A DNA stretch of 64,000 bases from Microbaculum marinisediminis (GTDB taxonomy: Bacteria > Pseudomonadota > Alphaproteobacteria > Rhizobiales > Tepidamorphaceae). The position numbers were made by a program, and so were the translations under genes. The stretch covers positions 1 through 64,000 of the forward strand of contig NZ_JALIDZ010000014.1 of NCBI RefSeq assembly GCF_025397915.1. Reading direction: 5' to 3'. The notes under the pieces were generated by a model. The model had not been told where the DNA came from, did no database searches, and was given only the letters and a program-made list of their open reading frames with translations. How positions within the stretch are numbered: the first letter of the stretch is position 1; each line of letters starts with the position of its first letter. Positions 1 to 64,000 of the stretch are shown piece after piece.

Positions 1-2
1 AA

Positions 3-62
3 GCAGCCGATGACAAGTCCTTGACCATCAACGGCGACTATCGAGCCGATCGGACGCCATGA
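3..62 (+). CDS. possible C-terminal tail of a gene entering from the left (partial)
   Basis: One plus-strand frame is open from the left edge to a TGA at 60-62 and reads as about 19 residues ending DYRADRTP. It would belong to the cargo of the integrated island. The stretch is too short to assign a family or to prove coding, so it is listed only to account for the edge. Confidence 0.15.
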   Translation, partial: AADDKSLTINGDYRADRTP

Positions 63-131
63 CGGTTGAACTAATGCACTGTGTGCGCTATCTTCTGAAG
101 TGATCAGCCGCCAAGCATGATCAGTTATCTG

Positions 132-164
132 AAGCCGGTTCCCTGTTCCTGCAGGGGCCGGCTT
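132..164. terminator. hairpin, probable terminator of island genes
   Basis: AAGCCGG (132-138) pairs perfectly with CCGGCTT (158-164), with an inner CCCTG/CAGGG stem. It lies just downstream of the minus-strand HTH gene ending at 189 and could also serve a plus-strand gene entering from the left. There is no clear T-run on either side, so rho-independent activity is uncertain. Confidence 0.4.
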
Positions 165-188
165 CGCCGTATCTGGATATGGCATCGA

Positions 189-401
189 TCACGCCCCTCT
201 CCGGGGGTTCCGATGGCGCTCACGACGGGCAAGCCAATCTCTAACGGCATCAATCCGATAGAACTTCCGACCAGCTACCATGACACTTGGCAGCCCGTCT
301 GGCAGGTTCTCATAGCGGGCAATTGTCCGCTCCGACGCCCTCATCTCGCGGGCGAGTTCTGCCCTGCTGAGATAGGAGTCGAGCAATCCAACATCGCTCA
401 T
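189..401 (-). CDS. small helix-turn-helix protein, excisionase/AlpA-like
   Basis: A 70-residue protein. A winged/MerR-type helix-turn-helix covers about residues 12-62: LSRAELAREMRASERTIAR is followed by a beta-wing (VMVAGRKFYRIDAVRDWL). This layout (a 'choose operator, read the key, run the helix' fold) is typical of excisionase or AlpA-like proteins that bind att sites or the int promoter. It has an AAAGGTG ribosome-binding site before the ATG. It lies on the same strand as the integrase and downstream of it, at the end of the island, so a role as recombination directionality factor or island regulator is a reasonable inference. A generic cargo regulator is the alternative. Confidence 0.6.
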   Translation of the reverse strand: MSDVGLLDSYLSRAELAREMRASERTIARYENLPDGLPSVMVAGRKFYRIDAVRDWLARRERHRNPRRGA

Positions 402-489
402 CTTGCACCTTTACTAGGTCACCGCATGGCGGTGGGTTGACGATGCAAGACATGGTAGAAACACGCCCCGGATTTTTCGAAGGGGTGAT

Positions 490-1008
490 TTACACTTTAA
501 TGTTTGGGCTAAATCGCTCCTGAACCATTTCAAGCGCAACACGGGCGCGCCGATCTGGCGATGGAACCATATTTTTCGTTTTGCTCAAAAATTCCTGATG
601 AAGCACATCAGCCGTCTTCCTTGCGCCGCTAGACTTTCTTTTAGACGTTATATTTTTATAGAGATTGCCGACCTGCGCTTCGCTCAGGCCACCGTGCGCT
701 AGCGCAACTTTCTTCCGCGCTTCCTTGGCTTTACAGCCAGCTTCGATCAATAGCTTGACGGCAGCGACTATGAGTGCGTCGCCTTGCGCCTTGTCCATAG
801 TTGACTGATTTCCATCCCGTTTTTCGAAGCCGCCAAGCAGATCGTTTAGTGGCGCTAACAATCTCGTTTCGATGCCAATGTCGAGAAGGTAGCAGCTCAC
901 TCGATAAACCGCCTCAATGTGGCCAGCGCGCTTGTCTTCGGCGAAGGCGTAGACGGCACATTCTAGCCCATCGATCAAATTCTGTAAGGGGCTATCAGTC
1001 TCAACCAT
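490..1008 (-). CDS. hypothetical protein translationally coupled to the integrase
   Basis: A 172-residue soluble protein with no signal peptide or membrane segment. The N-terminal half is helical and acidic. The C-terminal half is basic, with the run ITSKRKSSGARKTADVLHQEF around residues 118-138 and a preceding helix-turn-helix-like stretch (GGLSEAQVGNLYKNI, about 103-117). Its ATG overlaps the integrase stop codon (TAATG at 1006-1010), so the two are almost certainly co-translated. I do not recognise the family. Its position suggests an island-specific DNA-binding or maintenance function, but this is inference from context only. Confidence 0.65.
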   Translation of the reverse strand: MVETDSPLQNLIDGLECAVYAFAEDKRAGHIEAVYRVSCYLLDIGIETRLLAPLNDLLGGFEKRDGNQSTMDKAQGDALIVAAVKLLIEAGCKAKEARKKVALAHGGLSEAQVGNLYKNITSKRKSSGARKTADVLHQEFLSKTKNMVPSPDRRARVALEMVQERFSPNIKV

Positions 1009-2258
1009 TACCCGCGCCCCTTCATTTCTACGACTTCGCCTTCCGACATATGCGGCATCACAAGGGCGCCGACACGCTCTGTCGCGGCGCGCAATGGGTC
1101 ATCGAATAGATGGGCGTATCGGGCGGTCGTGGCGGGCTGTGAGTGCCCCAGCAGAGCGCCAATGACAGGAAGTGATAGCCCCGCGCTGGCGAGGATCGAG
1201 GCGTAAGTGTGCCGCAGGTCGTGGATGCGCGCGTCCTTAATCTCAGCGGCTCGACAGAGTGAGGCCCAGTCGCCCTTTATCTCAACGCGATGCCCCGCCC
1301 CGGTCCGGCCGGGGAAAACGTATTCAGAGACCTCGGCCGGCTCCCGCCGACTCCGCGCCTTTACTTCAGCTTGCGTCCGGATATCGGCCAGAAGTTGCCG
1401 CGCGGGCGCTGAAAGCGGCACCCGGTGTAGTGTCTTCTGCTTTGTTGTGCTGCCGGGCTTCGTCCAGATCCCGTTGGCAAGATCTATATCCGCCCACCGC
1501 ATCGCCTGTACTTCGCCCCTGCGGGCGCCGGTCAACAGCAACATGCGGATGATGTTCGCCGCCTGTTGGTCCTTGTGTTCGGCCAGGGCGGCAGTCAGAG
1601 CGCCAAGCTCTTGCCCGGATAGATATCGGTGCCGCGGCTGCTCCGGGTTTCGTTCAATCCCCTTCGCGGGATTATCGGCGGCCCATTTCCACCTGATTGC
1701 CAGTGCAAACATCTTGGAGACCAGCGAAACAATCCGATTGGCCCTCCCAGGTGCGCCACGCTTCGTTACTTTCCGGTGCAGTGCCTCAACGTCAGAGAAG
1801 CTGACTTCAGCGACCTTCAGATGCTTCAGCGCGGGCTTGATCTCCTTCGCGATCATAGCCCGATAGTCCTTCGCCGTACTCTTCCGGATCTTCGGCAGGT
1901 GCTCCTCCTCGAAACGTTCGCAGAGATCCGCAACCGTCGGCGCTGTGCGATCAGCCTCAAGCTCGGCCATCGGGTCTTCCCCGACATCTATCCGTTTCTT
2001 GAGTTCGCTGGCTTCCGTCCGCGCGGCGGAAACGGACCAGTCCGGCCATGAGCCTATGGTGAGCCGCCGCTCGCGGCCGGAGCGGTTTCGATAGTTCAGG
2101 ATGAAAGCGCGGGCGCCCTTGGCTGTCACTCGGCAGCCGAAGCCCTTCAGGTCGACGTCGTAGTAGACCTTGTTGCCTGTGATCGGCACCGGCAGGTCAA
2201 TTGGCGTCACCGCGTTCGTGTCGCCCTTGCGGGCCTTGTCGACAAGCCGCTGTTTCAT
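1008..2258 (-). CDS. tyrosine-type site-specific integrase of a genomic island
   Basis: A 416-residue phage/P4-type integrase. The N-terminus (about 18-100) is the arm-type DNA-binding domain common in island integrases (YYDVDLKGFGCRV ... RLTIGSWPDWSVSAAR). Next come a SAM-like core-binding domain (about 107-195) and the catalytic domain (about 212-395). The catalytic residues are visible: Arg246 in TGARRGE, His346 and Arg349 in HDLRH, His372 in LLGHS and the nucleophile Tyr381 in ARYAHL. It would carry out recombination between the att site at 2438-2481 and its partner. The gene starts about 180 bp from that site and is read away from it, into the island. It appears intact. The next gene, at 1008, is coupled to it. 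Confidence 0.95.
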   Translation of the reverse strand: MKQRLVDKARKGDTNAVTPIDLPVPITGNKVYYDVDLKGFGCRVTAKGARAFILNYRNRSGRERRLTIGSWPDWSVSAARTEASELKKRIDVGEDPMAELEADRTAPTVADLCERFEEEHLPKIRKSTAKDYRAMIAKEIKPALKHLKVAEVSFSDVEALHRKVTKRGAPGRANRIVSLVSKMFALAIRWKWAADNPAKGIERNPEQPRHRYLSGQELGALTAALAEHKDQQAANIIRMLLLTGARRGEVQAMRWADIDLANGIWTKPGSTTKQKTLHRVPLSAPARQLLADIRTQAEVKARSRREPAEVSEYVFPGRTGAGHRVEIKGDWASLCRAAEIKDARIHDLRHTYASILASAGLSLPVIGALLGHSQPATTARYAHLFDDPLRAATERVGALVMPHMSEGEVVEMKGRG

Positions 2259-2437
2259 AAACCGTGGGCTCCCGTGTCCGCACTATGTCCGTCCAATTGA
2301 CGGTATATAATGCGTATACAGTGTCACGCAATGACCGGCACATGACTAACAGAGTCGACTTTGAATCAATGAGTTATGCTGCATTCTAAGAAAAAGTGTC
2401 CGTCTCACAAAGACTTAGACTCCGGGTCAAAATGAGA

Positions 2438-2481
2438 TTTGTAAACCGTGGGTCGGGGGTTCGAGTCCCTCAGCCGCACCA
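2438..2481 (+). other. attachment site: 3' fragment of a tRNA-Thr(UGU) gene
   Basis: The sequence begins with a complete anticodon loop TTTGTAA (2438-2444, anticodon TGT) and continues through a variable loop, a T-arm with GGGGG-TTCGAGT-CCCTC (2454-2470), and ends in CCA at 2479-2481. The 5' side does not form an anticodon stem and has no D-arm, so this is not a whole tRNA. A crossover in the anticodon loop of a tRNA gene, with duplication of its 3' part, is the known product of island integration. The acceptor-side strand after the T-stem is one base shorter than expected, so the copy may have drifted. The intact tRNA-Thr should lie at the other end of the island, left of this window. Confidence 0.8.
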
Positions 2482-2499
2482 TTTTCCACGCTAAAACAA

Positions 2500-2649
2500 T
2501 TACTTAAAAACAAGTCCCATGACTTTTGGTGACCATAGGGTCACTTCGGGGTTGCCCGCCGAAATGGCGGGGAGGCTGCCGGCAAGTGCGGCGGCCGGAG
2601 CGGCTGCGAGACCCGTGACGGCGGCGCGGCGGGTGATTGTCTTCGACAT
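2500..2649 (-). pseudogene. stranded Tat-like signal-peptide stub (5' remnant of an exported protein gene)
   Basis: A 49-codon minus-strand frame with a good ribosome-binding site (AAGGAAG, 8 bases before ATG). The product starts MSKTITRRAAVTGLAAAPAA and continues into an alanine-rich hydrophobic core and a likely cleavage site (SLPAISA). That is a textbook twin-arginine/Sec signal sequence. After the signal there are only about 20 residues before a TAA. The stop lies 19 bases from the tRNA fragment at 2481, so the gene body was probably lost when the island or a later rearrangement joined here. Whether the short peptide is still made is unknown. The original protein family cannot be named. 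Confidence 0.5.
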
Positions 2650-2819
2650 TTCAAGCTTCCTTCGTGGTTGTAGCCGGGAAGAACTCGCGCCGGGTCGTGT
2701 ATTTAAAGGACGTGCTGTCGGTCATCGCCCCCCTCACGGTGGTTGATGACAAGAGCCTGGCGGGGGTTTCCGCCTCCATCAGGTGCGCCTGTCGTGCGCT
2801 CATGCGAGTCGGATTCCAA

Positions 2820-2942
2820 TCGGAGGGCTACGCGCTGGCACTCTCTTTCGTCTGTTACAATTTCTGCCGCATTCACAAGACGATGCGCGTCACGCCCGCG
2901 ATGTCCGCAGGCCCTTCGGATACCGTGCACGATATGGAATGA
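2820..2942 (+). pseudogene. C-terminal remnant of an IS transposase
   Basis: The last 40 or so residues of this plus-strand frame end YNFCRIHKTMRVTPAMSAG and then SDTVHDME. This matches the C-terminal end of a widespread transposase family found in alphaproteobacterial insertion sequences (typically YNFVR.HKTLR.TPAMAAG..D..W..E). The upstream catalytic domain is absent or unrecognisable, and the terminal tryptophan region has diverged. It is therefore a decayed insertion-sequence scar next to the island boundary. No terminal inverted repeats were seen. Confidence 0.6.
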
Positions 2943-2946
2943 CGGG

Positions 2947-3288
2947 CTAATAGCGCTTCTGAGACTCGTAGTAGGCGGCAATGTCTGCATATTCCGCCTC
3001 ACCAAGCAGTCGCAGTTCCTTCGCCATCTGGCCGTTCTTGCTCGAATCTACCCGTGTTCCCTCGGCATAGTTCTTCATCTCCTGGATCAAATACGCGGCA
3101 GGCTGTCCAGCAAGCAACGGCACCACATGCAGAGACGTCGAGCGAGCATTGCCATCCACACCATGGCAACGCGCGCACATTGAACCCTGTGCCAATTTCT
3201 TGCCGTTGGCGGGGTCGCCATCAGCCAGCGCAGATGTCGACAGGCCAGAGCAAATCGCGAAAGCCAAGGCTAATGAGGAGTTCGTCAT
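2947..3288 (-). CDS. periplasmic monohaem class I cytochrome c
   Basis: A 113-residue protein with a Sec signal peptide (SSLALAFAICSGLSTSALA, cleaved about residue 22) and one haem-binding motif CARCH at about residues 36-40. A distal Met ligand is likely in the region of KNGQMAKEL. The small size and motif spacing fit the cytochrome c553/c4-half group that passes electrons to oxidases or from periplasmic dehydrogenases. The start was chosen at 3288 because GGAGGG lies 6 bases upstream; an upstream in-frame ATG at 3306 lacks this. No redox partner gene is adjacent, so its role is open. It could in principle serve as acceptor for any periplasmic dehydrogenase. Confidence 0.85.
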   Translation of the reverse strand: MTNSSLALAFAICSGLSTSALADGDPANGKKLAQGSMCARCHGVDGNARSTSLHVVPLLAGQPAAYLIQEMKNYAEGTRVDSSKNGQMAKELRLLGEAEYADIAAYYESQKRY

Positions 3289-3403
3289 CGATGACCCTCC
3301 GTTCACTATTCACCTTCTTGCGATTGATTGGCATTGTGCCACGACACTGCGCTGTGAGCCAGAACGTCCCGCCGGCGGGACGTTTCAGGACGCGGCAACC
3401 GTC

Positions 3404-3577
3404 TTAATAGGCCTCGTCCTCCGGGCCCGCCACGAACATGCCGCCAAGCACGCCACTTGCCGCCATCCCTGCGGCGGGGTCTGAGGGGCGCAGCAGCGGC
3501 CTTCGAGTCGCGCCGCCGACAGGTCCGCCAATCAATGCACCGCCAAGGGCACTCCCCAGGCTGGCACCGCCACGCAT
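3404..3577 (-). CDS. possible small glycine-zipper protein
   Basis: A 57-codon frame downstream of the secreted protein at 3679-4233. It encodes MRGGASLGSALGGALIGGPV followed by a basic segment and a second glycine-rich stretch (GVLGGMFVAGPEDEAY). The GxxxG spacing resembles glycine-zipper segments of small outer-membrane or cell-envelope proteins. The frame stays open upstream without an obvious start, so the true beginning may be further left in the reading direction, or this may be the tail of a decayed gene. The call rests on composition only. Confidence 0.3.
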   Translation of the reverse strand: MRGGASLGSALGGALIGGPVGGATRRPLLRPSDPAAGMAASGVLGGMFVAGPEDEAY

Positions 3578-3678
3578 CCCGCCAAGCGCTCGGATCGCCT
3601 GAAACCGGGGCGGACAGTTGCGCGTGTGTCTTCCGCACGCGCAACCCGATGACGGGGACCAACGACCCGTTCTGGGCC

Positions 3679-4233
3679 TCACTGCTGAGGCTTGATCGCA
3701 GTATCGAAAGTGCCGGATACGGCCAGGCAATCGCTGGTGTCCGCCTCCACAAAGGGCCCCTCCTTGCGGCAGATGCGCGTCTCGATTGTTCCCCTGACAT
3801 GCGGGTCGCCATCGAGCGACAGGCTTTCCAGAGTGATACCGGCGTTCCCGCCGCTCTCGTCGCTGATGATCCCGCCACTCTCGTCGCTGATATAGAAAGG
3901 CTCGTCCATTCCGCCCGGCCACCAGCTGACGCTGGCGGTGATGATCGGTGCCGCCTGGTCCCTGCCCATCACGGTCAGGTCGATCGTTACCGTATTGTCC
4001 AGGCGCGCCTCCGCCTCCGGATCGAGCGCCTGAATCGTCACCATTACCGACGGCCCGATCGCTATGAAGGTTGCCATTGCCGACCCTTCGGACGGGAAGG
4101 CGAGCGTTTCTCCCTGATACGCGACGTCACCGATCGTGGCGGTCACGCTGCCGAGCGTCTCGGTGTCGAGCGCCGAAGCGGGATGCGCGGCCAACAACGC
4201 GGCCGGAATCAGAAGATGGGCGAACCGGATCAA
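3679..4233 (-). CDS. secreted protein of unknown function with an internal octapeptide duplication
   Basis: A 184-residue protein with a clear signal peptide (MIRFAHLLIPAALLAAHPASA, cleaved at about 21). The mature part is a beta-rich, acidic, all-soluble domain with two late cysteines (CRKEG ... DTSDC) that could form a disulfide. Residues near 118-131 contain a tandem duplication ISDESGGI-ISDESGG. I do not recognise the family. It is followed on the same strand by the possible glycine-zipper frame and the cytochrome c, but the spacing (about 100 bp or more) does not argue for one tight operon. Confidence 0.75.
   Translation of the reverse strand: MIRFAHLLIPAALLAAHPASALDTETLGSVTATIGDVAYQGETLAFPSEGSAMATFIAIGPSVMVTIQALDPEAEARLDNTVTIDLTVMGRDQAAPIITASVSWWPGGMDEPFYISDESGGIISDESGGNAGITLESLSLDGDPHVRGTIETRICRKEGPFVEADTSDCLAVSGTFDTAIKPQQ
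3847..3891. repeat. 24-bp tandem duplication inside a coding region
   Basis: Two 21-base copies, at 3847-3867 and 3871-3891, differ by a single base and are offset by 24 bp. They encode the repeated ISDESGG units of the secreted protein. The high identity suggests a recent slippage event. Confidence 0.8.
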
Positions 4234-4277
4234 GTCTGTGCTCCTGGGTCTTTGTAAGGGTGTTGGAAAATACTGGA

Positions 4278-5060
4278 TCAGGGGAATTCCCAGCCGTCAT
4301 GGCTGATGCGGAAGATCCGGGGCGTGCTGTCGGGCGCAACCGGATCCACGCGCAAGTTGTATTCGGCGCGTTGCCGCTGCCCGAAATTGGTGCAATCGAC
4401 GATGACGGTGATCATGCCGCGAAGCATGGGCTGGTCCGGATGGCGACGCGGGGCCTCGCAATGCCCCTCGAAGTCCTGCGCCCCATAGACGGGATCGGCT
4501 CCCGCCGCGCCGGACAGGAACCGGTCAACGAGGTCGGCGTGGAAAAACCGTCGCGCGCCGGCCGGTGTATAGAGACCGGTGGTCATTCCCCGATATTCAT
4601 TAGACCGCATTTCATAGAGCGCGCGCACAAGCTCCTCGGCCGCGGCGACCGGATCGTCGCCGGGGATGCTCGCAACGGACTCTGCATCGGCAGGGCCGTA
4701 ATCGGGCTCGAGATACCCCGCATTGACCCAGCCCGCGCGCGCCAGTGTGCGATCACGCATCAGGCACCAGCGCGGCGGCAGCGCATCGAGCTCGGCCTCG
4801 CTCATCCGCAGGAAATGCGCCGGCGGAATGAACGGAACGCAGGTGATCTGTTCCAGCCCACCCTCGTCATGACGGAAGGACTCGATCACCGGATAGCGGC
4901 TGTCCGGCCCCATGCGGGCGTTGAGCACGTCATCTCTCGCTACCCCCACCACACGCCAGTTGTCCGGACCATAGCCATCGATCTCGGCAACGGCCGCACC
5001 CGCCGAGGCCGCCAGCGCCAGCCCCGCGATCATCCCGGCCATACGGTTTTTCAGCGTCAC
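4278..5060 (-). CDS. exported SH3-domain protein
   Basis: A 260-residue protein with a signal peptide (residues 1 to about 25). A bacterial SH3 (SH3b) domain follows at about 34-115 (WRVVGVARDDVLNARMGPDS ... ARAGWVNAGYLEPDYG). The C-terminal half is an unassigned domain with an NTF2-like flavour (AAEELVRALYEMRSNEYRG ... LYTPAGARRFFHADLVDRFL). SH3b domains usually bind cell-wall peptides, so periplasmic action on or near peptidoglycan is likely. The start is placed at GTG 5060 because GAGGAG precedes it and the hydrophobic signal begins right after; longer in-frame extensions are out of character. A separate secreted protein gene lies 44 bp downstream on the same strand. Confidence 0.75.
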   Translation of the reverse strand: MTLKNRMAGMIAGLALAASAGAAVAEIDGYGPDNWRVVGVARDDVLNARMGPDSRYPVIESFRHDEGGLEQITCVPFIPPAHFLRMSEAELDALPPRWCLMRDRTLARAGWVNAGYLEPDYGPADAESVASIPGDDPVAAAEELVRALYEMRSNEYRGMTTGLYTPAGARRFFHADLVDRFLSGAAGADPVYGAQDFEGHCEAPRRHPDQPMLRGMITVIVDCTNFGQRQRAEYNLRVDPVAPDSTPRIFRISHDGWEFP

Positions 5061-5245
5061 AACGCACTCCTCATTCAAGTCCGGCCGGCGCGCGCAAAGC
5101 GCAGACTGGCGGGCGACCGTCCGACCACCGCTCAATGGCTCGGACTCCGTGGCGAACAAACCGGCGATGTTCGGAAAAGCAAATAGTGCAGATGCACTAT
5201 GCGTCGTGGCACGGGACGCGGCGCGATGCAGGCTCGCGCTTCGGC

Positions 5246-6226
5246 TTATCGATGCGGATCCAGCCCCTCTGCATTCGCGGATCCGAAAACATCCATATGC
5301 CGTTGGATCAGTTCCGTCTTGCTGCCGACGTCCAGCTTCTCAAAGATATTGCTGATGTGATTTCGCACCGTCGACGGCGCGACACCGAGCTCCCGGGCGA
5401 TCTCGCGGAAATCAAGTCCGGACACATAGAACCGCGTGACCTGCCTTTCTCGAGGAGTCAGCCCGGCAAACGCGCCAAGAGCGGTCAAACGGACCAGATA
5501 ATGCCCGCCCAGCTTTTGCGCGCGGGCCGCGATCGCGCGGCCCTGCCAGGCCTTGCCGCGCAACAGAACGATCAGCCCGTTCTCCGGCAAACGGGCCGAC
5601 ACGCCCCACTCCCGTCGCACCAGATCGGTGAACGGGTCGGGCGCGATCAGCACCCAACCGCCCTGGTCGACAAGACCAACCGATTTGCTTTCGCCGGCAT
5701 GGCGCAGGAGCGCCGTTTCGCGGTTAATTCTAAGCGCGGAGGACAGATGCGGCATGAGCATGGCCTTCATCATCCGCGCCCTGTCGCAAAAGACGTCCGC
5801 GTTCGTGTCGGAGCACAAACCGACGAAGCTGACATAGCCGTCGAGCGGCTCAGCCGAAATCGTCGCCATCATCTGACGCGCGCCGAATGTCTTCCAATGC
5901 TCGTTGTAGGCGACTGTATCGCGATATCCTTCGATATCGTCGAACCGCCCGGTCTGTCCCAGGTGGCGCAGGGTGATATCGCAAAACGCGTCCTGATCGG
6001 CCACGCCCGACCAATCCTGCAGTACCCGCGCGCTTTGCTCGAATGTGACGAGATCCGTCACCCGGCGCCCTTGCGCCGTACCGCCGCCCCAAACGGCGAA
6101 ATCGAAGTCCAACAGTCCCTGAAGTCGTTTCAACGTGCGAACACGGAACGCATCGGGATGACAGTCCGCCGCATCCGAATAGAGGGTCAATAGAAAGTCT
6201 GAAACAAGCCCGTACTTATCATCCAT
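5246..6226 (-). CDS. LuxR-family transcriptional regulator
   Basis: About 326 residues with a LuxR-type helix-turn-helix at the C-terminus (LTPRERQVTRFYVSGLDFRE, continuing to IARELGVAPSTVRNHISNIFEKL). The N-terminal 240 residues form a PAS/GAF-like sensory part that I cannot assign to a ligand. It is not a classic autoinducer-binding domain. The start used is the ATG at 6226 (MDDKYGLVSDF). The frame is open to 6388 with another ATG near 6307, and neither has a convincing ribosome-binding site, so the true start is uncertain. It may control the neighbouring secreted-protein genes or the sulfatase module, but nothing in the sequence proves a target. Confidence 0.8.
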   Translation of the reverse strand: MDDKYGLVSDFLLTLYSDAADCHPDAFRVRTLKRLQGLLDFDFAVWGGGTAQGRRVTDLVTFEQSARVLQDWSGVADQDAFCDITLRHLGQTGRFDDIEGYRDTVAYNEHWKTFGARQMMATISAEPLDGYVSFVGLCSDTNADVFCDRARMMKAMLMPHLSSALRINRETALLRHAGESKSVGLVDQGGWVLIAPDPFTDLVRREWGVSARLPENGLIVLLRGKAWQGRAIAARAQKLGGHYLVRLTALGAFAGLTPRERQVTRFYVSGLDFREIARELGVAPSTVRNHISNIFEKLDVGSKTELIQRHMDVFGSANAEGLDPHR

Positions 6227-6440
6227 GAAAATATACTTGTCGGCTAATTTTTTCGGCCCGTTTCGCCGCGGCTTATCCAAGAATCGCGCAAAACATTGGA
6301 TTTCCATCGATGAAGATAGGCCATCCGGAATGCTCGGCGAGGATCGATCCGTCGCGGCCGGCCGAGTTAAGGCCCGGGCGAGAAGCACCGCCGTGACGCC
6401 CGAAAGGGCACCGCATGGATGTCGGACAAGCTAATTGGAT

Positions 6441-8255
6441 TCAGGCCCCAGTCGCTATCCGGCGCGCCTTTTCGAGCCCTGTCTCAAGAGCATCGGTTAT
6501 GGCGTCGGTTGCTCCGTGGCGCCGGAAATAGCTGGCCGGATCACTGGAAATCGATTCGTAATCCGACATCTTCGCCAATGCCGTCCGTGCCATATCGCGT
6601 TTCCCCAGCTCACCCGCGGCGATGGCGATCAGCGCCTGACTGACCCCTCGGCCGTCGGGCGCGGACCGCTCGGCGACGGACAGCATCTGCTCGAAGTCCC
6701 CCTTCAGATACAGATCGATCGCGACGAGAACGAAGTACCAGCCCGGCGGGTTCGCCGATCGCTCGATGGCGCGCTTGAGGATGGGTATGCCGTCCTCGAA
6801 CTTGCCCCGTACGGCGAGCCGCCAGCCGAGCTGCGCCAGCGCCTCGGGGTCGTAAGGATTGAGATCCACCGCCATGCGGGCGAGACGCTCGCTTTCGTCG
6901 TATTGGCCGATGTAATGATTGACTGCGGCAAGCGCCTTGAGCGCCAACGGGCTGTTCGGCGCGAGCGTCGCCGCCCGCGTCACCGCCTGCAGGGCCCGGT
7001 CATATTCTTCCTGCCGCTTGTCCTCGCCGCGAATCCCGATCCGGCCGGAGTCGACGAGAACCCATCCCAGCATCGCCCAGGCATCGCTGTAGGCCGGGTC
7101 GCGCCGCACGGCCTCTTCGAGGCACTGGAGCACCGGCGCGAAGTCCGCGCTGGAGAAATTGCGGCGGAACGCATAGGCGCGTAGCACGCAGACGTAGCTG
7201 TGCATGTCCGACACCTGCGGAGTGGTCAGCCGGACGTTCATCTCGCTGTTGACGACACCGTAGGGCTGGCCGAGTTCGGTGGCGATTTCCGCCGACAAGT
7301 CCCTTTGCACCTGGATCAGGGCATCGGGCTCCAGCGGACGCTCGTAGGCACGGGCCCACAGCACCTGGCCGCTTGCGGCATCGGTCAGCTGGGTCGCGAC
7401 GCGGACCTCTTCCGCCTCGGCCCGTACGCTGCCGCTCACGACATAGGCAACGCCGAGGTCGCGCCCCAATTCGGTCGGTCCAGCAGCGCGGATATCCTTC
7501 TCCTGTGAGGCCGGGAACGTATAGATCCGGAAGCCCGGGAACAGCATGAGATCGCCGATCAGCTCCTGGCTGATCCCGGTGGCGAGATAGCGGTTGGTCT
7601 CGGAATCCCCCAACGCTTCGAACGGCAGGACGACGACGGCCGGCTGATTAACCGTATCGGCCGAGGCGATCGGCTCGACACCGGCCATGCGCTTCATCAA
7701 CATCCAGCCGGCGATCGCCGCGGCGAGGATTGCGAACATGATGGCCGCAATCAGAAGAACGGGCCGCCGTCCGCGCCCGGACGCCGCAGTATCGTCCGGT
7801 TTACCGGTGGTTTCACCAACGCCGGGCTCCTTAGTCCTCCCTCCCGCTTCCGCAGGTGTTGCGTTGGGGGCAAGAGCCGGCTCGTGCCACTCGAAATGCG
7901 GCACGTATGAGCCTTTCGGGATCGAGATGCGGACGGGATCGTGGCTTCCGGCGTCGACATAGTAACTGTCGAGGTCGCGCCGCAGACGCCGCGCCTCCAG
8001 GCGAACCACCGGATCTGTCTGGGAATCGAACGTTTCGTCGCGGCCGAACACGGCAATCGCGACTGAAAAGCCTTTCAGGCGATCGGCCCGTCCGGAAAGT
8101 GTCTCCTCGACGATGTACCGCAGAAAGGCACGCCGCCGCTCGCTCGCCTGTAGGTCCGGGTTCGTCAGGATGCGTTCCAGCTCGACCCGCACCTCGTCCG
8201 GGGACGGGCCGCTCGGCGGAATCGGAGACCGGGTAACCGTACTGTGACTCGGCAC
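6441..8255 (-). CDS. membrane-anchored TolB-like/TPR protein, probable signalling regulator
   Basis: About 604 residues. Residues 22-122 match the helical domain found at the front of many 'adenylate cyclase/CadC-like' proteins (LRYIVEETLSGRADRLKGFS ... TDPVVRLEARRLRRDL). A single membrane span follows at about 165-185 (PVLLIAAIMFAILAAAIAGW). A TolB-like N-terminal fold comes next (about 205-305, VVVLPFEALGD ... YVVSGSVR), and then TPR repeats to the end. No catalytic cyclase domain is present. The GTG start at 8255 has GAGGG 7 bases upstream; the frame could extend to 8489. The arrangement suggests a cytoplasmic N-domain linked to a periplasmic TolB/TPR sensor. It is divergent from the sulfatase cluster and is a candidate regulator of it. 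Confidence 0.75.
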   Translation of the reverse strand: MPSHSTVTRSPIPPSGPSPDEVRVELERILTNPDLQASERRRAFLRYIVEETLSGRADRLKGFSVAIAVFGRDETFDSQTDPVVRLEARRLRRDLDSYYVDAGSHDPVRISIPKGSYVPHFEWHEPALAPNATPAEAGGRTKEPGVGETTGKPDDTAASGRGRRPVLLIAAIMFAILAAAIAGWMLMKRMAGVEPIASADTVNQPAVVVLPFEALGDSETNRYLATGISQELIGDLMLFPGFRIYTFPASQEKDIRAAGPTELGRDLGVAYVVSGSVRAEAEEVRVATQLTDAASGQVLWARAYERPLEPDALIQVQRDLSAEIATELGQPYGVVNSEMNVRLTTPQVSDMHSYVCVLRAYAFRRNFSSADFAPVLQCLEEAVRRDPAYSDAWAMLGWVLVDSGRIGIRGEDKRQEEYDRALQAVTRAATLAPNSPLALKALAAVNHYIGQYDESERLARMAVDLNPYDPEALAQLGWRLAVRGKFEDGIPILKRAIERSANPPGWYFVLVAIDLYLKGDFEQMLSVAERSAPDGRGVSQALIAIAAGELGKRDMARTALAKMSDYESISSDPASYFRRHGATDAITDALETGLEKARRIATGA

Positions 8256-8574
8256 TGATACGCCCTCGATCCAGAATAGCCGACAGCAACGGCAAGCAAT
8301 TGAGCCCGCACTTGGAATCCCAAGCATCGAGCCTGAATTCCGTATCGTAATGGTCGGATTGTAGCGGCACCCAACGAGAAAGTCCGTCGTTTTCTCGCGA
8401 TCCGGCGCATGCGGAAACACGTGCGAACATGTTCGTACCTCGCCTTTACCGGGCGAAATGGGGTTAGATTCCTCCGACCAAACGAACAATCGAAGTGAGG
8501 GGCCGCGCGCGCTGCCGCCGAATGCTGCCGTCAGCTGCTGTCATCGGCCCCGAACTGTACCGCGGACAGGTGCA
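8256..8574. other. divergent intergenic region between the TolB/TPR gene and the sulfatase module
   Basis: About 319 bp with no convincing gene, although the weak upstream extensions of both flanking frames run into it. It should hold the promoters for both directions. The only clear structure is the palindrome centred at 8429-8430. Confidence 0.5.
8421..8438. promoter_or_regulatory. 18-bp palindrome, candidate operator
   Basis: GTGCGAACATGTTCGTAC is symmetric except for one pair, with a perfect 12-bp core CGAACATGTTCG at 8424-8435. It sits in the divergent spacer about 140 bp before the small gene at 8575 and about 170 bp before the TolB/TPR gene. Such a site suits a dimeric regulator. Which protein binds it is unknown. 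Confidence 0.4.
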
Positions 8575-8826
8575 ATGGAGGCGATCCGCGCAATCGTCGA
8601 CCGGTTTCCGAGGCGAGAGCTCGACATCCGACGGCGCTGCGCCAGCGACTCCCGATTCAGGGCCATCTGCCAGGACTACGAGGAAGCCGCGGCCGCGCTC
8701 AGCAACTGGCTGTACATCTCGTCCGACAACAGCACAAGGATCGAGGAGTACCGAAGCTTCCTCGTGGAACTCGAGGCCGAAATCCTGACCCAGCTTGAGA
8801 ATTGTCAGGCCCGAGAAGGCTCGTGA
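8575..8826 (+). CDS. conserved small helical protein upstream of the sulfatase genes
   Basis: An 83-residue, all-helical, charged protein (MEAIRAIVDRFPRRELDIRR ... LSNWLYISSDNSTRIEEYRS). It has no signal peptide and no membrane span. The pattern of a short protein with FRAICQDYEEAAAAL and EYRSFLVELEAEI resembles small uncharacterised proteins seen in many proteobacteria; I cannot name a domain. The ATG at 8575 is preferred (ACAGG upstream) over a longer start at 8458, which would run through the promoter region. It precedes the first sulfatase by about 60 bp and is probably co-transcribed with it. Confidence 0.6.
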   Translation: MEAIRAIVDRFPRRELDIRRRCASDSRFRAICQDYEEAAAALSNWLYISSDNSTRIEEYRSFLVELEAEILTQLENCQAREGS

Positions 8827-8885
8827 GCGAATGGGCACCGAATGGTCCGGGCAAGAAACAGGAAACGCAAACTCAGGAGGGACCG

Positions 8886-10577
8886 ATGACACGGCCCAAC
8901 ACATTTCACCCCAACCGGAGACGGAGTATGAACCGAATAGCCCTATCAATTCTTCCGGCGCTCGCGCTCGGCCTTGCCGCGTACAGCGCGGCACAGGCAC
9001 AGACCGCCGCGGGCAGCAAGCCGAACATCCTGCTGATCGTCTCGGACGATACCGGCTGGGGCGATCTGGGCCCGTATCTCGGTGGCGAAGGACGGGGCAT
9101 GCCGACCCCGAACTTCGACCGTCTGGCCGATGAAGGCATGACCTTCACGAACTTCTACGGTCAGCCGAGCTGCACGCCCGGCCGCGCCGCGATCCAGACG
9201 GGTCGCATTCCCAACCGCAGCGGCATGACGACCGTGGCCTTCCAGGGCCAGGGCGGCGGTCTTCCCAAGGCGGAATGGACGCTGGCCTCCGTCCTGAAGG
9301 AGGCGGGCTACAAGACCTACTTCACCGGCAAATGGCACCTGGGCGAGAGCGACTACGCGCTGCCGAACGCGCAGGGCTATGACGTGATGAAGCACGCCTT
9401 CCTCTATCACCTCAACGCCTACACCTACACTGATCCCAAATGGCACAAGGGCATGAGCCCGGAACTGCGGGAGATGTTCCAGAAGGTGACCAAGGGCTCG
9501 CTGTCCGGCAACGCCGGCGAAGAGGCCAAGGAAGACTTCAAGGTCAACGGCGAGTACGTGAATACGCCGGAAAAGGGCGTCGTCGGCATTCCCTTCGTCG
9601 ATGAATACGTGGAGAACGACGCGATCGAGTTCCTGGAGGACGCGGCGAAGGACAAGGACACGCCGTTCTTCATCAACGTGAACTTCATGAAGAACCACCA
9701 GCCGAACATGCCGGCGCCGGAATTCGAGGGCAAGTCGATCTCGAAGACCAAATACGCCGATGCCGTGGTCGAGCTCGACACCCGTGTCGGCAACATCCTG
9801 AAGAAGCTCGACGAGCTGGGCCTCGCCGACAACACGGTCGTCTTCTATACCGTCGATAACGGCGCCTGGCAGGACGTCTATCCGGACGCCGGCTATACAC
9901 CGTTCCGCAGCACCAAGGGTACGGTTCGCGAAGGCGGCAGCCGCGTTCCCACCATGGTCCGCTGGCCGAACCATGTGAAAGGCGGCACCGTCAGCCACGA
10001 CATCCTCGGCGGTCTCGACCTGATGGCGACCTTCGCGTCGCTTGCCGGCCAGGCGCTTCCGGAGAACGACCGCGAAGGCCAGCCGATCATCTTCGACAGC
10101 CACGACATGACGCCCGTCTGGACGGGAACCGGCAAGTCGGATCGCAAGGATTGGTTCTACTTCACCGAGGACGAGCTGAGCCCGGGCGCCGTTCGCGTCG
10201 GCAACTTCAAATATGTCTTCAATCTGCGCGGTGACGACGGCGCACAAACCGGCGCACTGGCGGTCGATACCAATCTCGGCTGGAAAGGCCCGTCGAAATA
10301 CGTCGCCACCATCCCGCAGGTCTTCGACCTCCTGCAGGATCCACAGGAGCGCTACGACATCTTCATGACCAACTACACCGAAAGCACGTGGGCCGTTGTT
10401 CCGGCAAACGAGGCTGTCGGGAATTTGATGAAGACATACGTCAAGTATCCGCCCCGCAAGCTGCAGAGCGAGACCTATACGGGACCGATAACCATCTCGA
10501 ATTACCAGCGGTTCAAGTATGTCCAGGAACAGCTGGCCAATGATGGGTTCCAGATCGGGCTGCCGACCGGCAACTGA
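8886..10577 (+). CDS. exported type I sulfatase (arylsulfatase family), CTPGR active site
   Basis: About 563 residues. The N-terminus is a long basic region (NRRRSMNR) plus a hydrophobic segment (IALSILPALALGLAAYSAAQA), so export by Tat is plausible. The sulfatase domain starts at KPNILLIVSDDTGWGDLG, which carries metal ligands (the Asp pair). The formylglycine motif SCTPGRAAIQTG follows (Cys96 from this start), with GKWHLGE further on. It hydrolyses a sulfate ester after conversion of that Cys to formylglycine, for which no maturase gene is seen here. The start at 8886 has AGGAGG 5 bases away; an ATG at 8928 is the alternative. The substrate is unknown. It is followed by a strong terminator and then a second sulfatase. 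Confidence 0.93.
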   Translation: MTRPNTFHPNRRRSMNRIALSILPALALGLAAYSAAQAQTAAGSKPNILLIVSDDTGWGDLGPYLGGEGRGMPTPNFDRLADEGMTFTNFYGQPSCTPGRAAIQTGRIPNRSGMTTVAFQGQGGGLPKAEWTLASVLKEAGYKTYFTGKWHLGESDYALPNAQGYDVMKHAFLYHLNAYTYTDPKWHKGMSPELREMFQKVTKGSLSGNAGEEAKEDFKVNGEYVNTPEKGVVGIPFVDEYVENDAIEFLEDAAKDKDTPFFINVNFMKNHQPNMPAPEFEGKSISKTKYADAVVELDTRVGNILKKLDELGLADNTVVFYTVDNGAWQDVYPDAGYTPFRSTKGTVREGGSRVPTMVRWPNHVKGGTVSHDILGGLDLMATFASLAGQALPENDREGQPIIFDSHDMTPVWTGTGKSDRKDWFYFTEDELSPGAVRVGNFKYVFNLRGDDGAQTGALAVDTNLGWKGPSKYVATIPQVFDLLQDPQERYDIFMTNYTESTWAVVPANEAVGNLMKTYVKYPPRKLQSETYTGPITISNYQRFKYVQEQLANDGFQIGLPTGN

Positions 10578-10591
10578 TCGACCAACGACAA

Positions 10592-10621
10592 GGCTCGCCC
10601 CGCCCTCGCGCGGGGCGAGCC
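10592..10621 (+). terminator. rho-independent terminator or attenuator after the first sulfatase
   Basis: GGCTCGCCCCG (10592-10602) pairs perfectly over 11 bp with CGGGGCGAGCC (10611-10621) around an 8-base loop, followed by A-C-TTTT. It lies between the two sulfatase genes, so it may set a lower level for the second gene rather than fully end the transcript. Confidence 0.75.
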
Positions 10622-10707
10622 ACTTTTGACTAAAAAACCGACAGGTGATGAACGAGAGATCGTGACAAGCGGTCCAGCAAACACCTCAAGCCGAGGAGGA
10701 CCTGACA

Positions 10708-12369
10708 ATGTCTGTTCTAGCCACTCGATCAATCAAAGCGCGAACGCGTTTCAGCGCTATCCTGGCGACCTCGTTCATGATGGCAGCCGGCTTCGCCCCG
10801 CCAGCCGCCACCGACGCGGCCGCGCAGGACGCCAAGAAGCCCAATATCGTCTTCATCATGGGAGACGATATCGGCATGTGGAACATCGGCGCCTACCACC
10901 GCGGCCTGATGGCCGGGAGGACGCCGAACATCGACAAGCTCGCAGCGGAAGGGGCGATCTTCACCGACTACTATGCCGAGGCGAGCTGCACCGCCGGGCG
11001 AGCCAATTTCATCACCGGCGAGTTGCCGATCCGCACGGGCCTGACGACGGTCGGCCAGGCCGGCGCGACCATCGGAATGCCGGACAAGGCTCCGACGATC
11101 GCGACAGCCCTGAAGGAACTCGGCTACGCCACCGGGCAATTCGGCAAGAACCATCTGGGGGACCGGAACGAGTTCCTGCCGACCGTCCACGGTTTCGACG
11201 AGTTCTGGGGTTACCTCTACCACCTCGACGCCATGGAGGATCCGTGGCATCCGAACTACCCGCAGGACCTGCTCGACAAGGTCGGGCCGCGCAACCTCCT
11301 GCACACCTTCGCCACCGACAAGGACGACCCGACAGTCGATCCCCGCTGGGGCAAGGTCGGTAAGCAGCGCATCATCGACGAGGGACCGCTGCCGCCGCAT
11401 CCGACCGAAGGCGTCAAGTACAACATGGAAACGGTCGACGAAGTCATCCGCGACCGCGCCTTCGACTTCATGGATAATGCCCAGCAGGACGGCAAGCCGT
11501 TCTTCGTCTGGCTCAATCCGACCCGGATGCACGTGTTCACCCATCTTTCTCCGAAATACGAGAAGATGCGGAATGCGAACAACGGCTGGACCATCCAGGA
11601 AGCCGGCATGGCCCAATTCGACGACATCATCGGCGACGTGATGAACAAGCTCGAAGAGATGGGACTCGCCGACAATACGATCATCGCGGTGACCACGGAC
11701 AACGGCACCGAGGGGTTCTCATGGCCCGATGGCGGCACGACGCCGTTCAAGGGTTGGAAGGGCATGGGCACCGAAGGCGGTTTCCGCGTTCCGCTCGTCG
11801 TTCGCTGGCCAGGCAAGGTCGAGGAAGGCCAGGTCATCAACGCCGTGATGTCCGGGCTCGACTGGTTCCCGACCTTCGTCGCCGCCGCCGGCTACGACGG
11901 CGACATCGCCGCCGACCTGAAGAAGGGCACGACGCTCAACGGCACGGAGTACAAGGTTCATCTGGACGGCTACAACCAGCTCGACATGTTGACCAAGGGG
12001 GCCGAGTCCGCGCGCAACGAGGTCTGGTATTTCACCGAGTCCACCCTGGCCTCGGCCCGGATCGGCGATTTCAAGTACGTCTTCATCGATCAGCCCGACG
12101 GGTGGTTCGGCCCGAAGGTGCATCTCGATTGGCCCGGAATTTATAATCTGCGGCTCGATCCGTTCGAGAAGATGAATATCGGGGACTCGCTGTTCGCCGC
12201 GAACTGGTGGGCGTTCGAGTTCTGGCGGTTCGTCTTCGTCCAGCAGGAGGTCGCGACGCTGGCCAAGTCGGCGGTCGACTATCCGCCGATGCAGCCGGGC
12301 GCGAGTTTCAATCTTTCCGCCGTCAAGGCTCAGGTCGAAAAGGCCATGCAGAACCGGACCGGCAACTGA
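10708..12369 (+). CDS. second exported type I sulfatase, CTAGR active site
   Basis: A 553-residue paralogue-like sulfatase with a signal sequence (about residues 1-40, ILATSFMMAAGFAPPA) and the sulfatase core from KPNIVFIMGDDIGMWNIG. The formylglycine motif is ASCTAGRANFITG with Cys94. The motif has Ala where the first enzyme has Pro; both C-x-P-x-R and C-x-A-x-R forms are accepted by formylglycine-generating systems. FGKNHLGD provides the Lys/His pair. A ribosome-binding site GAGGAGG precedes the ATG. The two enzymes clearly differ in length and in the middle insert, so they are unlikely to be simple duplicates and may act on different sulfate esters of one substrate. Confidence 0.93.
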   Translation: MSVLATRSIKARTRFSAILATSFMMAAGFAPPAATDAAAQDAKKPNIVFIMGDDIGMWNIGAYHRGLMAGRTPNIDKLAAEGAIFTDYYAEASCTAGRANFITGELPIRTGLTTVGQAGATIGMPDKAPTIATALKELGYATGQFGKNHLGDRNEFLPTVHGFDEFWGYLYHLDAMEDPWHPNYPQDLLDKVGPRNLLHTFATDKDDPTVDPRWGKVGKQRIIDEGPLPPHPTEGVKYNMETVDEVIRDRAFDFMDNAQQDGKPFFVWLNPTRMHVFTHLSPKYEKMRNANNGWTIQEAGMAQFDDIIGDVMNKLEEMGLADNTIIAVTTDNGTEGFSWPDGGTTPFKGWKGMGTEGGFRVPLVVRWPGKVEEGQVINAVMSGLDWFPTFVAAAGYDGDIAADLKKGTTLNGTEYKVHLDGYNQLDMLTKGAESARNEVWYFTESTLASARIGDFKYVFIDQPDGWFGPKVHLDWPGIYNLRLDPFEKMNIGDSLFAANWWAFEFWRFVFVQQEVATLAKSAVDYPPMQPGASFNLSAVKAQVEKAMQNRTGN

Positions 12370-12381
12370 CCTGACACCAAT

Positions 12382-12415
12382 GCGGTTCGCCCGGCCTTGC
12401 GAGGGGGCGAACCGC
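12382..12415 (+). terminator. hairpin between the second sulfatase and the HAD gene
   Basis: GCGGTTCGCCC (12382-12392) pairs with GGGCGAACCGC (12405-12415) over 11 bp. No T-run follows, so it may be an mRNA-stabilising or attenuating stem rather than a terminator. Its placement mirrors the hairpin after the first sulfatase. Confidence 0.6.
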
Positions 12416-12450
12416 CCAAGTCCAACCACCATGGCGAAAGAGGCAGTCCT

Positions 12451-13449
12451 ATGCTCAGACGATCATTCGTTTCGATAATCGCTGCAGGGGTGCTCGCCGC
12501 ACTTCCCCTCGCAGCCGCTGCGCAAGCCCAGACCGATCCCCTTCCCTCTTGGAACGACGGTGCGACAAAGGCCGCGATCGTCGACTTCGTCGCCGCGGTA
12601 ACGACCGAAGGCGGGCCGGACTACGTAGCCCCCAACAACCGCATCGCCACCTTCGACAATGACGGAACGCTCTGGGTCGAGCAGCCCATGTATGTGCAGC
12701 TCGCCTTCGCGCTGGACCGGGTAAAGGCGATGGCGCCCGACCATCCGGAATGGAAGGACAAGGAACCCTTCAAGTCCGTGCTCGCCGGCGACATGAAGAG
12801 CGTCGCCGCGTCCGGCAAGAAGGGTCTCGCCGAGATCATCGCCGCGACCCACGCCGGCATGAGCACCGAGGACTTCGAGAAGATCGTCACCGACTGGATC
12901 GCGACGGCGAAGAACCCCGAGACCGGAAAGCTCAACACGGCGATGATCTATGAGCCGATGCTCGAACTCATCGATTACCTCAAGGCCAACGGCTTCGACG
13001 TCTTCATCGTCTCGGGCGGCGGCATCGAGTTCATGCGCCCCTGGACCGAAACGACCTACGGCATTCCACCTGAGAATGTCGTCGGTTCCTCGATCAAGCT
13101 GAAATACGAGGAATCCGACAAGGGCCCGGTGATCATGCGCCTGGCCGAACTGAATTTCGTCGATGACGGACCAGGCAAGCCGGTCGGCATCCAGAGCCAT
13201 ATCGGCAAGCGGCCGATCGCGGCCTTCGGCAATTCCGACGGCGATTTCCAGATGTTGGAATGGACGACGACAGGGCCCGGCAAGCGGCTCGGCATGATCG
13301 TCCACCACGACGATGCCGCGCGCGAGTTCGCCTATGATCGCGACTCCCATATCGGCAAGCTCGACAAGGCGATGGACGCAGCCCCCAAGGAGGGCTGGCA
13401 CCTGATCAGCATGAAGGACGACTGGAAACAGGTTTTCCCGGATCAGTAG
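12451..13449 (+). CDS. exported HAD-superfamily hydrolase (phosphatase-like)
   Basis: A 332-residue protein with a signal peptide (MLRRSFVSIIAAGVLAALPL, then AAAAQA). HAD motif I is FDNDGTLW (nucleophile Asp69, acid/base Asp71). Motif II-like VSGGG is near residue 190, and the motif IV-type acidic pair GNSDGDFQM is near residue 270. The fold resembles phosphoserine-phosphatase-like HADs. A periplasmic location next to two sulfatases suggests it removes phosphate (or acts as a similar hydrolase) on the same sulfated substrate or its product. GAGG precedes the ATG. The exact substrate is unknown. Confidence 0.85.
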   Translation: MLRRSFVSIIAAGVLAALPLAAAAQAQTDPLPSWNDGATKAAIVDFVAAVTTEGGPDYVAPNNRIATFDNDGTLWVEQPMYVQLAFALDRVKAMAPDHPEWKDKEPFKSVLAGDMKSVAASGKKGLAEIIAATHAGMSTEDFEKIVTDWIATAKNPETGKLNTAMIYEPMLELIDYLKANGFDVFIVSGGGIEFMRPWTETTYGIPPENVVGSSIKLKYEESDKGPVIMRLAELNFVDDGPGKPVGIQSHIGKRPIAAFGNSDGDFQMLEWTTTGPGKRLGMIVHHDDAAREFAYDRDSHIGKLDKAMDAAPKEGWHLISMKDDWKQVFPDQ

Positions 13450-13537
13450 ACCGGCCGACGAGCCGACGTCAGCTGACCTGTCTCAATCAGGCACGTGTCT
13501 TCGACGCACCGCCATGTGCAAATCGGGGGAACGGAAG

Positions 13538-14329
13538 ATGAGGCTAAGTCTATCTGCGTCCATAGCGGGCGCGATCGCGCTTATGGCGCCCGCCATCGCT
13601 GTCGCGCAGGACAATGATGCCGATCTTGCCGCGCAGGCGGCCAACCCGATCGCCAACCTGATCAGTCTTCCGCTGCAGTTCAACTGGGATTGCTGCTTTG
13701 GCCCGAAGGACGGCGACAGGTTCTATCTCAACGTCCAGCCGGTCGTTCCCATCACCCTGAACGACGACTGGAACCTGATTGTCCGGACCATTCTGCCGCT
13801 GCAGAGCCTGCAGAGCCCGATGGCCGGCGTTCCCACGATGTCCGGACTCGGCGACACCACGCAGAGCTTCTTCTTCTCGCCGAAGGCGACAGGCGGATTC
13901 ACCTGGGGTGTCGGGCCGGTATTCCTGTGGCCGACGGGAAGCAACGGCTGGAGCTCGCGGCAGTGGGGCGCCGGGCCGACCGGTGTCGCGCTCTATCAAT
14001 CACACGGCTGGACGGTGGGCGTCCTGGCCAATCACGTCTGGGGATATGCCGGCGCGAACGGCGTGCCGGAGGTGAACGCGACCTACCTGCAGCCCTTCGT
14101 GGGGTACACGTTCCCCGACTCCACGGGGATATTCCTGAACACCGAAACCACCTACGACTGGACCAACGAGACCTGGAACGTCCCGATCAACCTCATGGTT
14201 TCGCACATCTACACGGTGTTCCATCAGAAGGTTCAGTTCCAGGTTGGTGCCCGGTACTGGGCGGAAACGCCGACCGGCGATCCCGATTGGGGCGGCCGGT
14301 TCTCCATGACCTTCCTGTTTCCGAAGTGA
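13538..14329 (+). CDS. outer-membrane beta-barrel protein (MetA-pathway/transporter family)
   Basis: A 263-residue protein with a signal peptide (LSLSASIAGAIALMAPAIAVA) and then alternating amphipathic strands rich in Trp/Tyr (FQVGARYWAETPTGDPDWGG) ending in FSMTFLFPK. A terminal Phe two residues from the end of the strand region is the usual barrel-insertion signal. It resembles the 'phenol degradation MetA-like' outer-membrane family, often found beside catabolic or hydrolase genes. The start at 13538 was chosen for its GGAACGGAAG; an ATG at 13514 is possible. As the last gene of the sulfatase module it could let sulfated substrate or product cross the outer membrane. Confidence 0.7.
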   Translation: MRLSLSASIAGAIALMAPAIAVAQDNDADLAAQAANPIANLISLPLQFNWDCCFGPKDGDRFYLNVQPVVPITLNDDWNLIVRTILPLQSLQSPMAGVPTMSGLGDTTQSFFFSPKATGGFTWGVGPVFLWPTGSNGWSSRQWGAGPTGVALYQSHGWTVGVLANHVWGYAGANGVPEVNATYLQPFVGYTFPDSTGIFLNTETTYDWTNETWNVPINLMVSHIYTVFHQKVQFQVGARYWAETPTGDPDWGGRFSMTFLFPK

Positions 14330-14336
14330 TGCCGGA

Positions 14337-14356
14337 CCGGGGCGTGTAGACCCCGG
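14337..14356. terminator. hairpin between convergent genes
   Basis: CCGGGG (14337-14342) and CCCCGG (14351-14356) flank an 8-base loop, in the gap between the outer-membrane protein gene (plus) and coxF (minus). It probably serves both convergent transcripts. There is no T-run. Confidence 0.4.
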
Positions 14357-14387
14357 AGGCGGTACCGCGGGGTCGGACGAACGCCAC

Positions 14388-15221
14388 TCAGACCGCCTCG
14401 CCGCCCGCCAATTCCGACGGCCACGCGCGGGCGGCCCGGCGGCGAACCTTGACGATCTCCCCCAGGATCGACAGGGCGATCTCCTCGGGCTCGATGGCGC
14501 CGAGGTCGAGGCCGGCGGGTCCGTGCAGGGCGGCCTTGGCGTCGGCCGGCGCCTCCGGGCCGATCTGGTCGAGAAGCTTGGCGATCTTCCGTCTGCTGCC
14601 GACCATGCCGACATAGCCCGCGCCGGACGACAGCGCCGCCTTGAGCGCCTCGCGGTCGCGTTTGCCCTGGGTCGCGACGACCACAGCATCCCGATCGCCG
14701 AGGTCGAGCGCGCCCAGATCGAAGTCGGTGCGCGTTTCGTCAATGCCGGAAAACCGGTCTAGGTCTTCCTCGCGTGCCGCGACGATGGTGCGGTAGCCCA
14801 TGGCGACTGCGATCGTGGCGAGCGTCGTGGCCACCGGCGACGCCCCGCAGACCACCAACCGGGCGGCCTGCCGCATCGGCTCGAAGAAGATGTCGACGGT
14901 GCCACCGCTCGGACAGCTCGACGTGTGCAATTCCACACCGTCCACATCGACGGGCTCGACCACGTCCTCCTTCGGCTTGACGCGGATCATGCGCGGCTTG
15001 CCGTCGGCCAGCGCCTCGAGGCCGACGCGCTTGACGGCGCCGGTGACGCAGCCGCCGCCGATGAAGCCGTGCACCGCGCCGTCGCGCGTCACCACGGCCT
15101 TGGCGCCGGCCTTCGCCGAGGTCGCCGCGGCGGTGCGGATCACCGTCGCGACGCAAAAATCCTCGCCCGACTGACGCAGGCGGTCCATCAGGTCGAGCGT
15201 GTTCGATGCGGTCTTGCTCAT
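14388..15221 (-). CDS. coxF: XdhC/CoxF-family molybdenum-cofactor maturation factor
   Basis: A 277-residue XdhC-family protein. The N-terminal domain (about 20-100) has ATVIRTAAATSAKAGAKAVV and GFIGGGCVTGAV. The C-terminal Rossmann-like domain (about 120-260) has LVVCGASPVATTLATIA and GYVGMVGSRRK. In the cox system such proteins help insert or sulfurate/copper-load the molybdopterin centre of CODH. It is the last gene of the leftward cox operon, 27 bp after coxE. CoxF and CoxI are both XdhC-like, so the letter is an assignment by position. Confidence 0.85.
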   Translation of the reverse strand: MSKTASNTLDLMDRLRQSGEDFCVATVIRTAAATSAKAGAKAVVTRDGAVHGFIGGGCVTGAVKRVGLEALADGKPRMIRVKPKEDVVEPVDVDGVELHTSSCPSGGTVDIFFEPMRQAARLVVCGASPVATTLATIAVAMGYRTIVAAREEDLDRFSGIDETRTDFDLGALDLGDRDAVVVATQGKRDREALKAALSSGAGYVGMVGSRRKIAKLLDQIGPEAPADAKAALHGPAGLDLGAIEPEEIALSILGEIVKVRRRAARAWPSELAGGEAV

Positions 15222-15248
15222 CGCTTTGCCTCCGACAGGGGCATCACC

Positions 15249-16424
15249 TCACAACCGGCCAAGATCGTCCTCGATCCCGGCCAGGGATTCCAACGTGTTC
15301 GCGGCGGCGAAGTGGTCGATCAGCGGCAGCGCCGCCGCCATCGCCCGCGTGATCGGCTCGTAGTCGCGCCAGCCCAGCATCGGGTTGAGCCAGACGATAC
15401 GGCGCACCCGCTTCTTCAACCGCGTCAACTCGGCGACCAGCGTCTCCGGCGTGCCGGTATCGTAGCCGTCGCTCAACACCATGAAGACCGTGCGCGAATT
15501 GAGCGCGCGCTTGGCGTAGCGGTCGTTGAAGACCTTCAGGCATTCGCCGAGCCTCGTGCCGCCGCCGAAGCCCTCGGCCATCAGCGCCAGCCGGGTCATG
15601 GCCTTCACGGTGTCCTTGTCTTTGAGCGCATCGGTGACCCGGATCAGCCGCGTGTGGAACAGGTAGGCGTCGGCGTCGATCCACTCGCAGACCAGCCCCT
15701 TCACGAACTGCAGGAAAAAGCGGCTGTACAGCTTCATCGAGCCCGACACGTCGAGCAGCACGACGATGCGCACCGGACGGTCCGGACGGGCACGACGGAC
15801 CAGCGTAATGGGCTCGCCGCCATGGCCGATATTGGCGCGAATGGTGCGGCGCAGGTCGAGCTTCGGCCCCTTCGCCGCGACAGAGAAACGCCGCGACAGG
15901 CGGTAGCGCATGGCCGCGGCCAGCCTGTAGGCGAGCCGCTCGGCCTCGGCGATCTCGTCGCGGTCGGCGACATGGCGAAGATCCGCCTTGCGCACCGCGG
16001 TCTGCCGCGAGGCGACGATGCGGCCCGCCGCCTCGCCCGCGGCATCCTGTTCAGTGTCCCCTCCCCCGCGCGCATCGCCGAGGCCGCTTGCCGCGCTGTC
16101 GGGCAGATGATCGGACCAGATCGTCGGTTTCGTCGCGGCCGCGCGCTGGTGCGGACTGCCCGCACCGGCCGCCGTGCGTTCGCGCCCGCGGGCAAACCAG
16201 TAGGCTTCGAACAGGTCGTCGAAGCGCGCCCATTCCTCGTGCCTGCCGGTCAGCAGGATTTTCAGGCCGTTGCGCACCTGCGCCGCCTGAAGCGGCCCGA
16301 TCCGGTCGATGAGCGTCAGCGCGGCCTGCGTCTCGGCCGGACCGACGGCGAAATCGTTCAGCCGCAGATGGTCTATGAAGCCGGCCACCCGGCGGGCGAT
16401 TGGCGCGTGGGCGGGCGCGGTCAT
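15249..16424 (-). CDS. coxE: CoxE, von Willebrand factor A domain protein for CODH maturation
   Basis: A 391-residue protein. The C-terminal VWA domain (about 205-385) has the MIDAS signature DVSGSM and downstream SDGYDTGTPETL. The N-terminal helical part ends in the RRFSVAAKGPKLDLRRTIRA block typical of CoxE. It partners the MoxR ATPase CoxD, whose stop overlaps its ATG by 4 bases (16421-16424). In the known cox systems CoxD and CoxE act together to build the [CuSMoO2] cluster. Confidence 0.92.
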   Translation of the reverse strand: MTAPAHAPIARRVAGFIDHLRLNDFAVGPAETQAALTLIDRIGPLQAAQVRNGLKILLTGRHEEWARFDDLFEAYWFARGRERTAAGAGSPHQRAAATKPTIWSDHLPDSAASGLGDARGGGDTEQDAAGEAAGRIVASRQTAVRKADLRHVADRDEIAEAERLAYRLAAAMRYRLSRRFSVAAKGPKLDLRRTIRANIGHGGEPITLVRRARPDRPVRIVVLLDVSGSMKLYSRFFLQFVKGLVCEWIDADAYLFHTRLIRVTDALKDKDTVKAMTRLALMAEGFGGGTRLGECLKVFNDRYAKRALNSRTVFMVLSDGYDTGTPETLVAELTRLKKRVRRIVWLNPMLGWRDYEPITRAMAAALPLIDHFAAANTLESLAGIEDDLGRL

Positions 16425-17299
16425 GCCGCGTGGCCGACGAGCCGGCCGGTGACCTCCCGGGTCACCGCCTTGGCGTCGGCTTCCGTCTTCAACAGGCAGA
16501 TCAGGCTCGACTGGAAGGCGTCGGGATCCTGGTCGAGGGTCTTGAGGCCCAGTCCGGTCAGCGCCGCGGCCCAGTCGAGTGTCTCGGCGATGCCGGGCGC
16601 TTTCTCCAGGTCTTCCTTCCGCAGTTCCCGCACGAAACGGGCGACCTGCACCGCGAGCTGCTCCTCGATGTCGGGCAGATGCGACAGGATGATCGCCAGT
16701 TCCCGCTCGGGATCCGGGAACTCGACATAGGCGTAGAGGCAGCGCCGCCTCAGCGCGTCTGAGAGCTCGCGCGTCCCGTTCGAGGTGAGAATGACGTGCG
16801 GAACACTCTTCGCCGTGACAGTGCCAAGCTCGGGGATGGTGATCTGGAAATCCGACAGGATCTCCAGGAGATAGGCCTCGAATTCCTCGTCCGCCCGGTC
16901 GATTTCGTCGATCAGCAGCACCGGCGCCTTGTCCTGGCTGATCGCTTCCAGCAGCGGACGGCGCAGCAGATAGTCTTCGGAAAAGATGTGCTTTTCGATC
17001 TCGGCGGCGCCGATGTTCTCGTGCTCGCTCGCCTTGATCGCCAGAAGCTGGCGCTGGTAGTTCCACTCGTAGATCGCCGCGTTGGCGTCCAGTCCTTCGT
17101 AGCACTGCAGCCGGATCAGCCTGGTATCCAGGATCGCGGCAAGCGCCTTGGCGATCTCCGTCTTGCCTACGCCCGCCTCGCCCTCCAGCAGGAGCGGCCG
17201 CTTCAGCGTCAGGGCGAGCTGCAGCGCCGTCGCCAGCGTATCGTCGGCGACATAGTGAACCTGGGCGAGGCGTTGCTTGAGATCCGCGACTGTTTCCAT
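16421..17299 (-). CDS. coxD: CoxD, MoxR-type AAA+ ATPase
   Basis: A 292-residue MoxR AAA+ ATPase. Walker A is GEAGVGKTE (about 40-48), Walker B is VLLIDEIDRAD, sensor 1 is ILTSNGTREL and the arginine-finger region is ALRRRCLYAYVEFPDPERE. It is a chaperone-like ATPase that works with the VWA partner CoxE. It is translationally coupled to coxE (ATGA) and separated from coxL by 108 bp containing a hairpin. Confidence 0.92.
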   Translation of the reverse strand: METVADLKQRLAQVHYVADDTLATALQLALTLKRPLLLEGEAGVGKTEIAKALAAILDTRLIRLQCYEGLDANAAIYEWNYQRQLLAIKASEHENIGAAEIEKHIFSEDYLLRRPLLEAISQDKAPVLLIDEIDRADEEFEAYLLEILSDFQITIPELGTVTAKSVPHVILTSNGTRELSDALRRRCLYAYVEFPDPERELAIILSHLPDIEEQLAVQVARFVRELRKEDLEKAPGIAETLDWAAALTGLGLKTLDQDPDAFQSSLICLLKTEADAKAVTREVTGRLVGHAA

Positions 17300-17365
17300 G
17301 GTCCTAACTTGGGAATACCGGAGACCGAATACGAGATCCGGCCCCCGGCACCCTCCCCAGACATA

Positions 17366-17393
17366 GAGCGGTCCAATCTGGCAAGAACCGCTC
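17366..17393 (-). terminator. hairpin between coxL and coxD
   Basis: GAGCGGT (17366-17372) pairs with ACCGCTC (17387-17393) around a 14-base loop. It may lower expression of the maturation genes relative to the structural genes. There is no T-run, so this is a weak call. Confidence 0.35.
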
Positions 17394-17407
17394 CTAGCCC
17401 CGGTCGT

Positions 17408-19828
17408 TCAGCCGTTCAGGCCGAGCTTTTCCGCCGTCTTCCAGACCCGCCAGTGATCATGCGGCATCTGGGTATGCGTCAGGCCCTTGTGGGCGAACGC
17501 ATCGTTGACCGCGTTCGAGAAGGCCGATACGCCGCCGACATTCGGGCTTTCGCCCACGCCCTTGGCGCCGATCGGGTGATGCGGCGACGGCGTCACCGTG
17601 TAGTCGGTCTCCCAGGCCGGGGTCTCGACCGCGGTCGGCAGGAAGAAATCGAGCAGGCTGCTGCCCTTGACGTTGCCGATCTCGTCGTAGGCGATCTCCT
17701 GGCCCATGGCGATCGCCAGCGACTCCGTCAGGCCGCCATGCACCTGCCCCTCGATGATCATCGGGTTGATCCGCGTACCGCAATCGTCCAGCGCGTAGAA
17801 GCGGCGGATGTCCGTGACGCCGGTGTCGACGTCGACGTCGACGACGCAGATATAGGCCCCGAACGGATAGGTCATGTTCGGCGGATCGTAGTAGCTGACC
17901 GCCTCGAGACCCGGCTCGAGACCCGGGATCGCCTGGTTGTAGGCGGCGAACGCGATCTCGGCCATCGTCTTGTGCTGCTCGGGATTGCCCTTCACCTGGA
18001 AGCGGTCGACGTCCCATTCGAGGTCGTCCTCGTGCACCTCGAGCAGATAGGCGGCGATCATCTGTGCCTTGGCGCGGATCTTACGACCGGCCATCGCGGT
18101 GGCCGCGCCGGCGACCGGCGTCGATCGCGAGCCGTAGGTGCCCAGACCGTAGGGCGCGGTATCGGTATCGCCCTCCTCGACGGTGATCTGGTCGGCGGGA
18201 ATGCCGATTTCGCTCGCCAGGATCTGCGCGAACGTCGTGGCGTGGCCCTGCCCCTGGCTGATCGTGCCGAGCCGGGCGATGGCGCTGCCCGTCGGGTGGA
18301 TGCGGATTTCGCAGGAGTCGAACATGCCGAGCCCCAGGATGTCGCAGTTCTTCACCGGTCCGGCCCCGACGATCTCGGTGAAGAAGGCGACGCCGATGCC
18401 CATCAGCTTGCGGGTCTCGCCGCGATCGAAGGCCTCGCGGTTCGCGTTCTGCTCGGCGCGCAGCCCGGCGTAGTCGACGGTCTTCATCGCCTTGTCGAGC
18501 GCCGTCTCGTAGTCGCCGGAATCGTATTCCCAGCCGAGCGCAGAGGTATAGGGGAACTGGTCCTTCCGGATGAAGTTCTTCATCCGGATCTCGGCCGGGT
18601 CCATGTCCAGCTTGCGCGCCAGAATGTCGATCATCCGCTCGATGAAGTAGGACGCCTCCGTCACCCGGAACGAGCAGCGATAGGCGACCCCGCCCGGCGC
18701 CTTGTTGGTGTAGACGCCGTCGACCGACACGTGCGCCAGCGGAATGTCGTACGACCCCGTGCAGATATTGAAGAATCCGGCCGGGAACTTCGTCGGATCG
18801 GCGCAGGCGTCGAACGCGCCGTGATCGGCGAGCACGTGGCAGTCGAGCGCCGTGATGCGCCCGTCCCTGGTCGCCGCGATCTTGCCGCTCATGTGATAGT
18901 CGCGGGCGAACGCCGTGGACGTCAGGTTCTCCATGCGATCCTCGACCCACTTGATCGGCACGCCGGTGACGATCGAGGCGACGGCGGCGCAGATGTAGCC
19001 GGGATAGACGCCGACCTTGTTGCCGAAGCCGCCGCCGATATCCGGCGAGATGATGCGGATGTTGTGCTCGGGGATGTTGGTGATCAGCGAGGCGACCGTG
19101 CGCACCGCGTGCGGCGCCTGGAAGGTGCCCCAGATGGTCAGCTTGCCGTTCACCTTGTCCATCGAGGCGACGCAGCCGCAGGTCTCGAGCGGACAAGGAT
19201 GGACGCGCTGATAGGTGATCAGTTCTTCGGCCACCACGTCGGCGCCCTCGATCGCCTTGTGAGTGTCCTCCCTGTCGCCGACCGACCAGTTGAAGATGTG
19301 GTTGTAGTGCTTCCTCGGCCCGTGCGCGCCGTCCATCTTGTCCTTGATGTCCTCGCGCAGGAGGGGCGCGTTCTCGTCCATCGCCTTGAAGGCGTTGTTG
19401 ATGGCGGGAAGCTGCTCGTAGTCGACCTCGACGAGGTCCACCGCGTCGGCGGCGACATAGCGGTTCTCGGCGACGACGAAGGCGACTTCCTGGCCCTGGA
19501 ACAGGACCTTCTCGTCGGCCAGCACCGCCTGCACGTCGCCGGCCAGCGTGGGCATGTAGTGCAGGTTCAGCGGCTTCAGGTCGTCGGCGGTCAGCACCGC
19601 GACCACGCCGGGCACGGCCATCGCCGCATCCTTGTTGATCGACTTGATGCGGGCGTGGCCATAGGGACTGCGCACGAAATCGCCGAACAGCATGCCGGGG
19701 AGCTTGATGTCGTCGACATAGTGGCCCTTGCCCTGGGTGAACCGCGCGTCCTCGACGCGCTTGCGCTTGCAGCCGAGGCCCTGGAGCTTCTCGGCGCGTT
19801 CGACGGTTGTCGGGGTCTGGTCGTTCAT
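17408..19828 (-). CDS. coxL: CoxL, large subunit of form I aerobic carbon monoxide dehydrogenase
   Basis: An 806-residue molybdopterin-binding subunit of the xanthine oxidase family. The diagnostic form I active-site loop AYRCSFR is present at residues 382-388, with Cys385 expected to carry the Cu-S-Mo centre; form II enzymes have AYRGAGR instead. Other cofactor-contact stretches are [12 protein letters not shown] (about 262), QGQGHAT and the C-terminal [12 protein letters not shown]. Glu in the last of these is the conserved catalytic base. It oxidises CO to CO2 in complex with CoxS and CoxM. It overlaps coxS by 4 bases and is followed by the maturation genes. Confidence 0.97.
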
Positions 19829-20319
19829 TCCGCTGCCTCCCTCGCGCCGGCGAGCTCATCTGCCGCGGCGCTGATGGCTTTGACGATGTTCTGGTATCCG
19901 GTGCAGCGGCACAGATTGCCGGAGATGCCCATCCGGATCTCGTCCTCGGTCGGATTCGGGTTCTCCTGCAGCAGCCGGTAGGCCCGGGTGATCATGCCCG
20001 GCGTGCAGAAGCCGCACTGCAGGCCATGGTGCTCGCGGAAGGCCTCCTGCAGCGCGTGCAGGGTCCCGTCCGGCGCGGCAATGCCCTCGATCGTGGTGAT
20101 GTCCGCGCCGTTCGCCTGGGAGACGAACATCGTACAGGCCTTCACCGATTGGCCGTCCAGGTCCACCGTGCAGGCGCCGCAATGGCTGGTGTCGCAGCCG
20201 ATATGCGGACCGGTGAGGTTCAGCTCCTCGCGCAGGAAGTGGACGAGGAGCATGCGCGGTTCGGCAAGGCCCTCTACCGCCTTGCCGTTGACCGTCATCT
20301 TGACGTGCATCTTGCTCAT
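19825..20319 (-). CDS. coxS: CoxS, [2Fe-2S] small subunit of CO dehydrogenase
   Basis: A 164-residue iron-sulfur subunit. The plant-ferredoxin-type cluster ligands are Cys42, Cys47, Cys50 and Cys62 ([10 protein letters not shown] ... KAC). The second cluster is held by Cys102, Cys105, Cys137 and Cys139 (CGFC ... CRC). It carries electrons from the molybdenum site in CoxL to the FAD in CoxM. It sits between coxM (19 bp gap) and coxL (ATGA overlap). Confidence 0.96.
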
Positions 20320-20338
20320 GTCGGTCTCTCGAATGGTG

Positions 20339-21202
20339 TCAGCGGGCGCGGGAGGCGGCGCGGGCGATGCCGCGGCGCACCATCTGGCCTGCGATCCGGG
20401 TACGGAAATCCGCCGGGCCGCGGCCGTCCTCGGCCGGCTGGCAGATGGATTCGGCGGCGGCGACGGCGGCGTTCACCGCAACGGCATCCAGTTCCGTACC
20501 GACGAGCGCGGCCCCGGCGGCCTCGGCGAACAACGGCGTGTCGGCGACATTGGTCAGCGCGATCGAGGCGCTGTCGCATTTGCCGCCGGACATGGTGAGG
20601 ATCACCGCCGCGGCGGCGGTGGCGTAGTCCCCGATCTTGCGCTTCTGTTTCTCGTAGGCGTAGCCGTGACCCTTCGGCGGCGCCTCAATCCTGATCGCCG
20701 TCAGCATCTCGCCCGCATCGAGGGCCGTGAAGTAGGCCGCCTCGTAGAAGTCGCGGGCGGAGACCTCGCGCGAACCGTTCGGACCGACGAGCACATAGGC
20801 CGCGTCAAGCGCCTGCATCAGCGCCGGCATGTCGTTGCCGGGATCGCCGTTGGCGACGTTGCCGCCGATGGTGCCGAGGTTGCGGATCTGCGGGTCGGCG
20901 ATCTGCAGAGCCGTCTCGCGCAGGATCGGGCAATATTCGGCGAGCAGGCCGGAGTCGATCACCTCCGCCTGCGTGGTCATGGCGCGGATGGTAAGGGTTC
21001 CGTCGGCTTCGTCGATGCCCTTCAACTCGCCGATGTGGCGCAGGTCGATCAGGGTTTCCGGCACCGCCATCCTGAGCTTCATCATCGGGATCAGGCTGTG
21101 GCCGCCGGCCAAGACACGCCCGTCCTCGCCGGCTTCGGCGAGAAGCGACAGCGCCTCGGCCACCGTCGAGGGACGATGGTAGTCGAATGCTCCAGGTATC
21201 AT
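20339..21202 (-). CDS. coxM: CoxM, FAD-binding medium subunit of CO dehydrogenase
   Basis: A 287-residue FAD-binding subunit starting [18 protein letters not shown]. The two FAD-contact motifs are AGGHSLIP (about 32-39) and [14 protein letters not shown] (about 111-124). It passes electrons from CoxS toward the quinone pool. The start at 21202 is set by an AGGAGGAG ribosome-binding site; an in-frame start 36 bases upstream is less likely. It is the first structural gene, with 161 bp upstream that contain the direct repeats at 21308-21349. Confidence 0.95.
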
Positions 21203-21307
21203 GGTCTCCTCCTCATGCGGCTTCTTGGTCGACCGCACATTGGGAGGAACGATGGGACCGCAGGCGCTACCGTTGCGAGATCAAACTACCCGGACGCGCG
21301 TGAATTT

Positions 21308-21349
21308 CACGAAATGCGGGCTGGCTGCACGAAATGCGGGAAATGCGGG
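21308..21349 (-). promoter_or_regulatory. direct repeats upstream of coxM, candidate LytTR-type regulator site
   Basis: CACGAAATGCGGG occurs twice on the plus strand, at 21308-21320 and 21328-21340, exactly 20 bp apart. A third partial copy (AAATGCGGG) is at 21341-21349. Read toward coxM (minus strand) the unit is CCCGCATTTCGTG. LytTR-domain regulators are known to bind direct repeats about two helix turns apart. The gene just upstream, coxC, encodes such a domain. This is therefore the best candidate for the CO- or CoxC-dependent control site of coxMSL. Confidence 0.5.
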
Positions 21350-21363
21350 GCCCGATGGATCGG

Positions 21364-22590
21364 CTACTGCAGGCCGAGCGCCTTCTGGACGTCCGAGATC
21401 CGCGAGCGGCTGACGGGAATCCTGACCTCCCGGTCGCCGCTCAGGAAACAGAACGCCTTGTCGCCTTCACGCTTGAATCCCGCCACATGGCGCAGATTCA
21501 CGAGATAACTGCGATGGGTCCGGATAAACGGTGCCGTTTCGATGGCTTTTTCGACCCTGGAGATGGACCAGGGGCAGAAAAACTCGGCGGACCCGTTGAT
21601 GACGCGCGTGTAGTGGCCGTCGGCCCGGAAGGCGGAGATCTGCTCGGTGGCCAGGAACCGGATCGTATTGTCGCGCTCATAGGGAATCCGGCCGGACAGG
21701 CCCGGATCCGGCTTCTTTTCGTTCGGGCCGCCGGCGACATAGGCCTTGGACAGGGCTGAATCCGCCTTCGGCGGCACACTCACCGTTCCGGAGGCGCCCG
21801 CAACGGTAACGGGCGCGCCCCCGGGAACGCCCCCTGGAACACCGATGGCCACGCCGGCCGGCCGCATGGCCAGCCGCGCCTGGTTCTCGACCGGGATGGC
21901 CATCAGCAGGAACAGGCCGCAGATGACGAAGGAAGCGAGCGCGACGATCATCGCCAGCGTCCCCGTCGAGATGTTCGGGGTGGCGACGAAGACGACCGTA
22001 TCGGTGGCTTCGAAGGTGGTGAAGATCATCGCCACGTAATGCATCGCGGAAATGGCGAGGCCGAGCACCACCGCGCCGCACGCCGTCATCACCCAGGTTC
22101 GCCGGCGATAGGCGAGCTCGAGCGCCAGGACCGATGAGCCTATGCCGATCGCCGTCGACAGGACGAGACCGATCGGTTTGTAGGCGATGACGCAGTTCCC
22201 GGTGATCGCCGTCATGCCGATATAGTGCATGGAAACGATGCCCAGCCCCGTCAGCGTACCGGCGATCAGGATACGATCCTGCGTCCTTGCGCCGAAATGC
22301 AGCGCGATCAGCCCGACGCCGACGACGAGGATCGCCACCAGGGCGGAAATGAGCGTCGGCAGCGCACTGTAGGAGATCGTCAGGGGAATGCTGACCGCGA
22401 GCATGCCGACGAAATGCATCGACCATATGCTGCCGCCAAGCGCGACCGCAGCTTCGGCGATGCGCGGGCGGCGGGCGGCGGGATCGAGGTGCCGCAATCC
22501 GCTCGTCAGTCGCAGGCCGGTGAACGCCCCCATGATCGCTACCAGCACGGAAGCGACCACCAGGGCCGGATCGTAGGTGACGCTGACCAT
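21364..22590 (-). CDS. coxC: CoxC-like membrane regulator: MHYT sensor plus LytTR DNA-binding domain
   Basis: A 408-residue protein. The first 230 residues form seven membrane spans of the MHYT type, with signature repeats WSMHFVGM (about 56), SMHYIGM (about 119) and AMHYVAM (about 183). MHYT domains are proposed to bind copper and sense CO, O2 or NO. After a proline/glycine-rich linker, a LytTR DNA-binding domain fills about residues 305-405 (DNTIRFLATEQISAF ... RTHRSYLVNLRHVAGF). This layout is that of CoxC/CoxH in known cox clusters. It lies directly upstream of coxM on the same strand. Confidence 0.9.
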   Translation of the reverse strand: MVSVTYDPALVVASVLVAIMGAFTGLRLTSGLRHLDPAARRPRIAEAAVALGGSIWSMHFVGMLAVSIPLTISYSALPTLISALVAILVVGVGLIALHFGARTQDRILIAGTLTGLGIVSMHYIGMTAITGNCVIAYKPIGLVLSTAIGIGSSVLALELAYRRRTWVMTACGAVVLGLAISAMHYVAMIFTTFEATDTVVFVATPNISTGTLAMIVALASFVICGLFLLMAIPVENQARLAMRPAGVAIGVPGGVPGGAPVTVAGASGTVSVPPKADSALSKAYVAGGPNEKKPDPGLSGRIPYERDNTIRFLATEQISAFRADGHYTRVINGSAEFFCPWSISRVEKAIETAPFIRTHRSYLVNLRHVAGFKREGDKAFCFLSGDREVRIPVSRSRISDVQKALGLQ

Positions 22591-22788
22591 TCTTTGATCT
22601 TAGGCCATCGCGGCCGGGACGTTTCCTCGCCCCGAGTCCTACCAAGTCCTGCCATGCGACGGCAAGGGTGCCCCCGGCGTCCTCACGAACAGGTGCGCGG
22701 CGATGCTCTGCGATGAAACGGATGGTCGGCACGGAAAGGACGAACCTGACCGCCCTTTTTCGCCCAAACGCTCCCGTTTCGCCCAGCC

Positions 22789-24075
22789 CTAGCGGCCAAA
22801 TCCCGCGCTGTAGGGGAGCCATGTCGCAAGGCCCGGCGCGGCGATCAGCAGCAGCAATCCGCCGATCAGCAGCAGAACGTAAGGCAGCGCGCCACGCACC
22901 ACCTCCGACAACGGCGCGTCGGTGATGCCCTTGATCACGAACAGGTTCATTCCCACCGGCGGCGTGACCAGCGCCAGCTCCAGGTTGAGCATCAGCAAGA
23001 CGCCGTACCACACCGGATCGATGCCGAGCTGCGCCATGGTCGGCAGCAGGATCGGCGTCGTGATCAGGATGATCGATATCGTCTCCAGGAACATGCCCAT
23101 CACGAAGATCAGCACCATGACGACGGCAATGAAGCCGAGCGGACCGAGGCCGAAATGCGTGACCGCCTCGGTGACGCCGACGGGCAGCCGGATGATGGTG
23201 ATCGCGTGTCCGAAGATGCCCGCCCCCGCGATGATCATGAAGACCATCAGCGACGTGCGCATGGTCTGGTAGGCGCAGACATAGAGATCGCGGACGCCGA
23301 AATTGCGATAGACGAGCACCGCGACGGCGAGCGCATAGAAGGAGCCGGCGGCGGCAGCCTCGGAGGCGGTGAAGACGCCGAAGAATATGCCGCCCATGAT
23401 GATCGGCGGCGCGAGCACCGCCCAGATCGAGCGGCGGATCGCACCGATCGCCCTGGACCAGCCGGCCCAGTCCGGCGTTTCGATGCCCTTGGCCGGTTTT
23501 GCGCTGGCGACGCAATAGAGCGCGAAGACCGCCGCCATGATCAGGCCGGGCACCAGGCCGGCGAGGAACAGGGCTCCGATCGAGACTTCGGAGACGATGG
23601 CATAAAGGATCATCGGTCCCGACGGCGGGATCAGGATGCCGAGGGTGCCGCCGGCGGCGATCACGCCGAGCGCATCGCGCTCCGGATAGCCGAACCGCTT
23701 CATCTGCGGGATCGCGCTCGAGCCGATGCTGAGGGCGGTCGCCACCGAGGAGCCGGAGATGGCGGCGAAGATCGTGCAGGACGCGACGGTGGCGACTCCC
23801 AGGCCGCCGCGCACATGGCCGATCACCGTGTGCGCCATGTCGTAGAGATCGTCGATCACCTTCGCCCGGATCATCACCTGCGCCATGAAGACGAACAGCG
23901 GAATCGTGGTCAGGATCGAATTGTCGAAATGGGAGAACACCGTATCGGCGATGCCCGAGACCTTGCCTTCGGCAATGCCGAGGACCGCGATCCCGGTCAG
24001 GCCGAGCGCGGCGAAGATCGGCATGCCCGACAGGAGCAGCAGGAGCAGGCCGCCGAAGACGAGGACGATCGTCAT
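22789..24075 (-). CDS. dctM: TRAP transporter large permease (DctM)
   Basis: A 428-residue membrane protein with about 12 spans and typical DctM family features (IPPSGPMILYAIVSEVSIGALFLAG, and GMFLETISIILITTPILLP near the C-terminus). With DctQ and DctP it forms a sodium-driven importer of organic acids. It is the last gene of the dctP-dctQ-dctM unit and overlaps dctQ by 4 bases. It ends 198 bp before coxC on the same strand. Confidence 0.93.
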   Translation of the reverse strand: MTIVLVFGGLLLLLLSGMPIFAALGLTGIAVLGIAEGKVSGIADTVFSHFDNSILTTIPLFVFMAQVMIRAKVIDDLYDMAHTVIGHVRGGLGVATVASCTIFAAISGSSVATALSIGSSAIPQMKRFGYPERDALGVIAAGGTLGILIPPSGPMILYAIVSEVSIGALFLAGLVPGLIMAAVFALYCVASAKPAKGIETPDWAGWSRAIGAIRRSIWAVLAPPIIMGGIFFGVFTASEAAAAGSFYALAVAVLVYRNFGVRDLYVCAYQTMRTSLMVFMIIAGAGIFGHAITIIRLPVGVTEAVTHFGLGPLGFIAVVMVLIFVMGMFLETISIILITTPILLPTMAQLGIDPVWYGVLLMLNLELALVTPPVGMNLFVIKGITDAPLSEVVRGALPYVLLLIGGLLLLIAAPGLATWLPYSAGFGR

Positions 24076-24638
24076 TGCCGGCCGGTTCCCGCGCCCGGCC
24101 CCGCGCCTGTCGCCTTACCCGGCCCCACCGCCGCGTCGAGTATGCGTGCCAGTGCCGTCGCCACCAGTAGCACCGAGCCGATCAAAACAGGCGACTTCGG
24201 GATCCACATGGCGATTTCGAGATATCCGGGGGAATAGGACCCGAAGTCGTAGGCGAAGGTAACGGAGCGCCAGGCGCTCCAGCCGAGGACGACCGAGAAG
24301 ACGAGGACCGCGAGATCGCCCCAGAGCCTGAGGCCTCGGGCGGCGCGGGGCCCCACCCGGTCGGCGATAAGATCGATCGAAATGTGGTCGCCGCGGCGCA
24401 GCGCCTCGGCCGCCCCCAGCATGATCGCGGCCACCAGCAGGTAGCCCAGCAGCTCGTCGCCGCCGAGGATCGGCGCGTTGAGCAGGTAGCGGTACGTGAT
24501 CGCATAGATGACGACCGCGAGCATGACCAGGATCAGAAGCGCGCTCAGGAATCCGCACAGGCGTGCCAGCGCGTAGACCACGCGGCTGAGTGGATGGGAG
24601 GCGTCAGCCGCCTCCCCCCCTTCGGTCATGAAGCTCAT
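24072..24638 (-). CDS. dctQ: TRAP transporter small permease (DctQ)
   Basis: A 188-residue protein with four membrane spans (ALLILVMLAVVIYAITYRYL, LGYLLVAAIMLGAAEAL, LAVLVFSVVLGWSAW, SPVLIGSVLLVATALARILD). It has the DctQ hallmark of an R-x-x-x-H/D-like turn between spans (RRGDHISIDLIAD). The N-terminus is cytoplasmic and acidic. It overlaps dctM by 4 bases and follows dctP by 13 bp. Confidence 0.9.
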   Translation of the reverse strand: MSFMTEGGEAADASHPLSRVVYALARLCGFLSALLILVMLAVVIYAITYRYLLNAPILGGDELLGYLLVAAIMLGAAEALRRGDHISIDLIADRVGPRAARGLRLWGDLAVLVFSVVLGWSAWRSVTFAYDFGSYSPGYLEIAMWIPKSPVLIGSVLLVATALARILDAAVGPGKATGAGPGAGTGRQ

Positions 24639-24651
24639 CGCAAGCTGCGCC

Positions 24652-25638
24652 TCACAACTTGCCGACCAGCTCGATCAAGGTCTTGCTGTCCGGGCTGTCG
24701 GCGAGGAATTTTTCGTCGAAGGCCGGCCGCATCGCCGCCTCCAGCGCGGCATTCTCTTCGGCCGAGTTGATGTGCACCTTCACGCCCTTTTCCTCGAGCT
24801 GGCCGGGCGCGGCTGCGCCGGCTTCCTCCGAGGCCTCGATCGCCCAGTTCGCGGCTTCCGCACCCGCCTTCGCCAGCGCGGCCTTCGCCGTGTCCGACAG
24901 GCCGTCATACCAGGCCGGATTCACATAGCCGTGGAAGTACACGCTGATGACCGGCAGCACCGTGAAGTGATCCTGGACCTCGTAGTACTTGCGCGACACG
25001 GCGGCGGCCGCGTCGGTCAGCCCGGCGTCGATCACACCGGTGGCGAGCGCCTGATAGACCTCGGAGCCGGGCATGGAGGCCGGTGCGGCCCCCATCGCCG
25101 CAAGCGAGCCGTCGAAGGTTGGCGTCAGGCCGCGGATCTTGATGCCGTTGAAGTCCTCCGGCTTGACCAGGAACGAGCCGTTGTGGGTGAAGGTCGACGT
25201 ATTGGTGGTGAACAGCCAGACGACGTTCCGGACGCCCTTATCGAGCAGCTTCTCGCTCAGGAACGCGGCGGCTTCGGAGTCCGGCCATTTCTTCCAGACT
25301 TCGATATCGCCGAACGCGAACGGGGCCAGCGTCACGTTCATGATCGGCAGGGTCTTGCCCCACTGGAAATTCACCGAGAAGGCGCACTCGATGTCGCCCT
25401 TGGCGACCGAGACGATGTTCTCCTTGGCGCCGACGAGGCTATCGGCGCCGAAGACCTGAACGTCGATCTCGCCGTTCGACTGCGTCTCGACTTCCTCGGC
25501 CCAGCGGTCGATCACCTTGGCGATGTGGTGCGCCGGCGGCAGCTGGTGGCTGCAGCGCATTTCGGTGGCTGCCTCGGCGAGCGTCGCCGACGAAGCCATG
25601 ATCGCCAGCGTGGCGACGAGGGTTGTTGTTTTTCCCAT
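24652..25638 (-). CDS. dctP: TRAP transporter substrate-binding protein (DctP)
   Basis: A 328-residue periplasmic binding protein. A signal peptide (TTTLVATLAIMASSATLAEA) precedes the DctP fold with LPPAHHIAKVIDRWAEEVE and the carboxylate-binding Arg region (FNGIKIRGLTPTFDGSL). The start at 25638 has GGAGG; a longer frame begins at 25662. TRAP binding proteins of this type take carboxylate-bearing substrates. The CoA-transferase and lyase genes upstream on the same strand suggest a dicarboxylate that is activated to a CoA ester. Confidence 0.92.
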   Translation of the reverse strand: MGKTTTLVATLAIMASSATLAEAATEMRCSHQLPPAHHIAKVIDRWAEEVETQSNGEIDVQVFGADSLVGAKENIVSVAKGDIECAFSVNFQWGKTLPIMNVTLAPFAFGDIEVWKKWPDSEAAAFLSEKLLDKGVRNVVWLFTTNTSTFTHNGSFLVKPEDFNGIKIRGLTPTFDGSLAAMGAAPASMPGSEVYQALATGVIDAGLTDAAAAVSRKYYEVQDHFTVLPVISVYFHGYVNPAWYDGLSDTAKAALAKAGAEAANWAIEASEEAGAAAPGQLEEKGVKVHINSAEENAALEAAMRPAFDEKFLADSPDSKTLIELVGKL

Positions 25639-25690
25639 TGTTTCCTCCCTGGGAGTGGTCATTGCCGTACGTCCAAGAACAGTCCTGCGG

Positions 25691-26635
25691 TCACGGCCGC
25701 CATGCGAGATTTGGCGGCGGCCCGGCGCGCACGAGCGATCCGTAGAGGTGTTCGCCCGGCATCTCGGATTGCAGGATCTCGCGCACCGCCGTCAGCCGTT
25801 CGATGTCGATGCCGGTACGCATGCCTTTCGTCTCGCAGAGGTAGACCAGATCCTCGAAAACGACATTGCCGGTCGCGCCGGGGGCGAACGGGCAGCCGCC
25901 GAGCCCGCCGAGCGACCCGTCGAGCACGCGCGCGCCGGCATCGAGCGCGGCGGACGCATTCGCGATCCCCATCCCGCGGGTGTCGTGCAGATGCACGATG
26001 AATGCCCGTCCACCGCACAGTTTCGCCATCGCCGCGGAAAGATCGCCGACCTGCTTAGGACCGGCGTAGCCGACCGTGTCGGCGATGCCGACGATATCCG
26101 CGCCGGCTTCGAGGCAGGCCTCGGCAAGGCGCAGGACCTCGGCCGGGTCGACCGCGCCGGCGATCGAGCAGCCGAAGGCCATCGCAATGCCGGCGTTGAC
26201 GATCGGCCTGTTCGCGGACTCATCGCGCAGACGCACGACCGTGCGGATCAGCTCGACCGCGTCGGCACGCGAGCGCCGGGCGTTGGCCTGACTGTGCTCC
26301 TCGGTTGCAGACACGACGCAAACGATCTCGTCGAGTGGGGTCTCCAGCGCGTCCGAGGCGCCGCGCTCGTTCAACGCAAGCGCGGCCGAACTCGCACCTT
26401 CAAGCCCGTCGATCTGCTCGATCAGCGCGCCCACGTCGGCGAACTGCGGGAACCGGGCTGCCGGCAGGAACGAGCCGACCTCGAAGCGGCGCACGCCCGC
26501 GTCGTATTCCCGGGTGATCCAGTCGCGCTTGGCCGCCGTCGAAGGCCAGGTCTTCACCAGTTGCAGGCCGTCGCGCAGCCCCACCTCGCGCAAGGTCACC
26601 GTGTCGTTCGGATACAGCGCGGCGACCCTGCTCAT
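25691..26635 (-). CDS. HMG-CoA lyase-like enzyme (hydroxymethylglutaryl-CoA/citramalyl-CoA-type lyase)
   Basis: A 314-residue TIM-barrel enzyme of the DRE/HMGL family. The N-terminal REVGLRDGLQ supplies the divalent-metal Asp. HLHDTRGMG carries the metal-binding His pair, and GGLGGCPFAPGATGN matches the HMG-CoA lyase signature loop with its catalytic Cys. It would cleave a 3-hydroxy-acyl-CoA to acetyl-CoA and a ketoacid. The preceding CoA-transferase gene overlaps by 4 bases, so the pair should activate and then cleave the same acid. HMG itself, citramalate or a related branched acid are all possible, and the sequence does not decide. Confidence 0.85.
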   Translation of the reverse strand: MSRVAALYPNDTVTLREVGLRDGLQLVKTWPSTAAKRDWITREYDAGVRRFEVGSFLPAARFPQFADVGALIEQIDGLEGASSAALALNERGASDALETPLDEIVCVVSATEEHSQANARRSRADAVELIRTVVRLRDESANRPIVNAGIAMAFGCSIAGAVDPAEVLRLAEACLEAGADIVGIADTVGYAGPKQVGDLSAAMAKLCGGRAFIVHLHDTRGMGIANASAALDAGARVLDGSLGGLGGCPFAPGATGNVVFEDLVYLCETKGMRTGIDIERLTAVREILQSEMPGEHLYGSLVRAGPPPNLAWRP

Positions 26636-27825
26636 GCGCCTGCCCTCTCCTTTTCGCCCGCGCCACGCGCCGCGGCGATCTCCACCTCGTCGAGACCGAG
26701 AGCGCCGAGGACGGCGGCGGTATCCTGCCCGATACGCGGCACGTCGCCGCCATTGTCGAACATCTCGCCGTCCACCTCGAAGGGCAGCGACGGCGCGCGG
26801 AAGTGCCGGCCGTCCGGAAGCTTCGAGGCGACGAGGCCACCGGGCCGCATCACGTGCGGATCCTCGTACATGTCGCAGGGCCTGGCGATCGGCGAGTACG
26901 GAATGCCCAGTGGCTCGAACGCCTTCGCGAGCTCTTCGGAAGTCCGCTCTGCGAGTGCGGCGGCAATGCGCGGCAGCGTCCAGTCCCGCGCGTTGATCCG
27001 GTCCATGCGGGTTTGTAGCCGCTCGTCGGACCTGAGGTCGTCGAGGCCGAGCAGGTCGCACAGCGCGTGCCAATGCCCCTCGGTCACGGCGCCGACAAAC
27101 ATCTGCCGGCCGTCCGCCGTCTCGAAGATATCGTAGACGGGCCAGGAGAACTCACGTTCCGGCATGGGCGGCGGATTGCGGCCTTCCAGTTCGTACTGGA
27201 TCATGTGTTGCGCGACGAGGACGAGGCAGTTCTCGAACAGGCCGATACGCACGTGACGGCCTTCACCGGTCTTGTCGCGCTCCATCAGTGCGCCGAGCAC
27301 GGCGACAGTGCCGAACAGGCCGGCCATGATGTCGTTGGCCGACGACCCGACACGCAGCGGGCGGCCTGACGGGCCGGTCATGTAGGCCAGGCCCGTCATC
27401 ATCTGCACCACCTCGTCCATCGCCGTGCGGTTCTGGTAGGGCCCGTGCAGGAAGCCCTTGTGCGAGGCGACGATCAGCCTCGGGTATCGCCGGTGCAGCG
27501 CGTCGAGGTCCGCGCCCCTGGCGCTAAGCGAGGCATCGCGGAAGTTCTCGACAAACACGTCGGCCGTATCGAGCAGCCTGTGCAGGGCATCCCGCCCTCT
27601 TTCCGATGTCAGGTCGAGCTGCACCGACTTCTTGCCGCGGTTCGCGAGCGGAAAGAAGGCAGCGCCCATCCCGCCGAGATCACGGGTCTTGTCGCCGCCG
27701 GGTGGCTCGACCTTGATCACCTCGGCCCCGAGGAACGCCAGGAACAACCCGCAGGACGGGCCCATGATCATGTGACTCATCTCCACGACGCGGACGCCGT
27801 CGAGCGGCCGGAACGGCCGGTCCAT
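26632..27825 (-). CDS. family III (CaiB/BaiF) CoA-transferase
   Basis: A 397-residue CoA-transferase. It begins with the family's LDGVRVVEMSHMIMGPSCG and EVIKVEPPGGDKTRDLGG. The active-site Asp is in TAMDEVVQMMTGL (about residue 139). The C-terminal half has the usual DGRQMFVGAVTEGHWHALCD. It moves CoA between acyl donors and a carboxylic acid. Its stop overlaps the start of the lyase gene. Its own start lies 113 bp from the divergent LysR gene, which is the classic layout for LysR control. Confidence 0.92.
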   Translation of the reverse strand: MDRPFRPLDGVRVVEMSHMIMGPSCGLFLAFLGAEVIKVEPPGGDKTRDLGGMGAAFFPLANRGKKSVQLDLTSERGRDALHRLLDTADVFVENFRDASLSARGADLDALHRRYPRLIVASHKGFLHGPYQNRTAMDEVVQMMTGLAYMTGPSGRPLRVGSSANDIMAGLFGTVAVLGALMERDKTGEGRHVRIGLFENCLVLVAQHMIQYELEGRNPPPMPEREFSWPVYDIFETADGRQMFVGAVTEGHWHALCDLLGLDDLRSDERLQTRMDRINARDWTLPRIAAALAERTSEELAKAFEPLGIPYSPIARPCDMYEDPHVMRPGGLVASKLPDGRHFRAPSLPFEVDGEMFDNGGDVPRIGQDTAAVLGALGLDEVEIAAARGAGEKERAGA

Positions 27826-27891
27826 GAATTGCCTCCCTGCGATTGTCGTTGTCTGGCAGGTTATCGTTGCCGGCTAAATCGCAAAATCATA

Positions 27892-27926
27892 ATGTTTCAA
27901 AAGCAGCTTTCGAAATTTTAGAAACC
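27892..27926. promoter_or_regulatory. AT-rich inverted repeat in the divergent LysR/CoA-transferase spacer
   Basis: GTTTC (27894-27898) and GAAAC (27921-27925) form an inverted pair, with a TTTCGAAA palindrome between them (27908-27915). This is the most AT-rich stretch of the 113-bp spacer and contains T-N11-A-type arrangements expected of LysR sites. It is a candidate autoregulatory site of the LysR protein at 27939. Confidence 0.35.
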
Positions 27927-27938
27927 TTTCGACGCTCC

Positions 27939-28895
27939 ATGGACAGCCGGCAACTCCGCTATTTCGCCGCCATTTTCGAACAGGGAACGCTAACCCGCGC
28001 CGCCGAGCGCGAACGCGTCGCCGTCTCGGCACTGAGCCATCACCTCGCCAATCTGGAGCACGAACTCTCGGTGCCTCTGTTCGTGCGCAAGCCGCGCGGC
28101 ATGCAGCCGACCGCGGCGGGCGAACGCCTCTATGCGCACGCCAAACTGATCCTGAAGACGATGGCGTCGGCCGAGCAGGACGTGATCGACGCCGGCGGCG
28201 AAATCGCCGGCGAGGTGTCGGTCGGCATGGCGTTTTCTGCGGTCAAGGCGATCGGGGTCGACCTCGCCCGCACCGTTCTGGAACGCTACCCGAAGGTGAA
28301 GCTGTCGCTGACCGAAAGCCTGTCGGGCTCGACCCTGATGCACCTGATGATGTCCGAGGTCGAGCTGGCGCTGCTCTACAACCCGCCCACCGACCCACGG
28401 CTCAAGACGCAGGCGGTTCTCGATGAACGCATGGTCTGCGTGGGAAAACGCGAGATCATCGGCGACACGGATGACCCGATGCGCTTCAGCGACTTATTGG
28501 ATCTTCCGATCATCTTCCTGCGGCAGGGCGTATCGGCGCGCGCGATCATGAACGACGTGGCGCTTCTGAAGAAGATCGAGGCCAGGGCCATCCTGCAGAT
28601 GAACTCGGTGCAGGCGATCGGCGGCTCGCTGCTCGCCGGTCTCGGCTGCACCATCGGCACAAGGCTGTTCATGAAGGAACGGATCGAGAGCGGCGACCTG
28701 CATGTCCGCCCGATCGTCGAGCCGGAACTGTCGCGGACGCTCCATATCTGCGAACTGACGGAGCGCCCCCCGACCTATGCCCTCGAAGCGGTTCGCGCCG
28801 TCATCACGGCCCTGATCGGCGAGGCTGTTCGCTCCGGCCTCTGGGAGGCAACGTTGCTCATCGATCTCCCGCCCGCCGGACACGCCAAGGCGTGA
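27939..28895 (+). CDS. LysR-type regulator of the adjacent CoA-transferase/lyase/TRAP genes
   Basis: A 318-residue LysR regulator. The N-terminal winged helix (MDSRQLRYFAAIFEQGTLTR ... LSHHLANLEHELSVPLFVRK) is followed by a substrate-binding domain with the usual hinge. It resembles the CbbR/CynR/NAC-like subgroup that starts 'MDSRQLRYF'. The start at 27939 is set by homology to LysR N-termini; the frame is open to 27843. It is transcribed away from the CoA-transferase gene, so it most likely activates that operon in response to its substrate. Confidence 0.9.
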   Translation: MDSRQLRYFAAIFEQGTLTRAAERERVAVSALSHHLANLEHELSVPLFVRKPRGMQPTAAGERLYAHAKLILKTMASAEQDVIDAGGEIAGEVSVGMAFSAVKAIGVDLARTVLERYPKVKLSLTESLSGSTLMHLMMSEVELALLYNPPTDPRLKTQAVLDERMVCVGKREIIGDTDDPMRFSDLLDLPIIFLRQGVSARAIMNDVALLKKIEARAILQMNSVQAIGGSLLAGLGCTIGTRLFMKERIESGDLHVRPIVEPELSRTLHICELTERPPTYALEAVRAVITALIGEAVRSGLWEATLLIDLPPAGHAKA

Positions 28896-28926
28896 GGGCC
28901 CCGGCTGTCCGCGGATCGCGGCAGAT

Positions 28927-29889
28927 TCAGGGTTTCGGCCGCGGCAGGGGCGCCATCGTTCCAAAACCGACGAGCGCGGCGGGCGGCTGCGACTTGCCGC
29001 AGACAAAAGGACGCATGTCGACCGGACCGTCTTGCGACAGCGGCAACGTATCGATTGTGACGCTCACCGCCCCAGAGCTGGCGGCGAAGCCGGCTTTTAG
29101 CATCTGCTCGGCCACGGCCTCGCGTTCGGCTGCCGAAAAGGCGCCCAGCACGATCGCGCCAAGTCGCCTGCCCTCGCGCGTCGCCGTGCCGACCAGATTG
29201 TAGCCGGACTCGCAGACATAGCCCGACTTCATGCCATCCGCGCCGGGAAACCGGCCGAGAAGGTCGTTGTGGTTTCGCCGCTGCTGCCCGGCAATGGTGA
29301 CGGACCGGACCTCGAAGAAGCGCTGGTACTGCGGGAATTCCCGGTTCAGCGCCCGGGTCAGCACCGCCATGTCGCGCGCCGTGGTCATATGACCCGCGGC
29401 ATGGAAGCCGTGCGAATTGACATAGTTGGTATCGGTCATGCCCAGACGCCGGGCCGACGCGTTCATGTCGGCAACGAAGGCATCGACAGATCCGCTGACC
29501 GTCCGGCCGAGCGCCTCCGTCGCGAATTTCAGCGAGGCGGCCAGCACCAGCGGCAGCGTTTCCTCCACGGTCAACATCGTGCCGGGCGGAAGCGTCAGGC
29601 CCAATGCCGGATCGCCCTCGCCAATGGCGACCGGCGTATCGAGCCCGATCCGGCCCGCCTCGATCGCCGCGAAGGTCACGTAGGCGGCCATTAATTTCGT
29701 CAGCGACGCCGGATACCATTTCGTCGTCGCCATATGCGCATGCAGGATCTCGCCGGTATCGGCGTCGAAGACGAGCGCGGGCCCGGCCGATGCGGGGTGT
29801 CCGCCCGCCCCCAGCGCGAGGCCCACGGCGACCGCCGCCGCGGCGCAAAGCCGCCGCGAGGTTGAAACCGCGTTGACAAACCGTCTCAT
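28927..29889 (-). CDS. penicillin-binding D-Ala-D-Ala carboxypeptidase family protein with altered motifs
   Basis: A 320-residue serine DD-peptidase of the S11 (DacA/DacC) family with a signal peptide (about 1-35). The SxxK motif is intact: SLTK at residues 62-65 in TKWYPASLTKLMAAY. The second motif, normally S-x-N, appears as S-L-K (119-121) in LAASLKFATEA. The third, normally K-T-G, is K-S-G (221-223) in DGMKSGYVCESGYN. The C-terminal domain is short and there is no obvious membrane anchor. It would trim pentapeptides of peptidoglycan if active, but the SxN change may lower or shift activity. It shares its direction with the subtilisin gene 46 bp upstream. Confidence 0.88.
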   Translation of the reverse strand: MRRFVNAVSTSRRLCAAAAVAVGLALGAGGHPASAGPALVFDADTGEILHAHMATTKWYPASLTKLMAAYVTFAAIEAGRIGLDTPVAIGEGDPALGLTLPPGTMLTVEETLPLVLAASLKFATEALGRTVSGSVDAFVADMNASARRLGMTDTNYVNSHGFHAAGHMTTARDMAVLTRALNREFPQYQRFFEVRSVTIAGQQRRNHNDLLGRFPGADGMKSGYVCESGYNLVGTATREGRRLGAIVLGAFSAAEREAVAEQMLKAGFAASSGAVSVTIDTLPLSQDGPVDMRPFVCGKSQPPAALVGFGTMAPLPRPKP

Positions 29890-29935
29890 GACTGGCCCCG
29901 CATTCGCCGTATCGCGCCGATCCCTGTGCCGATCC

Positions 29936-31384
29936 CTACAAGGTGCAGCGACGGTTCTTCAACGCCAGGAACGCAGTGTAGACATCGATGCGCGGAACGG
30001 TGACGCCGTTGCGCGTCACCCGTGTGCTCGAACACCGCAAGGCACGCCGTAATTTCCGGACCGAAGCCTTCGGGAAACGATGCCGCAACAAGGCCAACGC
30101 ACCGGCGACATGCGGGGCGGCCATCGATGTGCCGCTCAGGACGGCGAACCGGTTACCCAGGATCGTCGACGTGATGTCGCTGCCCGGCGCGGCGAGATCG
30201 ACCAGCTTGGAAAAATTCGAGAACGACGACACGTCCTCCGTCTTCGTCGTACTGGCCACCGTAATGGCCGCCGGAATGCAGCCTGGCGCGCTTACCCGCC
30301 CGTCGGCGCCGGCGTTACCGGCGGCGATCACCACCGCGATGCGCTTGGATCGCAACGTTTCGATGATCGGGGCCAGCGGGTGCTTGCCACAGGCCTTGCG
30401 GCGCAACCCGCCCCCCAGGCTCATATTCACCGCGGCGATCTTGCGGCCGCTGGCCAATGCGTTCACATGCTCCAGTGCCGCAAGCTGATCGCTGGTATAG
30501 CTCAGGACGCAAGGGCCGGCCCCGGCGCAGGCGGAACCGGAGAACCGGCTGAACACCTGTATCGGGATCAGCGAGGCCTTGGGCGCCACGCCTGCGTATA
30601 TCGCTTCCGCGCCCTTCGGATTGCCTACTGCGATCCCGGCGACATGGGTGCCGTGCCCGCATCCGTCCATGGACCGCCGGCAGGTGTTTCCCGCCCCCTT
30701 GGCCGTGGAGGATTGCGCGCCACCGGGGCAAAGCGACTTCGAATCGGCACTACTGGTCGAGAAGCAGGCTTCCGACGCGATTTTCCGTCTGAACGCCTCG
30801 TGCCTGCGTTGCACGCCGGTATCGAGCACGACGACCGACCAGCCCTTGCCACCGTTGATCCGCCCGATTCCGGCTGCGACGTCGGCCCGGATCACCGGCA
30901 CGCTGGCGTCGAGCGCCGGCGGCACCGCGACATCTTCGTAGATCGCCGCAACGTCCCGATTGTCGATGAGGGCCTGAAGGCGTCCGGCAGTCACCGTCAT
31001 CGCCATCAGCGGAACCGACTGGAAGCGCTTCACGTTTTGCGCGCCGGCCACCCGCGCCAGCACCCGCTGTTGCTGGCCGTCGATCGCGGTCCGCTGGTTG
31101 GCGGCCCCGAACAGCGTCAGCTTGCCCTCCGGGACGAAATCGGTGCGCAGTTCGACGATGACCCGCATATCGGCGCGGCTCCGGGCCCTGCTCAGAAGCA
31201 GCCCGGAATCTGCCTCGACGAGTCCGTTATGGCCGTCGCCGAGATAGATACGCGGCTCGGCTGAGGCGCCCGGTACCGTTGCGAATGCAGCGAAAACGGC
31301 CGCGATTGCCGCGAAGACCGGAACACTCCCGGCCCTTCCGCGATGTGACGTCCTCCGCGCGGTTTCGACAACAGAACGCGCCAA
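29936..31384 (-). CDS. secreted subtilisin-like serine protease
   Basis: A 482-residue S8 protease with a signal peptide (about 18-42, VPVFAAIAAVFAAFATVPGASA). An inhibitor-type propeptide region follows (about 72-155, MRVIVELRTDF ... LIDNRDVAAIYED). The catalytic triad is complete: Asp188 (VVLDTGV), His244 (GHGTHVAG) and Ser420 (SGTSMAAPH), with oxyanion Asn357 (AAGN). Six or more extra cysteines (CFST, CPGG, CRRS, DGCGHG, ACAGAGPC) suggest a disulfide-stabilised extracellular enzyme. It is a likely client of the type II secretion system encoded just to the right. No autotransporter or sorting tail is present. Confidence 0.93.
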   Translation of the reverse strand: MARSVVETARRTSHRGRAGSVPVFAAIAAVFAAFATVPGASAEPRIYLGDGHNGLVEADSGLLLSRARSRADMRVIVELRTDFVPEGKLTLFGAANQRTAIDGQQQRVLARVAGAQNVKRFQSVPLMAMTVTAGRLQALIDNRDVAAIYEDVAVPPALDASVPVIRADVAAGIGRINGGKGWSVVVLDTGVQRRHEAFRRKIASEACFSTSSADSKSLCPGGAQSSTAKGAGNTCRRSMDGCGHGTHVAGIAVGNPKGAEAIYAGVAPKASLIPIQVFSRFSGSACAGAGPCVLSYTSDQLAALEHVNALASGRKIAAVNMSLGGGLRRKACGKHPLAPIIETLRSKRIAVVIAAGNAGADGRVSAPGCIPAAITVASTTKTEDVSSFSNFSKLVDLAAPGSDITSTILGNRFAVLSGTSMAAPHVAGALALLRHRFPKASVRKLRRALRCSSTRVTRNGVTVPRIDVYTAFLALKNRRCTL

Positions 31385-31443
31385 CTTCGGCTCTCCGCTA
31401 ACGGGTCTATAGCGGGAGTCTTATCCAATAGAGGCCGAAAATT

Positions 31444-31998
31444 CTATTGCACGTCCTCGGGAACGGCCGGCGCCGGCCGCCATTGGGCCGCGCGCTCCTG
31501 GACGGTGTGCAACTCGTTCGGGCTCAGCTGCGTCTGCACGTAGCCCCGCCGCGTGATGGCGAGTTCGCGCTCGCGCCCCGGCGGCAGGCCGGCAACGGCC
31601 AGGTTCAGCCAGAAATAAGCGTCCATGTAGTCCTGATGGACGCCCTGGCCCTGGAAATAGAGGTACCCGAGCAAACCCTGGGCATAGGCATAGCCCTGCT
31701 CCGACGCGCGGCGGTACCACACGACCGCCTCGCCGTAGTCCTGCGGCACGCCCTGCCCGTGGTAATAGGCAAGCCCGAGCGCGGTCTGCGCCTTCGGATC
31801 GCCCCGTTCCGCCAGCGGACGCCACTGCTGCACGGCGCGGAAATAGTCGCCGCGTTCATAGGCAGCAACGCCACTCTCGACCGATGCGGCAGTCGCCGGC
31901 GCGCTCACGGCCACGACGCAGCAGACCGCCAGAAACGCCTTCCGCAGGCCCCTGCCCGTCCCCCGTTTCGGCGTCACGCGCACCCAATGCCCGATCAT
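31444..31998 (-). CDS. exported Sel1-repeat (TPR-like) protein
   Basis: A 184-residue protein with a membrane/signal segment (about 20-38, KAFLAVCCVVAVSAPATAA). At least two Sel1 repeats are clear: PKAQTALGLAYYHGQGVPQD and AYAQGLLGYLYFQGQGVHQD. Sel1 proteins act as scaffolds in envelope processes. It ends 59 bp from the subtilisin start and begins 20 bp after the prepilin peptidase, so it sits at the left end of the T2SS leftward operon. A role as a T2SS accessory protein is inferred from position only. Confidence 0.8.
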   Translation of the reverse strand: MIGHWVRVTPKRGTGRGLRKAFLAVCCVVAVSAPATAASVESGVAAYERGDYFRAVQQWRPLAERGDPKAQTALGLAYYHGQGVPQDYGEAVVWYRRASEQGYAYAQGLLGYLYFQGQGVHQDYMDAYFWLNLAVAGLPPGRERELAITRRGYVQTQLSPNELHTVQERAAQWRPAPAVPEDVQ

Positions 31999-32018
31999 CT
32001 GTCCGGCTCCGAAACCCG

Positions 32019-32609
32019 TCACCCTTCGCCCGCGCCCTGCAATACGAGCCAGGTCGCCCACACCGCCGGCGCCAGGAAGGCGCCGAAGGCTAGGCGCTGA
32101 TCCGCATTCCATCCCCGGCCGCGCGCAACCCGAGTCGCGACGAAGGCAAGCGCACCGGCGGCCGCCACGAGGACGGCGAAGGCAAAGCCTTCCCAGCCGA
32201 GCCAGGCCCCGCCGGCCGCCGCCAGTTTGACATCGCCGAAGCCGAGCCCGTCGAAACCGCGCAGCCGGTAGAACGTCTCCCGCACCGCCAGAAACGCACC
32301 GCCGCACACCGCGACGGCGATCAGAACCCCGCCGCCTGCGGCCACCAGCCCGTCACCCGACCGCAACCGCACCGCGGCGCTCCAGACGATCCCGGTAACC
32401 AGCGCCCCGTAAACCCACGGATCAGGCACCCGCAGCCGTAGCGAATCCTCCAGCGCGATCGCCGCCATGGCCGCGCCCAATACCGCCGAGGCTAGAACCC
32501 GGTCGGGCTGCGCAGTCCCGTCGGCCAGTGCCAGCGCCGCGACCGCTGCGAGAGCGGCGCCGCCGGCCGCCGCGATCACTTGGCGCCGCGATGACGGCGA
32601 CAGCGTCAC
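32019..32609 (-). CDS. gspO: prepilin peptidase (A24 family), short form
   Basis: About 196 residues with six or more membrane spans. The two catalytic aspartates of type IV prepilin peptidases are visible in ALEDSLRLRVPDPW and GFGDVKLAAAGG. The N-terminal zinc/methylase domain of long GspO/PilD enzymes is missing, so this is the short CpaA/TadV-like form. It would cleave the leader peptides of GspG, H, I, J and K encoded in this window. The GTG at 32609 overlaps the gspD stop as GTGA; a GTG at 32642 is also possible. Confidence 0.85.
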   Translation of the reverse strand: MTLSPSSRRQVIAAAGGAALAAVAALALADGTAQPDRVLASAVLGAAMAAIALEDSLRLRVPDPWVYGALVTGIVWSAAVRLRSGDGLVAAGGGVLIAVAVCGGAFLAVRETFYRLRGFDGLGFGDVKLAAAGGAWLGWEGFAFAVLVAAAGALAFVATRVARGRGWNADQRLAFGAFLAPAVWATWLVLQGAGEG

Positions 32610-34819
32610 TGCTGCCCCGTCGCGTTGCGTTGCATGTTCCACATCCGCGCCCTGAGTTCCTCGGCGACATGCTGGGCGTCCTGCCCCTGCCGGATCACGG
32701 TCGGCCGGATCAGCACGATCAGCTCATTGCGCCGTGCGGAATTGTCCGTCGTGCCGAAGAGGTCGCCGACGCCCTTCAGACGATGCAGAACCGGAATACC
32801 GGTCCGGTTGTTGTCCGATCCTTCGGCGATGAGCCCGCCGAGCATCACCGTCTGGCCGCTCGCAACCGAAACCGAGCTGGAAATGCGGCGTTTGGTGAAG
32901 GTCGGCGTCAGGGTCGAAGCGCCGGACGCGATATCGGAGATCTCCTGCTGGATCTGCATCGAAATGATGCCGTTCTCGGCGATCCGTGGCGTCACCTTGA
33001 GGATGATGCCGGTGTCGCGATACTCGATCTCGTTGACGGTCGGCGAATCCGGATTGATCACCGATTGCGCCTGGCGCGTGGAAACAGCCACTTCCTCGCC
33101 GACCTGCAACGCCGCGGTCTCGTTCTCCATGACCACCAGCGACGGCGACGACAGCACCGACACGTCGGTGATCTTGTCGAAGGCCGAGATGATGACGTCC
33201 GGGCTTTCCTCCGAGCCGATCACGAAGTTGAAGCCCGGCAGCTCGCGATTGATCGAATTGACGACGGTGTTGAACAGGCCGATGGACCCGACATCGTCCT
33301 TGAGCCCGACGTCGCCGCTCTTGATGAAATACTGTACGCCGAACTTCAGCTGATCGTTCAGCCGGATCTCGGCGATCACCACGTTGACGGCGACCTGCAG
33401 CGGCGGCACGTCGATCTGGCGCAGGGCTGCGAGGACCTTCAGATAGGTGTCGCCGTCGGCGTAGATGACGATCGAATTGTTGGCCGTGTCGGCACTGAAG
33501 CGCGGTCCCCCGCCGCCTGCGCCGGAGGTCTGGCCAGCGAACAGATCCGTTCCCCCGCCGCCCGACGCCGGAGACTGGGCGAAATCGAAGGTCGTCCCGC
33601 TCCCCGATGCCGCGTCTTCCGCATCCATCTCGCCGTCCCCGGCATCGATGCCCGGCTCGGCCCCGTCCGCACTCGACGCGAAGACGCCCGCCCCCGGCGT
33701 GATCTGATCCGCCGGAGACGGCTCTCCCGCCCCGCCGCCGACCGTCGAGCCGCCGAAGATGCCGCTGAGGATCTGCACCAGCAGCTTGGCGTCGCGATAT
33801 TTCACACGATAGACGTTGACCGCCGTCTCGGCCGCCGGGTTCGTCCGGTCCAACCGCGAGATCCAGTTTCCCGCCCGGCGTATCAGGTCGTCGCGCTTGG
33901 AGACAACCAGCACCGCCTTCATGCGGGCCATAGGCACGAACTGTATGAGATCGGCGCCGGCCCGGCCTTCCTGCGTTTCGAAAAGGCGTTCGAGTTCCGG
34001 GACCATCGTCTCAGGCCGCACGTCCCGGGTCGGGAAAATGCCGACCGACTGGTCCGCCATCCAGTCCGTATCGAAGGTCATCACGGTTTCGACCGCGGTC
34101 CGCCGTTCCGGCGACGACCCGGAAATCAGCAGGAGGTTGCGCGTGGCGTCGACCCGGATCGACTCGGGCTTGGTGGCGAAGCCGTCGATCAGCCCCATCA
34201 TCGTATTCGCCGACACGAATCTCAGCGGCAGCACGGTGAGCCCGTATCCGGCCGGCTGGCCAGCGCGGCTCATGCGGGCGCGGAGATTGCCGGTGTCGGT
34301 ATCGACGACGACCCGGTAGACGGCGCCGTCCGTGACCAGCGCGGCCTGGTTCATCCTCAGGATCGCCTCGAGCGTGGGAAGCAGTTCGTCGCGCGCCACC
34401 GGCCGCGCCGAAACGAGCGTGACGCGACCGTTCACATTCGGATCGATGACGTAGTTCAGGCCCAGCGAGTCGCCCAGGATTGCCCGCACGACATCGCCGA
34501 TCTGCGCGTTTTCGAAATTCAGTCTGTAGCTGCCACCGCCGTCACCGGCCGTGGCCGGCACGAACGGCCCGCCCGTCCCCCCGGAACCGTCCGCCGGGTA
34601 GATCATTGGTTCGGCGCCACCATCGACCCGGTGGATTCCCTGAGCGCCGGCCTCGCCGGGATCCGGCTGCCGCGCCGTCAGGTCGGCGTTGAGAACGGAA
34701 CCGAACAGGCGGTTGCCCGACCCGCGCACGGACAGGAGGTCTTCCGTTGTCTGGCAGGAGACGACAGACAATCCGACCAGAAACAGCAGTGTGAGACGAA
34801 ATACTAACCTCAGGTGCAT
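32606..34819 (-). CDS. gspD: type II secretion system secretin GspD
   Basis: A 737-residue outer-membrane secretin. It starts with a lipoprotein signal (LLFLVGLSVVSCQ, lipid-bearing Cys22), so it may not need a separate pilotin. N0/N1-type repeats follow (ISDIVRAILGD-like stretch RLNFENAQIGDVVRAILGD and VTLVSARPVARDELLPTLEA). A Gly/Ala-rich insert of about 90 residues (around 370-450) splits an N-domain. The secretin core at the C-terminus has VPPLQVAVNVVIAEIRLNDQ and VMLGGLIAEGSDNN. It forms the exit pore for folded exoproteins. It is divergent from gspE and coupled to the prepilin peptidase. Confidence 0.94.
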   Translation of the reverse strand: MHLRLVFRLTLLFLVGLSVVSCQTTEDLLSVRGSGNRLFGSVLNADLTARQPDPGEAGAQGIHRVDGGAEPMIYPADGSGGTGGPFVPATAGDGGGSYRLNFENAQIGDVVRAILGDSLGLNYVIDPNVNGRVTLVSARPVARDELLPTLEAILRMNQAALVTDGAVYRVVVDTDTGNLRARMSRAGQPAGYGLTVLPLRFVSANTMMGLIDGFATKPESIRVDATRNLLLISGSSPERRTAVETVMTFDTDWMADQSVGIFPTRDVRPETMVPELERLFETQEGRAGADLIQFVPMARMKAVLVVSKRDDLIRRAGNWISRLDRTNPAAETAVNVYRVKYRDAKLLVQILSGIFGGSTVGGGAGEPSPADQITPGAGVFASSADGAEPGIDAGDGEMDAEDAASGSGTTFDFAQSPASGGGGTDLFAGQTSGAGGGGPRFSADTANNSIVIYADGDTYLKVLAALRQIDVPPLQVAVNVVIAEIRLNDQLKFGVQYFIKSGDVGLKDDVGSIGLFNTVVNSINRELPGFNFVIGSEESPDVIISAFDKITDVSVLSSPSLVVMENETAALQVGEEVAVSTRQAQSVINPDSPTVNEIEYRDTGIILKVTPRIAENGIISMQIQQEISDIASGASTLTPTFTKRRISSSVSVASGQTVMLGGLIAEGSDNNRTGIPVLHRLKGVGDLFGTTDNSARRNELIVLIRPTVIRQGQDAQHVAEELRARMWNMQRNATGQQ

Positions 34820-35203
34820 AGACGCCTCGGTTACCTCCTCACCTGAGGACAGCTACCCGCCGGTCGGACCGGCTGTACGAACTAACGTGGCTGCCTCGAT
34901 CACGCGGCTCGATCATTCCGAACGAATCGCGACGCCGATACGCAGACAGATATACCCTCTAATGCGGAGGTCCTATTCGAAGAGACCCTTCCGCATCGCA
35001 GACAAGATACTAGCGAAAACCCCGTTGGATTCAGTCTACCCGCCTGCGGATCGCATGCCCGCCACGAGACATTGTTGGCCCCCGTCTTTTGACTGTTGAG
35101 TCCCTGCTTCTTATCGTCGTGGCTCGGTTGCAACAGTCCCCTACGCCATCTATTTGTAGGGCATAGCGGAAACGCCGCACCGACCGGTCCCTGTCCGAAT
35201 TCG
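34820..35203. other. 384-bp divergent spacer between gspD and gspE
   Basis: No gene is convincing here. It must hold promoters for gspD (left) and gspE (right). It is noticeably less GC-rich than its surroundings (for example the stretch around 34945-35000). A short dyad CCTC-ACCT-GAGG lies near 34838-34849 close to the gspD start. I see no clear known operator. Confidence 0.5.
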
Positions 35204-36916
35204 ATGATAGCGAACGAAGTTCTCGATGTCGACGGAACCTTCGCCGCGTTCCTGAAGAACGCGCAGGAGTTTTCCGAGCGTGTCGATTGGGCCGCACTTT
35301 CCAAGCTGGAAGCGCCGGAACGCGGCAGTTATGCACAGCTTTGGGAAGCCGGAATCCTGACCGGAACCGATCTGGCGGACGCGATAGCCGCGTTCCACGG
35401 CCTGCCGCGCGGGCGTACCGAATCGGTCACCGGCCGGCCGCACGGTATGAAGGGGCTTTCGCGCCGTTTCCTGCGCGACGCTTGGGTCTATCCCTTCGAG
35501 ACAGACGGCCGTACCTCCCTCGCCGTCGCCGACCCCACCAACGAGGACGCGATTCGCGCGGTGAGCCTCGCGCTCGGCACGACGCCGGCGGTCTATATCG
35601 TCGCCTTCGAAGATATCGCCATGCTGTTCGAGCGCGACGTCGAGCCGGCAAGCGAAGCTGGTCAGGCGACCGACGCCGCGGCGCAGGCAGGCGAGATCGA
35701 CGGCGAATCCGCCAGCGACGAGAATCTCGAGCGCCTGCGCGACCTTGCCCGCGGCGCCCCGGTGGTCCAGGCCGTCGATGCGATGCTGGAAGCGGCGATC
35801 GACCTGAACGCCACCGACATCCACATCGAGCCCTCGCGCGACGCCGTCCGGGTGCGCCTGCGCGTCGACGGATTCCTGCGCCCCTACCAGAACCTGCCGA
35901 GCCGCATGGCCCGGGCCATCGTTTCGCGCATCAAGATCCTCGCCGGCCTCAACATCGCCGAGCGGCGCCTGCCGCAGGATGGCCGCGCCCGTGTGAAAAT
36001 CGTCAACACCGAGGCGGACCTGCGTATCGCCACGATGCCGACCCTGCACGGCGAAGCCGCCGTCATCCGCATTCTGGTGAAGGAATCGCGGGCGCTCGAT
36101 CTGGCCCGGCTCGGCATGTCCCAGCACGACCTGATGGCGCTTCGCACCCAGCTCGCCGAACCCTACGGCATGATCGTCGTGACCGGCCCGACGGGCAGCG
36201 GCAAGACCACCACGCTGGCGGCCGCGCTGACCTACCTGAACGATCCGCAGCGCAAGATCATGACGGTCGAGGACCCGATCGAGTATCAGGTTCCCGGCAT
36301 CCACCAGACCCAGATCAAGCCGTCGATCGACCTCACCTTCGCCACCGCGCTGCGGTCCTTCCTGCGCCACGACCCCGACATCATCATGGTCGGCGAGATG
36401 CGCGACTCCGAGACCGCCTCGATCGGCATTCAGGCCGCCCTCACCGGCCATCTGGTGCTGACGACGCTGCATACGAACAACGCCGCCGACGCGGTCGCCC
36501 GCCTGCTGGACCTGAAGGTGGAAAGCTTCCTGCTCGCCTCGGCACTGCGCTGTGTCGTCGGCCAGCGCCTCGTCCGCCGTCTGTGCGAGCGCTGCCGCGA
36601 GCCGGCCCCGCCCGGGGATGCGACGACGGAATCCCTTATCGAGCGCGGCGTGCTGACGCTGGCGCCCGGCGAGACCCTCTACGTCGGCGGCGGCTGCGAC
36701 TGGTGCGGGGGCACCGGGTATCGTGGCCGGATAGCCATCTTCGAGGTGATGAAGTTCGACGCCCAGCTGCGCAAGCACATCCACGACGACGTCGATACCG
36801 CGGAATTGCAGCGGCTTGCCCATGAAGCAGGCATGACCTCGATGCTGGAGGACGGCCTCGCCAAATGCCGCGCGGGACTGACCTCGGTCGCGGAGGTTGT
36901 CCGCGTCACCACGTGA
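35204..36916 (+). CDS. gspE: type II secretion ATPase GspE
   Basis: A 570-residue secretion ATPase. The N1E/N2E region (about 1-150) is followed by the RecA-like core, with Walker A GPTGSGKTTT, Asp box TVEDPIEYQVPG, Walker B DPDIIMVGEMRD and the His box TGHLVLTTLHTNNA. The zinc-binding CxxC pairs CERC and CDWC are present in the C-terminal part. It powers pseudopilus assembly from the cytoplasm. It is the only T2SS gene on the plus strand here, divergent from gspD and convergent with the GspC/N-like gene (16 bp apart). The ATG at 35204 was chosen because upstream codons are not T2SS-like. Confidence 0.94.
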   Translation: MIANEVLDVDGTFAAFLKNAQEFSERVDWAALSKLEAPERGSYAQLWEAGILTGTDLADAIAAFHGLPRGRTESVTGRPHGMKGLSRRFLRDAWVYPFETDGRTSLAVADPTNEDAIRAVSLALGTTPAVYIVAFEDIAMLFERDVEPASEAGQATDAAAQAGEIDGESASDENLERLRDLARGAPVVQAVDAMLEAAIDLNATDIHIEPSRDAVRVRLRVDGFLRPYQNLPSRMARAIVSRIKILAGLNIAERRLPQDGRARVKIVNTEADLRIATMPTLHGEAAVIRILVKESRALDLARLGMSQHDLMALRTQLAEPYGMIVVTGPTGSGKTTTLAAALTYLNDPQRKIMTVEDPIEYQVPGIHQTQIKPSIDLTFATALRSFLRHDPDIIMVGEMRDSETASIGIQAALTGHLVLTTLHTNNAADAVARLLDLKVESFLLASALRCVVGQRLVRRLCERCREPAPPGDATTESLIERGVLTLAPGETLYVGGGCDWCGGTGYRGRIAIFEVMKFDAQLRKHIHDDVDTAELQRLAHEAGMTSMLEDGLAKCRAGLTSVAEVVRVTT

Positions 36917-36931
36917 CCGCACGCGGCGCGG

Positions 36932-37846
36932 CTAGTTTTTTCGTTTCTTCTTTCGCGCGTTCCGGCCGCGGCCGTCCTCGTTCGGGGAGTCCGCGCCCGC
37001 CGCTTGCGGCTTGAACATCCGGTAGACGCTGCGCTGCCCCTTGAGCTTGAGCTCGACCGTTTCCGGATCGAGCTTCACCACCGCCCAGCCGTCGATCTCG
37101 TCGCCGAGCGCGAGCCGCTTGACCGATCTGTCCTGCGCCATCATCAGCGCGATCTTCGCCTCCTCGGTCAGCACCACGCCGACGAGACGCAGCGACGGCG
37201 GTTTGGGCGGCTCAGGCGGCGCCGGCGGCTTGGCCGGCTTCTCCACCTTCTTCGGCGGAGGTGGCGGCTTCGGCTTCTGGCGCGACGGCGTGAACAACGG
37301 CGCCTGACGGGTCTGCTGAAGATCCTTGAGGCCGATTCCGCCGATCAGCTCGGCCCGGCTGTCTAGAGAGTCGATATCGTCCTTGACGGCCCCGGACCCG
37401 GCACCGGAGACAGACACGTCCTGCACTTTTCCAGGCGCCGCGTTCTTCTGGACCTTCTGGGCGACGTTCTTCTGGGCGACCTTCTTCTGGGCCTCCTTTT
37501 TCTGGGCTGTCTGGTTCCGCGCTGTCTGGTTTTGGGGCTTTTTTCCCTGGTCCTTTCTCGCAGGCGCTTTCGCCTTCGCGCGGGGCTCCGCCGCGGCGTC
37601 TTGCGACTGGAGCGGCTTTTGCGGGGTGTCCGCCGCCGCATCCTTGGGCGCCGCATCCCTGGGCCCCGCTTTAGGCTCGCCGAGAACCGGCCGCGTTGCG
37701 GCGACGCCCGTCCGCGCCGCCTCGTCCCGCGCCCGCGTTGCCGCGGCGTCCTGCGCCGCAGCCGGCATGACGAACAGCGCCCCGGCGATCGCCGCCAGCA
37801 TGAGGCGCCCGCTCCAGTCCGGCCGATGACGGTGCACGAGCGTCAT
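36932..37846 (-). CDS. GspC/GspN-like inner-membrane component of the T2SS
   Basis: A 304-residue protein with one N-terminal membrane segment (about 15-32, LMLAAIAGALFVMPAAA). A long low-complexity linker follows, rich in Ala, Lys, Gln and Pro (pentapeptide units such as KKVAQ, then KPKPPPPPKKVEKPAKPP). A C-terminal beta domain (about 220-285: LRLVGVVLTEEAKIALMMAQ ... IDGWAVVKLDPETVELKLKG) resembles the HR domain of GspC or PilP. This domain usually contacts the N0 domain of the secretin. It overlaps gspM by 4 bases and ends the gspF-to-M operon. No other GspC candidate is in the window, so it is the likely GspC equivalent. The letter is not certain. Confidence 0.75.
   Translation of the reverse strand: MTLVHRHRPDWSGRLMLAAIAGALFVMPAAAQDAAATRARDEAARTGVAATRPVLGEPKAGPRDAAPKDAAADTPQKPLQSQDAAAEPRAKAKAPARKDQGKKPQNQTARNQTAQKKEAQKKVAQKNVAQKVQKNAAPGKVQDVSVSGAGSGAVKDDIDSLDSRAELIGGIGLKDLQQTRQAPLFTPSRQKPKPPPPPKKVEKPAKPPAPPEPPKPPSLRLVGVVLTEEAKIALMMAQDRSVKRLALGDEIDGWAVVKLDPETVELKLKGQRSVYRMFKPQAAGADSPNEDGRGRNARKKKRKN
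37455..37529. repeat. 15-bp imperfect tandem repeats (five units) in the GspC/N-like gene
   Basis: Units begin at 37455, 37470, 37485, 37500 and 37515, each close to TTCTGGGCGACCTTC on the plus strand. Together they encode the Lys/Gln/Ala pentapeptide run of the linker. The first two copies differ by a single base, so unit number may vary between strains. Confidence 0.8.
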
Positions 37847-38409
37847 GGCTCCTCCGGCGTCCAGAAGCCGGAAACCACCAGGGCCACCTGGAGGATCGGG
37901 TTCTTCTCGTCGGCGTCCCGGCGCCCGGCCTGAACGAAGGACCGCACCGACATCGATTTCACCATCATCATCGGCAGATGGGTCTCGATGTCGTAAAGCG
38001 CCTTCTGCAAGGCGTCGATGTCGGCCTCGAACGACGCCCGGAGATCGATCCGATTGGCCGTTTCCTCGTCCGGCTGCACCGGCAGGATCTGGCTTTCGAC
38101 CACGCGCCCGCCCGCTTTCTCGACGATCTCGTCGACGGTCCTCTGGACGGCGGCCGCTGCGATCGCCTGCGTGTCGCCCGGGAAATACACCGCGATCTGC
38201 GCGGTGCCGTCGCCACCCGCGCCCGCGGTCAGGCTGCGCGTGCGCATCGCCAGCGCGTCGAGCTGCGCTTCCTGCTGGGTGAGCTGCTCGCCGATCGTCG
38301 ACACCGCCAGCGACGCCCAGCCGATCCAGATCAGCCCCGCCAGAAGCAGGACCGCGAACAGCGCGACCGCACCGAACCGCTTCCTGTCGAATGTCGCAGC
38401 CGCGCTCAT
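37843..38409 (-). CDS. gspM: type II secretion protein GspM
   Basis: A 188-residue protein with one N-terminal membrane span (about 12-33, FGAVALFAVLLLAGLIWIGW) and a short coiled coil (STIGEQLTQQEAQLDALAMR). A periplasmic ferredoxin-like domain follows (EIVEKAGGRVVESQILPVQP). The layout is that of the T2SS M_b family. It forms the inner-membrane platform with GspL. It is coupled by 4-base overlaps to gspL on one side and to the GspC/N-like gene on the other. Confidence 0.88.
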   Translation of the reverse strand: MSAAATFDRKRFGAVALFAVLLLAGLIWIGWASLAVSTIGEQLTQQEAQLDALAMRTRSLTAGAGGDGTAQIAVYFPGDTQAIAAAAVQRTVDEIVEKAGGRVVESQILPVQPDEETANRIDLRASFEADIDALQKALYDIETHLPMMMVKSMSVRSFVQAGRRDADEKNPILQVALVVSGFWTPEEP

Positions 38410-39521
38410 TCGCCATCCGCCCCCGGCGATGCACCCTGCCCAGCGGGGGGCTGCCCATCGGGGGCCTGTCCATCCGGAGCCTGCCCCGTGGGCGGCTCAT
38501 CGATCTTCGCCACGATCTGGAAACTGTCGCCATTGCCCCTTTCGTTGCGGGTTGTCGGCGCGCCGAATTGGGCATCGGCGAGGATATCGGCGTTCTCGAG
38601 GAGCTGGATCAGCGCCGGTGCCTCCGACGACGTCCCGTTGATGCGCAACGTGCTGCCTTCGACATCGAGTTCCGTCAGGAAGGTGTCCCTCGGGAGCGTC
38701 TTCGACAGCTCCTCGAGCAACACGACCATCGGCAGCGCGGCAGCTTTCCGGGCGGCAAGCGCACGATATTCGTCGGACGACGTGGTGCGGGCGACCGCCT
38801 CCGCGATCACCGCGCGCCGCGCTTCGACTGCGGTCTCGACCTCTTCGCTCTCGGCCGACAGCCGGTAGACCTCCCAGGTCTGGAAGCCGCCGAGGATGAG
38901 AATGACCGCGGCCGTCGCCGCCAGACCGACGGCGACCGAACGGCGCAGAGACGACTGGCGCCCGGTCTTGGTCTCGTCCTGCAGGTCGACCGGGCTCACG
39001 TGGTCCGGCGCATCGGTCGCGGTGCCCACCGCGCGCGGCTTGATTCCGGCCTCGGCGAGGGTCTTGAGCGCACGCGTCACCGTCTCCCGCGCGGTCGCGA
39101 CGAGACGGATCGAGACCTGCCCCTCGGCCACCGGCTCCGAAGTGCCGACGACGTAGTCGAAGGCCACATGATCCGCGGCCCAGGGTGTCAGCCGCTCGAT
39201 CTGGTGGCGCAGGATCGCGTCGAGATACTGCTGTCCGGCCGCCGGAAGGGCGAGCGTCTTGTCGAGAACCACGTTCGGATCGAGCCGCACCTCGACGTTC
39301 TGGACTTTCAGCTTCTTCCGGATATCGCTATCGAGCGTTCCCCCGCCACCGAGCACGCCGACATCGGTCATGCCCTTGCGGCCGCCCCGCATGCAGACGA
39401 ACCGGTCCCCCTGCTGCACGAGGACGAAATCCGCAGGCGCGCTGGCGCGGCCGACGAACGGCTCGAGAATGCGCGCCAGTTCGTCGATCCACCACCCGAA
39501 GAATTTCACAACGGCGTCCAT
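38406..39521 (-). CDS. gspL: type II secretion protein GspL
   Basis: About 371 residues. The N-terminal 190 residues are a degenerate actin-like/PilM-like domain (FVLVQQGDRFVCMRGG ... AADHVAFDYVVGTSEPVAEG). A single membrane span follows (about 190-210, VAVGLAATAAVILILGGFQ), then a PilN/GspL-type periplasmic coiled coil and ferredoxin-like domain (VVLLEELSKTLPRDTFLTEL). The tail is a Pro/Gly/Gln-rich repeat (GQAPDGQAPDGQPPAGQG). It links GspE to the platform. The ATG at 39521 is preferred over a GTG directly before it. Confidence 0.88.
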   Translation of the reverse strand: MDAVVKFFGWWIDELARILEPFVGRASAPADFVLVQQGDRFVCMRGGRKGMTDVGVLGGGGTLDSDIRKKLKVQNVEVRLDPNVVLDKTLALPAAGQQYLDAILRHQIERLTPWAADHVAFDYVVGTSEPVAEGQVSIRLVATARETVTRALKTLAEAGIKPRAVGTATDAPDHVSPVDLQDETKTGRQSSLRRSVAVGLAATAAVILILGGFQTWEVYRLSAESEEVETAVEARRAVIAEAVARTTSSDEYRALAARKAAALPMVVLLEELSKTLPRDTFLTELDVEGSTLRINGTSSEAPALIQLLENADILADAQFGAPTTRNERGNGDSFQIVAKIDEPPTGQAPDGQAPDGQPPAGQGASPGADGE

Positions 39522-39595
39522 CACGGATCAGCTTGATACCAGTCGATTACGTAAACACCAACAAATCGCCCGCCGGATCGTTCGCGGTCCCGCAT

Positions 39596-40507
39596 TCACG
39601 ACGGAACCTCCGGCGGATCGAGCACCCGCCAGTACAGAACATGGTAGGGAATACGCCGAAACCCCGGCATCAATACAGCTTCCACCGATTTGGTGTAACC
39701 GTTGTTGAGCCGGGCCTCGACCAGCACCCTGAAAACATCGCTACCATCGGCGGTCAGATAGCGCTGATATGGCCGGATCAACTGATTGCGTTCCCGCTGC
39801 GTCGAATCCGGACTGTTGAAGGCGGATCTGATGCCCAATGCCTCGGATTCCGACATGTTCGGAACCGACAGCAGGACCGGCATCTCGGCACTGCCCGGAT
39901 CGATATCGCCGAGCGGATTGAAGACGGTCAGATACGGCAACAGCCTCTGGTAATCCTCCTGCGTCATTCCCGGCAGCAGCAGCAGTTCCTCCAGAGACAG
40001 GAACGGCCCGTCGCGCGGCCGGTGGTCGAGACCGAGCGCGGCATACTCCTCTCGCTCGGCGCCGCCCGGACGCACCCGGCTGTTTCTGTCCCGCCAGTCG
40101 AGAACCAGCGCGGCGAACTCGCTTGGTTTCAACGCACCGGTGCCCGCCGCCGCATAGATGCCAGACAGCATTTCCGGCCTGGCGGCGTTGATGTCGATCC
40201 GGCCGGCCTCGGCCTTGATGGTCAGGCGGATGGCGCCCGTTTCCAGCGGCACGGCGAATCCATCGATCGACTGCACCGGCCGGTTGGCGCTGTAGAGCGC
40301 CAGGCCGGCGGTCGAGATACCCGCCTCGAGCAGGCCATCGGCCTGCATGTCGTCGATATTGACGAGCGCCTGCCCGACGCTCGGACGCGCCACGTTCAGC
40401 GTCGCCGCGACCAGCGCCGCCATCAGGCCCGCGAAGGTCAGCACCACCACCGTGACATAGCCGCCATCGCGGCGGCGCGGCCGGGAGAGGCGACGGAACC
40501 GGATCAT
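39596..40507 (-). CDS. gspK: minor pseudopilin GspK
   Basis: A 303-residue minor pseudopilin. The basic leader ends in DGG, followed by YVTVVVLTFAGLMAALVAAT. The usual Glu at +5 is absent, as is normal for GspK at the pilus tip. The large helical domain contains the calcium-site-like region and NAARPEMLSGIYAAAGTG. The FLSLEELLLLPGMTQEDYQR stretch is a GspK hallmark. It overlaps gspJ by 4 bases (40504-40507). A 74-bp gap separates it from gspL. Confidence 0.9.
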   Translation of the reverse strand: MIRFRRLSRPRRRDGGYVTVVVLTFAGLMAALVAATLNVARPSVGQALVNIDDMQADGLLEAGISTAGLALYSANRPVQSIDGFAVPLETGAIRLTIKAEAGRIDINAARPEMLSGIYAAAGTGALKPSEFAALVLDWRDRNSRVRPGGAEREEYAALGLDHRPRDGPFLSLEELLLLPGMTQEDYQRLLPYLTVFNPLGDIDPGSAEMPVLLSVPNMSESEALGIRSAFNSPDSTQRERNQLIRPYQRYLTADGSDVFRVLVEARLNNGYTKSVEAVLMPGFRRIPYHVLYWRVLDPPEVPS

Positions 40508-41169
40508 ATCCCGCACACCCCGCCGCGCTCGTCGACACAGCCCGGCTCGGCATCGACACGGATCGGGATCACCAGCGGCGGGATCACTCGCTGCTCGCTC
40601 GTGTAGTCGACCACGTCGAGCCGGATGGCGACGGGCAGGTCCTGTTCATCCAGCCATTCGTCGAGCCATTCGAGGCCGTCGCGCCGCCGTGCCGCGTACT
40701 GGAAGCGGTACTTCCACGGTCCGCTGAGCAGCACCACCGGGTCATCCAGGCGCAGGCGATTGAAATTCCGCATGTCCGGCCGGAACGGCGCCATGCCGCG
40801 CACCAGCGCGTTGCCATTCGCCTCCGGCCGCACCTTGATGACCACGACGAACTCGCCCGGCTCCGATCCGTCGGAGGCATCCGGCAAAACGAAGCCGATG
40901 GTGTCCGACGTTGCCAGGAAGGCATACGGCCCTGCCGCGTCGCGATCGGCGAAGCGCTCGCGGCGCATCATCGAAAGTTCGCGGCGCACCACGGACAGTC
41001 CGCTCGCCAGCCGGTCGAGGGTATCGGAGCCGGATGTCGCCTTCTCCCAGTTCCGGAACAGGATCCCCGAGGCCAGCGGAACCGCGGCGAGCACCAGCCC
41101 CGAGATCGCCAGCGCCGCCAGCGCCTCGATCATCACGTAGCCGGCCCGGCCGCCAAGGCGCCGTCTCAT
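40504..41169 (-). CDS. gspJ: minor pseudopilin GspJ
   Basis: A 221-residue minor pseudopilin. The prepilin segment is GYVMIEALAALAISGLVLAA with Glu at +5 after the cleavable Gly. The globular domain is rich in Arg/Asp and carries VVRRELSMMRRERFADRD. It overlaps gspI (41166) and gspK (40507) by 4 bases each, so translation is coupled. Confidence 0.88.
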   Translation of the reverse strand: MRRRLGGRAGYVMIEALAALAISGLVLAAVPLASGILFRNWEKATSGSDTLDRLASGLSVVRRELSMMRRERFADRDAAGPYAFLATSDTIGFVLPDASDGSEPGEFVVVIKVRPEANGNALVRGMAPFRPDMRNFNRLRLDDPVVLLSGPWKYRFQYAARRRDGLEWLDEWLDEQDLPVAIRLDVVDYTSEQRVIPPLVIPIRVDAEPGCVDERGGVCGI

Positions 41170-41603
41170 CGCTCGCGCCCCAGCCGGATGGTTTCCAGCG
41201 TCACCTTCGGCCCGTTCGGAACCAGCACCTGCACGATGACGTCGAACGGCTGCCATTGCCGCGACGGGAAAGCCTCGCGCAGGGCTTCGTTCGGGCGCAC
41301 CACCGTCGCCCACTCGTAGCCGTCGAGCGTGCCGCCGTTGGTTCCAACCGTCAGATCGGTACCGGAGAACTCGTTGGTCAGCACCGCTTCTGCGACGAGC
41401 CGCGCACCGACCACGTTCGCAGACGTCTGCACGCTCTTGCGGGCGATGATCACGCCCGATGGCAGCACCGACAGGATGAAGGCCATGATGCCGACCGCCA
41501 CCAGCGCCTCGAGCAGCAGGAAGCCGCCGGTGGACCGCACCCTGCGGCGGCGCGCGAACCGGCGAGCCAGATCGGTCCCGGCGCTGATGGCCCGGGCGAT
41601 CAT
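41166..41603 (-). CDS. gspI: minor pseudopilin GspI
   Basis: A 145-residue minor pseudopilin with a long basic leader (RRFARRRRVRSTGG) and the prepilin helix FLLLEALVAVGIMAFILSVL (cleavage after Gly27, Glu at +5). The short globular domain ends ...VTLETIRLGRER. It overlaps gspH by 4 bases. It forms the pilus-tip trimer with J and K. Confidence 0.88.
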   Translation of the reverse strand: MIARAISAGTDLARRFARRRRVRSTGGFLLLEALVAVGIMAFILSVLPSGVIIARKSVQTSANVVGARLVAEAVLTNEFSGTDLTVGTNGGTLDGYEWATVVRPNEALREAFPSRQWQPFDVIVQVLVPNGPKVTLETIRLGRER

Positions 41604-42088
41604 CGCCGGGCCACCGCGGTCACGGGCTCGACGTCGACATGCGCTGTCAGCCAGTTGACGCTGACCCGGTAGCCGTACCGGCCCCGATGCAGCGTCACCA
41701 CGCCGCCCGAGGCGCGCCCGTCGGGATAGAACCGGATGCCGCCGCCGCCGGGAAATGCCTCGGTCTGCGCCTGCACCAGCTCGATGCCGACGCTGTCGGG
41801 CACCTTGACCGCGCGGTCGCGCGATCCCGACGACGCCACCTTGTTGGTCATGTCGATGCGGGAAACGACCTCGCGCCGGCCGAGCATCGCCGCGTTGCGG
41901 TCGTCGCGGAAGATCGACGCGATCTCGTAGGCCTTGGCCTCGAGCGCCCCTGGGCCCGGCTCGCGAGCGACACGCGGCAGCACGAGCGCGACCACGAGCG
42001 CGACCACAGCCAGCGCCACCACCATTTCGATCAGCGCGAAGCCACCGGCCGCGCGCGGGGGGTTATTTGCTCTTGATGTCCTGATCAT
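41600..42088 (-). CDS. gspH: minor pseudopilin GspH
   Basis: A 162-residue minor pseudopilin. The leader ends AAGG and the helix reads FALIEMVVALAVVALVVALV with Glu at +5. The globular part includes GGGGIRFYPDGRASGGVVTL, a typical GspH beta-prism motif. The ATG at 42088 overlaps the end of gspG by 26 bp, and a CCGGGG-type site precedes it. Longer in-frame starts would embed the leader inside gspG and are less likely. Confidence 0.88.
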   Translation of the reverse strand: MIRTSRANNPPRAAGGFALIEMVVALAVVALVVALVLPRVAREPGPGALEAKAYEIASIFRDDRNAAMLGRREVVSRIDMTNKVASSGSRDRAVKVPDSVGIELVQAQTEAFPGGGGIRFYPDGRASGGVVTLHRGRYGYRVSVNWLTAHVDVEPVTAVARR

Positions 42089-42524
42089 CCCCGGAGCCTC
42101 CCTTTCGGCCGTCAGCGCCGAGAGAGATAATCTCATAGGGACCGGTATCGCCTGGCGAACGGTACTCGTAGGAATTGCCCCACGGGTCGGCGGGAACCGC
42201 ATTCTGACTCAGATACGGCCCGTTCCACCGCTCGACGTTGGGCACGCGCTTCACCAGCGCGTCGAGCCCCTCCGACGTGGTCGGATAGCGTCCGGTATCG
42301 AGGTAGAACAGGTCGAGCGCCGAGGACAGCGATTCGATCTGCAGCTTCGCCGACTTCGACCGCGCGTCCGACAGGTAGGACAGCACGCGCGGGCCGACGA
42401 GACCCATGATGAGGCTCAGGATTACGAGTACGACGAGCAACTCGACGAGCGTGAACCCGCCGCGTTTGTCTCGTTTGTTTCTTGCCCCCGTCTTCCGCCG
42501 TTCGATTTGCGATAGTCCCAGCAC
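42063..42524 (-). CDS. gspG: major pseudopilin GspG
   Basis: A 153-residue major pseudopilin. The leader is basic (ERRKTGARNKRDKRGG) with cleavage after Gly23, and the helix reads FTLVELLVVLVILSLIMGLV with Glu28 at +5. The globular domain contains the GspG signature GRYPTTSEGLDALV and PYLSQNAVPADPWGN, plus the calcium-binding loop near the C-terminus. It builds the pseudopilus shaft and is the second gene of the operon, 3 bp after gspF. Confidence 0.95.
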   Translation of the reverse strand: MLGLSQIERRKTGARNKRDKRGGFTLVELLVVLVILSLIMGLVGPRVLSYLSDARSKSAKLQIESLSSALDLFYLDTGRYPTTSEGLDALVKRVPNVERWNGPYLSQNAVPADPWGNSYEYRSPGDTGPYEIISLGADGRKGGSGDDQDIKSK

Positions 42525-42527
42525 GTT

Positions 42528-43751
42528 TTAGACCAACAGCTCGTTTACACTGATAAGGGCGGTGATGACGGTTACGATGAGCCACGCGATCATGAGGCTC
42601 ACCAAAATCAATATAGAAGGTCCGAGAATGGATGTCAGGCGCGCTAGCGCTCTGTCAAGCCGGTCCTCGTAGAAACCGCCGATCCTGACCGCCATCGTGT
42701 CCAGTTCGCCGGCTTCCTCGCCCACGCGCAAGATGGGTATCACATAGGCCGGCAGCAAGTTCAGCTTGGCGAGCGCGTCGCTGACCCTGTGGCCCTGCCG
42801 CACCTCGGCGATCAGTTGATCCACCTTCTCGGCCGCCCGCGGATCGCGAAACAGGTCGCGCACCAACCGCAGCGACGTGGTGATGTCAACGCCGCTGGCA
42901 AGCAGCGTTCCAAGCGTCGAGCAGAAGAACACCGTCTGCTGGAACTGCACGATCCGTCTGGTCCCCGGCAGCCGCGCCAGCGTGCGGATCAGAAGTCCGA
43001 CGAACGCCCGGCTGCGCGACAAGAGCAGCCCGCCGACCAGAAGCACCGCGACGATGCCGAGGATCATGTCGATATTCGCCTGCACGAACCGCGACAGGGC
43101 GAAGATCATCTTCGCCTGCGGATCCATCTTGTCCATGAACCCCGACAAGGCCCGTTCGAACTCCGGGATCACCTGCAGCATCACGAACAGGAAAACGCCG
43201 CAGGCGGCGACCACGAGGAACAGCGGATAGGTCAGCGACGACGTCACGCGCCGCCTTAGCGCCTCCGACCGGGTCCGCTCCTGCGCAATCTTGTCGAGCG
43301 TCGCCTCCAGCGTGCCCGCCGATTCGGCGACCTCGACCATCTTCACGTAGGTCGGCGGAAACACGTCCGTATGCACGCCGAGCGCCTCGGCGAAGCTCTT
43401 GCCCTGGGCGATATCGCGCTGAAGCGCCGCCATCAGGTTGCGCAGAGGCGGCTTGCCGCCCATCTGCGAGAGAAGCTGCAGTGCCTCGTGCAGGCTGACG
43501 CCGCCCTTGAGCAGCATCGCCAGGTCCCGTGTGATCTCGGTGATTTCCTCGCGGCTGGGCTTGGAGGAGATCAGCCGCGACAAGAGGCCGCCCGTCCCGC
43601 CGCCCGCGCCGTCCTTCAGCTCGGTCGCCTCGATCGGCATATGGCCGAGCTTTTCCAGCTCGCCGAACACCTGCCGGCGCGACTCGGCGTCGATCTCGCC
43701 CGTCAGCAAGTCGCCCGAGGTGTTGAGCGCCTGGTATCTGAATCTTGTCAT
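42528..43751 (-). CDS. gspF: type II secretion inner-membrane platform protein GspF
   Basis: A 407-residue polytopic protein. It begins MTRFRYQALNTSGDLLTGEI, as is usual for GspF, and has two T2SSF domains (about 70-195 and 275-395). There are three membrane spans (SSLTYPLFLVVAACGVFLFV, ANIDMILGIVAVLLVGGLL, ILILVSLMIAWLIVTVITAL). It is the first gene of the gspFGHIJKLM operon. The start at 43751 was chosen because the family's N-terminus begins there; the frame is open further upstream. Confidence 0.94.
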   Translation of the reverse strand: MTRFRYQALNTSGDLLTGEIDAESRRQVFGELEKLGHMPIEATELKDGAGGGTGGLLSRLISSKPSREEITEITRDLAMLLKGGVSLHEALQLLSQMGGKPPLRNLMAALQRDIAQGKSFAEALGVHTDVFPPTYVKMVEVAESAGTLEATLDKIAQERTRSEALRRRVTSSLTYPLFLVVAACGVFLFVMLQVIPEFERALSGFMDKMDPQAKMIFALSRFVQANIDMILGIVAVLLVGGLLLSRSRAFVGLLIRTLARLPGTRRIVQFQQTVFFCSTLGTLLASGVDITTSLRLVRDLFRDPRAAEKVDQLIAEVRQGHRVSDALAKLNLLPAYVIPILRVGEEAGELDTMAVRIGGFYEDRLDRALARLTSILGPSILILVSLMIAWLIVTVITALISVNELLV

Positions 43752-43824
43752 CAGATCAGTCGTGTGGCCGCGTTTGCGCAGACACTGCCCCCGTTCGCCC
43801 GTCGTGTCGAGCGTCCGGCGCGGA

Positions 43825-44781
43825 TTACCGTCCCCTCTCGAAGCCGCCGAACACCATGTCGGGCGCGCTGGTGTTGTGCCGCGAGACGATGTGGCGGCCG
43901 ACCCAGAGCTCGCGCACATCCTGCGCGGAGACAAATTCCGACAGCGGCTCGATCTGCCAGGCTTGCGCCCCGCCCACGTGCCAGCCGACCTCCGAGGCAT
44001 CGGCGTTGCCGGGCGTCACGTACATCGAGCGCACGCCGCCGAAGACGCCGCTGACAGGGCTGTCGCCGAAGTCGACGTCGAGAAAGACGCCCTCCTCCGC
44101 CGCCTCGCCGACGGTCACGGACGCCGACCCGCCGCGATCGAAGCTCAGATCGAAGCGCCGGGCCTCCGGGTCGAAGCGCACCGCGCTGATCTCCACGATC
44201 GGTCGAACCTTCGTCTCCACGGGACCGAGCAGAACCGAGCTGCCATAGGCGGTGCCCTTGAGATGGGCCGGCGACAGCGGCCGCAGCCGCCAGTAGCCGT
44301 CCGGGGGATAGAGCACCAGGAACTCCTCCGGCCCGCGCGGTCCCTGCACCCAGAGCTGGACCATGTGCAGGTTGTGCACCACCGTGTCGCCGACATGGAC
44401 CGGGACGTCCTTGTCGCGCCAGTAGCGCTCGTAGACGTAGCCGATCAGCCAGATCGAGCGGTCCTCGTAGAGGGTCACCCGCCGCGTATCGAATTCGAAG
44501 AACTGCTCGGCCGAGCGGTCGCAGTTGGAAAAGTCGGCGGCCGAATCGTCCGAGACGATCGTGCCGACATAGGCGGGATGGCGCGCCCCGATCCGGAACC
44601 GGCGGATGTCGTCGCCGGCCAGCGTCACATAGACGTTGTCTTCCTCGGCGCAGAGCGTCGGAACCGTCTCGTTGGCGACCGCGACACCGACCGATTCGGC
44701 ACGCGCACCCAGTACGAATCCTGCTGAAAGCCCCACCGCACAGGCAAGAACACGAAGGAACCGACCGTCGATACGCTGCAC
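43825..44781 (-). CDS. secreted protein of unknown function
   Basis: About 318 residues with a signal peptide (RFLRVLACAVGLSAGFVLGARA). The mature protein is soluble and acidic, with several aromatic-rich strands (YVGTIVSDDSAADFSNCDRS ... YEDRSIWLIGYVYERYW) and a C-terminal GGAQAWQIEPLSEFVSAQDV. Two cysteines (TLCAEED and SNCDRS) could form a disulfide. I do not recognise the family. The GTG at 44781 has GGAGGA 8 bases upstream; a TTG at 44817 is the alternative. It ends 73 bp before gspF on the same strand and diverges from the L,D-transpeptidase-like gene. A T2SS link is possible but unproven. Confidence 0.75.
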   Translation of the reverse strand: MQRIDGRFLRVLACAVGLSAGFVLGARAESVGVAVANETVPTLCAEEDNVYVTLAGDDIRRFRIGARHPAYVGTIVSDDSAADFSNCDRSAEQFFEFDTRRVTLYEDRSIWLIGYVYERYWRDKDVPVHVGDTVVHNLHMVQLWVQGPRGPEEFLVLYPPDGYWRLRPLSPAHLKGTAYGSSVLLGPVETKVRPIVEISAVRFDPEARRFDLSFDRGGSASVTVGEAAEEGVFLDVDFGDSPVSGVFGGVRSMYVTPGNADASEVGWHVGGAQAWQIEPLSEFVSAQDVRELWVGRHIVSRHNTSAPDMVFGGFERGR

Positions 44782-44938
44782 TTTTCCGTTCCTCCGATGG
44801 CGGCTTTGCCGGGGCAAAACGGACCGCCTTTACGCCATTCCACGCACACGGGCTAACCTTTGGTTGCGGTGAAAACGTGACAACGCGCCCGAGCCGAATA
44901 GATTGTGCGGCTGACAGATCCACTTTCCGGAGATCGGG

Positions 44939-46543
44939 ATGAACCTACGCCGCACCGTGTTTTTCGTCGTCGCGCTGCTTTTCGCCGCCGCCCCCGCGCA
45001 TGCCGCGGGACCCGTGGTCGAAAACGTCCGCGCGCTTCTCGGCGACGAGAGCCGCAAGGCATTGCCGATCGAGAACAACCGTCTTGCCCTGATCCGTTAC
45101 TATGCCGACGAGGACGTCGAGCCGCTGTTCGTCGGCACCGACCGGATGCGTGGTCTGATCACCCGGATGCTCGACGCCGAATATGACGGTCTCGATCCGA
45201 ACCGCTATCCCGTCGAGTTCCTCGAGGACCTGGAAGTCGAGACGGAAGGCGCCTCGCCCGAACGCCTGGCCGAGATAGAGGCCTGGTTCGCGGCGCATTT
45301 CCTGATGTTCGCCGCCGACATCAAGGTCGGGCGCGTTCTGCCGCGCATGGTCTACCCGGATCTCTACATGCCGCGCAAAGAGATCGACGGCGACAACGTG
45401 CTGCGGGCGCTGAGGCGGTTCCCCGATACCGACAGCTTCTTCGACGCCTGGGATCCGCTGAACATCGAGTACGACCGCCTGCGCGGCAAACTGGCGGAGT
45501 ATATCGACATCCGCCATCAGGGCGGCTGGGGCACGATCGATCCCGGGCCGGATGTGGCGTCCGGGCAGACTGATCCGCGCATCCCCGCCCTCAGGGCCCG
45601 TCTCGACATCGAATACGGCTTCGAAGAGCCCTTCGGCGAGGCCGACGCGCTCGATCCCGAGCTTGAGAGCCGTTTGCGCCTCTTCCAGCTCCATCACGAC
45701 GTGCCGGTGACCGGGGATCTCGACAAGCCCACGCTGCTGGCAATCAACATCCCCGTGGAGCGGCGCATCGAACAGATCATGCTGTCGATGGAACGCCTGC
45801 GCTGGATGCCCGAGGAACTCGCCGACCGCGTGCTGATCGCCAACAAGGGCGACGGCATCCTGCGCCTGCTCACCCCCGGCGGCATCGAGCGCGAATGGCG
45901 CATCCTGCCGAACTGCCCGCGCGACAACCTGGCCATCGTCGCCGACACCCTGAGCTCGATGACCCTCAATCCGCGCTGGGAAGTTCCGTTCGACTACGTC
46001 CAGACCGTGCTCTACCCGGACCTCCTGCAAAACCCGGCAATCGTCGAGGAGCAGGGCTTCGAGCTCCTCTATCAGGACGTCGCCATGCCGCTGGACGCCA
46101 TGCCCTGGCGCCAGATTCCGAAGTCGACCCTGACGAAGCAGAAGAACAAGTTCCGCTTCCGCCTGAAACCCGGTTTCCACAATCCCTACGGCCGCTACGT
46201 CTATCGGCTGGGCGAAACCGACCAGGCGTTCCTGTTCGATGCCCCGCCGGACGCGTTGTCGGAGCTGTGCGACCCGCGGCTGCCCAAGGGCGCCATCGCC
46301 GTGGTCGACGGCCTCGATCTCATGAATGAGCTGGCCAAGCACCGCCTCGGGCCCGATGACTACCTAGAACGCACGCTCGCCCGCCGCGAGACCCTGACCG
46401 TGCCGGATGTCGAGCGCATCCCCGTCATGGTCGTGTTCCAATCCGCCTGGATGGACGCCGACGGCAACGTGCGCTTCTCCAAGGACCCCTATCTGGAGGA
46501 TCTTCGTCTCAGCAAGGCGCTCGACGGCAAGATCAAGTCCTGA
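44939..46543 (+). CDS. YcbB-like L,D-transpeptidase family protein lacking the catalytic signature
   Basis: A 534-residue protein with a signal peptide (about 1-23). The N-terminal scaffold resembles YcbB/LdtD (IRYYADEDVEPLFVG ... LITRMLDAEYDGLDPNRYPV). A peptidoglycan-binding-like motif lies around 240-265 (LESRLRLFQLHHDVPVTGD), followed by the usual INIPVERRIEQIMLSMERLR block and the start of the YkuD domain. The expected catalytic H-x(n)-S-H-G-C-x-R signature is missing. The aligned segment reads LSELCDPRLPKGAI: it keeps a Cys (444) but lacks the preceding His/Gly pair and the HGT-type loop, having YRLGETDQAFLFD instead. It may be a pseudoenzyme that regulates or scaffolds cell-wall synthesis. 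Confidence 0.82.
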   Translation: MNLRRTVFFVVALLFAAAPAHAAGPVVENVRALLGDESRKALPIENNRLALIRYYADEDVEPLFVGTDRMRGLITRMLDAEYDGLDPNRYPVEFLEDLEVETEGASPERLAEIEAWFAAHFLMFAADIKVGRVLPRMVYPDLYMPRKEIDGDNVLRALRRFPDTDSFFDAWDPLNIEYDRLRGKLAEYIDIRHQGGWGTIDPGPDVASGQTDPRIPALRARLDIEYGFEEPFGEADALDPELESRLRLFQLHHDVPVTGDLDKPTLLAINIPVERRIEQIMLSMERLRWMPEELADRVLIANKGDGILRLLTPGGIEREWRILPNCPRDNLAIVADTLSSMTLNPRWEVPFDYVQTVLYPDLLQNPAIVEEQGFELLYQDVAMPLDAMPWRQIPKSTLTKQKNKFRFRLKPGFHNPYGRYVYRLGETDQAFLFDAPPDALSELCDPRLPKGAIAVVDGLDLMNELAKHRLGPDDYLERTLARRETLTVPDVERIPVMVVFQSAWMDADGNVRFSKDPYLEDLRLSKALDGKIKS

Positions 46544-46559
46544 GCAAAAGCATAAGCGA

Positions 46560-47600
46560 CTAGCCGCCGCTACCGGCCGCCGCCGGCACGGTCGGCTCGA
46601 CCAGGCCGAGCCGTTCCAGGAACGCGCGCTGGCTCGCCGCGATATCGCCGGCGGCCTCGGACTTCGTGCCCCAGTCTGCCAGGACCGCCAGCGCGCGCCG
46701 GCGCATCTCGGCCTGCGACGTCTTCGACAGTTCCAGAAGTGTGATGCTCTGATCGCGCGCCTTGGCCCTGGCGGCGGCGAACGCGAAGTCGAAGGCGGCC
46801 TTCTGCGACCGGGAGAAGGCGGCGACCTTGGATTCGAACAGCGCCTGCGCCTTGGGCGACAGCCGGTCCCACGCCGCCTTCGACACGGATATCTCCGTTA
46901 CGGGCATCGAATGGCGGGCCCGGACGGCATAGCGGGCGGTCTTGTGGGCACCGGCCTCGATATTGGCGGCAAGCGACGCCCAGTCGGCGGCGTCGAGGTC
47001 GCCGCGGTCGAACGCCCGCAGCGTATCGTGGCCGCTGAGGGCCACGACCTTGGCACCGATCGTCCTGAGGAAATCGGCAACCGGCCCGTTCGACGCCCGG
47101 ATGCGCAGGCCGGACAGGTCGATCATGATCGTCGCCGGCCTGTCCGACACCAGCCATTCTTCCGGCCAGTAGACGACACCAACCAGTTGCACGCCATGCT
47201 GGCCGTAGAGCTTGCGGGCGTATTCGATCCCCCGGCTCTCGCCGAACCAGCGGTCCCGCGTCTCCGGATCGGGGAAAGCGGCAAGCGAATCGCCGAGGAC
47301 CGCGAAGGCCGGGTCCTTGCCGGCGAAATAGGCCGGCGACGAATAGTGCCCGTCGATCGCCCCCGATTTCATCGCATCGAGCGTCGCCGCGGGCCCGACC
47401 GCGCTGCGAACCGGCAGGACCTGGATATCGATCTCCCCGCCCGACGCTGCGCGCAGATCGTTGGCGAACTTTTCCAGCCCCTTGGTCGCGATGCTGCCGG
47501 CGACATCCAGCGACTGGATGCGCAACTTTTCCGCCGATGCGGCGCCAAGGGGGGCGCAAAGCACCGCGAGAATGAGGACAAAACGGACAATCGGGCGCAT
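46560..47600 (-). CDS. orphan TRAP-type (DctP) substrate-binding protein
   Basis: A 346-residue periplasmic binding protein with a signal peptide (RFVLILAVLCAPLGAASA). DctP features include VAGSIATKGLEKFANDLRAA and the ligand-binding Arg region (LSGLRIRASNGPVADFLRTI). No DctQ or DctM permease is adjacent; the neighbours are the L,D-transpeptidase-like gene (convergent, 17 bp away) and znuB. It may pair with permeases elsewhere or serve as a sensor-type binding protein. It differs clearly in sequence from the DctP at 24652-25638. Confidence 0.85.
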   Translation of the reverse strand: MRPIVRFVLILAVLCAPLGAASAEKLRIQSLDVAGSIATKGLEKFANDLRAASGGEIDIQVLPVRSAVGPAATLDAMKSGAIDGHYSSPAYFAGKDPAFAVLGDSLAAFPDPETRDRWFGESRGIEYARKLYGQHGVQLVGVVYWPEEWLVSDRPATIMIDLSGLRIRASNGPVADFLRTIGAKVVALSGHDTLRAFDRGDLDAADWASLAANIEAGAHKTARYAVRARHSMPVTEISVSKAAWDRLSPKAQALFESKVAAFSRSQKAAFDFAFAAARAKARDQSITLLELSKTSQAEMRRRALAVLADWGTKSEAAGDIAASQRAFLERLGLVEPTVPAAAGSGG

Positions 47601-47651
47601 GCCGGCTCCAGTCGGGCTTGCCCCGATGGATGCCCGGCCGCGCCCGCGCGG

Positions 47652-48470
47652 TCAACCGTTCTCGGCGCCGCGCCTGACCACGTCGTAAAAGCTCGCGATC
47701 GCGGCGGACACCACGAAGATCAGGAACGCCGCCACCACGATCGAGGGACCGGCCGGCGTATCCCATTCCCCGGACGCATAGAGCCCGCCGATCACCGCAA
47801 GGACGCCAAGCCCTGCCGAGATGACTGCCATGCGCTCCGGCGTGCGGGAAAACCCGCGTGCCGCGGCCGCCGGGATGATCAGCAGCGACGTGACCAGCAG
47901 GATGCCGACGATCTTCATCGCGATCGCCACCACCACGGCGATCATCAGCACGTAGACCACCTCGACGGCGACGACGTTGACGCCTTCGGCACGGGCGAGA
48001 TCCCGGTCGACGGTCGCCGCCACGAGGGGTCGCCAGATCGCCGTCAGCGTCGCGAGGACCACTACGGCGCCGCCGATCACCGCGTAGACATCGGCCCGTC
48101 CCACGGCCAACACGTCGCCGAACAGGTAGCCGACAAGATCGACGCGCACCCAGGTCATGAACGCGAGGGTCACCAGGCCGATCGAAAGCGCGGCGTGCGA
48201 CAGAATGCCGAGAACGGTATCGCCGGCGACGCGGGCGACCCGCAGCAGGACGACCAGCAGCAACGCCACGATCACCGTCATCAAGAACACGCCGAGCGTC
48301 GGGCCGATGCCGGCGAGCAGGCCGAGCGCTACGCCGAGGAGAGCCGCGTGCGCCGTGGTGTCGCCGAAATAGGCCATGCGCCGCCAGACGATGAAGCAGC
48401 CGAGAGGACAGGCCACCAGCGCGACGCCGATGCCGGCGATCAGCGCGCGGACGAAGAAGTCGTCGAGCAT
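47652..48470 (-). CDS. znuB: zinc ABC transporter permease ZnuB
   Basis: A 272-residue membrane protein with about eight spans of the ABC-3 metal permease family (GCFIVWRRMAYFGDTTAHAA, GILSHAALSIGLVTLAFMTW, KIVGILLVTSLLIIPAAAAR). It carries zinc across the inner membrane with ZnuC and ZnuA. The ATG at 48470 overlaps the znuC stop by one base (TGATG), so the two are coupled. Confidence 0.94.
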   Translation of the reverse strand: MLDDFFVRALIAGIGVALVACPLGCFIVWRRMAYFGDTTAHAALLGVALGLLAGIGPTLGVFLMTVIVALLLVVLLRVARVAGDTVLGILSHAALSIGLVTLAFMTWVRVDLVGYLFGDVLAVGRADVYAVIGGAVVVLATLTAIWRPLVAATVDRDLARAEGVNVVAVEVVYVLMIAVVVAIAMKIVGILLVTSLLIIPAAAARGFSRTPERMAVISAGLGVLAVIGGLYASGEWDTPAGPSIVVAAFLIFVVSAAIASFYDVVRRGAENG

Positions 48471-49315
48471 CAGTGTCCGCCCTCCCCGGCGTGCCCATGA
48501 TGATGATGATCGTGGTCGTGGCCATGCGCCGGCACCACCTCGCCGGACGGCGTGTGCACGTGATCGTGCTTGTGCGCGTAGATCGCCAGCGTATCGGCGG
48601 CCTGCGGTCCGAACAGGCGCATGTATTCCGGGCTGCGCGAGACGTCGCCGGGCTCGCCGGTGCAGCACACGTGCCCGGCGAGGCACAGCACGCGATCGGT
48701 CGCCCGCATCACCACGTGCAGGTCGTGGCTGACCATCAGGACGCCGCATCCATGCAGGTCCCGCAGCGAGGCGATCAGCCGGTAGAGATCGACCTGGCCT
48801 GAGAAATCGACGCTCTGCACCGGTTCGTCGAGGACGAGCATGTCCGGCTTGCCGAGCAACGCCCGGGAGATCAGCACCCGCTGGAACTCTCCCCCCGACA
48901 GTTCCTGGACGGGACGGCGAAGGAGATGCGCGACGGCGGTTTCCTCGAGCGCGGCGGCGACGTCGGCACGGGGGGCGCGGCGCACCAGCGTCATCAGCCG
49001 TTCCACCGACAGCGGCATGGTGCGGTCGACGGCAAGGCGCTGCGGCACGTATCCAAGCTTCACGCCCCGCGGGCGCACGATATGCCCCGCCGACGGCCGC
49101 TCGATCCCGAGCAGCGTCTTGATCAGCGTCGTCTTGCCGCCGCCATTCGGTCCGACGATGGAGACGATCTCGCCGCGACGGACCTCCAGATCGACGTCAC
49201 GGATCAGCCAGCGTCCGTCGCGACGCACGCCCAGGCCGTGGCATCCGAGCAGGATTTCGGCCTCGGCGGCCGCGGAACGCCGCTTTTCGTGGGCCTCTGG
49301 TATGATTTGGTTCAT
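48470..49315 (-). CDS. znuC: zinc ABC transporter ATPase ZnuC with a His-rich tail
   Basis: A 281-residue ABC ATPase. Walker A is GPNGGGKTT, the signature is LSGGEFQR, Walker B is MLVLDEP and the switch His is in VSHDLH. Unusually for a cytoplasmic ATPase, the C-terminus is a His cluster (VVPAHGHDHDHHHHGHAGEG) that could bind zinc and gate transport. ATG 49315 is the first gene start on the minus side of the double Zur box. Confidence 0.94.
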   Translation of the reverse strand: MNQIIPEAHEKRRSAAAEAEILLGCHGLGVRRDGRWLIRDVDLEVRRGEIVSIVGPNGGGKTTLIKTLLGIERPSAGHIVRPRGVKLGYVPQRLAVDRTMPLSVERLMTLVRRAPRADVAAALEETAVAHLLRRPVQELSGGEFQRVLISRALLGKPDMLVLDEPVQSVDFSGQVDLYRLIASLRDLHGCGVLMVSHDLHVVMRATDRVLCLAGHVCCTGEPGDVSRSPEYMRLFGPQAADTLAIYAHKHDHVHTPSGEVVPAHGHDHDHHHHGHAGEGGH

Positions 49316-49367
49316 TTTCCGGTCTCTTTCACGGGGGACAACCCGGCAACGCGCCGCCAACACGGAT

Positions 49368-49399
49368 TGTTATAGTATAACATATGTTATAGTGTAACA
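49368..49399. promoter_or_regulatory. two tandem Zur boxes between znuCB and znuA
   Basis: TGTTATAGTATAACA (49368-49382) and TGTTATAGTGTAACA (49385-49399) are two near-perfect palindromes of the GTTATA-N-TATAAC type known for the zinc uptake regulator Zur in alphaproteobacteria. They are 17 bp apart, centre to centre, in the 117-bp divergent spacer. Zinc-loaded Zur should repress both znuCB and znuA from here. Confidence 0.88.
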
Positions 49400-49432
49400 C
49401 GCCTTAGCCAACGTTGTAGAGGGGTTCATCAC

Positions 49433-50461
49433 ATGGGACGGTCCCGATCCCGAAGCCTTGCCGCCGCGTCGTTCGCCTTGCTGCTGAACGCGGCAACCGC
49501 ACACGCGGAAACACCTGAAGTCGTTACTTCGATCAAGCCGCTGCATTCTCTTGTCGCCGGTGTCATGCAGGGTGTCGGAGAGCCGCACCTGCTCGTCGGC
49601 GGCGGCGAATCCCCGCACACCTATTCGATGCGGCCGTCCGACGCCGAAGCGCTGTCGAATGCCGACGTGATATTCTGGGTCGGCGAGGAACTCGAGACCT
49701 TTCTCCAACGGCCGATCGCGAACCTCGGCGCCGATGCGCGCGCCATCGCGCTGCTGCACGCCCCCGGCATGACGCTCCTGGAGTTTCCCGAGGACGGCGA
49801 CGAGGCGCACACCGACGACCATGCGGACTGCGAAGACGAACACGCCGGGGATCATCCCGATGATCACGAGGAGGCCGCCGACGACCACCATGACGACCAC
49901 CATGATGATGAACCCGGAGAGCACGCCCATCACCATGCCGGAACCGATCCTCATGTCTGGCTCGATCCGGCGAACGCACGCGCCATGGTCGCCGAAATCG
50001 TCGCCGTCCTGGCCGACGTGGACGCGAAGAACGCGGATATCTATCGCCGCAACGGCGCGGATCTGACGGCCCGCCTGGAGCAGCTCGAGGCAGATACGAC
50101 CGAAACCCTGAAGCCGTATCGCGACATCCCCTATTTCACGTTCCACGAGGCTTTCCGGTACTTCGGGTCGCGCTTCGGTCTCGACTCGCAAGGGGCGATC
50201 TCGCTCAGCCCGGACCGCCAGCCCGGTGCCCAGCGCCTGAGAGAGATCCGTGCCGAGATCGGCCGCTACGACCGGGTTTGCATCTTCGCCGAACCGCAGT
50301 TTCCGCCGAAACTCGTCGATGTCATCGTCGAAGGCACCCCGGCCCGAACCGGCACGCTCGACCCGCTCGGCGCCGCGCTCGCGCCCGGACCGGACCTCTA
50401 CCTGGACCTGATCCGATCGAACCGCGACGCGTTCGCCAACTGTTTCCAGAGCACGATGTAG
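49433..50461 (+). CDS. znuA: periplasmic zinc-binding protein ZnuA
   Basis: A 342-residue cluster A-I binding protein with a signal peptide (about 1-25). The metal-site pattern is present: VTSIKPLHSLVAGVM, SPHTYSMRPSDAE and TFHEAFRYF. The family's His/Asp-rich charged loop is long here, about residues 122-167 (HTDDHADCEDEHAGDHPDDH, then more His/Asp). It captures zinc for ZnuB/ZnuC. It is transcribed divergently from znuC across the double Zur box. Confidence 0.95.
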   Translation: MGRSRSRSLAAASFALLLNAATAHAETPEVVTSIKPLHSLVAGVMQGVGEPHLLVGGGESPHTYSMRPSDAEALSNADVIFWVGEELETFLQRPIANLGADARAIALLHAPGMTLLEFPEDGDEAHTDDHADCEDEHAGDHPDDHEEAADDHHDDHHDDEPGEHAHHHAGTDPHVWLDPANARAMVAEIVAVLADVDAKNADIYRRNGADLTARLEQLEADTTETLKPYRDIPYFTFHEAFRYFGSRFGLDSQGAISLSPDRQPGAQRLREIRAEIGRYDRVCIFAEPQFPPKLVDVIVEGTPARTGTLDPLGAALAPGPDLYLDLIRSNRDAFANCFQSTM

Positions 50462-50569
50462 CGACGGTATAACGCCAAAGCCTTCCGGTATCCTATAGTA
50501 TGAGTAGCGACTCGCTTCCCAATACGGTGAAGTTGCGGTCCAATCGGCCTCACCTTGGGAGTGGATTGG

Positions 50570-51532
50570 ATGCCGGAAGGTCTGGCCGAGGCAACCCAGC
50601 GATTATCCGTCAAGCAACTACGGATAATCGCCGCGATTGAAGACCATGGCTCCATTCGGGTGGCCGCGGAAAGCCTGAATATTACGCAACCCACGGCGAC
50701 GAAGGCGCTCAAGGAGGCTGAGCGCATTCTCGACGTCCGGCTGTTCACCCGCACCAACCGCGGCGTGCTTCCCACCCCCTTCGGCACGACGTTGAGCCGC
50801 CGTGCCCGGCTGATCCTCACCGAACTGCGCCATGCCGGTGAAGAGATCCGCGATCTCCAGGAGGGCCTCGGCGGCCGTGTCGTCGTCGGCACGTTGCTTG
50901 CCGCCTCCGCCCGCCTTCTGCCGTCGGCCATGTCGCGGCTGCGCTGCGAACGGCCGAAGGTCACGGTCACGGTCGTCGAGGGCACCAACGACCTGCTGCT
51001 GCCCGCGCTGAGGCTGGGCAATCTCGATCTGATCGTCGGCCGCCTGCCCGAATTCCGCGGCCGCGAGGGCACCCACCAGGAGGCCCTGTACGACGAGATC
51101 ACCTGCCTGGTGGTGCGGCCGGGCCATCCGCTGCTGTCGTCGCCCCAGATCACGCTGGCCGACACGCTCGCCTGGGACTTCATCCTGCCGCCGCAGGAAA
51201 CCACGCTGCGCCGCCAGCTCGACCACGCCTTCCATCAGGCGGACCTTCAGGTTCCGCCGGTCGTCGTCGAATCCGTGTCGGTTCTGACCAACCGCCGGCT
51301 CGCCGCCGAAACCGACGCGATCTCCGCCTGGCCCTATCAGGTTGTGAGACAGGACGTGCTCGAGGGCAGGCTGATGCGTCTGCCGATCGCCCTTCCGAAG
51401 GTCTCCGCGCCCGTCGGTCTGACGACGCGCGCCGAGGCAACGCCCTCCCCGGTCGCCGCCTCGCTGATGGCAGAACTGCGGATCGTCGCGTCCCAGATCG
51501 CCGAGGAGTACACGACCGACCAGGTATTCTGA
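50570..51532 (+). CDS. LysR-type regulator at the head of the kynurenine-pathway operon
   Basis: A 320-residue LysR regulator with N-terminal helix-turn-helix (LSVKQLRIIAAIEDHGSIRV ... ITQPTATKALKEAERILDVR). The C-terminal effector domain resembles regulators of aromatic-ring catabolism such as PcaQ/GbpR (LEGRLMRLPIALPKVSAPVG). The ATG at 50570 follows GGGAG; a TTG at 50555 is the alternative. It is in the same direction as the catabolic genes that begin 140 bp downstream. Its likely signal is 3-hydroxyanthranilate or a related compound, by inference. Confidence 0.88.
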   Translation: MPEGLAEATQRLSVKQLRIIAAIEDHGSIRVAAESLNITQPTATKALKEAERILDVRLFTRTNRGVLPTPFGTTLSRRARLILTELRHAGEEIRDLQEGLGGRVVVGTLLAASARLLPSAMSRLRCERPKVTVTVVEGTNDLLLPALRLGNLDLIVGRLPEFRGREGTHQEALYDEITCLVVRPGHPLLSSPQITLADTLAWDFILPPQETTLRRQLDHAFHQADLQVPPVVVESVSVLTNRRLAAETDAISAWPYQVVRQDVLEGRLMRLPIALPKVSAPVGLTTRAEATPSPVAASLMAELRIVASQIAEEYTTDQVF

Positions 51533-51671
51533 TTGGTTATATCAAAACGGGAATAATTCATTTCGCCCGAATATCGGTTCATGACAAACTCGTCGGTACC
51601 GCCGCGGCCCTAAACCGCCCGCCCGAAACCACCCGGAAGTCCATACCGCCGTCCTTCGCGCAGGGAACGAC

Positions 51672-52689
<1,018 letters not shown>

Positions 52690-52799
52690 GCGGCAGCCGG
52701 CCCGCACCGCTGATGCCGGCCGCTCCGAAGTCTCCGGCCCCGCACGCCCTCCGCCGAGGGAGTGAGCGGGGCACGGAGACGCCATCCTTCTTCCGCTCG

Positions 52800-52817
52800 T
52801 TCCCGCGAAGGCGGGAA
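52800..52817. repeat. small palindromic intergenic repeat
   Basis: TTCCCGC-GAAG-GCGGGAA (52800-52817) is a perfect 7-bp stem with a 4-base loop, flanked by GT before and TCCAGAGG after. This is a common dispersed palindromic repeat of alphaproteobacterial genomes. It lies in the 169-bp gap between the dioxygenase and the decarboxylase genes and could stabilise or cut the transcript. Confidence 0.75.
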
Positions 52818-52858
52818 TCCAGAGGCGGCACGGCGAGACCTGCGAGGTTCGTGGCCCA

Positions 52859-53902
52859 ATGACCACCGTCGACATGCACAGCCACTTCTTCCCGCACACG
52901 TGGCCCGATCTCGCCGAGCGCTTCGGCACGCCCGACTGGCCGTGGATGAAGCATCTCGATGACGACAACGCGATGGTCATGGTCGGCGACCGCGAATTCA
53001 GGCCGGTCTATTCGGCCTGCTGGAGCGTCGACAAGCGGCTGGAGGAAATGGATCGCGACGGGATCGACCAGCAGATCCTGTGCGCGACACCGGTCCTGTT
53101 CGCCTACCTGCGAAAGCCCGAGGAAGCCGCCGACTGTGCCCGCATCTTCAACGACGCGGCGCTGGACATGACGGCCGCGGCGCCCGACCGGCTGTTCCCG
53201 CTCGCACAGGTGCCGCTGCAGGATACCGACCGCGCATGCCGCGAGGCCGAGAGGGCCATGGCCGACGGCCATCGCGGCATCCAGATCGGCAATCACGTCG
53301 GTGCCCGCGACCTCGACGACGAAGGCCTGATCGCGTTTCTGCAGCACTGCGCGACGATCGGCGCGCCGGTGCTCGTGCATCCCTGGGACATGCTGGGCGC
53401 CGACCGCATGTCGAAATGGATGCTGCAATGGCTGGTGGCGATGCCGGCGGAGACGCAGCTCTCGATCCTCACGCTCATCCTGTCGGGCGCCTTCGAGCGC
53501 CTGCCACGCTCGCTGAAGATCTGCTTCGCCCACGGGGGCGGCAGCTTTCCCTATCTGCTCGGCCGCGTCGACAACGCCTGGCGCCACCGCGATATCGTCC
53601 GCGAGGACTGTCCGAACCCGCCCTCGAGCTACGTCGACCGGTTCTGCGTCGATTCCGCGGTCTTCGACGACGGCGCGCTGCGCCTGCTGGTCGACGTGAT
53701 GGGCAAAGACCGGGTACTGTTCGGCACCGACTACCCGTTCCCGCTCGGCGAGCAGAAGATGGGGGCGCTGGTACGCGGGTCGAAACGTCTGTCGGATGAC
53801 GAGAAACGGGTCATTCTGGGGGAAAACGCCATCCGGTTCTTTGGACTGGCGCCAATAGACACCGTTGACAGGGCAAACCAAGAGGAAGAATTTCAACCCT
53901 AA
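52859..53902 (+). CDS. nbaD: 2-amino-3-carboxymuconate-6-semialdehyde decarboxylase (ACMSD)
   Basis: A 347-residue amidohydrolase-fold decarboxylase. The zinc ligands are visible: His7 and His9 (VDMHSHFFP), His174 ([10 protein letters not shown]), His225 ([12 protein letters not shown]) and Asp291 ([11 protein letters not shown]). It removes the carboxyl group of ACMS, directing carbon to 2-aminomuconate semialdehyde instead of quinolinate. It follows the dioxygenase gene, as in the nba and kynurenine clusters. The C-terminus ([14 protein letters not shown]) is a little longer than usual. Confidence 0.95.
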
Positions 53903-53973
53903 AACAGATTGCCCCGCTTGAAACGGACCCGATCCGCCAGGGGTGCAACGGACAATCCAACGGGAGAGAGCAA

Positions 53974-55152
53974 ATGGCATCCAGACTGACTTTTGCCGCA
54001 CTCGGCATCGGCACCGCCCTGGTCGCGACAGCGGCCTTCGCCGACGACCCGGTCAAGATCGGCATGATCACCACCCTGTCCGGTCCCGCCGGGTATCTGG
54101 GCGAGGACGTTCGCGACGGCTTCACGCTGGCGATGGACGAGGAAGGCGGCAAGCTCGGCGGCGCCGATGTCGAACTCCTGGTCGAGGACGACGGTCTGAA
54201 GCCCGAGAACGCCCAGCAGATCGCCGACCGGATGCTCAAGCGCGACGGTGTCGAGATCGTCACCGGCGTCATCTTCTCCAACATCTCGCCGATCGTGGCG
54301 CCGATGACCATCGGCGCGGGCAAGATCTACATCTCCCCGAATTCGGCCCCGTCGATCTTCGCTGGCGAGAAGTGCAACGAGAACTACTTCGTCGTCTCCT
54401 GGCAGAACGACTCCCTGCACGAAGCCGCCGGCATCGCCGCCGAGAAGGCCGGCTACAAGTCGGCCGTCGCGCTGGCGCCGAACTATCAGGCGGGCAAGGA
54501 CGCGATCGCCGGCTTCAAGCGCCGCTTCGGCGGCGAGATCGTCGATGAGATCTATACGCAGCTCGGCCAGACCGACTACGCCGCCGAGATCGCCAAAATC
54601 CGCGCCGACAAGCCGGAAATGGTGTTCTACTTCCTGCCCGGCGGCATGGGCATCAACTTCATGAAGCAGTACGACCAGGCCGGCCTCAAGGCCGACATCC
54701 CGCTGGTCGTCTCCGCGCCGAGCCTCGAGCAGCGCATCATGGAGGCCGTCGGCGAGGCCGCACTCGGCGTCTCCACGTCGAGCCACTGGAACATCGACCT
54801 CGACAATGCCGCAAACAAGGCCTTCGTCGAGGGCTTCCGCGCCAAGTACGACCGCGAGCCGACCCCCTATGCCAGCCAGGGCTACGACACCGCGAAGCTG
54901 ATCGCCAGCGCCCTGAAGGCGACCGGCGGCAAGGTTTCCGGCGACCAGGACGGCTTCCGCACGGCGCTGAAGGCCGCCGATTTCGACTCCGTGCGCGGCG
55001 ATTTCAAGTTCGCCAACAACAACCACCCGATCCACGACTGGTACGCCATCAAGGCCGAGAAGGGCCCGGACGGTAAGCTCCATCTCGTGACCACCGGCGT
55101 CATCGCCGAGGATCACGTGGACGCGTACCACGAAAAGTGCCCGATGAACTGA
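53974..55152 (+). CDS. Liv-type ABC transporter substrate-binding protein
   Basis: A 392-residue periplasmic binding protein with a signal peptide (ALGIGTALVATAAFA). The Liv-family (PF13458-like) fold begins DDPVKIGMITTLSGPAGYLG and continues with FTLAMDEEGGKLGGADVELL. Members in aromatic clusters bind aromatic acids or amino-acid-like ligands. Because it is the first gene of a complete importer inside a kynurenine-pathway operon, the substrate is probably kynurenine, anthranilate or a hydroxylated derivative. This is inferred. It is followed by a strong hairpin. Confidence 0.9.
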   Translation: MASRLTFAALGIGTALVATAAFADDPVKIGMITTLSGPAGYLGEDVRDGFTLAMDEEGGKLGGADVELLVEDDGLKPENAQQIADRMLKRDGVEIVTGVIFSNISPIVAPMTIGAGKIYISPNSAPSIFAGEKCNENYFVVSWQNDSLHEAAGIAAEKAGYKSAVALAPNYQAGKDAIAGFKRRFGGEIVDEIYTQLGQTDYAAEIAKIRADKPEMVFYFLPGGMGINFMKQYDQAGLKADIPLVVSAPSLEQRIMEAVGEAALGVSTSSHWNIDLDNAANKAFVEGFRAKYDREPTPYASQGYDTAKLIASALKATGGKVSGDQDGFRTALKAADFDSVRGDFKFANNNHPIHDWYAIKAEKGPDGKLHLVTTGVIAEDHVDAYHEKCPMN

Positions 55153-55165
55153 TCGGTTGAGTATC

Positions 55166-55190
55166 CGGGCGGCCGGGTGCCGGCCGCCCG
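55166..55190 (+). terminator. strong hairpin between the binding-protein gene and the permease genes
   Basis: CGGGCGGCCGG (55166-55176) pairs perfectly over 11 bp with CCGGCCGCCCG (55180-55190) around a GTG loop. No T-run follows, so it is more likely a stabilising or attenuating stem that keeps binding-protein mRNA in excess over the membrane genes, as is common in ABC importer operons. Confidence 0.75.
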
Positions 55191-55229
55191 ATTCCTGGTG
55201 TTCGACGCAGTCCGGGGGGAAGCGCGTCC

Positions 55230-56153
55230 ATGCTCCTTTTCGTCGAACAGATTCTGAACGGGCTGCAGCTCGGAATCTTTCTGTTCCTCGTGGCCGCCGG
55301 CCTGACGCTGATCTTCGGCATCATGGGCCTGATCAATCTCGCCCACGGCTCGCTGTTCATGATCGGCGCCTATGTCGCCGCCACCGTCACCGCCTGGACC
55401 GGCTCGTTCGTCGCCGGTCTGCTCGCGGCCCTGCCCGCCGCGGCGCTCGCCGGCGTCGTCATCGAGTTCGTGGTGATGCGCCGGCTCTACGACCGCGATC
55501 ACCTCGACCAGGTGCTCGCGACCTTCGGCCTGATCCTGTTCATCAACGAGGCGGTGACGATGATCTGGGGCCGTACGCCCCTGTTCCTCAACGTGCCCGA
55601 CGCCCTGAAGGGCTCCGTCGAGATCATCCCCGGCGTCCCCTACCCGGTCTACCGGATCGCCATCATCGCCGCCGGCATCCTCGTTGCGCTGATCCTGTGG
55701 GCCGTGATCACCCGCACCCGCGCCGGCATGCTGATCCGCGCCGGCTCCACCAATCGCGAGATGGTGGCCGCGCTCGGCGTCGACATCGCCCTGCTCTACA
55801 CCGCCCTGTTCGCCGCCGGCGCCGTCTTCGCCGGGTTCGCCGGCGCCATGGCCGGACCGCTCGTCTCGGTGCAGGTCGGCATGGGCGAGCAGATCCTGAT
55901 CCTCGCCTTCGTCACCATCGTCATCGGCGGCATCGGCTCGATCCGCGGCGCGCTGATCGGCTCGCTTCTGGTCGGCCTCGTCGACACGCTCGGCCGCGCC
56001 TTCGTGCCCGACCTCCTGAAACTGTTCCTTCCGCCCGCCGAAGCCGACGGCATCGGCGCCGGCCTGTCCTCGATGATGGTCTATCTGCTGATGGCCCTGG
56101 TTCTGATCATCCGGCCCAGCGGCCTGTTCCCCACCGCCTCGGGGGCGCGCTGA
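55230..56153 (+). CDS. Liv-type ABC permease (LivH family)
   Basis: A 307-residue membrane permease with about eight spans (LLFVEQILNGLQLGIFLFLV, GLMGLINLAHGSLFMIGAYV-type segment IMGLINLAHGSLFMIGAYVA). The EAA-like loop GVDIALLYTALFAAGAVFAG and the VTIVIGGIGSIRGALIGSLL motif are typical. It pairs with the LivM-type permease, whose ATG at 56155 lies just past the stop. Confidence 0.92.
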   Translation: MLLFVEQILNGLQLGIFLFLVAAGLTLIFGIMGLINLAHGSLFMIGAYVAATVTAWTGSFVAGLLAALPAAALAGVVIEFVVMRRLYDRDHLDQVLATFGLILFINEAVTMIWGRTPLFLNVPDALKGSVEIIPGVPYPVYRIAIIAAGILVALILWAVITRTRAGMLIRAGSTNREMVAALGVDIALLYTALFAAGAVFAGFAGAMAGPLVSVQVGMGEQILILAFVTIVIGGIGSIRGALIGSLLVGLVDTLGRAFVPDLLKLFLPPAEADGIGAGLSSMMVYLLMALVLIIRPSGLFPTASGAR

Positions 56154-56154
56154 C

Positions 56155-57154
56155 ATGCCGATGCGATACGAAAAGCCGTTCCTGGTCGCCGGCCTGATCC
56201 TGCTTCTCGCCTTCCCGTTCATCGCCGAGGCGCTCGGCAACGCCTATTTCACCTCGACCGTCTCGCGCATCCTGATCTTCGCGATCGCCGCCATCTCGCT
56301 CGACCTGATCCTCGGCTTCGGCGGCCTGGTCAGCTTCGGCCACGCCGCCTATCTCGGCATCGGCGCCTATGTCGTGGCGATCCTGTCGTTCCACGCCTAT
56401 GACGGCTCGCCGCTGTTCGGCCTGCCCGGCACCGAGTCCGGGCACCTCGTCTGGCCACTCGCGGTGCTGATCTCGGCGCTGGTGGCGGTGCCCCTGGGCG
56501 CGCTCTGCCTGAGGACCAGCGGCGTCTACTTCATCATGATAACGCTGGCGTTCGCCCAGATGCTGTTCTTCTTCTTCGTCTCGCTGCAGCGCTACGGCGG
56601 CGACGACGGCCTGTTCATGTTCGCGGGCCGCAGCGAGATGCCGTTCATCGATCTCGAGAACGACACCACCTTCTACTACGTCTGCCTCGGCTTCCTGGTC
56701 GCGTTCTTCCTGTTGTGCCGCGCCATCGTCGCCTCGCGGTTCGGCCGTGTCCTGCGGGGCATCAAGCAGAACGAGCGGCGCATGGTGATGCTCGGCTATC
56801 CCGTCTACCGCTACAAGCTGGTCGCCTTCGTCATCGCCGGGGCCGGCGCGGGGCTGGCCGGTGCGCTGCTGGCCAACCACACCAAGTTCGTCAGCCCGGA
56901 CATCCTCGCCTGGACCAAGTCCGGCGACATCATGATCATGGTCATCCTCGGCGGCATCGGCACGCTCACCGGGCCGATCCTGGGGGCGGCCGCCTTCCTG
57001 ATGCTGGAGGACTACCTGCCGGTCATCTTCGGCGATCTGAACATGGACCTCCTGAAGGATCACTGGCGCGTCGTGTTCGGGCCGATGCTGATCCTGATCG
57101 TGCTGTTCGCCAAGCGCGGCCTCCACGGCATGCTGTTCCGGAAGGAGGCCGGCG

Positions 57155-57162
<8 letters not shown>
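56155..57162 (+). CDS. Liv-type ABC permease (LivM family)
   Basis: A 335-residue permease with eight or so spans. The typical LivM motifs are DLILGFGGLVSFGHAAYLGI, LALRTSGVYFIMITLAFAQ-like CLRTSGVYFIMITLAFAQ and ILGGIGTLTGPILGAAAFL. It overlaps the ATPase gene by 8 bases (57155-57162). It forms the channel with the LivH-type subunit. Confidence 0.92.
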
Positions 57163-57906
<744 letters not shown>

Positions 57907-57910
<4 letters not shown>

Positions 57911-58611
57911 TGCTGACCCTGTCCGGCGTCGAGACCTTCTACGGCCGCAGCCAGGTTCTGTTCGGCGTCGACCTGGCGGTCGATGCCGGCGAGGTGGTGA
58001 CGCTGATGGGCCGCAACGGCATGGGCAAGACCACCACGGTGCGCTCGATCCTCGGGCTGACCCCGCCCAGACGCGGCTCCGTGACCTTCGACGGCCGCGA
58101 GGTCGCCGGGCTGCCGCCGCACCGGATCGGACGGCTCGGCATCGGGCTCGTGCCGGAAGGCCGGCAGATCTTCCCGACGCTCACCGTGCGCGAGAACCTG
58201 GTGGCAACCGCCGCCAATCGGGCCGGCAGCGGCCATCCCTGGTCGCTGGACGCCATCTACGACCTGTTCCCCCGGCTGGGCGAACGCCACAGCCAGTTCG
58301 GCCGCTCGCTTTCGGGCGGCGAGCAGCAGATGCTCGCCATCGGCCGCGCCATGATGACCAATCCGAAGCTCCTGGTGCTGGACGAGGCCACGGAGGGCCT
58401 GGCCCCGTTGATCCGCGAGGAGATCTGGAACGTCATCGAACGGCTGAAGGCCGCCGGCCAGTCGATCCTGGTGATCGACAAGAACCTGTCGGCCTTGAAG
58501 CGAATCGCCGATCGGCACTTCATCATGGAGAAGGGCGTCGTCGTGTGGGCGGGCGACAGCGCCGCGCTCGACGCCGATCCCGATGTCGCCCATCGCTACC
58601 TCGGAGTCTGA
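57907..58611 (+). CDS. Liv-type ABC ATPase (LivF family)
   Basis: A 234-residue ATPase with Walker A GRNGMGKTTT, signature LSGGEQQML and Walker B LLVLDEATEGLAP. The switch region reads VIDKNLSAL where most LivF proteins have a His-containing loop (VEQN/VEHN type); LivF proteins naturally vary here. It is the last transporter gene, with the formamidase-like gene beginning 6 bp after its stop. Confidence 0.93.
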
Positions 58612-58617
58612 CTGACC

Positions 58618-59502
58618 ATGCCGAAGGCACCCGGCCCCGAGCTCTACAGGGGGATGGACCGCGCGACGCTGGAACGCGAATACGACGCGCGCGCGACGGT
58701 GCCCTCGATCGATCCCTTTCTGGAGCGCTACGCCGCCATCTCCGCGGACATGCGCGCCACCCTGCCCTGCCACCTCGACGTCTCCTACGGGCCGAGCGAC
58801 GCCGAGACCATGGACGTATTCCCGGCCGGCCCGAACGCGCCGGTCTTCGTCTTCATCCATGGCGGCTACTGGCGGCTGTTGTCCAAGGACGACTCCGCCT
58901 TCATGGCCGAGGTCTTCACCCGCGCCGGCGTCTCCGTCGTCGCGCTGAACTACGCCCTCGCCCCGGCCGTCAGCCTCGACGAGATCGTGCGCCAGTGCCG
59001 GGCCGCGATCGCCTGGATCTACGCCAACGGCCGCGAATTCGGCATCGATTGCGACCGCATCTTCGTCGGCGGCAATTCCGCCGGCGGCCATCTCGTCGGC
59101 ATGCTGACCTGCGGCGACTGGCACGACGCGTTCGGGGTTCGCCCCGACGTGATCAAGGGCGCGCTCGCCGTCAGCGGCCTCTTCGACCTGGAGCCCGTGC
59201 GCCTCTGCGTCCCCAACGAATGGCTCAGGCTCGATGAGGACGCCGTCGCCCGCAACAGCCCGATACTGCACCTGCCGGAGCGCAACGGTTGCCCGCTGCT
59301 GGTGTCGTGGGCGGGAAGCGAGACCAGCGAATTCAAGCGCCAGAGCCGAGAGTTCGCCGATGCGTGGACGGCCCGCGATTTCCCCTGCACGGCCTTCGAA
59401 CTGTCGGCCCGAAATCATTTCGACCTGATCCTCGACCTCGCCGATCCCGACAGCCGGATGACGCGCGAGACGCTATCGATGATCACGGACGACGGCGACT
59501 AG
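58618..59502 (+). CDS. alpha/beta-hydrolase, probable arylformamidase (kynurenine formamidase)
   Basis: A 294-residue alpha/beta hydrolase. The oxyanion motif HGGYW is at 81-85, the nucleophile elbow is GGNSAGG (Ser154) and the catalytic His is in ARNHFDL near residue 275. HGGYW plus NSAGG is the mark of the eukaryote-like/bacterial N-formylkynurenine formamidase group. Being last in a 3-hydroxyanthranilate operon supports hydrolysis of N-formylkynurenine or a similar formanilide. An esterase with another ester substrate cannot be excluded. Confidence 0.82.
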   Translation: MPKAPGPELYRGMDRATLEREYDARATVPSIDPFLERYAAISADMRATLPCHLDVSYGPSDAETMDVFPAGPNAPVFVFIHGGYWRLLSKDDSAFMAEVFTRAGVSVVALNYALAPAVSLDEIVRQCRAAIAWIYANGREFGIDCDRIFVGGNSAGGHLVGMLTCGDWHDAFGVRPDVIKGALAVSGLFDLEPVRLCVPNEWLRLDEDAVARNSPILHLPERNGCPLLVSWAGSETSEFKRQSREFADAWTARDFPCTAFELSARNHFDLILDLADPDSRMTRETLSMITDDGD

Positions 59503-59608
59503 GCGCTGCCATCGATCGATACCGCAGCCGCAGCTTGCCCCCGAGGATCAAGGCCGGCGCACGCATTGGCTCGGGTGGCTTGACCGGTGCTCCCAAGAAA
59601 GCCGCGTG

Positions 59609-59627
59609 TCCCGGACCCGATCCGGGA
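59609..59627. terminator. palindromic hairpin in the gap before ugd
   Basis: TCCCGGA (59609-59615) pairs with TCCGGGA (59621-59627) around CCCGA. It lies between the convergent formamidase-like and UDP-glucose dehydrogenase genes. The TCCCGGACCCGATCCGGGA element is a known kind of dispersed palindrome in alphaproteobacteria and may act as a bidirectional terminator. Confidence 0.55.
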
Positions 59628-59662
59628 GCATAAGGCCCCGAGGCCCATGGAAACCGGTTTTT

Positions 59663-60979
59663 CTACGCCCGCGGCGGCTTGCCGAGCGGATAGAGCACCA
59701 GGCCCGCCGCACGTGCCGTTTCCGGCTTCACCACATTGCGCAGATCGATCAGCGCCGGGCGGCGCATGCGCGCGCGCATGGCCGCGAAGTCGAGGGTTCG
59801 GAATTCCGGCCACTCGGTCAGGATCACCACCGCGTCCGCCTGATCGGCGACGCCCAGCGCATCGTCCGCGTAGGAAATGCCGTTCAGCAGCGGCCTGGCG
59901 TTGTCCATCGCCTCGGGATCGTAGGCGGTGACGATCGCGCCGCCCTTGACCAGTTCGGCGATGATGGTGAGCGACGGGGCCTCGCGCACGTCGTCCGTGC
60001 CGCTCTTGAACGCGATGCCGAGCACGCCGATCCGCTTGCCGTCCAGCCCGCCGACGACATCGCCGATCTTGGTCACCATGGCGTGCTTGTGCCACTGGTT
60101 GGCGGCCAGCACCGTCTCGACGATGGACAGCGGCGACCCGGCGTCCCGCGCCGCGTTCACCAGTGCGAGGGCATCCTTGGGAAAGCACGAACCGCCGTAT
60201 CCGGGACCGGGCTTGAGGAACTCCGGACCGATGCGCGCGTCCAGCCCCATGCCGTGCGCCACCATCTCCACGTCGGCGCCGACCTTCTCGCACAGCCGCG
60301 CCATCTCGTTGATGAAGGCGATCTTGGTCGACAGGAAGGCGTTGGATGCGTGCTTGACCAGTTCGGACGTCTCCGGCGTCGTCGCCACCAGGACCGAGCC
60401 CTTTTCGATCAGCGGCGCGTAGACCGCCTTCAGCGCCTCCAGCGCCCGCTTGTCGCGGGTGCCCACGACGATGCGCTCGGCCTCGAGGAAATCCGCGACC
60501 GCCGCCCCCTCGCGCAGGAACTCCGGATTGGAGGCGACCGCGATATCGACGCCGGCGCGCCGCCCGGCGATGCGGCTCTCGATGCGCCGCGCGGTGCCGA
60601 CCGGAACCGTCGATTTGGTGACGAGCAAGGTGAAGCCCTCGGCCGCGTCGGCCACCGCGTCGGTCACCGCCAGGACGGCGGTGAGATCCGGATTGCCGGT
60701 CTTCGGCTCCGGCGGGGTGCCGACGGCGACGAAGACGAGGTCCGCGCCGCGCACGGCCGCGGCGGTATCGGTCGTGAACGACAGCCGGCCGGCCGACATC
60801 TGGTCGAACACCAGCGTTTCGAGCCCGGGTTCGAAGATCGTGACGACGCCGCTTTGCAGCGCTTTCACCTTGTCGGCGTCGCGATCGACGCAGACGACGC
60901 TGTGGCCGAGCTTGGCGAAGCAGGCGCCGCAGACCAGGCCGACATAGCCGGTTCCGACGACGGCGATACGTTGAGTCAT
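59663..60979 (-). CDS. ugd: UDP-glucose 6-dehydrogenase
   Basis: A 438-residue nucleotide-sugar dehydrogenase. The NAD-binding motif VVGTGYVGLVCGACFAKLGH is at the N-terminus, the catalytic Cys is in GYGGSCFPKDALAL, and the central DLTAVLAVTDAVADAAEGFT and C-terminal IGVLGIAFKSGTDDVREAPS blocks are typical. It oxidises UDP-glucose to UDP-glucuronate for surface polysaccharide. The ATG at 60979 is used because the Rossmann motif starts five residues later. It stands alone; no other polysaccharide gene is in the window. Confidence 0.95.
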   Translation of the reverse strand: MTQRIAVVGTGYVGLVCGACFAKLGHSVVCVDRDADKVKALQSGVVTIFEPGLETLVFDQMSAGRLSFTTDTAAAVRGADLVFVAVGTPPEPKTGNPDLTAVLAVTDAVADAAEGFTLLVTKSTVPVGTARRIESRIAGRRAGVDIAVASNPEFLREGAAVADFLEAERIVVGTRDKRALEALKAVYAPLIEKGSVLVATTPETSELVKHASNAFLSTKIAFINEMARLCEKVGADVEMVAHGMGLDARIGPEFLKPGPGYGGSCFPKDALALVNAARDAGSPLSIVETVLAANQWHKHAMVTKIGDVVGGLDGKRIGVLGIAFKSGTDDVREAPSLTIIAELVKGGAIVTAYDPEAMDNARPLLNGISYADDALGVADQADAVVILTEWPEFRTLDFAAMRARMRRPALIDLRNVVKPETARAAGLVLYPLGKPPRA

Positions 60980-61216
60980 GGGCCGCTCTGACAATTGCGG
61001 ATACGACACGCCCCGCCCGGGCATCCCGGCGGATATCCTGGGGGGCCTCCTGGCTGGCGGGCTACCAGACTAGGCTCTTGCGCGCAATCGCCTGGCGCAT
61101 TTGGGGTTGCGAACGTCGCTTCCGCGCTCCCAAATGGCATATCGATGCGTACTAATTCAGAAGCCAGGCACCGTAACGGCATGTCAGGCCGAAAAAACGA
61201 CCACAGGGGAGCCATC

Positions 61217-62887
61217 ATGAAGTCTGATATCGAGATCGCCCGCGCGGCCAGCATGAAGCCAATCATGGACATTGCCGGCACGCTGGGCGTCCCGACCGAC
61301 GCCGTTCTGCAATACGGGCCCTACAAGGCGAAGATTTCCCTGGATTACATTTCAAGCCTGGCCGACAGGCCCGACGGCAACCTGATCCTCGTCACGGCGA
61401 TGACCCCGACGCCGGCCGGCGAAGGCAAGACGACGACGACGGTGGGCCTCGGCGACGGCCTCAACCGCATCGGCAAGAACGCCATCATGTGCCTGCGCGA
61501 GCCCTCGCTCGGCCCCTGCTTCGGCATGAAGGGCGGCGCGGCCGGCGGCGGCCATGCCCAGGTCGTGCCGATGGAGGACATCAACCTCCATTTCACCGGC
61601 GACTTCCACGCCATCACCTCGGCCAACAACCTGCTGGCTGCGCTGGTCGACAACCACATCTACTGGGGCAACGGCTGCGCGATCGACGTGCGCCGCGTCG
61701 CCTGGCGCCGCGTCATCGACATGAACGACCGGGCCCTGCGCGAGATCGTCTGCTCTCTCGGCGGCGTCGCCAACGGCTTCCCGCGCGAGGCCGGCTTCGA
61801 CATCACCGTCGCCTCGGAAGTGATGGCGATCCTGTGCCTGGCGATGGACCTGGAAGACCTCGAGCGCCGCCTCGGCAACATCGTCGTCGGCTACACCCGC
61901 GACAAGACGCCGGTGACCGCGAAGGAGATAGAGGCCGCCGGCGCCATGACCGTCCTGCTCAAGGACGCGCTGATGCCGAACCTGGTGCAGACGCTGGAGA
62001 ACAATCCCGCCTTCGTCCATGGCGGGCCGTTCGCCAATATCGCGCACGGCTGCAACACCGTGCTGGCCACGCGCACGGCGCTCAAGCTGGCCGAATTCGT
62101 GGTGACGGAGGCCGGTTTCGGCGCCGATCTGGGGGCCGAGAAGTTCTTCGACATCAAGTGCCGCAAGGCCGGCCTCAAACCCGCCGCCGCCGTCATCGTC
62201 GCCACCATCCGGGCGCTGAAGATGCATGGCGGGGTGAAGAAGGAGGATCTCGGCCAGGAGAACGTGGACGCGGTGAAGAAGGGCCTCGCCAATCTCGGCC
62301 GGCATATCCGCAATGTCGGCCAGTTCGGCGTGCCGGCCGTCGTCGCCATCAACGCCTTCACCTCCGACACGGAGGCCGAGTTCAGGGCGGTGGAGGACTA
62401 CTGCACGGAGCTGGGTGTCGAGGCGATCCCGTGCACGCACTGGGCCGACGGCGGCAAGGGCACCGAGGCGCTGGCGAAGAAGGTGGTGGAGCTGTCCGAT
62501 TCCGGACGCTCGCAGTTCCGCCCGCTCTACGACGACGATCTGCCGCTGTGGGACAAGGTGCGTACGATCGCCCGCTCGATCTACGCCGCCGAGGACATCG
62601 TCGCCGACAAGGCGGTCCGTGACCAATTCAGGCAGCTTCAGGACCAGGGCTTCGGCCACTTCCCGATCTGCATGGCCAAGACGCAGTACTCGTTCTCGAC
62701 CGATCCCAACCTCAAGGGCGCGCCGACCGGCCACGTGGTCGCGATCCGCGAGGTCCGGCTATCGGCCGGCGCCGAGTTCATCGTGGTGATCACCGGCGAG
62801 ATCATGACCATGCCCGGCCTGCCGCGCGTCCCGGCGGCCAATTCGATCCGGCTCGATGAAGCCGGTAACGTCGTCGGACTGTTCTGA
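61217..62887 (+). CDS. fhs: formate-tetrahydrofolate ligase
   Basis: A 556-residue enzyme. It begins [20 protein letters not shown], as is usual for Fhs. The P-loop-like ATP site [15 protein letters not shown] (about 64-78) and [20 protein letters not shown] (about 95-115) are characteristic. It makes 10-formyl-THF from formate, THF and ATP. The start at 61217 follows AGGGGAG and the family start; the frame runs open upstream to 60995. The next gene encodes a formate dehydrogenase subunit, so formate is the shared node. Confidence 0.97.
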
Positions 62888-62991
62888 TCGCGTTAGACGA
62901 TTCGAAACCACACAGACTGGAAGACGGACCGGTCGGGACCTAGTTTCCCGCCCGGCCCCAATCCAACGGCAGGCGGATGACCCGGAGAGCC

Positions 62992-64000
62992 ATGAACGAC
63001 CAGGCGAGCCCCCCCAGAGACCGGACAATGCCCCGTGGTGGGCCCCATGGTGGGCCCCATGGCGGAAACGGCCCCGGCAAGCGCCGCCGCGGCTACGGCC
63101 CCAAGGGCCGCGAGCTTGACGCGACGGCGCAGGACCAGGTGCTGGCGCTGCTCGGCGACCGGCCGCGCCGCCGCGACCTGCTGATCGAGTATCTGCACCT
63201 GATCCAGGACGAATACGGCTGCCTCGCCGCCGGCCACCTGATGGCGCTTGCCGACGAGATGCGGCTGTCGCAGGCCGAGGTCTACGAGGTCGCGACCTTC
63301 TACGCCCATTTCGACGTGGTGAAGGAGGGCGAGGCGCCGCCCGCGCCGATGGCGATCCGGGTGTGCGATTCCCTGCCCTGCATGATGGCCGGCGCCGAGG
63401 CGCTGTGTTCAGCGCTGGCGGCGAACCACGACCCGGCCGCTGTCCGCGTCGTTCGTGCCCCCTGCATGGGCCGCTGCGACAACGCGCCGGTCTGCGAGGT
63501 CGGCCACCGCCACGTCGACCACGCCACGCCGGAATCCGTCGCCGATATCGTGACGTCCGCGGACCATCACCCGGTGATCCCGGACTACCAGGTCCTCGAG
63601 GGCTACCTGTCCGAAGGCGGCTACGGCGAACTCGAGCGCGTCCGCTCCGGCGCGCTGACCTTCGACGCCGTGTCGACGACGATCGCCGAATCCGGCCTGC
63701 GCGGTCTCGGCGGCGCCGGCTTTCCCTCGGCGAAGAAATGGGACTTCGTCCGCTCCGCCCCCGCGCCCCGGCTGATGTGCGTCAACGCCGACGAGGGCGA
63801 GCCCGGCACCATCAAGGACCGGTATTACCTCGAGATGCGGCCCCACCAGTTCCTCGAAGGCATGCTGATCGCCGCCCATGCGGTCGAAGTCGAGCACATC
63901 TATGTCTACCTGCGCGACGAATATCCTGCCGCCCGCGAGATCCTGCGTCGGGAGATTGCCGCGATCGAAGCCGCGGGAATTGCCGCGCCGGGCTATATCG
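62992..64000 (+). CDS. NAD-dependent formate dehydrogenase beta subunit (NuoE-NuoF fusion), partial
   Basis: The gene continues past the window edge; 336 codons are visible. After a Gly/Pro/His-rich start (RGGPHGGPHGGNGPG) comes a NuoE-like domain (about 40-190: LLIEYLHLIQDEYGCLAAGH) with [2Fe-2S] ligands in RVCDSLPCMM and APCMGRCDNAP. A NuoF-like domain follows, with GLRGLGGAGFPSAKKW and NADEGEPGTIKDRYYLE, the FMN/NADH-binding region. This fused layout is known from tungsten or molybdenum NAD-formate dehydrogenases (for example Fdh1B of methylotrophs). The catalytic alpha subunit should follow outside the window. The ATG has GGAGAG upstream. Confidence 0.88.
   Translation, partial: MNDQASPPRDRTMPRGGPHGGPHGGNGPGKRRRGYGPKGRELDATAQDQVLALLGDRPRRRDLLIEYLHLIQDEYGCLAAGHLMALADEMRLSQAEVYEVATFYAHFDVVKEGEAPPAPMAIRVCDSLPCMMAGAEALCSALAANHDPAAVRVVRAPCMGRCDNAPVCEVGHRHVDHATPESVADIVTSADHHPVIPDYQVLEGYLSEGGYGELERVRSGALTFDAVSTTIAESGLRGLGGAGFPSAKKWDFVRSAPAPRLMCVNADEGEPGTIKDRYYLEMRPHQFLEGMLIAAHAVEVEHIYVYLRDEYPAAREILRREIAAIEAAGIAAPGYI
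63037..63060 (+). repeat. 12-bp tandem duplication encoding GGPH units
   Basis: GGTGGGCCCCAT occurs twice in a row (63037-63048 and 63049-63060), followed by a partial third copy. It encodes the GGPHGGPHGG run at the start of the formate dehydrogenase beta subunit. It is an in-frame slippage-type repeat. Confidence 0.8.

Follow-up and report, generated by a model that had tools for sequence, protein, structure and literature searches.

A conserved direct-repeat array between coxC and coxM as the very probable operator of the MHYT-LytTR regulator CoxC

The direct repeats that lie between coxC and coxM in Microbaculum marinisediminis are very probably the CoxC operator of the coxM promoter. CoxC, tethered to the membrane through its MHYT domain, would place LytTR domains next to each other on two repeats (three in many relatives) that follow at two helical turns on the same face of the DNA, and would thereby make expression of coxMSLDE respond to CO. 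The basis for this proposal is comparative, namely the fixed spacing of the repeats, a fixed distance to a presumptive -10 element, the tracking of the array with CoxC and the match to a promoter to which CoxC has been shown to bind. For this organism we infer the binding by CoxC, CO as its signal (from work on Afipia carboxidovorans) and the sign of its control.

ORF and domain searches of the window (the whole stretch of DNA analysed, 64,000 nucleotides) placed the genes on the minus strand in the order coxC (21364..22590), encoding a membrane regulator of 408 aa with three MHYT units and a LytTR domain, a gap, coxM (20339..21202; CODH FAD subunit and presumptive first gene of the controlled operon), coxS (19825..20319; CODH iron-sulfur subunit), coxL (17408..19828) and a coxD-like MoxR/AAA ATPase gene (16421..17299). 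The coxC stop codon at 21364-21366 and the coxM ATG at 21202 leave a gap of exactly 161 bp. The coxL product belongs to form I, carrying the AYRCSFR motif and scoring 1444 bits against TIGR02416 (cut-off 991), and the regulator gene thus stands beside form I coxMSL, as is characteristic of the CoxC (MHYT-LytTR) family. Pfam detected PF03707 in three N-terminal stretches (MHYT) and PF04397 at the C-terminus, the latter bearing out the LytTR domain proposed in the first-pass annotation. No PAS domain, as would be expected of the PAS-type heme sensor RcoM, was matched by Pfam in CoxC; because Pfam also overlooked PAS in RcoM-like proteins, this absence is the weaker ground and the MHYT domain the stronger ground against RcoM membership. 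Comparison of CoxC and an RcoM-like protein with solved structures gave nothing useful. The same genome holds a second cox cluster (L181, contig C5), which is of form II with a coxSLM-like order and lacks the array.

The 161-bp gap contains two identical copies of the 13-bp sequence CCCGCATTTCGTG (minus strand), at 21308-21320 and 21328-21340, with a start-to-start distance of 20 bp, as the first-pass annotation had described. In gene-strand orientation the repeated unit reads CGCA(N)TTCGTGCA and defines operator site 1, CGCATTTCGTGCA (21326..21338, minus strand; core TTCGTG at 21333-21328), and, 20 bp from it, operator site 2, CGCATTTCGTGAA (21306..21318, minus strand; core TTCGTG at 21313-21308). 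Both cores conform to the TTNNNG core of CoxC/RcoM-type operators, and the 20-bp step to the two-helical-turn step (20-21 bp) of the same class. Scored with a position weight matrix (PWM), the two sites were the top pair of the 64-kb window (40.3 bits; next non-overlapping pair, 13.6). When the gap was dinucleotide-shuffled 5000 times, an exact 13-bp repeat appeared in only 3 of the shuffled sequences. Across the 5.1-Mb genome CCCGCATTTCGTG was found at these two places and nowhere else, and a genome-wide search likewise found the paired pattern once, so that no further array targets were seen at the pattern level; no operator was found in the window ahead of coxC itself. As regards the three repeats of CoxC/RcoM-type operators, a third site, weak in relatives, falls 19-21 bp past site 2, a position that corresponds in the window to 21286..21299 (minus strand; GCGCGTCCGGGTA / CGCGTCCGGGTAG), where the sequence is very degenerate and scores negatively. 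That the window shows no clear third site counts against the operator reading, all three repeats having been reported as necessary for repression in A. carboxidovorans OM5.

A further partial copy of 9 bp, CCCGCATTT, adjoins the pair at 21341..21349 (minus strand). The copy exists as first annotated; as a third operator site it was rejected, being unconserved in relatives, outside the conserved array and, at 9 bp off, out of helical phase. At this offset the PWM score is 8.6 in the window and 2.6 in the next best relative, and since relatives do not show the copy there it probably arose by partial duplication at this locus. Units repeated in part at an offset of about 9 bp (e.g. CGCATTTCGCATTTCGTG) were observed at varying positions in two relatives (L107 and L115) as well as at 21341-21349, which hints that slippage has recurred within the operator. 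The adjoining copy, in its resemblance to a local duplication, also favours the view that the repeats as a whole arose by chance or local slippage and have no function, a view whose likelihood we consider negligible because it is refuted by the conservation of the array at fixed spacing across alphaproteobacterial orders.

This conservation was assessed in CoxC relatives from named genomes and further relatives, with plasmid records added, which together supplied 60 distinct coxC-coxM gaps; coxC immediately 5' of coxM is a common arrangement. A pair of CGCA(N)TTCGTGCA units was present in 53 of the 60, spaced by 20 bp (27 gaps), 21 bp (22) or 19 bp (4), and a clear pair was missing by score in the other seven, including L114 and L031 (the latter containing Ns). 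The proposed operator thus survived the comparison, in which loss of the repeats from relatives would have counted against it. The scoring weights were chosen after the gaps had been seen, a bias from which two tests are free: the PWM test on A. carboxidovorans OM5 described below, and a query-blind search of the gaps, which accepted any direct repeat of 12 bp with a spacing of 13-35 bp. In this search 41 of 57 strong repeats were spaced by 20 or 21 bp, and shuffled gaps favoured no spacing. As coxC identity within the set falls to about 33%, conservation of the array is not residual identity of close kin. Over the 53 gaps a third-site signal was detected at +20/+21 (z about 3). The conserved operator is the 20-bp pair, to which many relatives add a third, degraded site on the coxM side.

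The pattern GCANTTCGTGN{8,12}GCANTTCGTG, allowing spacings of 18-22 bp, was then scanned in 397 genomes from the order and 385 from the class, and matched 16 and 4 of these, respectively, once per genome (the window's own genome counted in both), compared with 1 and 3 matches for a reversed control pattern. Every match was spaced by 20 or 21 bp, and nearly all lay between coxC and coxM. The exceptions were a match on a contig that ends directly after coxC (L126), a Ni-CODH locus (G301, see below) and two matches, inside a murG-like gene (L133) and after a copper-ATPase gene (L141), that were judged to be chance because the reversed control also yielded a few. In two genomes (G169 and G049) coxC is on a separate contig and the array is still at the coxM promoter; these unlinked orthologs stand near a transketolase-like gene (L145, G169 contig C31) and near other unrelated genes (L146, G049 contig C4). 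Conversely, in the two genomes that make up the no-CoxC control (G047 and G086), both with form I coxMSL, no CoxC ortholog was found and the array is absent from the coxM promoter. Ten further cox loci from the phylum gave the array in all eight with an MHYT-type CoxC, the remaining two carrying an RcoM-like gene instead. On this comparative evidence the array tracks CoxC rather than coxM.

Arrays of this kind also occur away from cox genes. In Sinorhizobium meliloti BL225C an MHYT-LytTR gene is followed by an array and then by an EAL-domain gene (L122 4738-5516 on pSINMEB01), cox genes being absent nearby. In G301 (L144 1565-13945) a perfect CoxC-type array, CGCATTTCGTGCG N8 CGCATTTCGTGCA, separates a divergent MHYT-LytTR gene from an operon led by hypA and continuing with a 4Fe-4S protein gene (cooF), cooS (TIGR01702, 734 bits), genes for a cooC-like ATPase and a hypB-like GTPase, and membrane hydrogenase/complex-I-like genes; a copper/MHYT regulator is thus apparently placed at an anaerobic Ni-CODH operon. 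One type of regulator thus has three kinds of target, which is an argument for assigning the array to the regulator. Were the repeats instead the target of another LytTR protein or of a general factor, coxC would be a bystander. RcoM-like promoters do carry the TTCGTGCA core, so that several LytTR proteins could read it, and OM5 encodes CoxH in addition to CoxC (PMC11347149); yet the array occurs with CoxC in cis or in trans, is absent without it, and accompanies MHYT-LytTR genes at operons other than cox, and we regard this alternative as very unlikely.

The first-pass annotation had considered the targets of CoxC proteins poorly defined, a statement overtaken by Durante-Rodriguez et al. (2024; PMC11347149), who mapped CoxC of OM5 to three direct repeats (TTACCGCC, TTTGGGCA and TTGCGGCA) at the promoter PcoxB. 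In that study the LytTR domain bound with an apparent KD of about 25 nM; CoxC repressed PcoxB in E. coli (lacZ), a repression that was reported to require all three repeats and was relieved by CO in a copper-dependent manner; and in EMSA the binding of membrane CoxC was abolished by CO, the truncated LytTR domain being unresponsive to CO. The published -35 and -10 elements are predicted and unmapped, expression was assayed in E. coli only, and the coxC-coxM gap is untreated in the text of the paper. On pHCG3 the published repeats start at L120 2695, 2724 and 2750, in steps of 29 and 26 bp. The window CoxC and OM5 CoxC are only about 36% identical, and for the OM5 test the weight matrix was built without OM5 or Bradyrhizobium betae sequences. 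Scanned over 10.2 kb of pHCG3, it returned as its two top pairs PcoxB and the coxC-coxM gap (25.1 and 21.5 bits; next non-overlapping pair, 8.6). At PcoxB the array consists of CGCAGTTCATGCG (2678), CGCCGTTGGTGGA (2699) and a third site AGTCGTTTGGGCA (2719), in steps of 21 and 20 bp, and TATCGT stands 59 bp from the core of site 2; in the OM5 gap it consists of CGTATTTCGTGCA (5718) and TGCTTTTGGTGAC (5738). The published PcoxB1 (repeat-1) substitution also converts CGCCGTTGG to CCCCGTTGG, altering the near-invariant G of site 2, a position at which G stands in 97% of sites. The PcoxB repeats may accordingly be re-registered to the motif found here, and with the repeat-1 mutation falling on a conserved base the binding measured in OM5 agrees with this motif. 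A reading of PcoxB as an unrelated, atypical site in a dnaE2-like remnant was dropped, since the array lies past the polymerase-matching part: in the 140-aa ORF concerned only residues 4-118 match an error-prone polymerase model. The dnaA-coxB intergenic region of pHCG3 (L120 2324-2770) holds this truncated N-terminus of a dnaE2-like error-prone DNA polymerase.

The array also stands at a fixed distance from a putative -10. In the window this element, CATCGT (21249..21254, minus strand), is assigned by position only, at a distance of 59 bp from the first base of the site-2 core, and the closest relative (L090) has GATCGT at the matching offset; no -35 is recognisable in the window. Among 47 gaps whose downstream DNA is less than 60% identical, TA...T clustered 49-52 bp after the site-2 13-mer (57-60 bp from the core) in 15 sequences, against 4 for the best other 4-nt window and a maximum of 11 over 2000 shuffles, and TTG was mildly enriched 27-28 bp after the 13-mer. 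On this reckoning the site cores would precede the inferred start by about 48 bp (the weak third), 69 bp and 89 bp and lie ahead of the -35. At the coxM promoters of RcoM-like loci, TTCGTGCA sites are 20-21 bp apart and four of these promoters (L196, L197, L198 and L199) have an in-register TA...T 57-58 bp from the second core, versus 57-60 bp for CoxC. The proteins concerned have LytTR and lack MHYT; we take them to be RcoM from a reading of their N-terminal sequence, and their genomes are presumably Burkholderiales-like, going by where RcoM is known to occur.

Given this operator, the sign of control can be read in more than one way. CO-relieved repression, in which apo-CoxC would block the coxM promoter and CO (with copper) would free the array as at PcoxB, has in our view about an even chance: the lacZ and EMSA results for OM5 (PMC11347149) point this way, as does the presence of an array of this motif at PcoxB, but the sites stand ahead of the -35 as in RcoM-type promoters, and the OM5 evidence pairs predicted promoter elements with expression data from E. 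coli. The placement of TA...T close to that of RcoM-like promoters and the absence of a recognisable -35 from the window agree better with CO-dependent activation, whereby CO-bound CoxC upstream of a weak -35 would recruit RNA polymerase in an RcoM-like manner, copper/MHYT replacing heme/PAS; since OM5 CoxC loses DNA binding with CO, we consider this plausible at somewhat below an even chance. Dual action of CoxC, both repressing and activating, appears improbable. Position alone cannot settle the sign, because PcoxB, with a like layout, was reported to be repressed. The first-pass proposal of a specific CoxC target that activates the CODH genes therefore keeps its target, backed by comparison, but not its verb, OM5 CoxC having been reported as a CO-relieved repressor.

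A direct-repeat operator for CoxC is already known at OM5 PcoxB (PMC11347149). No reports were found of a conserved array at the coxM promoter or of the motif in this register, nor of a layout shared with RcoM or an MHYT-LytTR gene with an array at a Ni-CODH operon, in a literature search that covered few subscription papers and not the original studies of RcoM binding. What appears to be new is the motif in its sharpened form, the site at the coxM promoter and the Ni-CODH locus. For the first characterised MHYT transcription factor, a loose target (three TTNNNGCN repeats at one promoter) becomes a precise motif of about 16 bits per site that sits at the promoter of the CODH structural genes themselves, gives a new reading of a published mutation series, predicts one more operator in OM5, makes CoxC regulons findable by sequence and raises a clear question on the sign of CoxC control. 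Its recurrence ahead of CODH genes in dozens of bacteria shows where a poorly understood class of gas sensor acts, and the Ni-CODH/Ech locus suggests that a copper sensor in the membrane can take a role for which CooA or RcoM would usually be expected. More tentatively, and at not quite an even chance, a single operator grammar for LytTR proteins, in which TTCGTGCA recurs every 20-21 bp and the -10 follows at 57-60 bp, may be common to the unrelated heme-PAS RcoM and copper-MHYT CoxC and have been carried by an MHYT-LytTR regulator to the oxygen-sensitive Ni-CODH/Ech operon of G301; if so, MHYT-LytTR proteins would be a general CO-responsive module at an RcoM-like, activator-type position.

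Set against known systems, the window resembles OM5 PcoxB in having an MHYT-LytTR regulator adjoining cox genes and a direct-repeat array of a common motif, and differs in that its operator lies upstream of coxM with two strong sites 20 bp apart, whereas that of PcoxB lies upstream of coxB with three repeats. The RcoM operator, for which TTCNNGCA-type sites two helical turns apart in a triplet arrangement have been described (quoted in PMC11347149), is likewise upstream of coxM, and the RcoM-like gaps examined share with the CoxC array the TTCGTGCA core, 20-21-bp steps and -10 distance; the bases 5' of the core are CCG in RcoM sites versus GCA and one free base in CoxC sites. RcoM itself is soluble, senses CO via heme, has no MHYT domain and is reported as a CO-dependent activator, whereas CoxC is a membrane MHYT regulator, reported in OM5 as a CO-relieved repressor. 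The canonical LytTR sites of AlgR, AgrA and LytR are paired direct repeats of about 9 bp spaced 10-13 bp apart (PMC11347149) with another core sequence, and are read by response regulators, whereas CoxC is a one-component membrane sensor.
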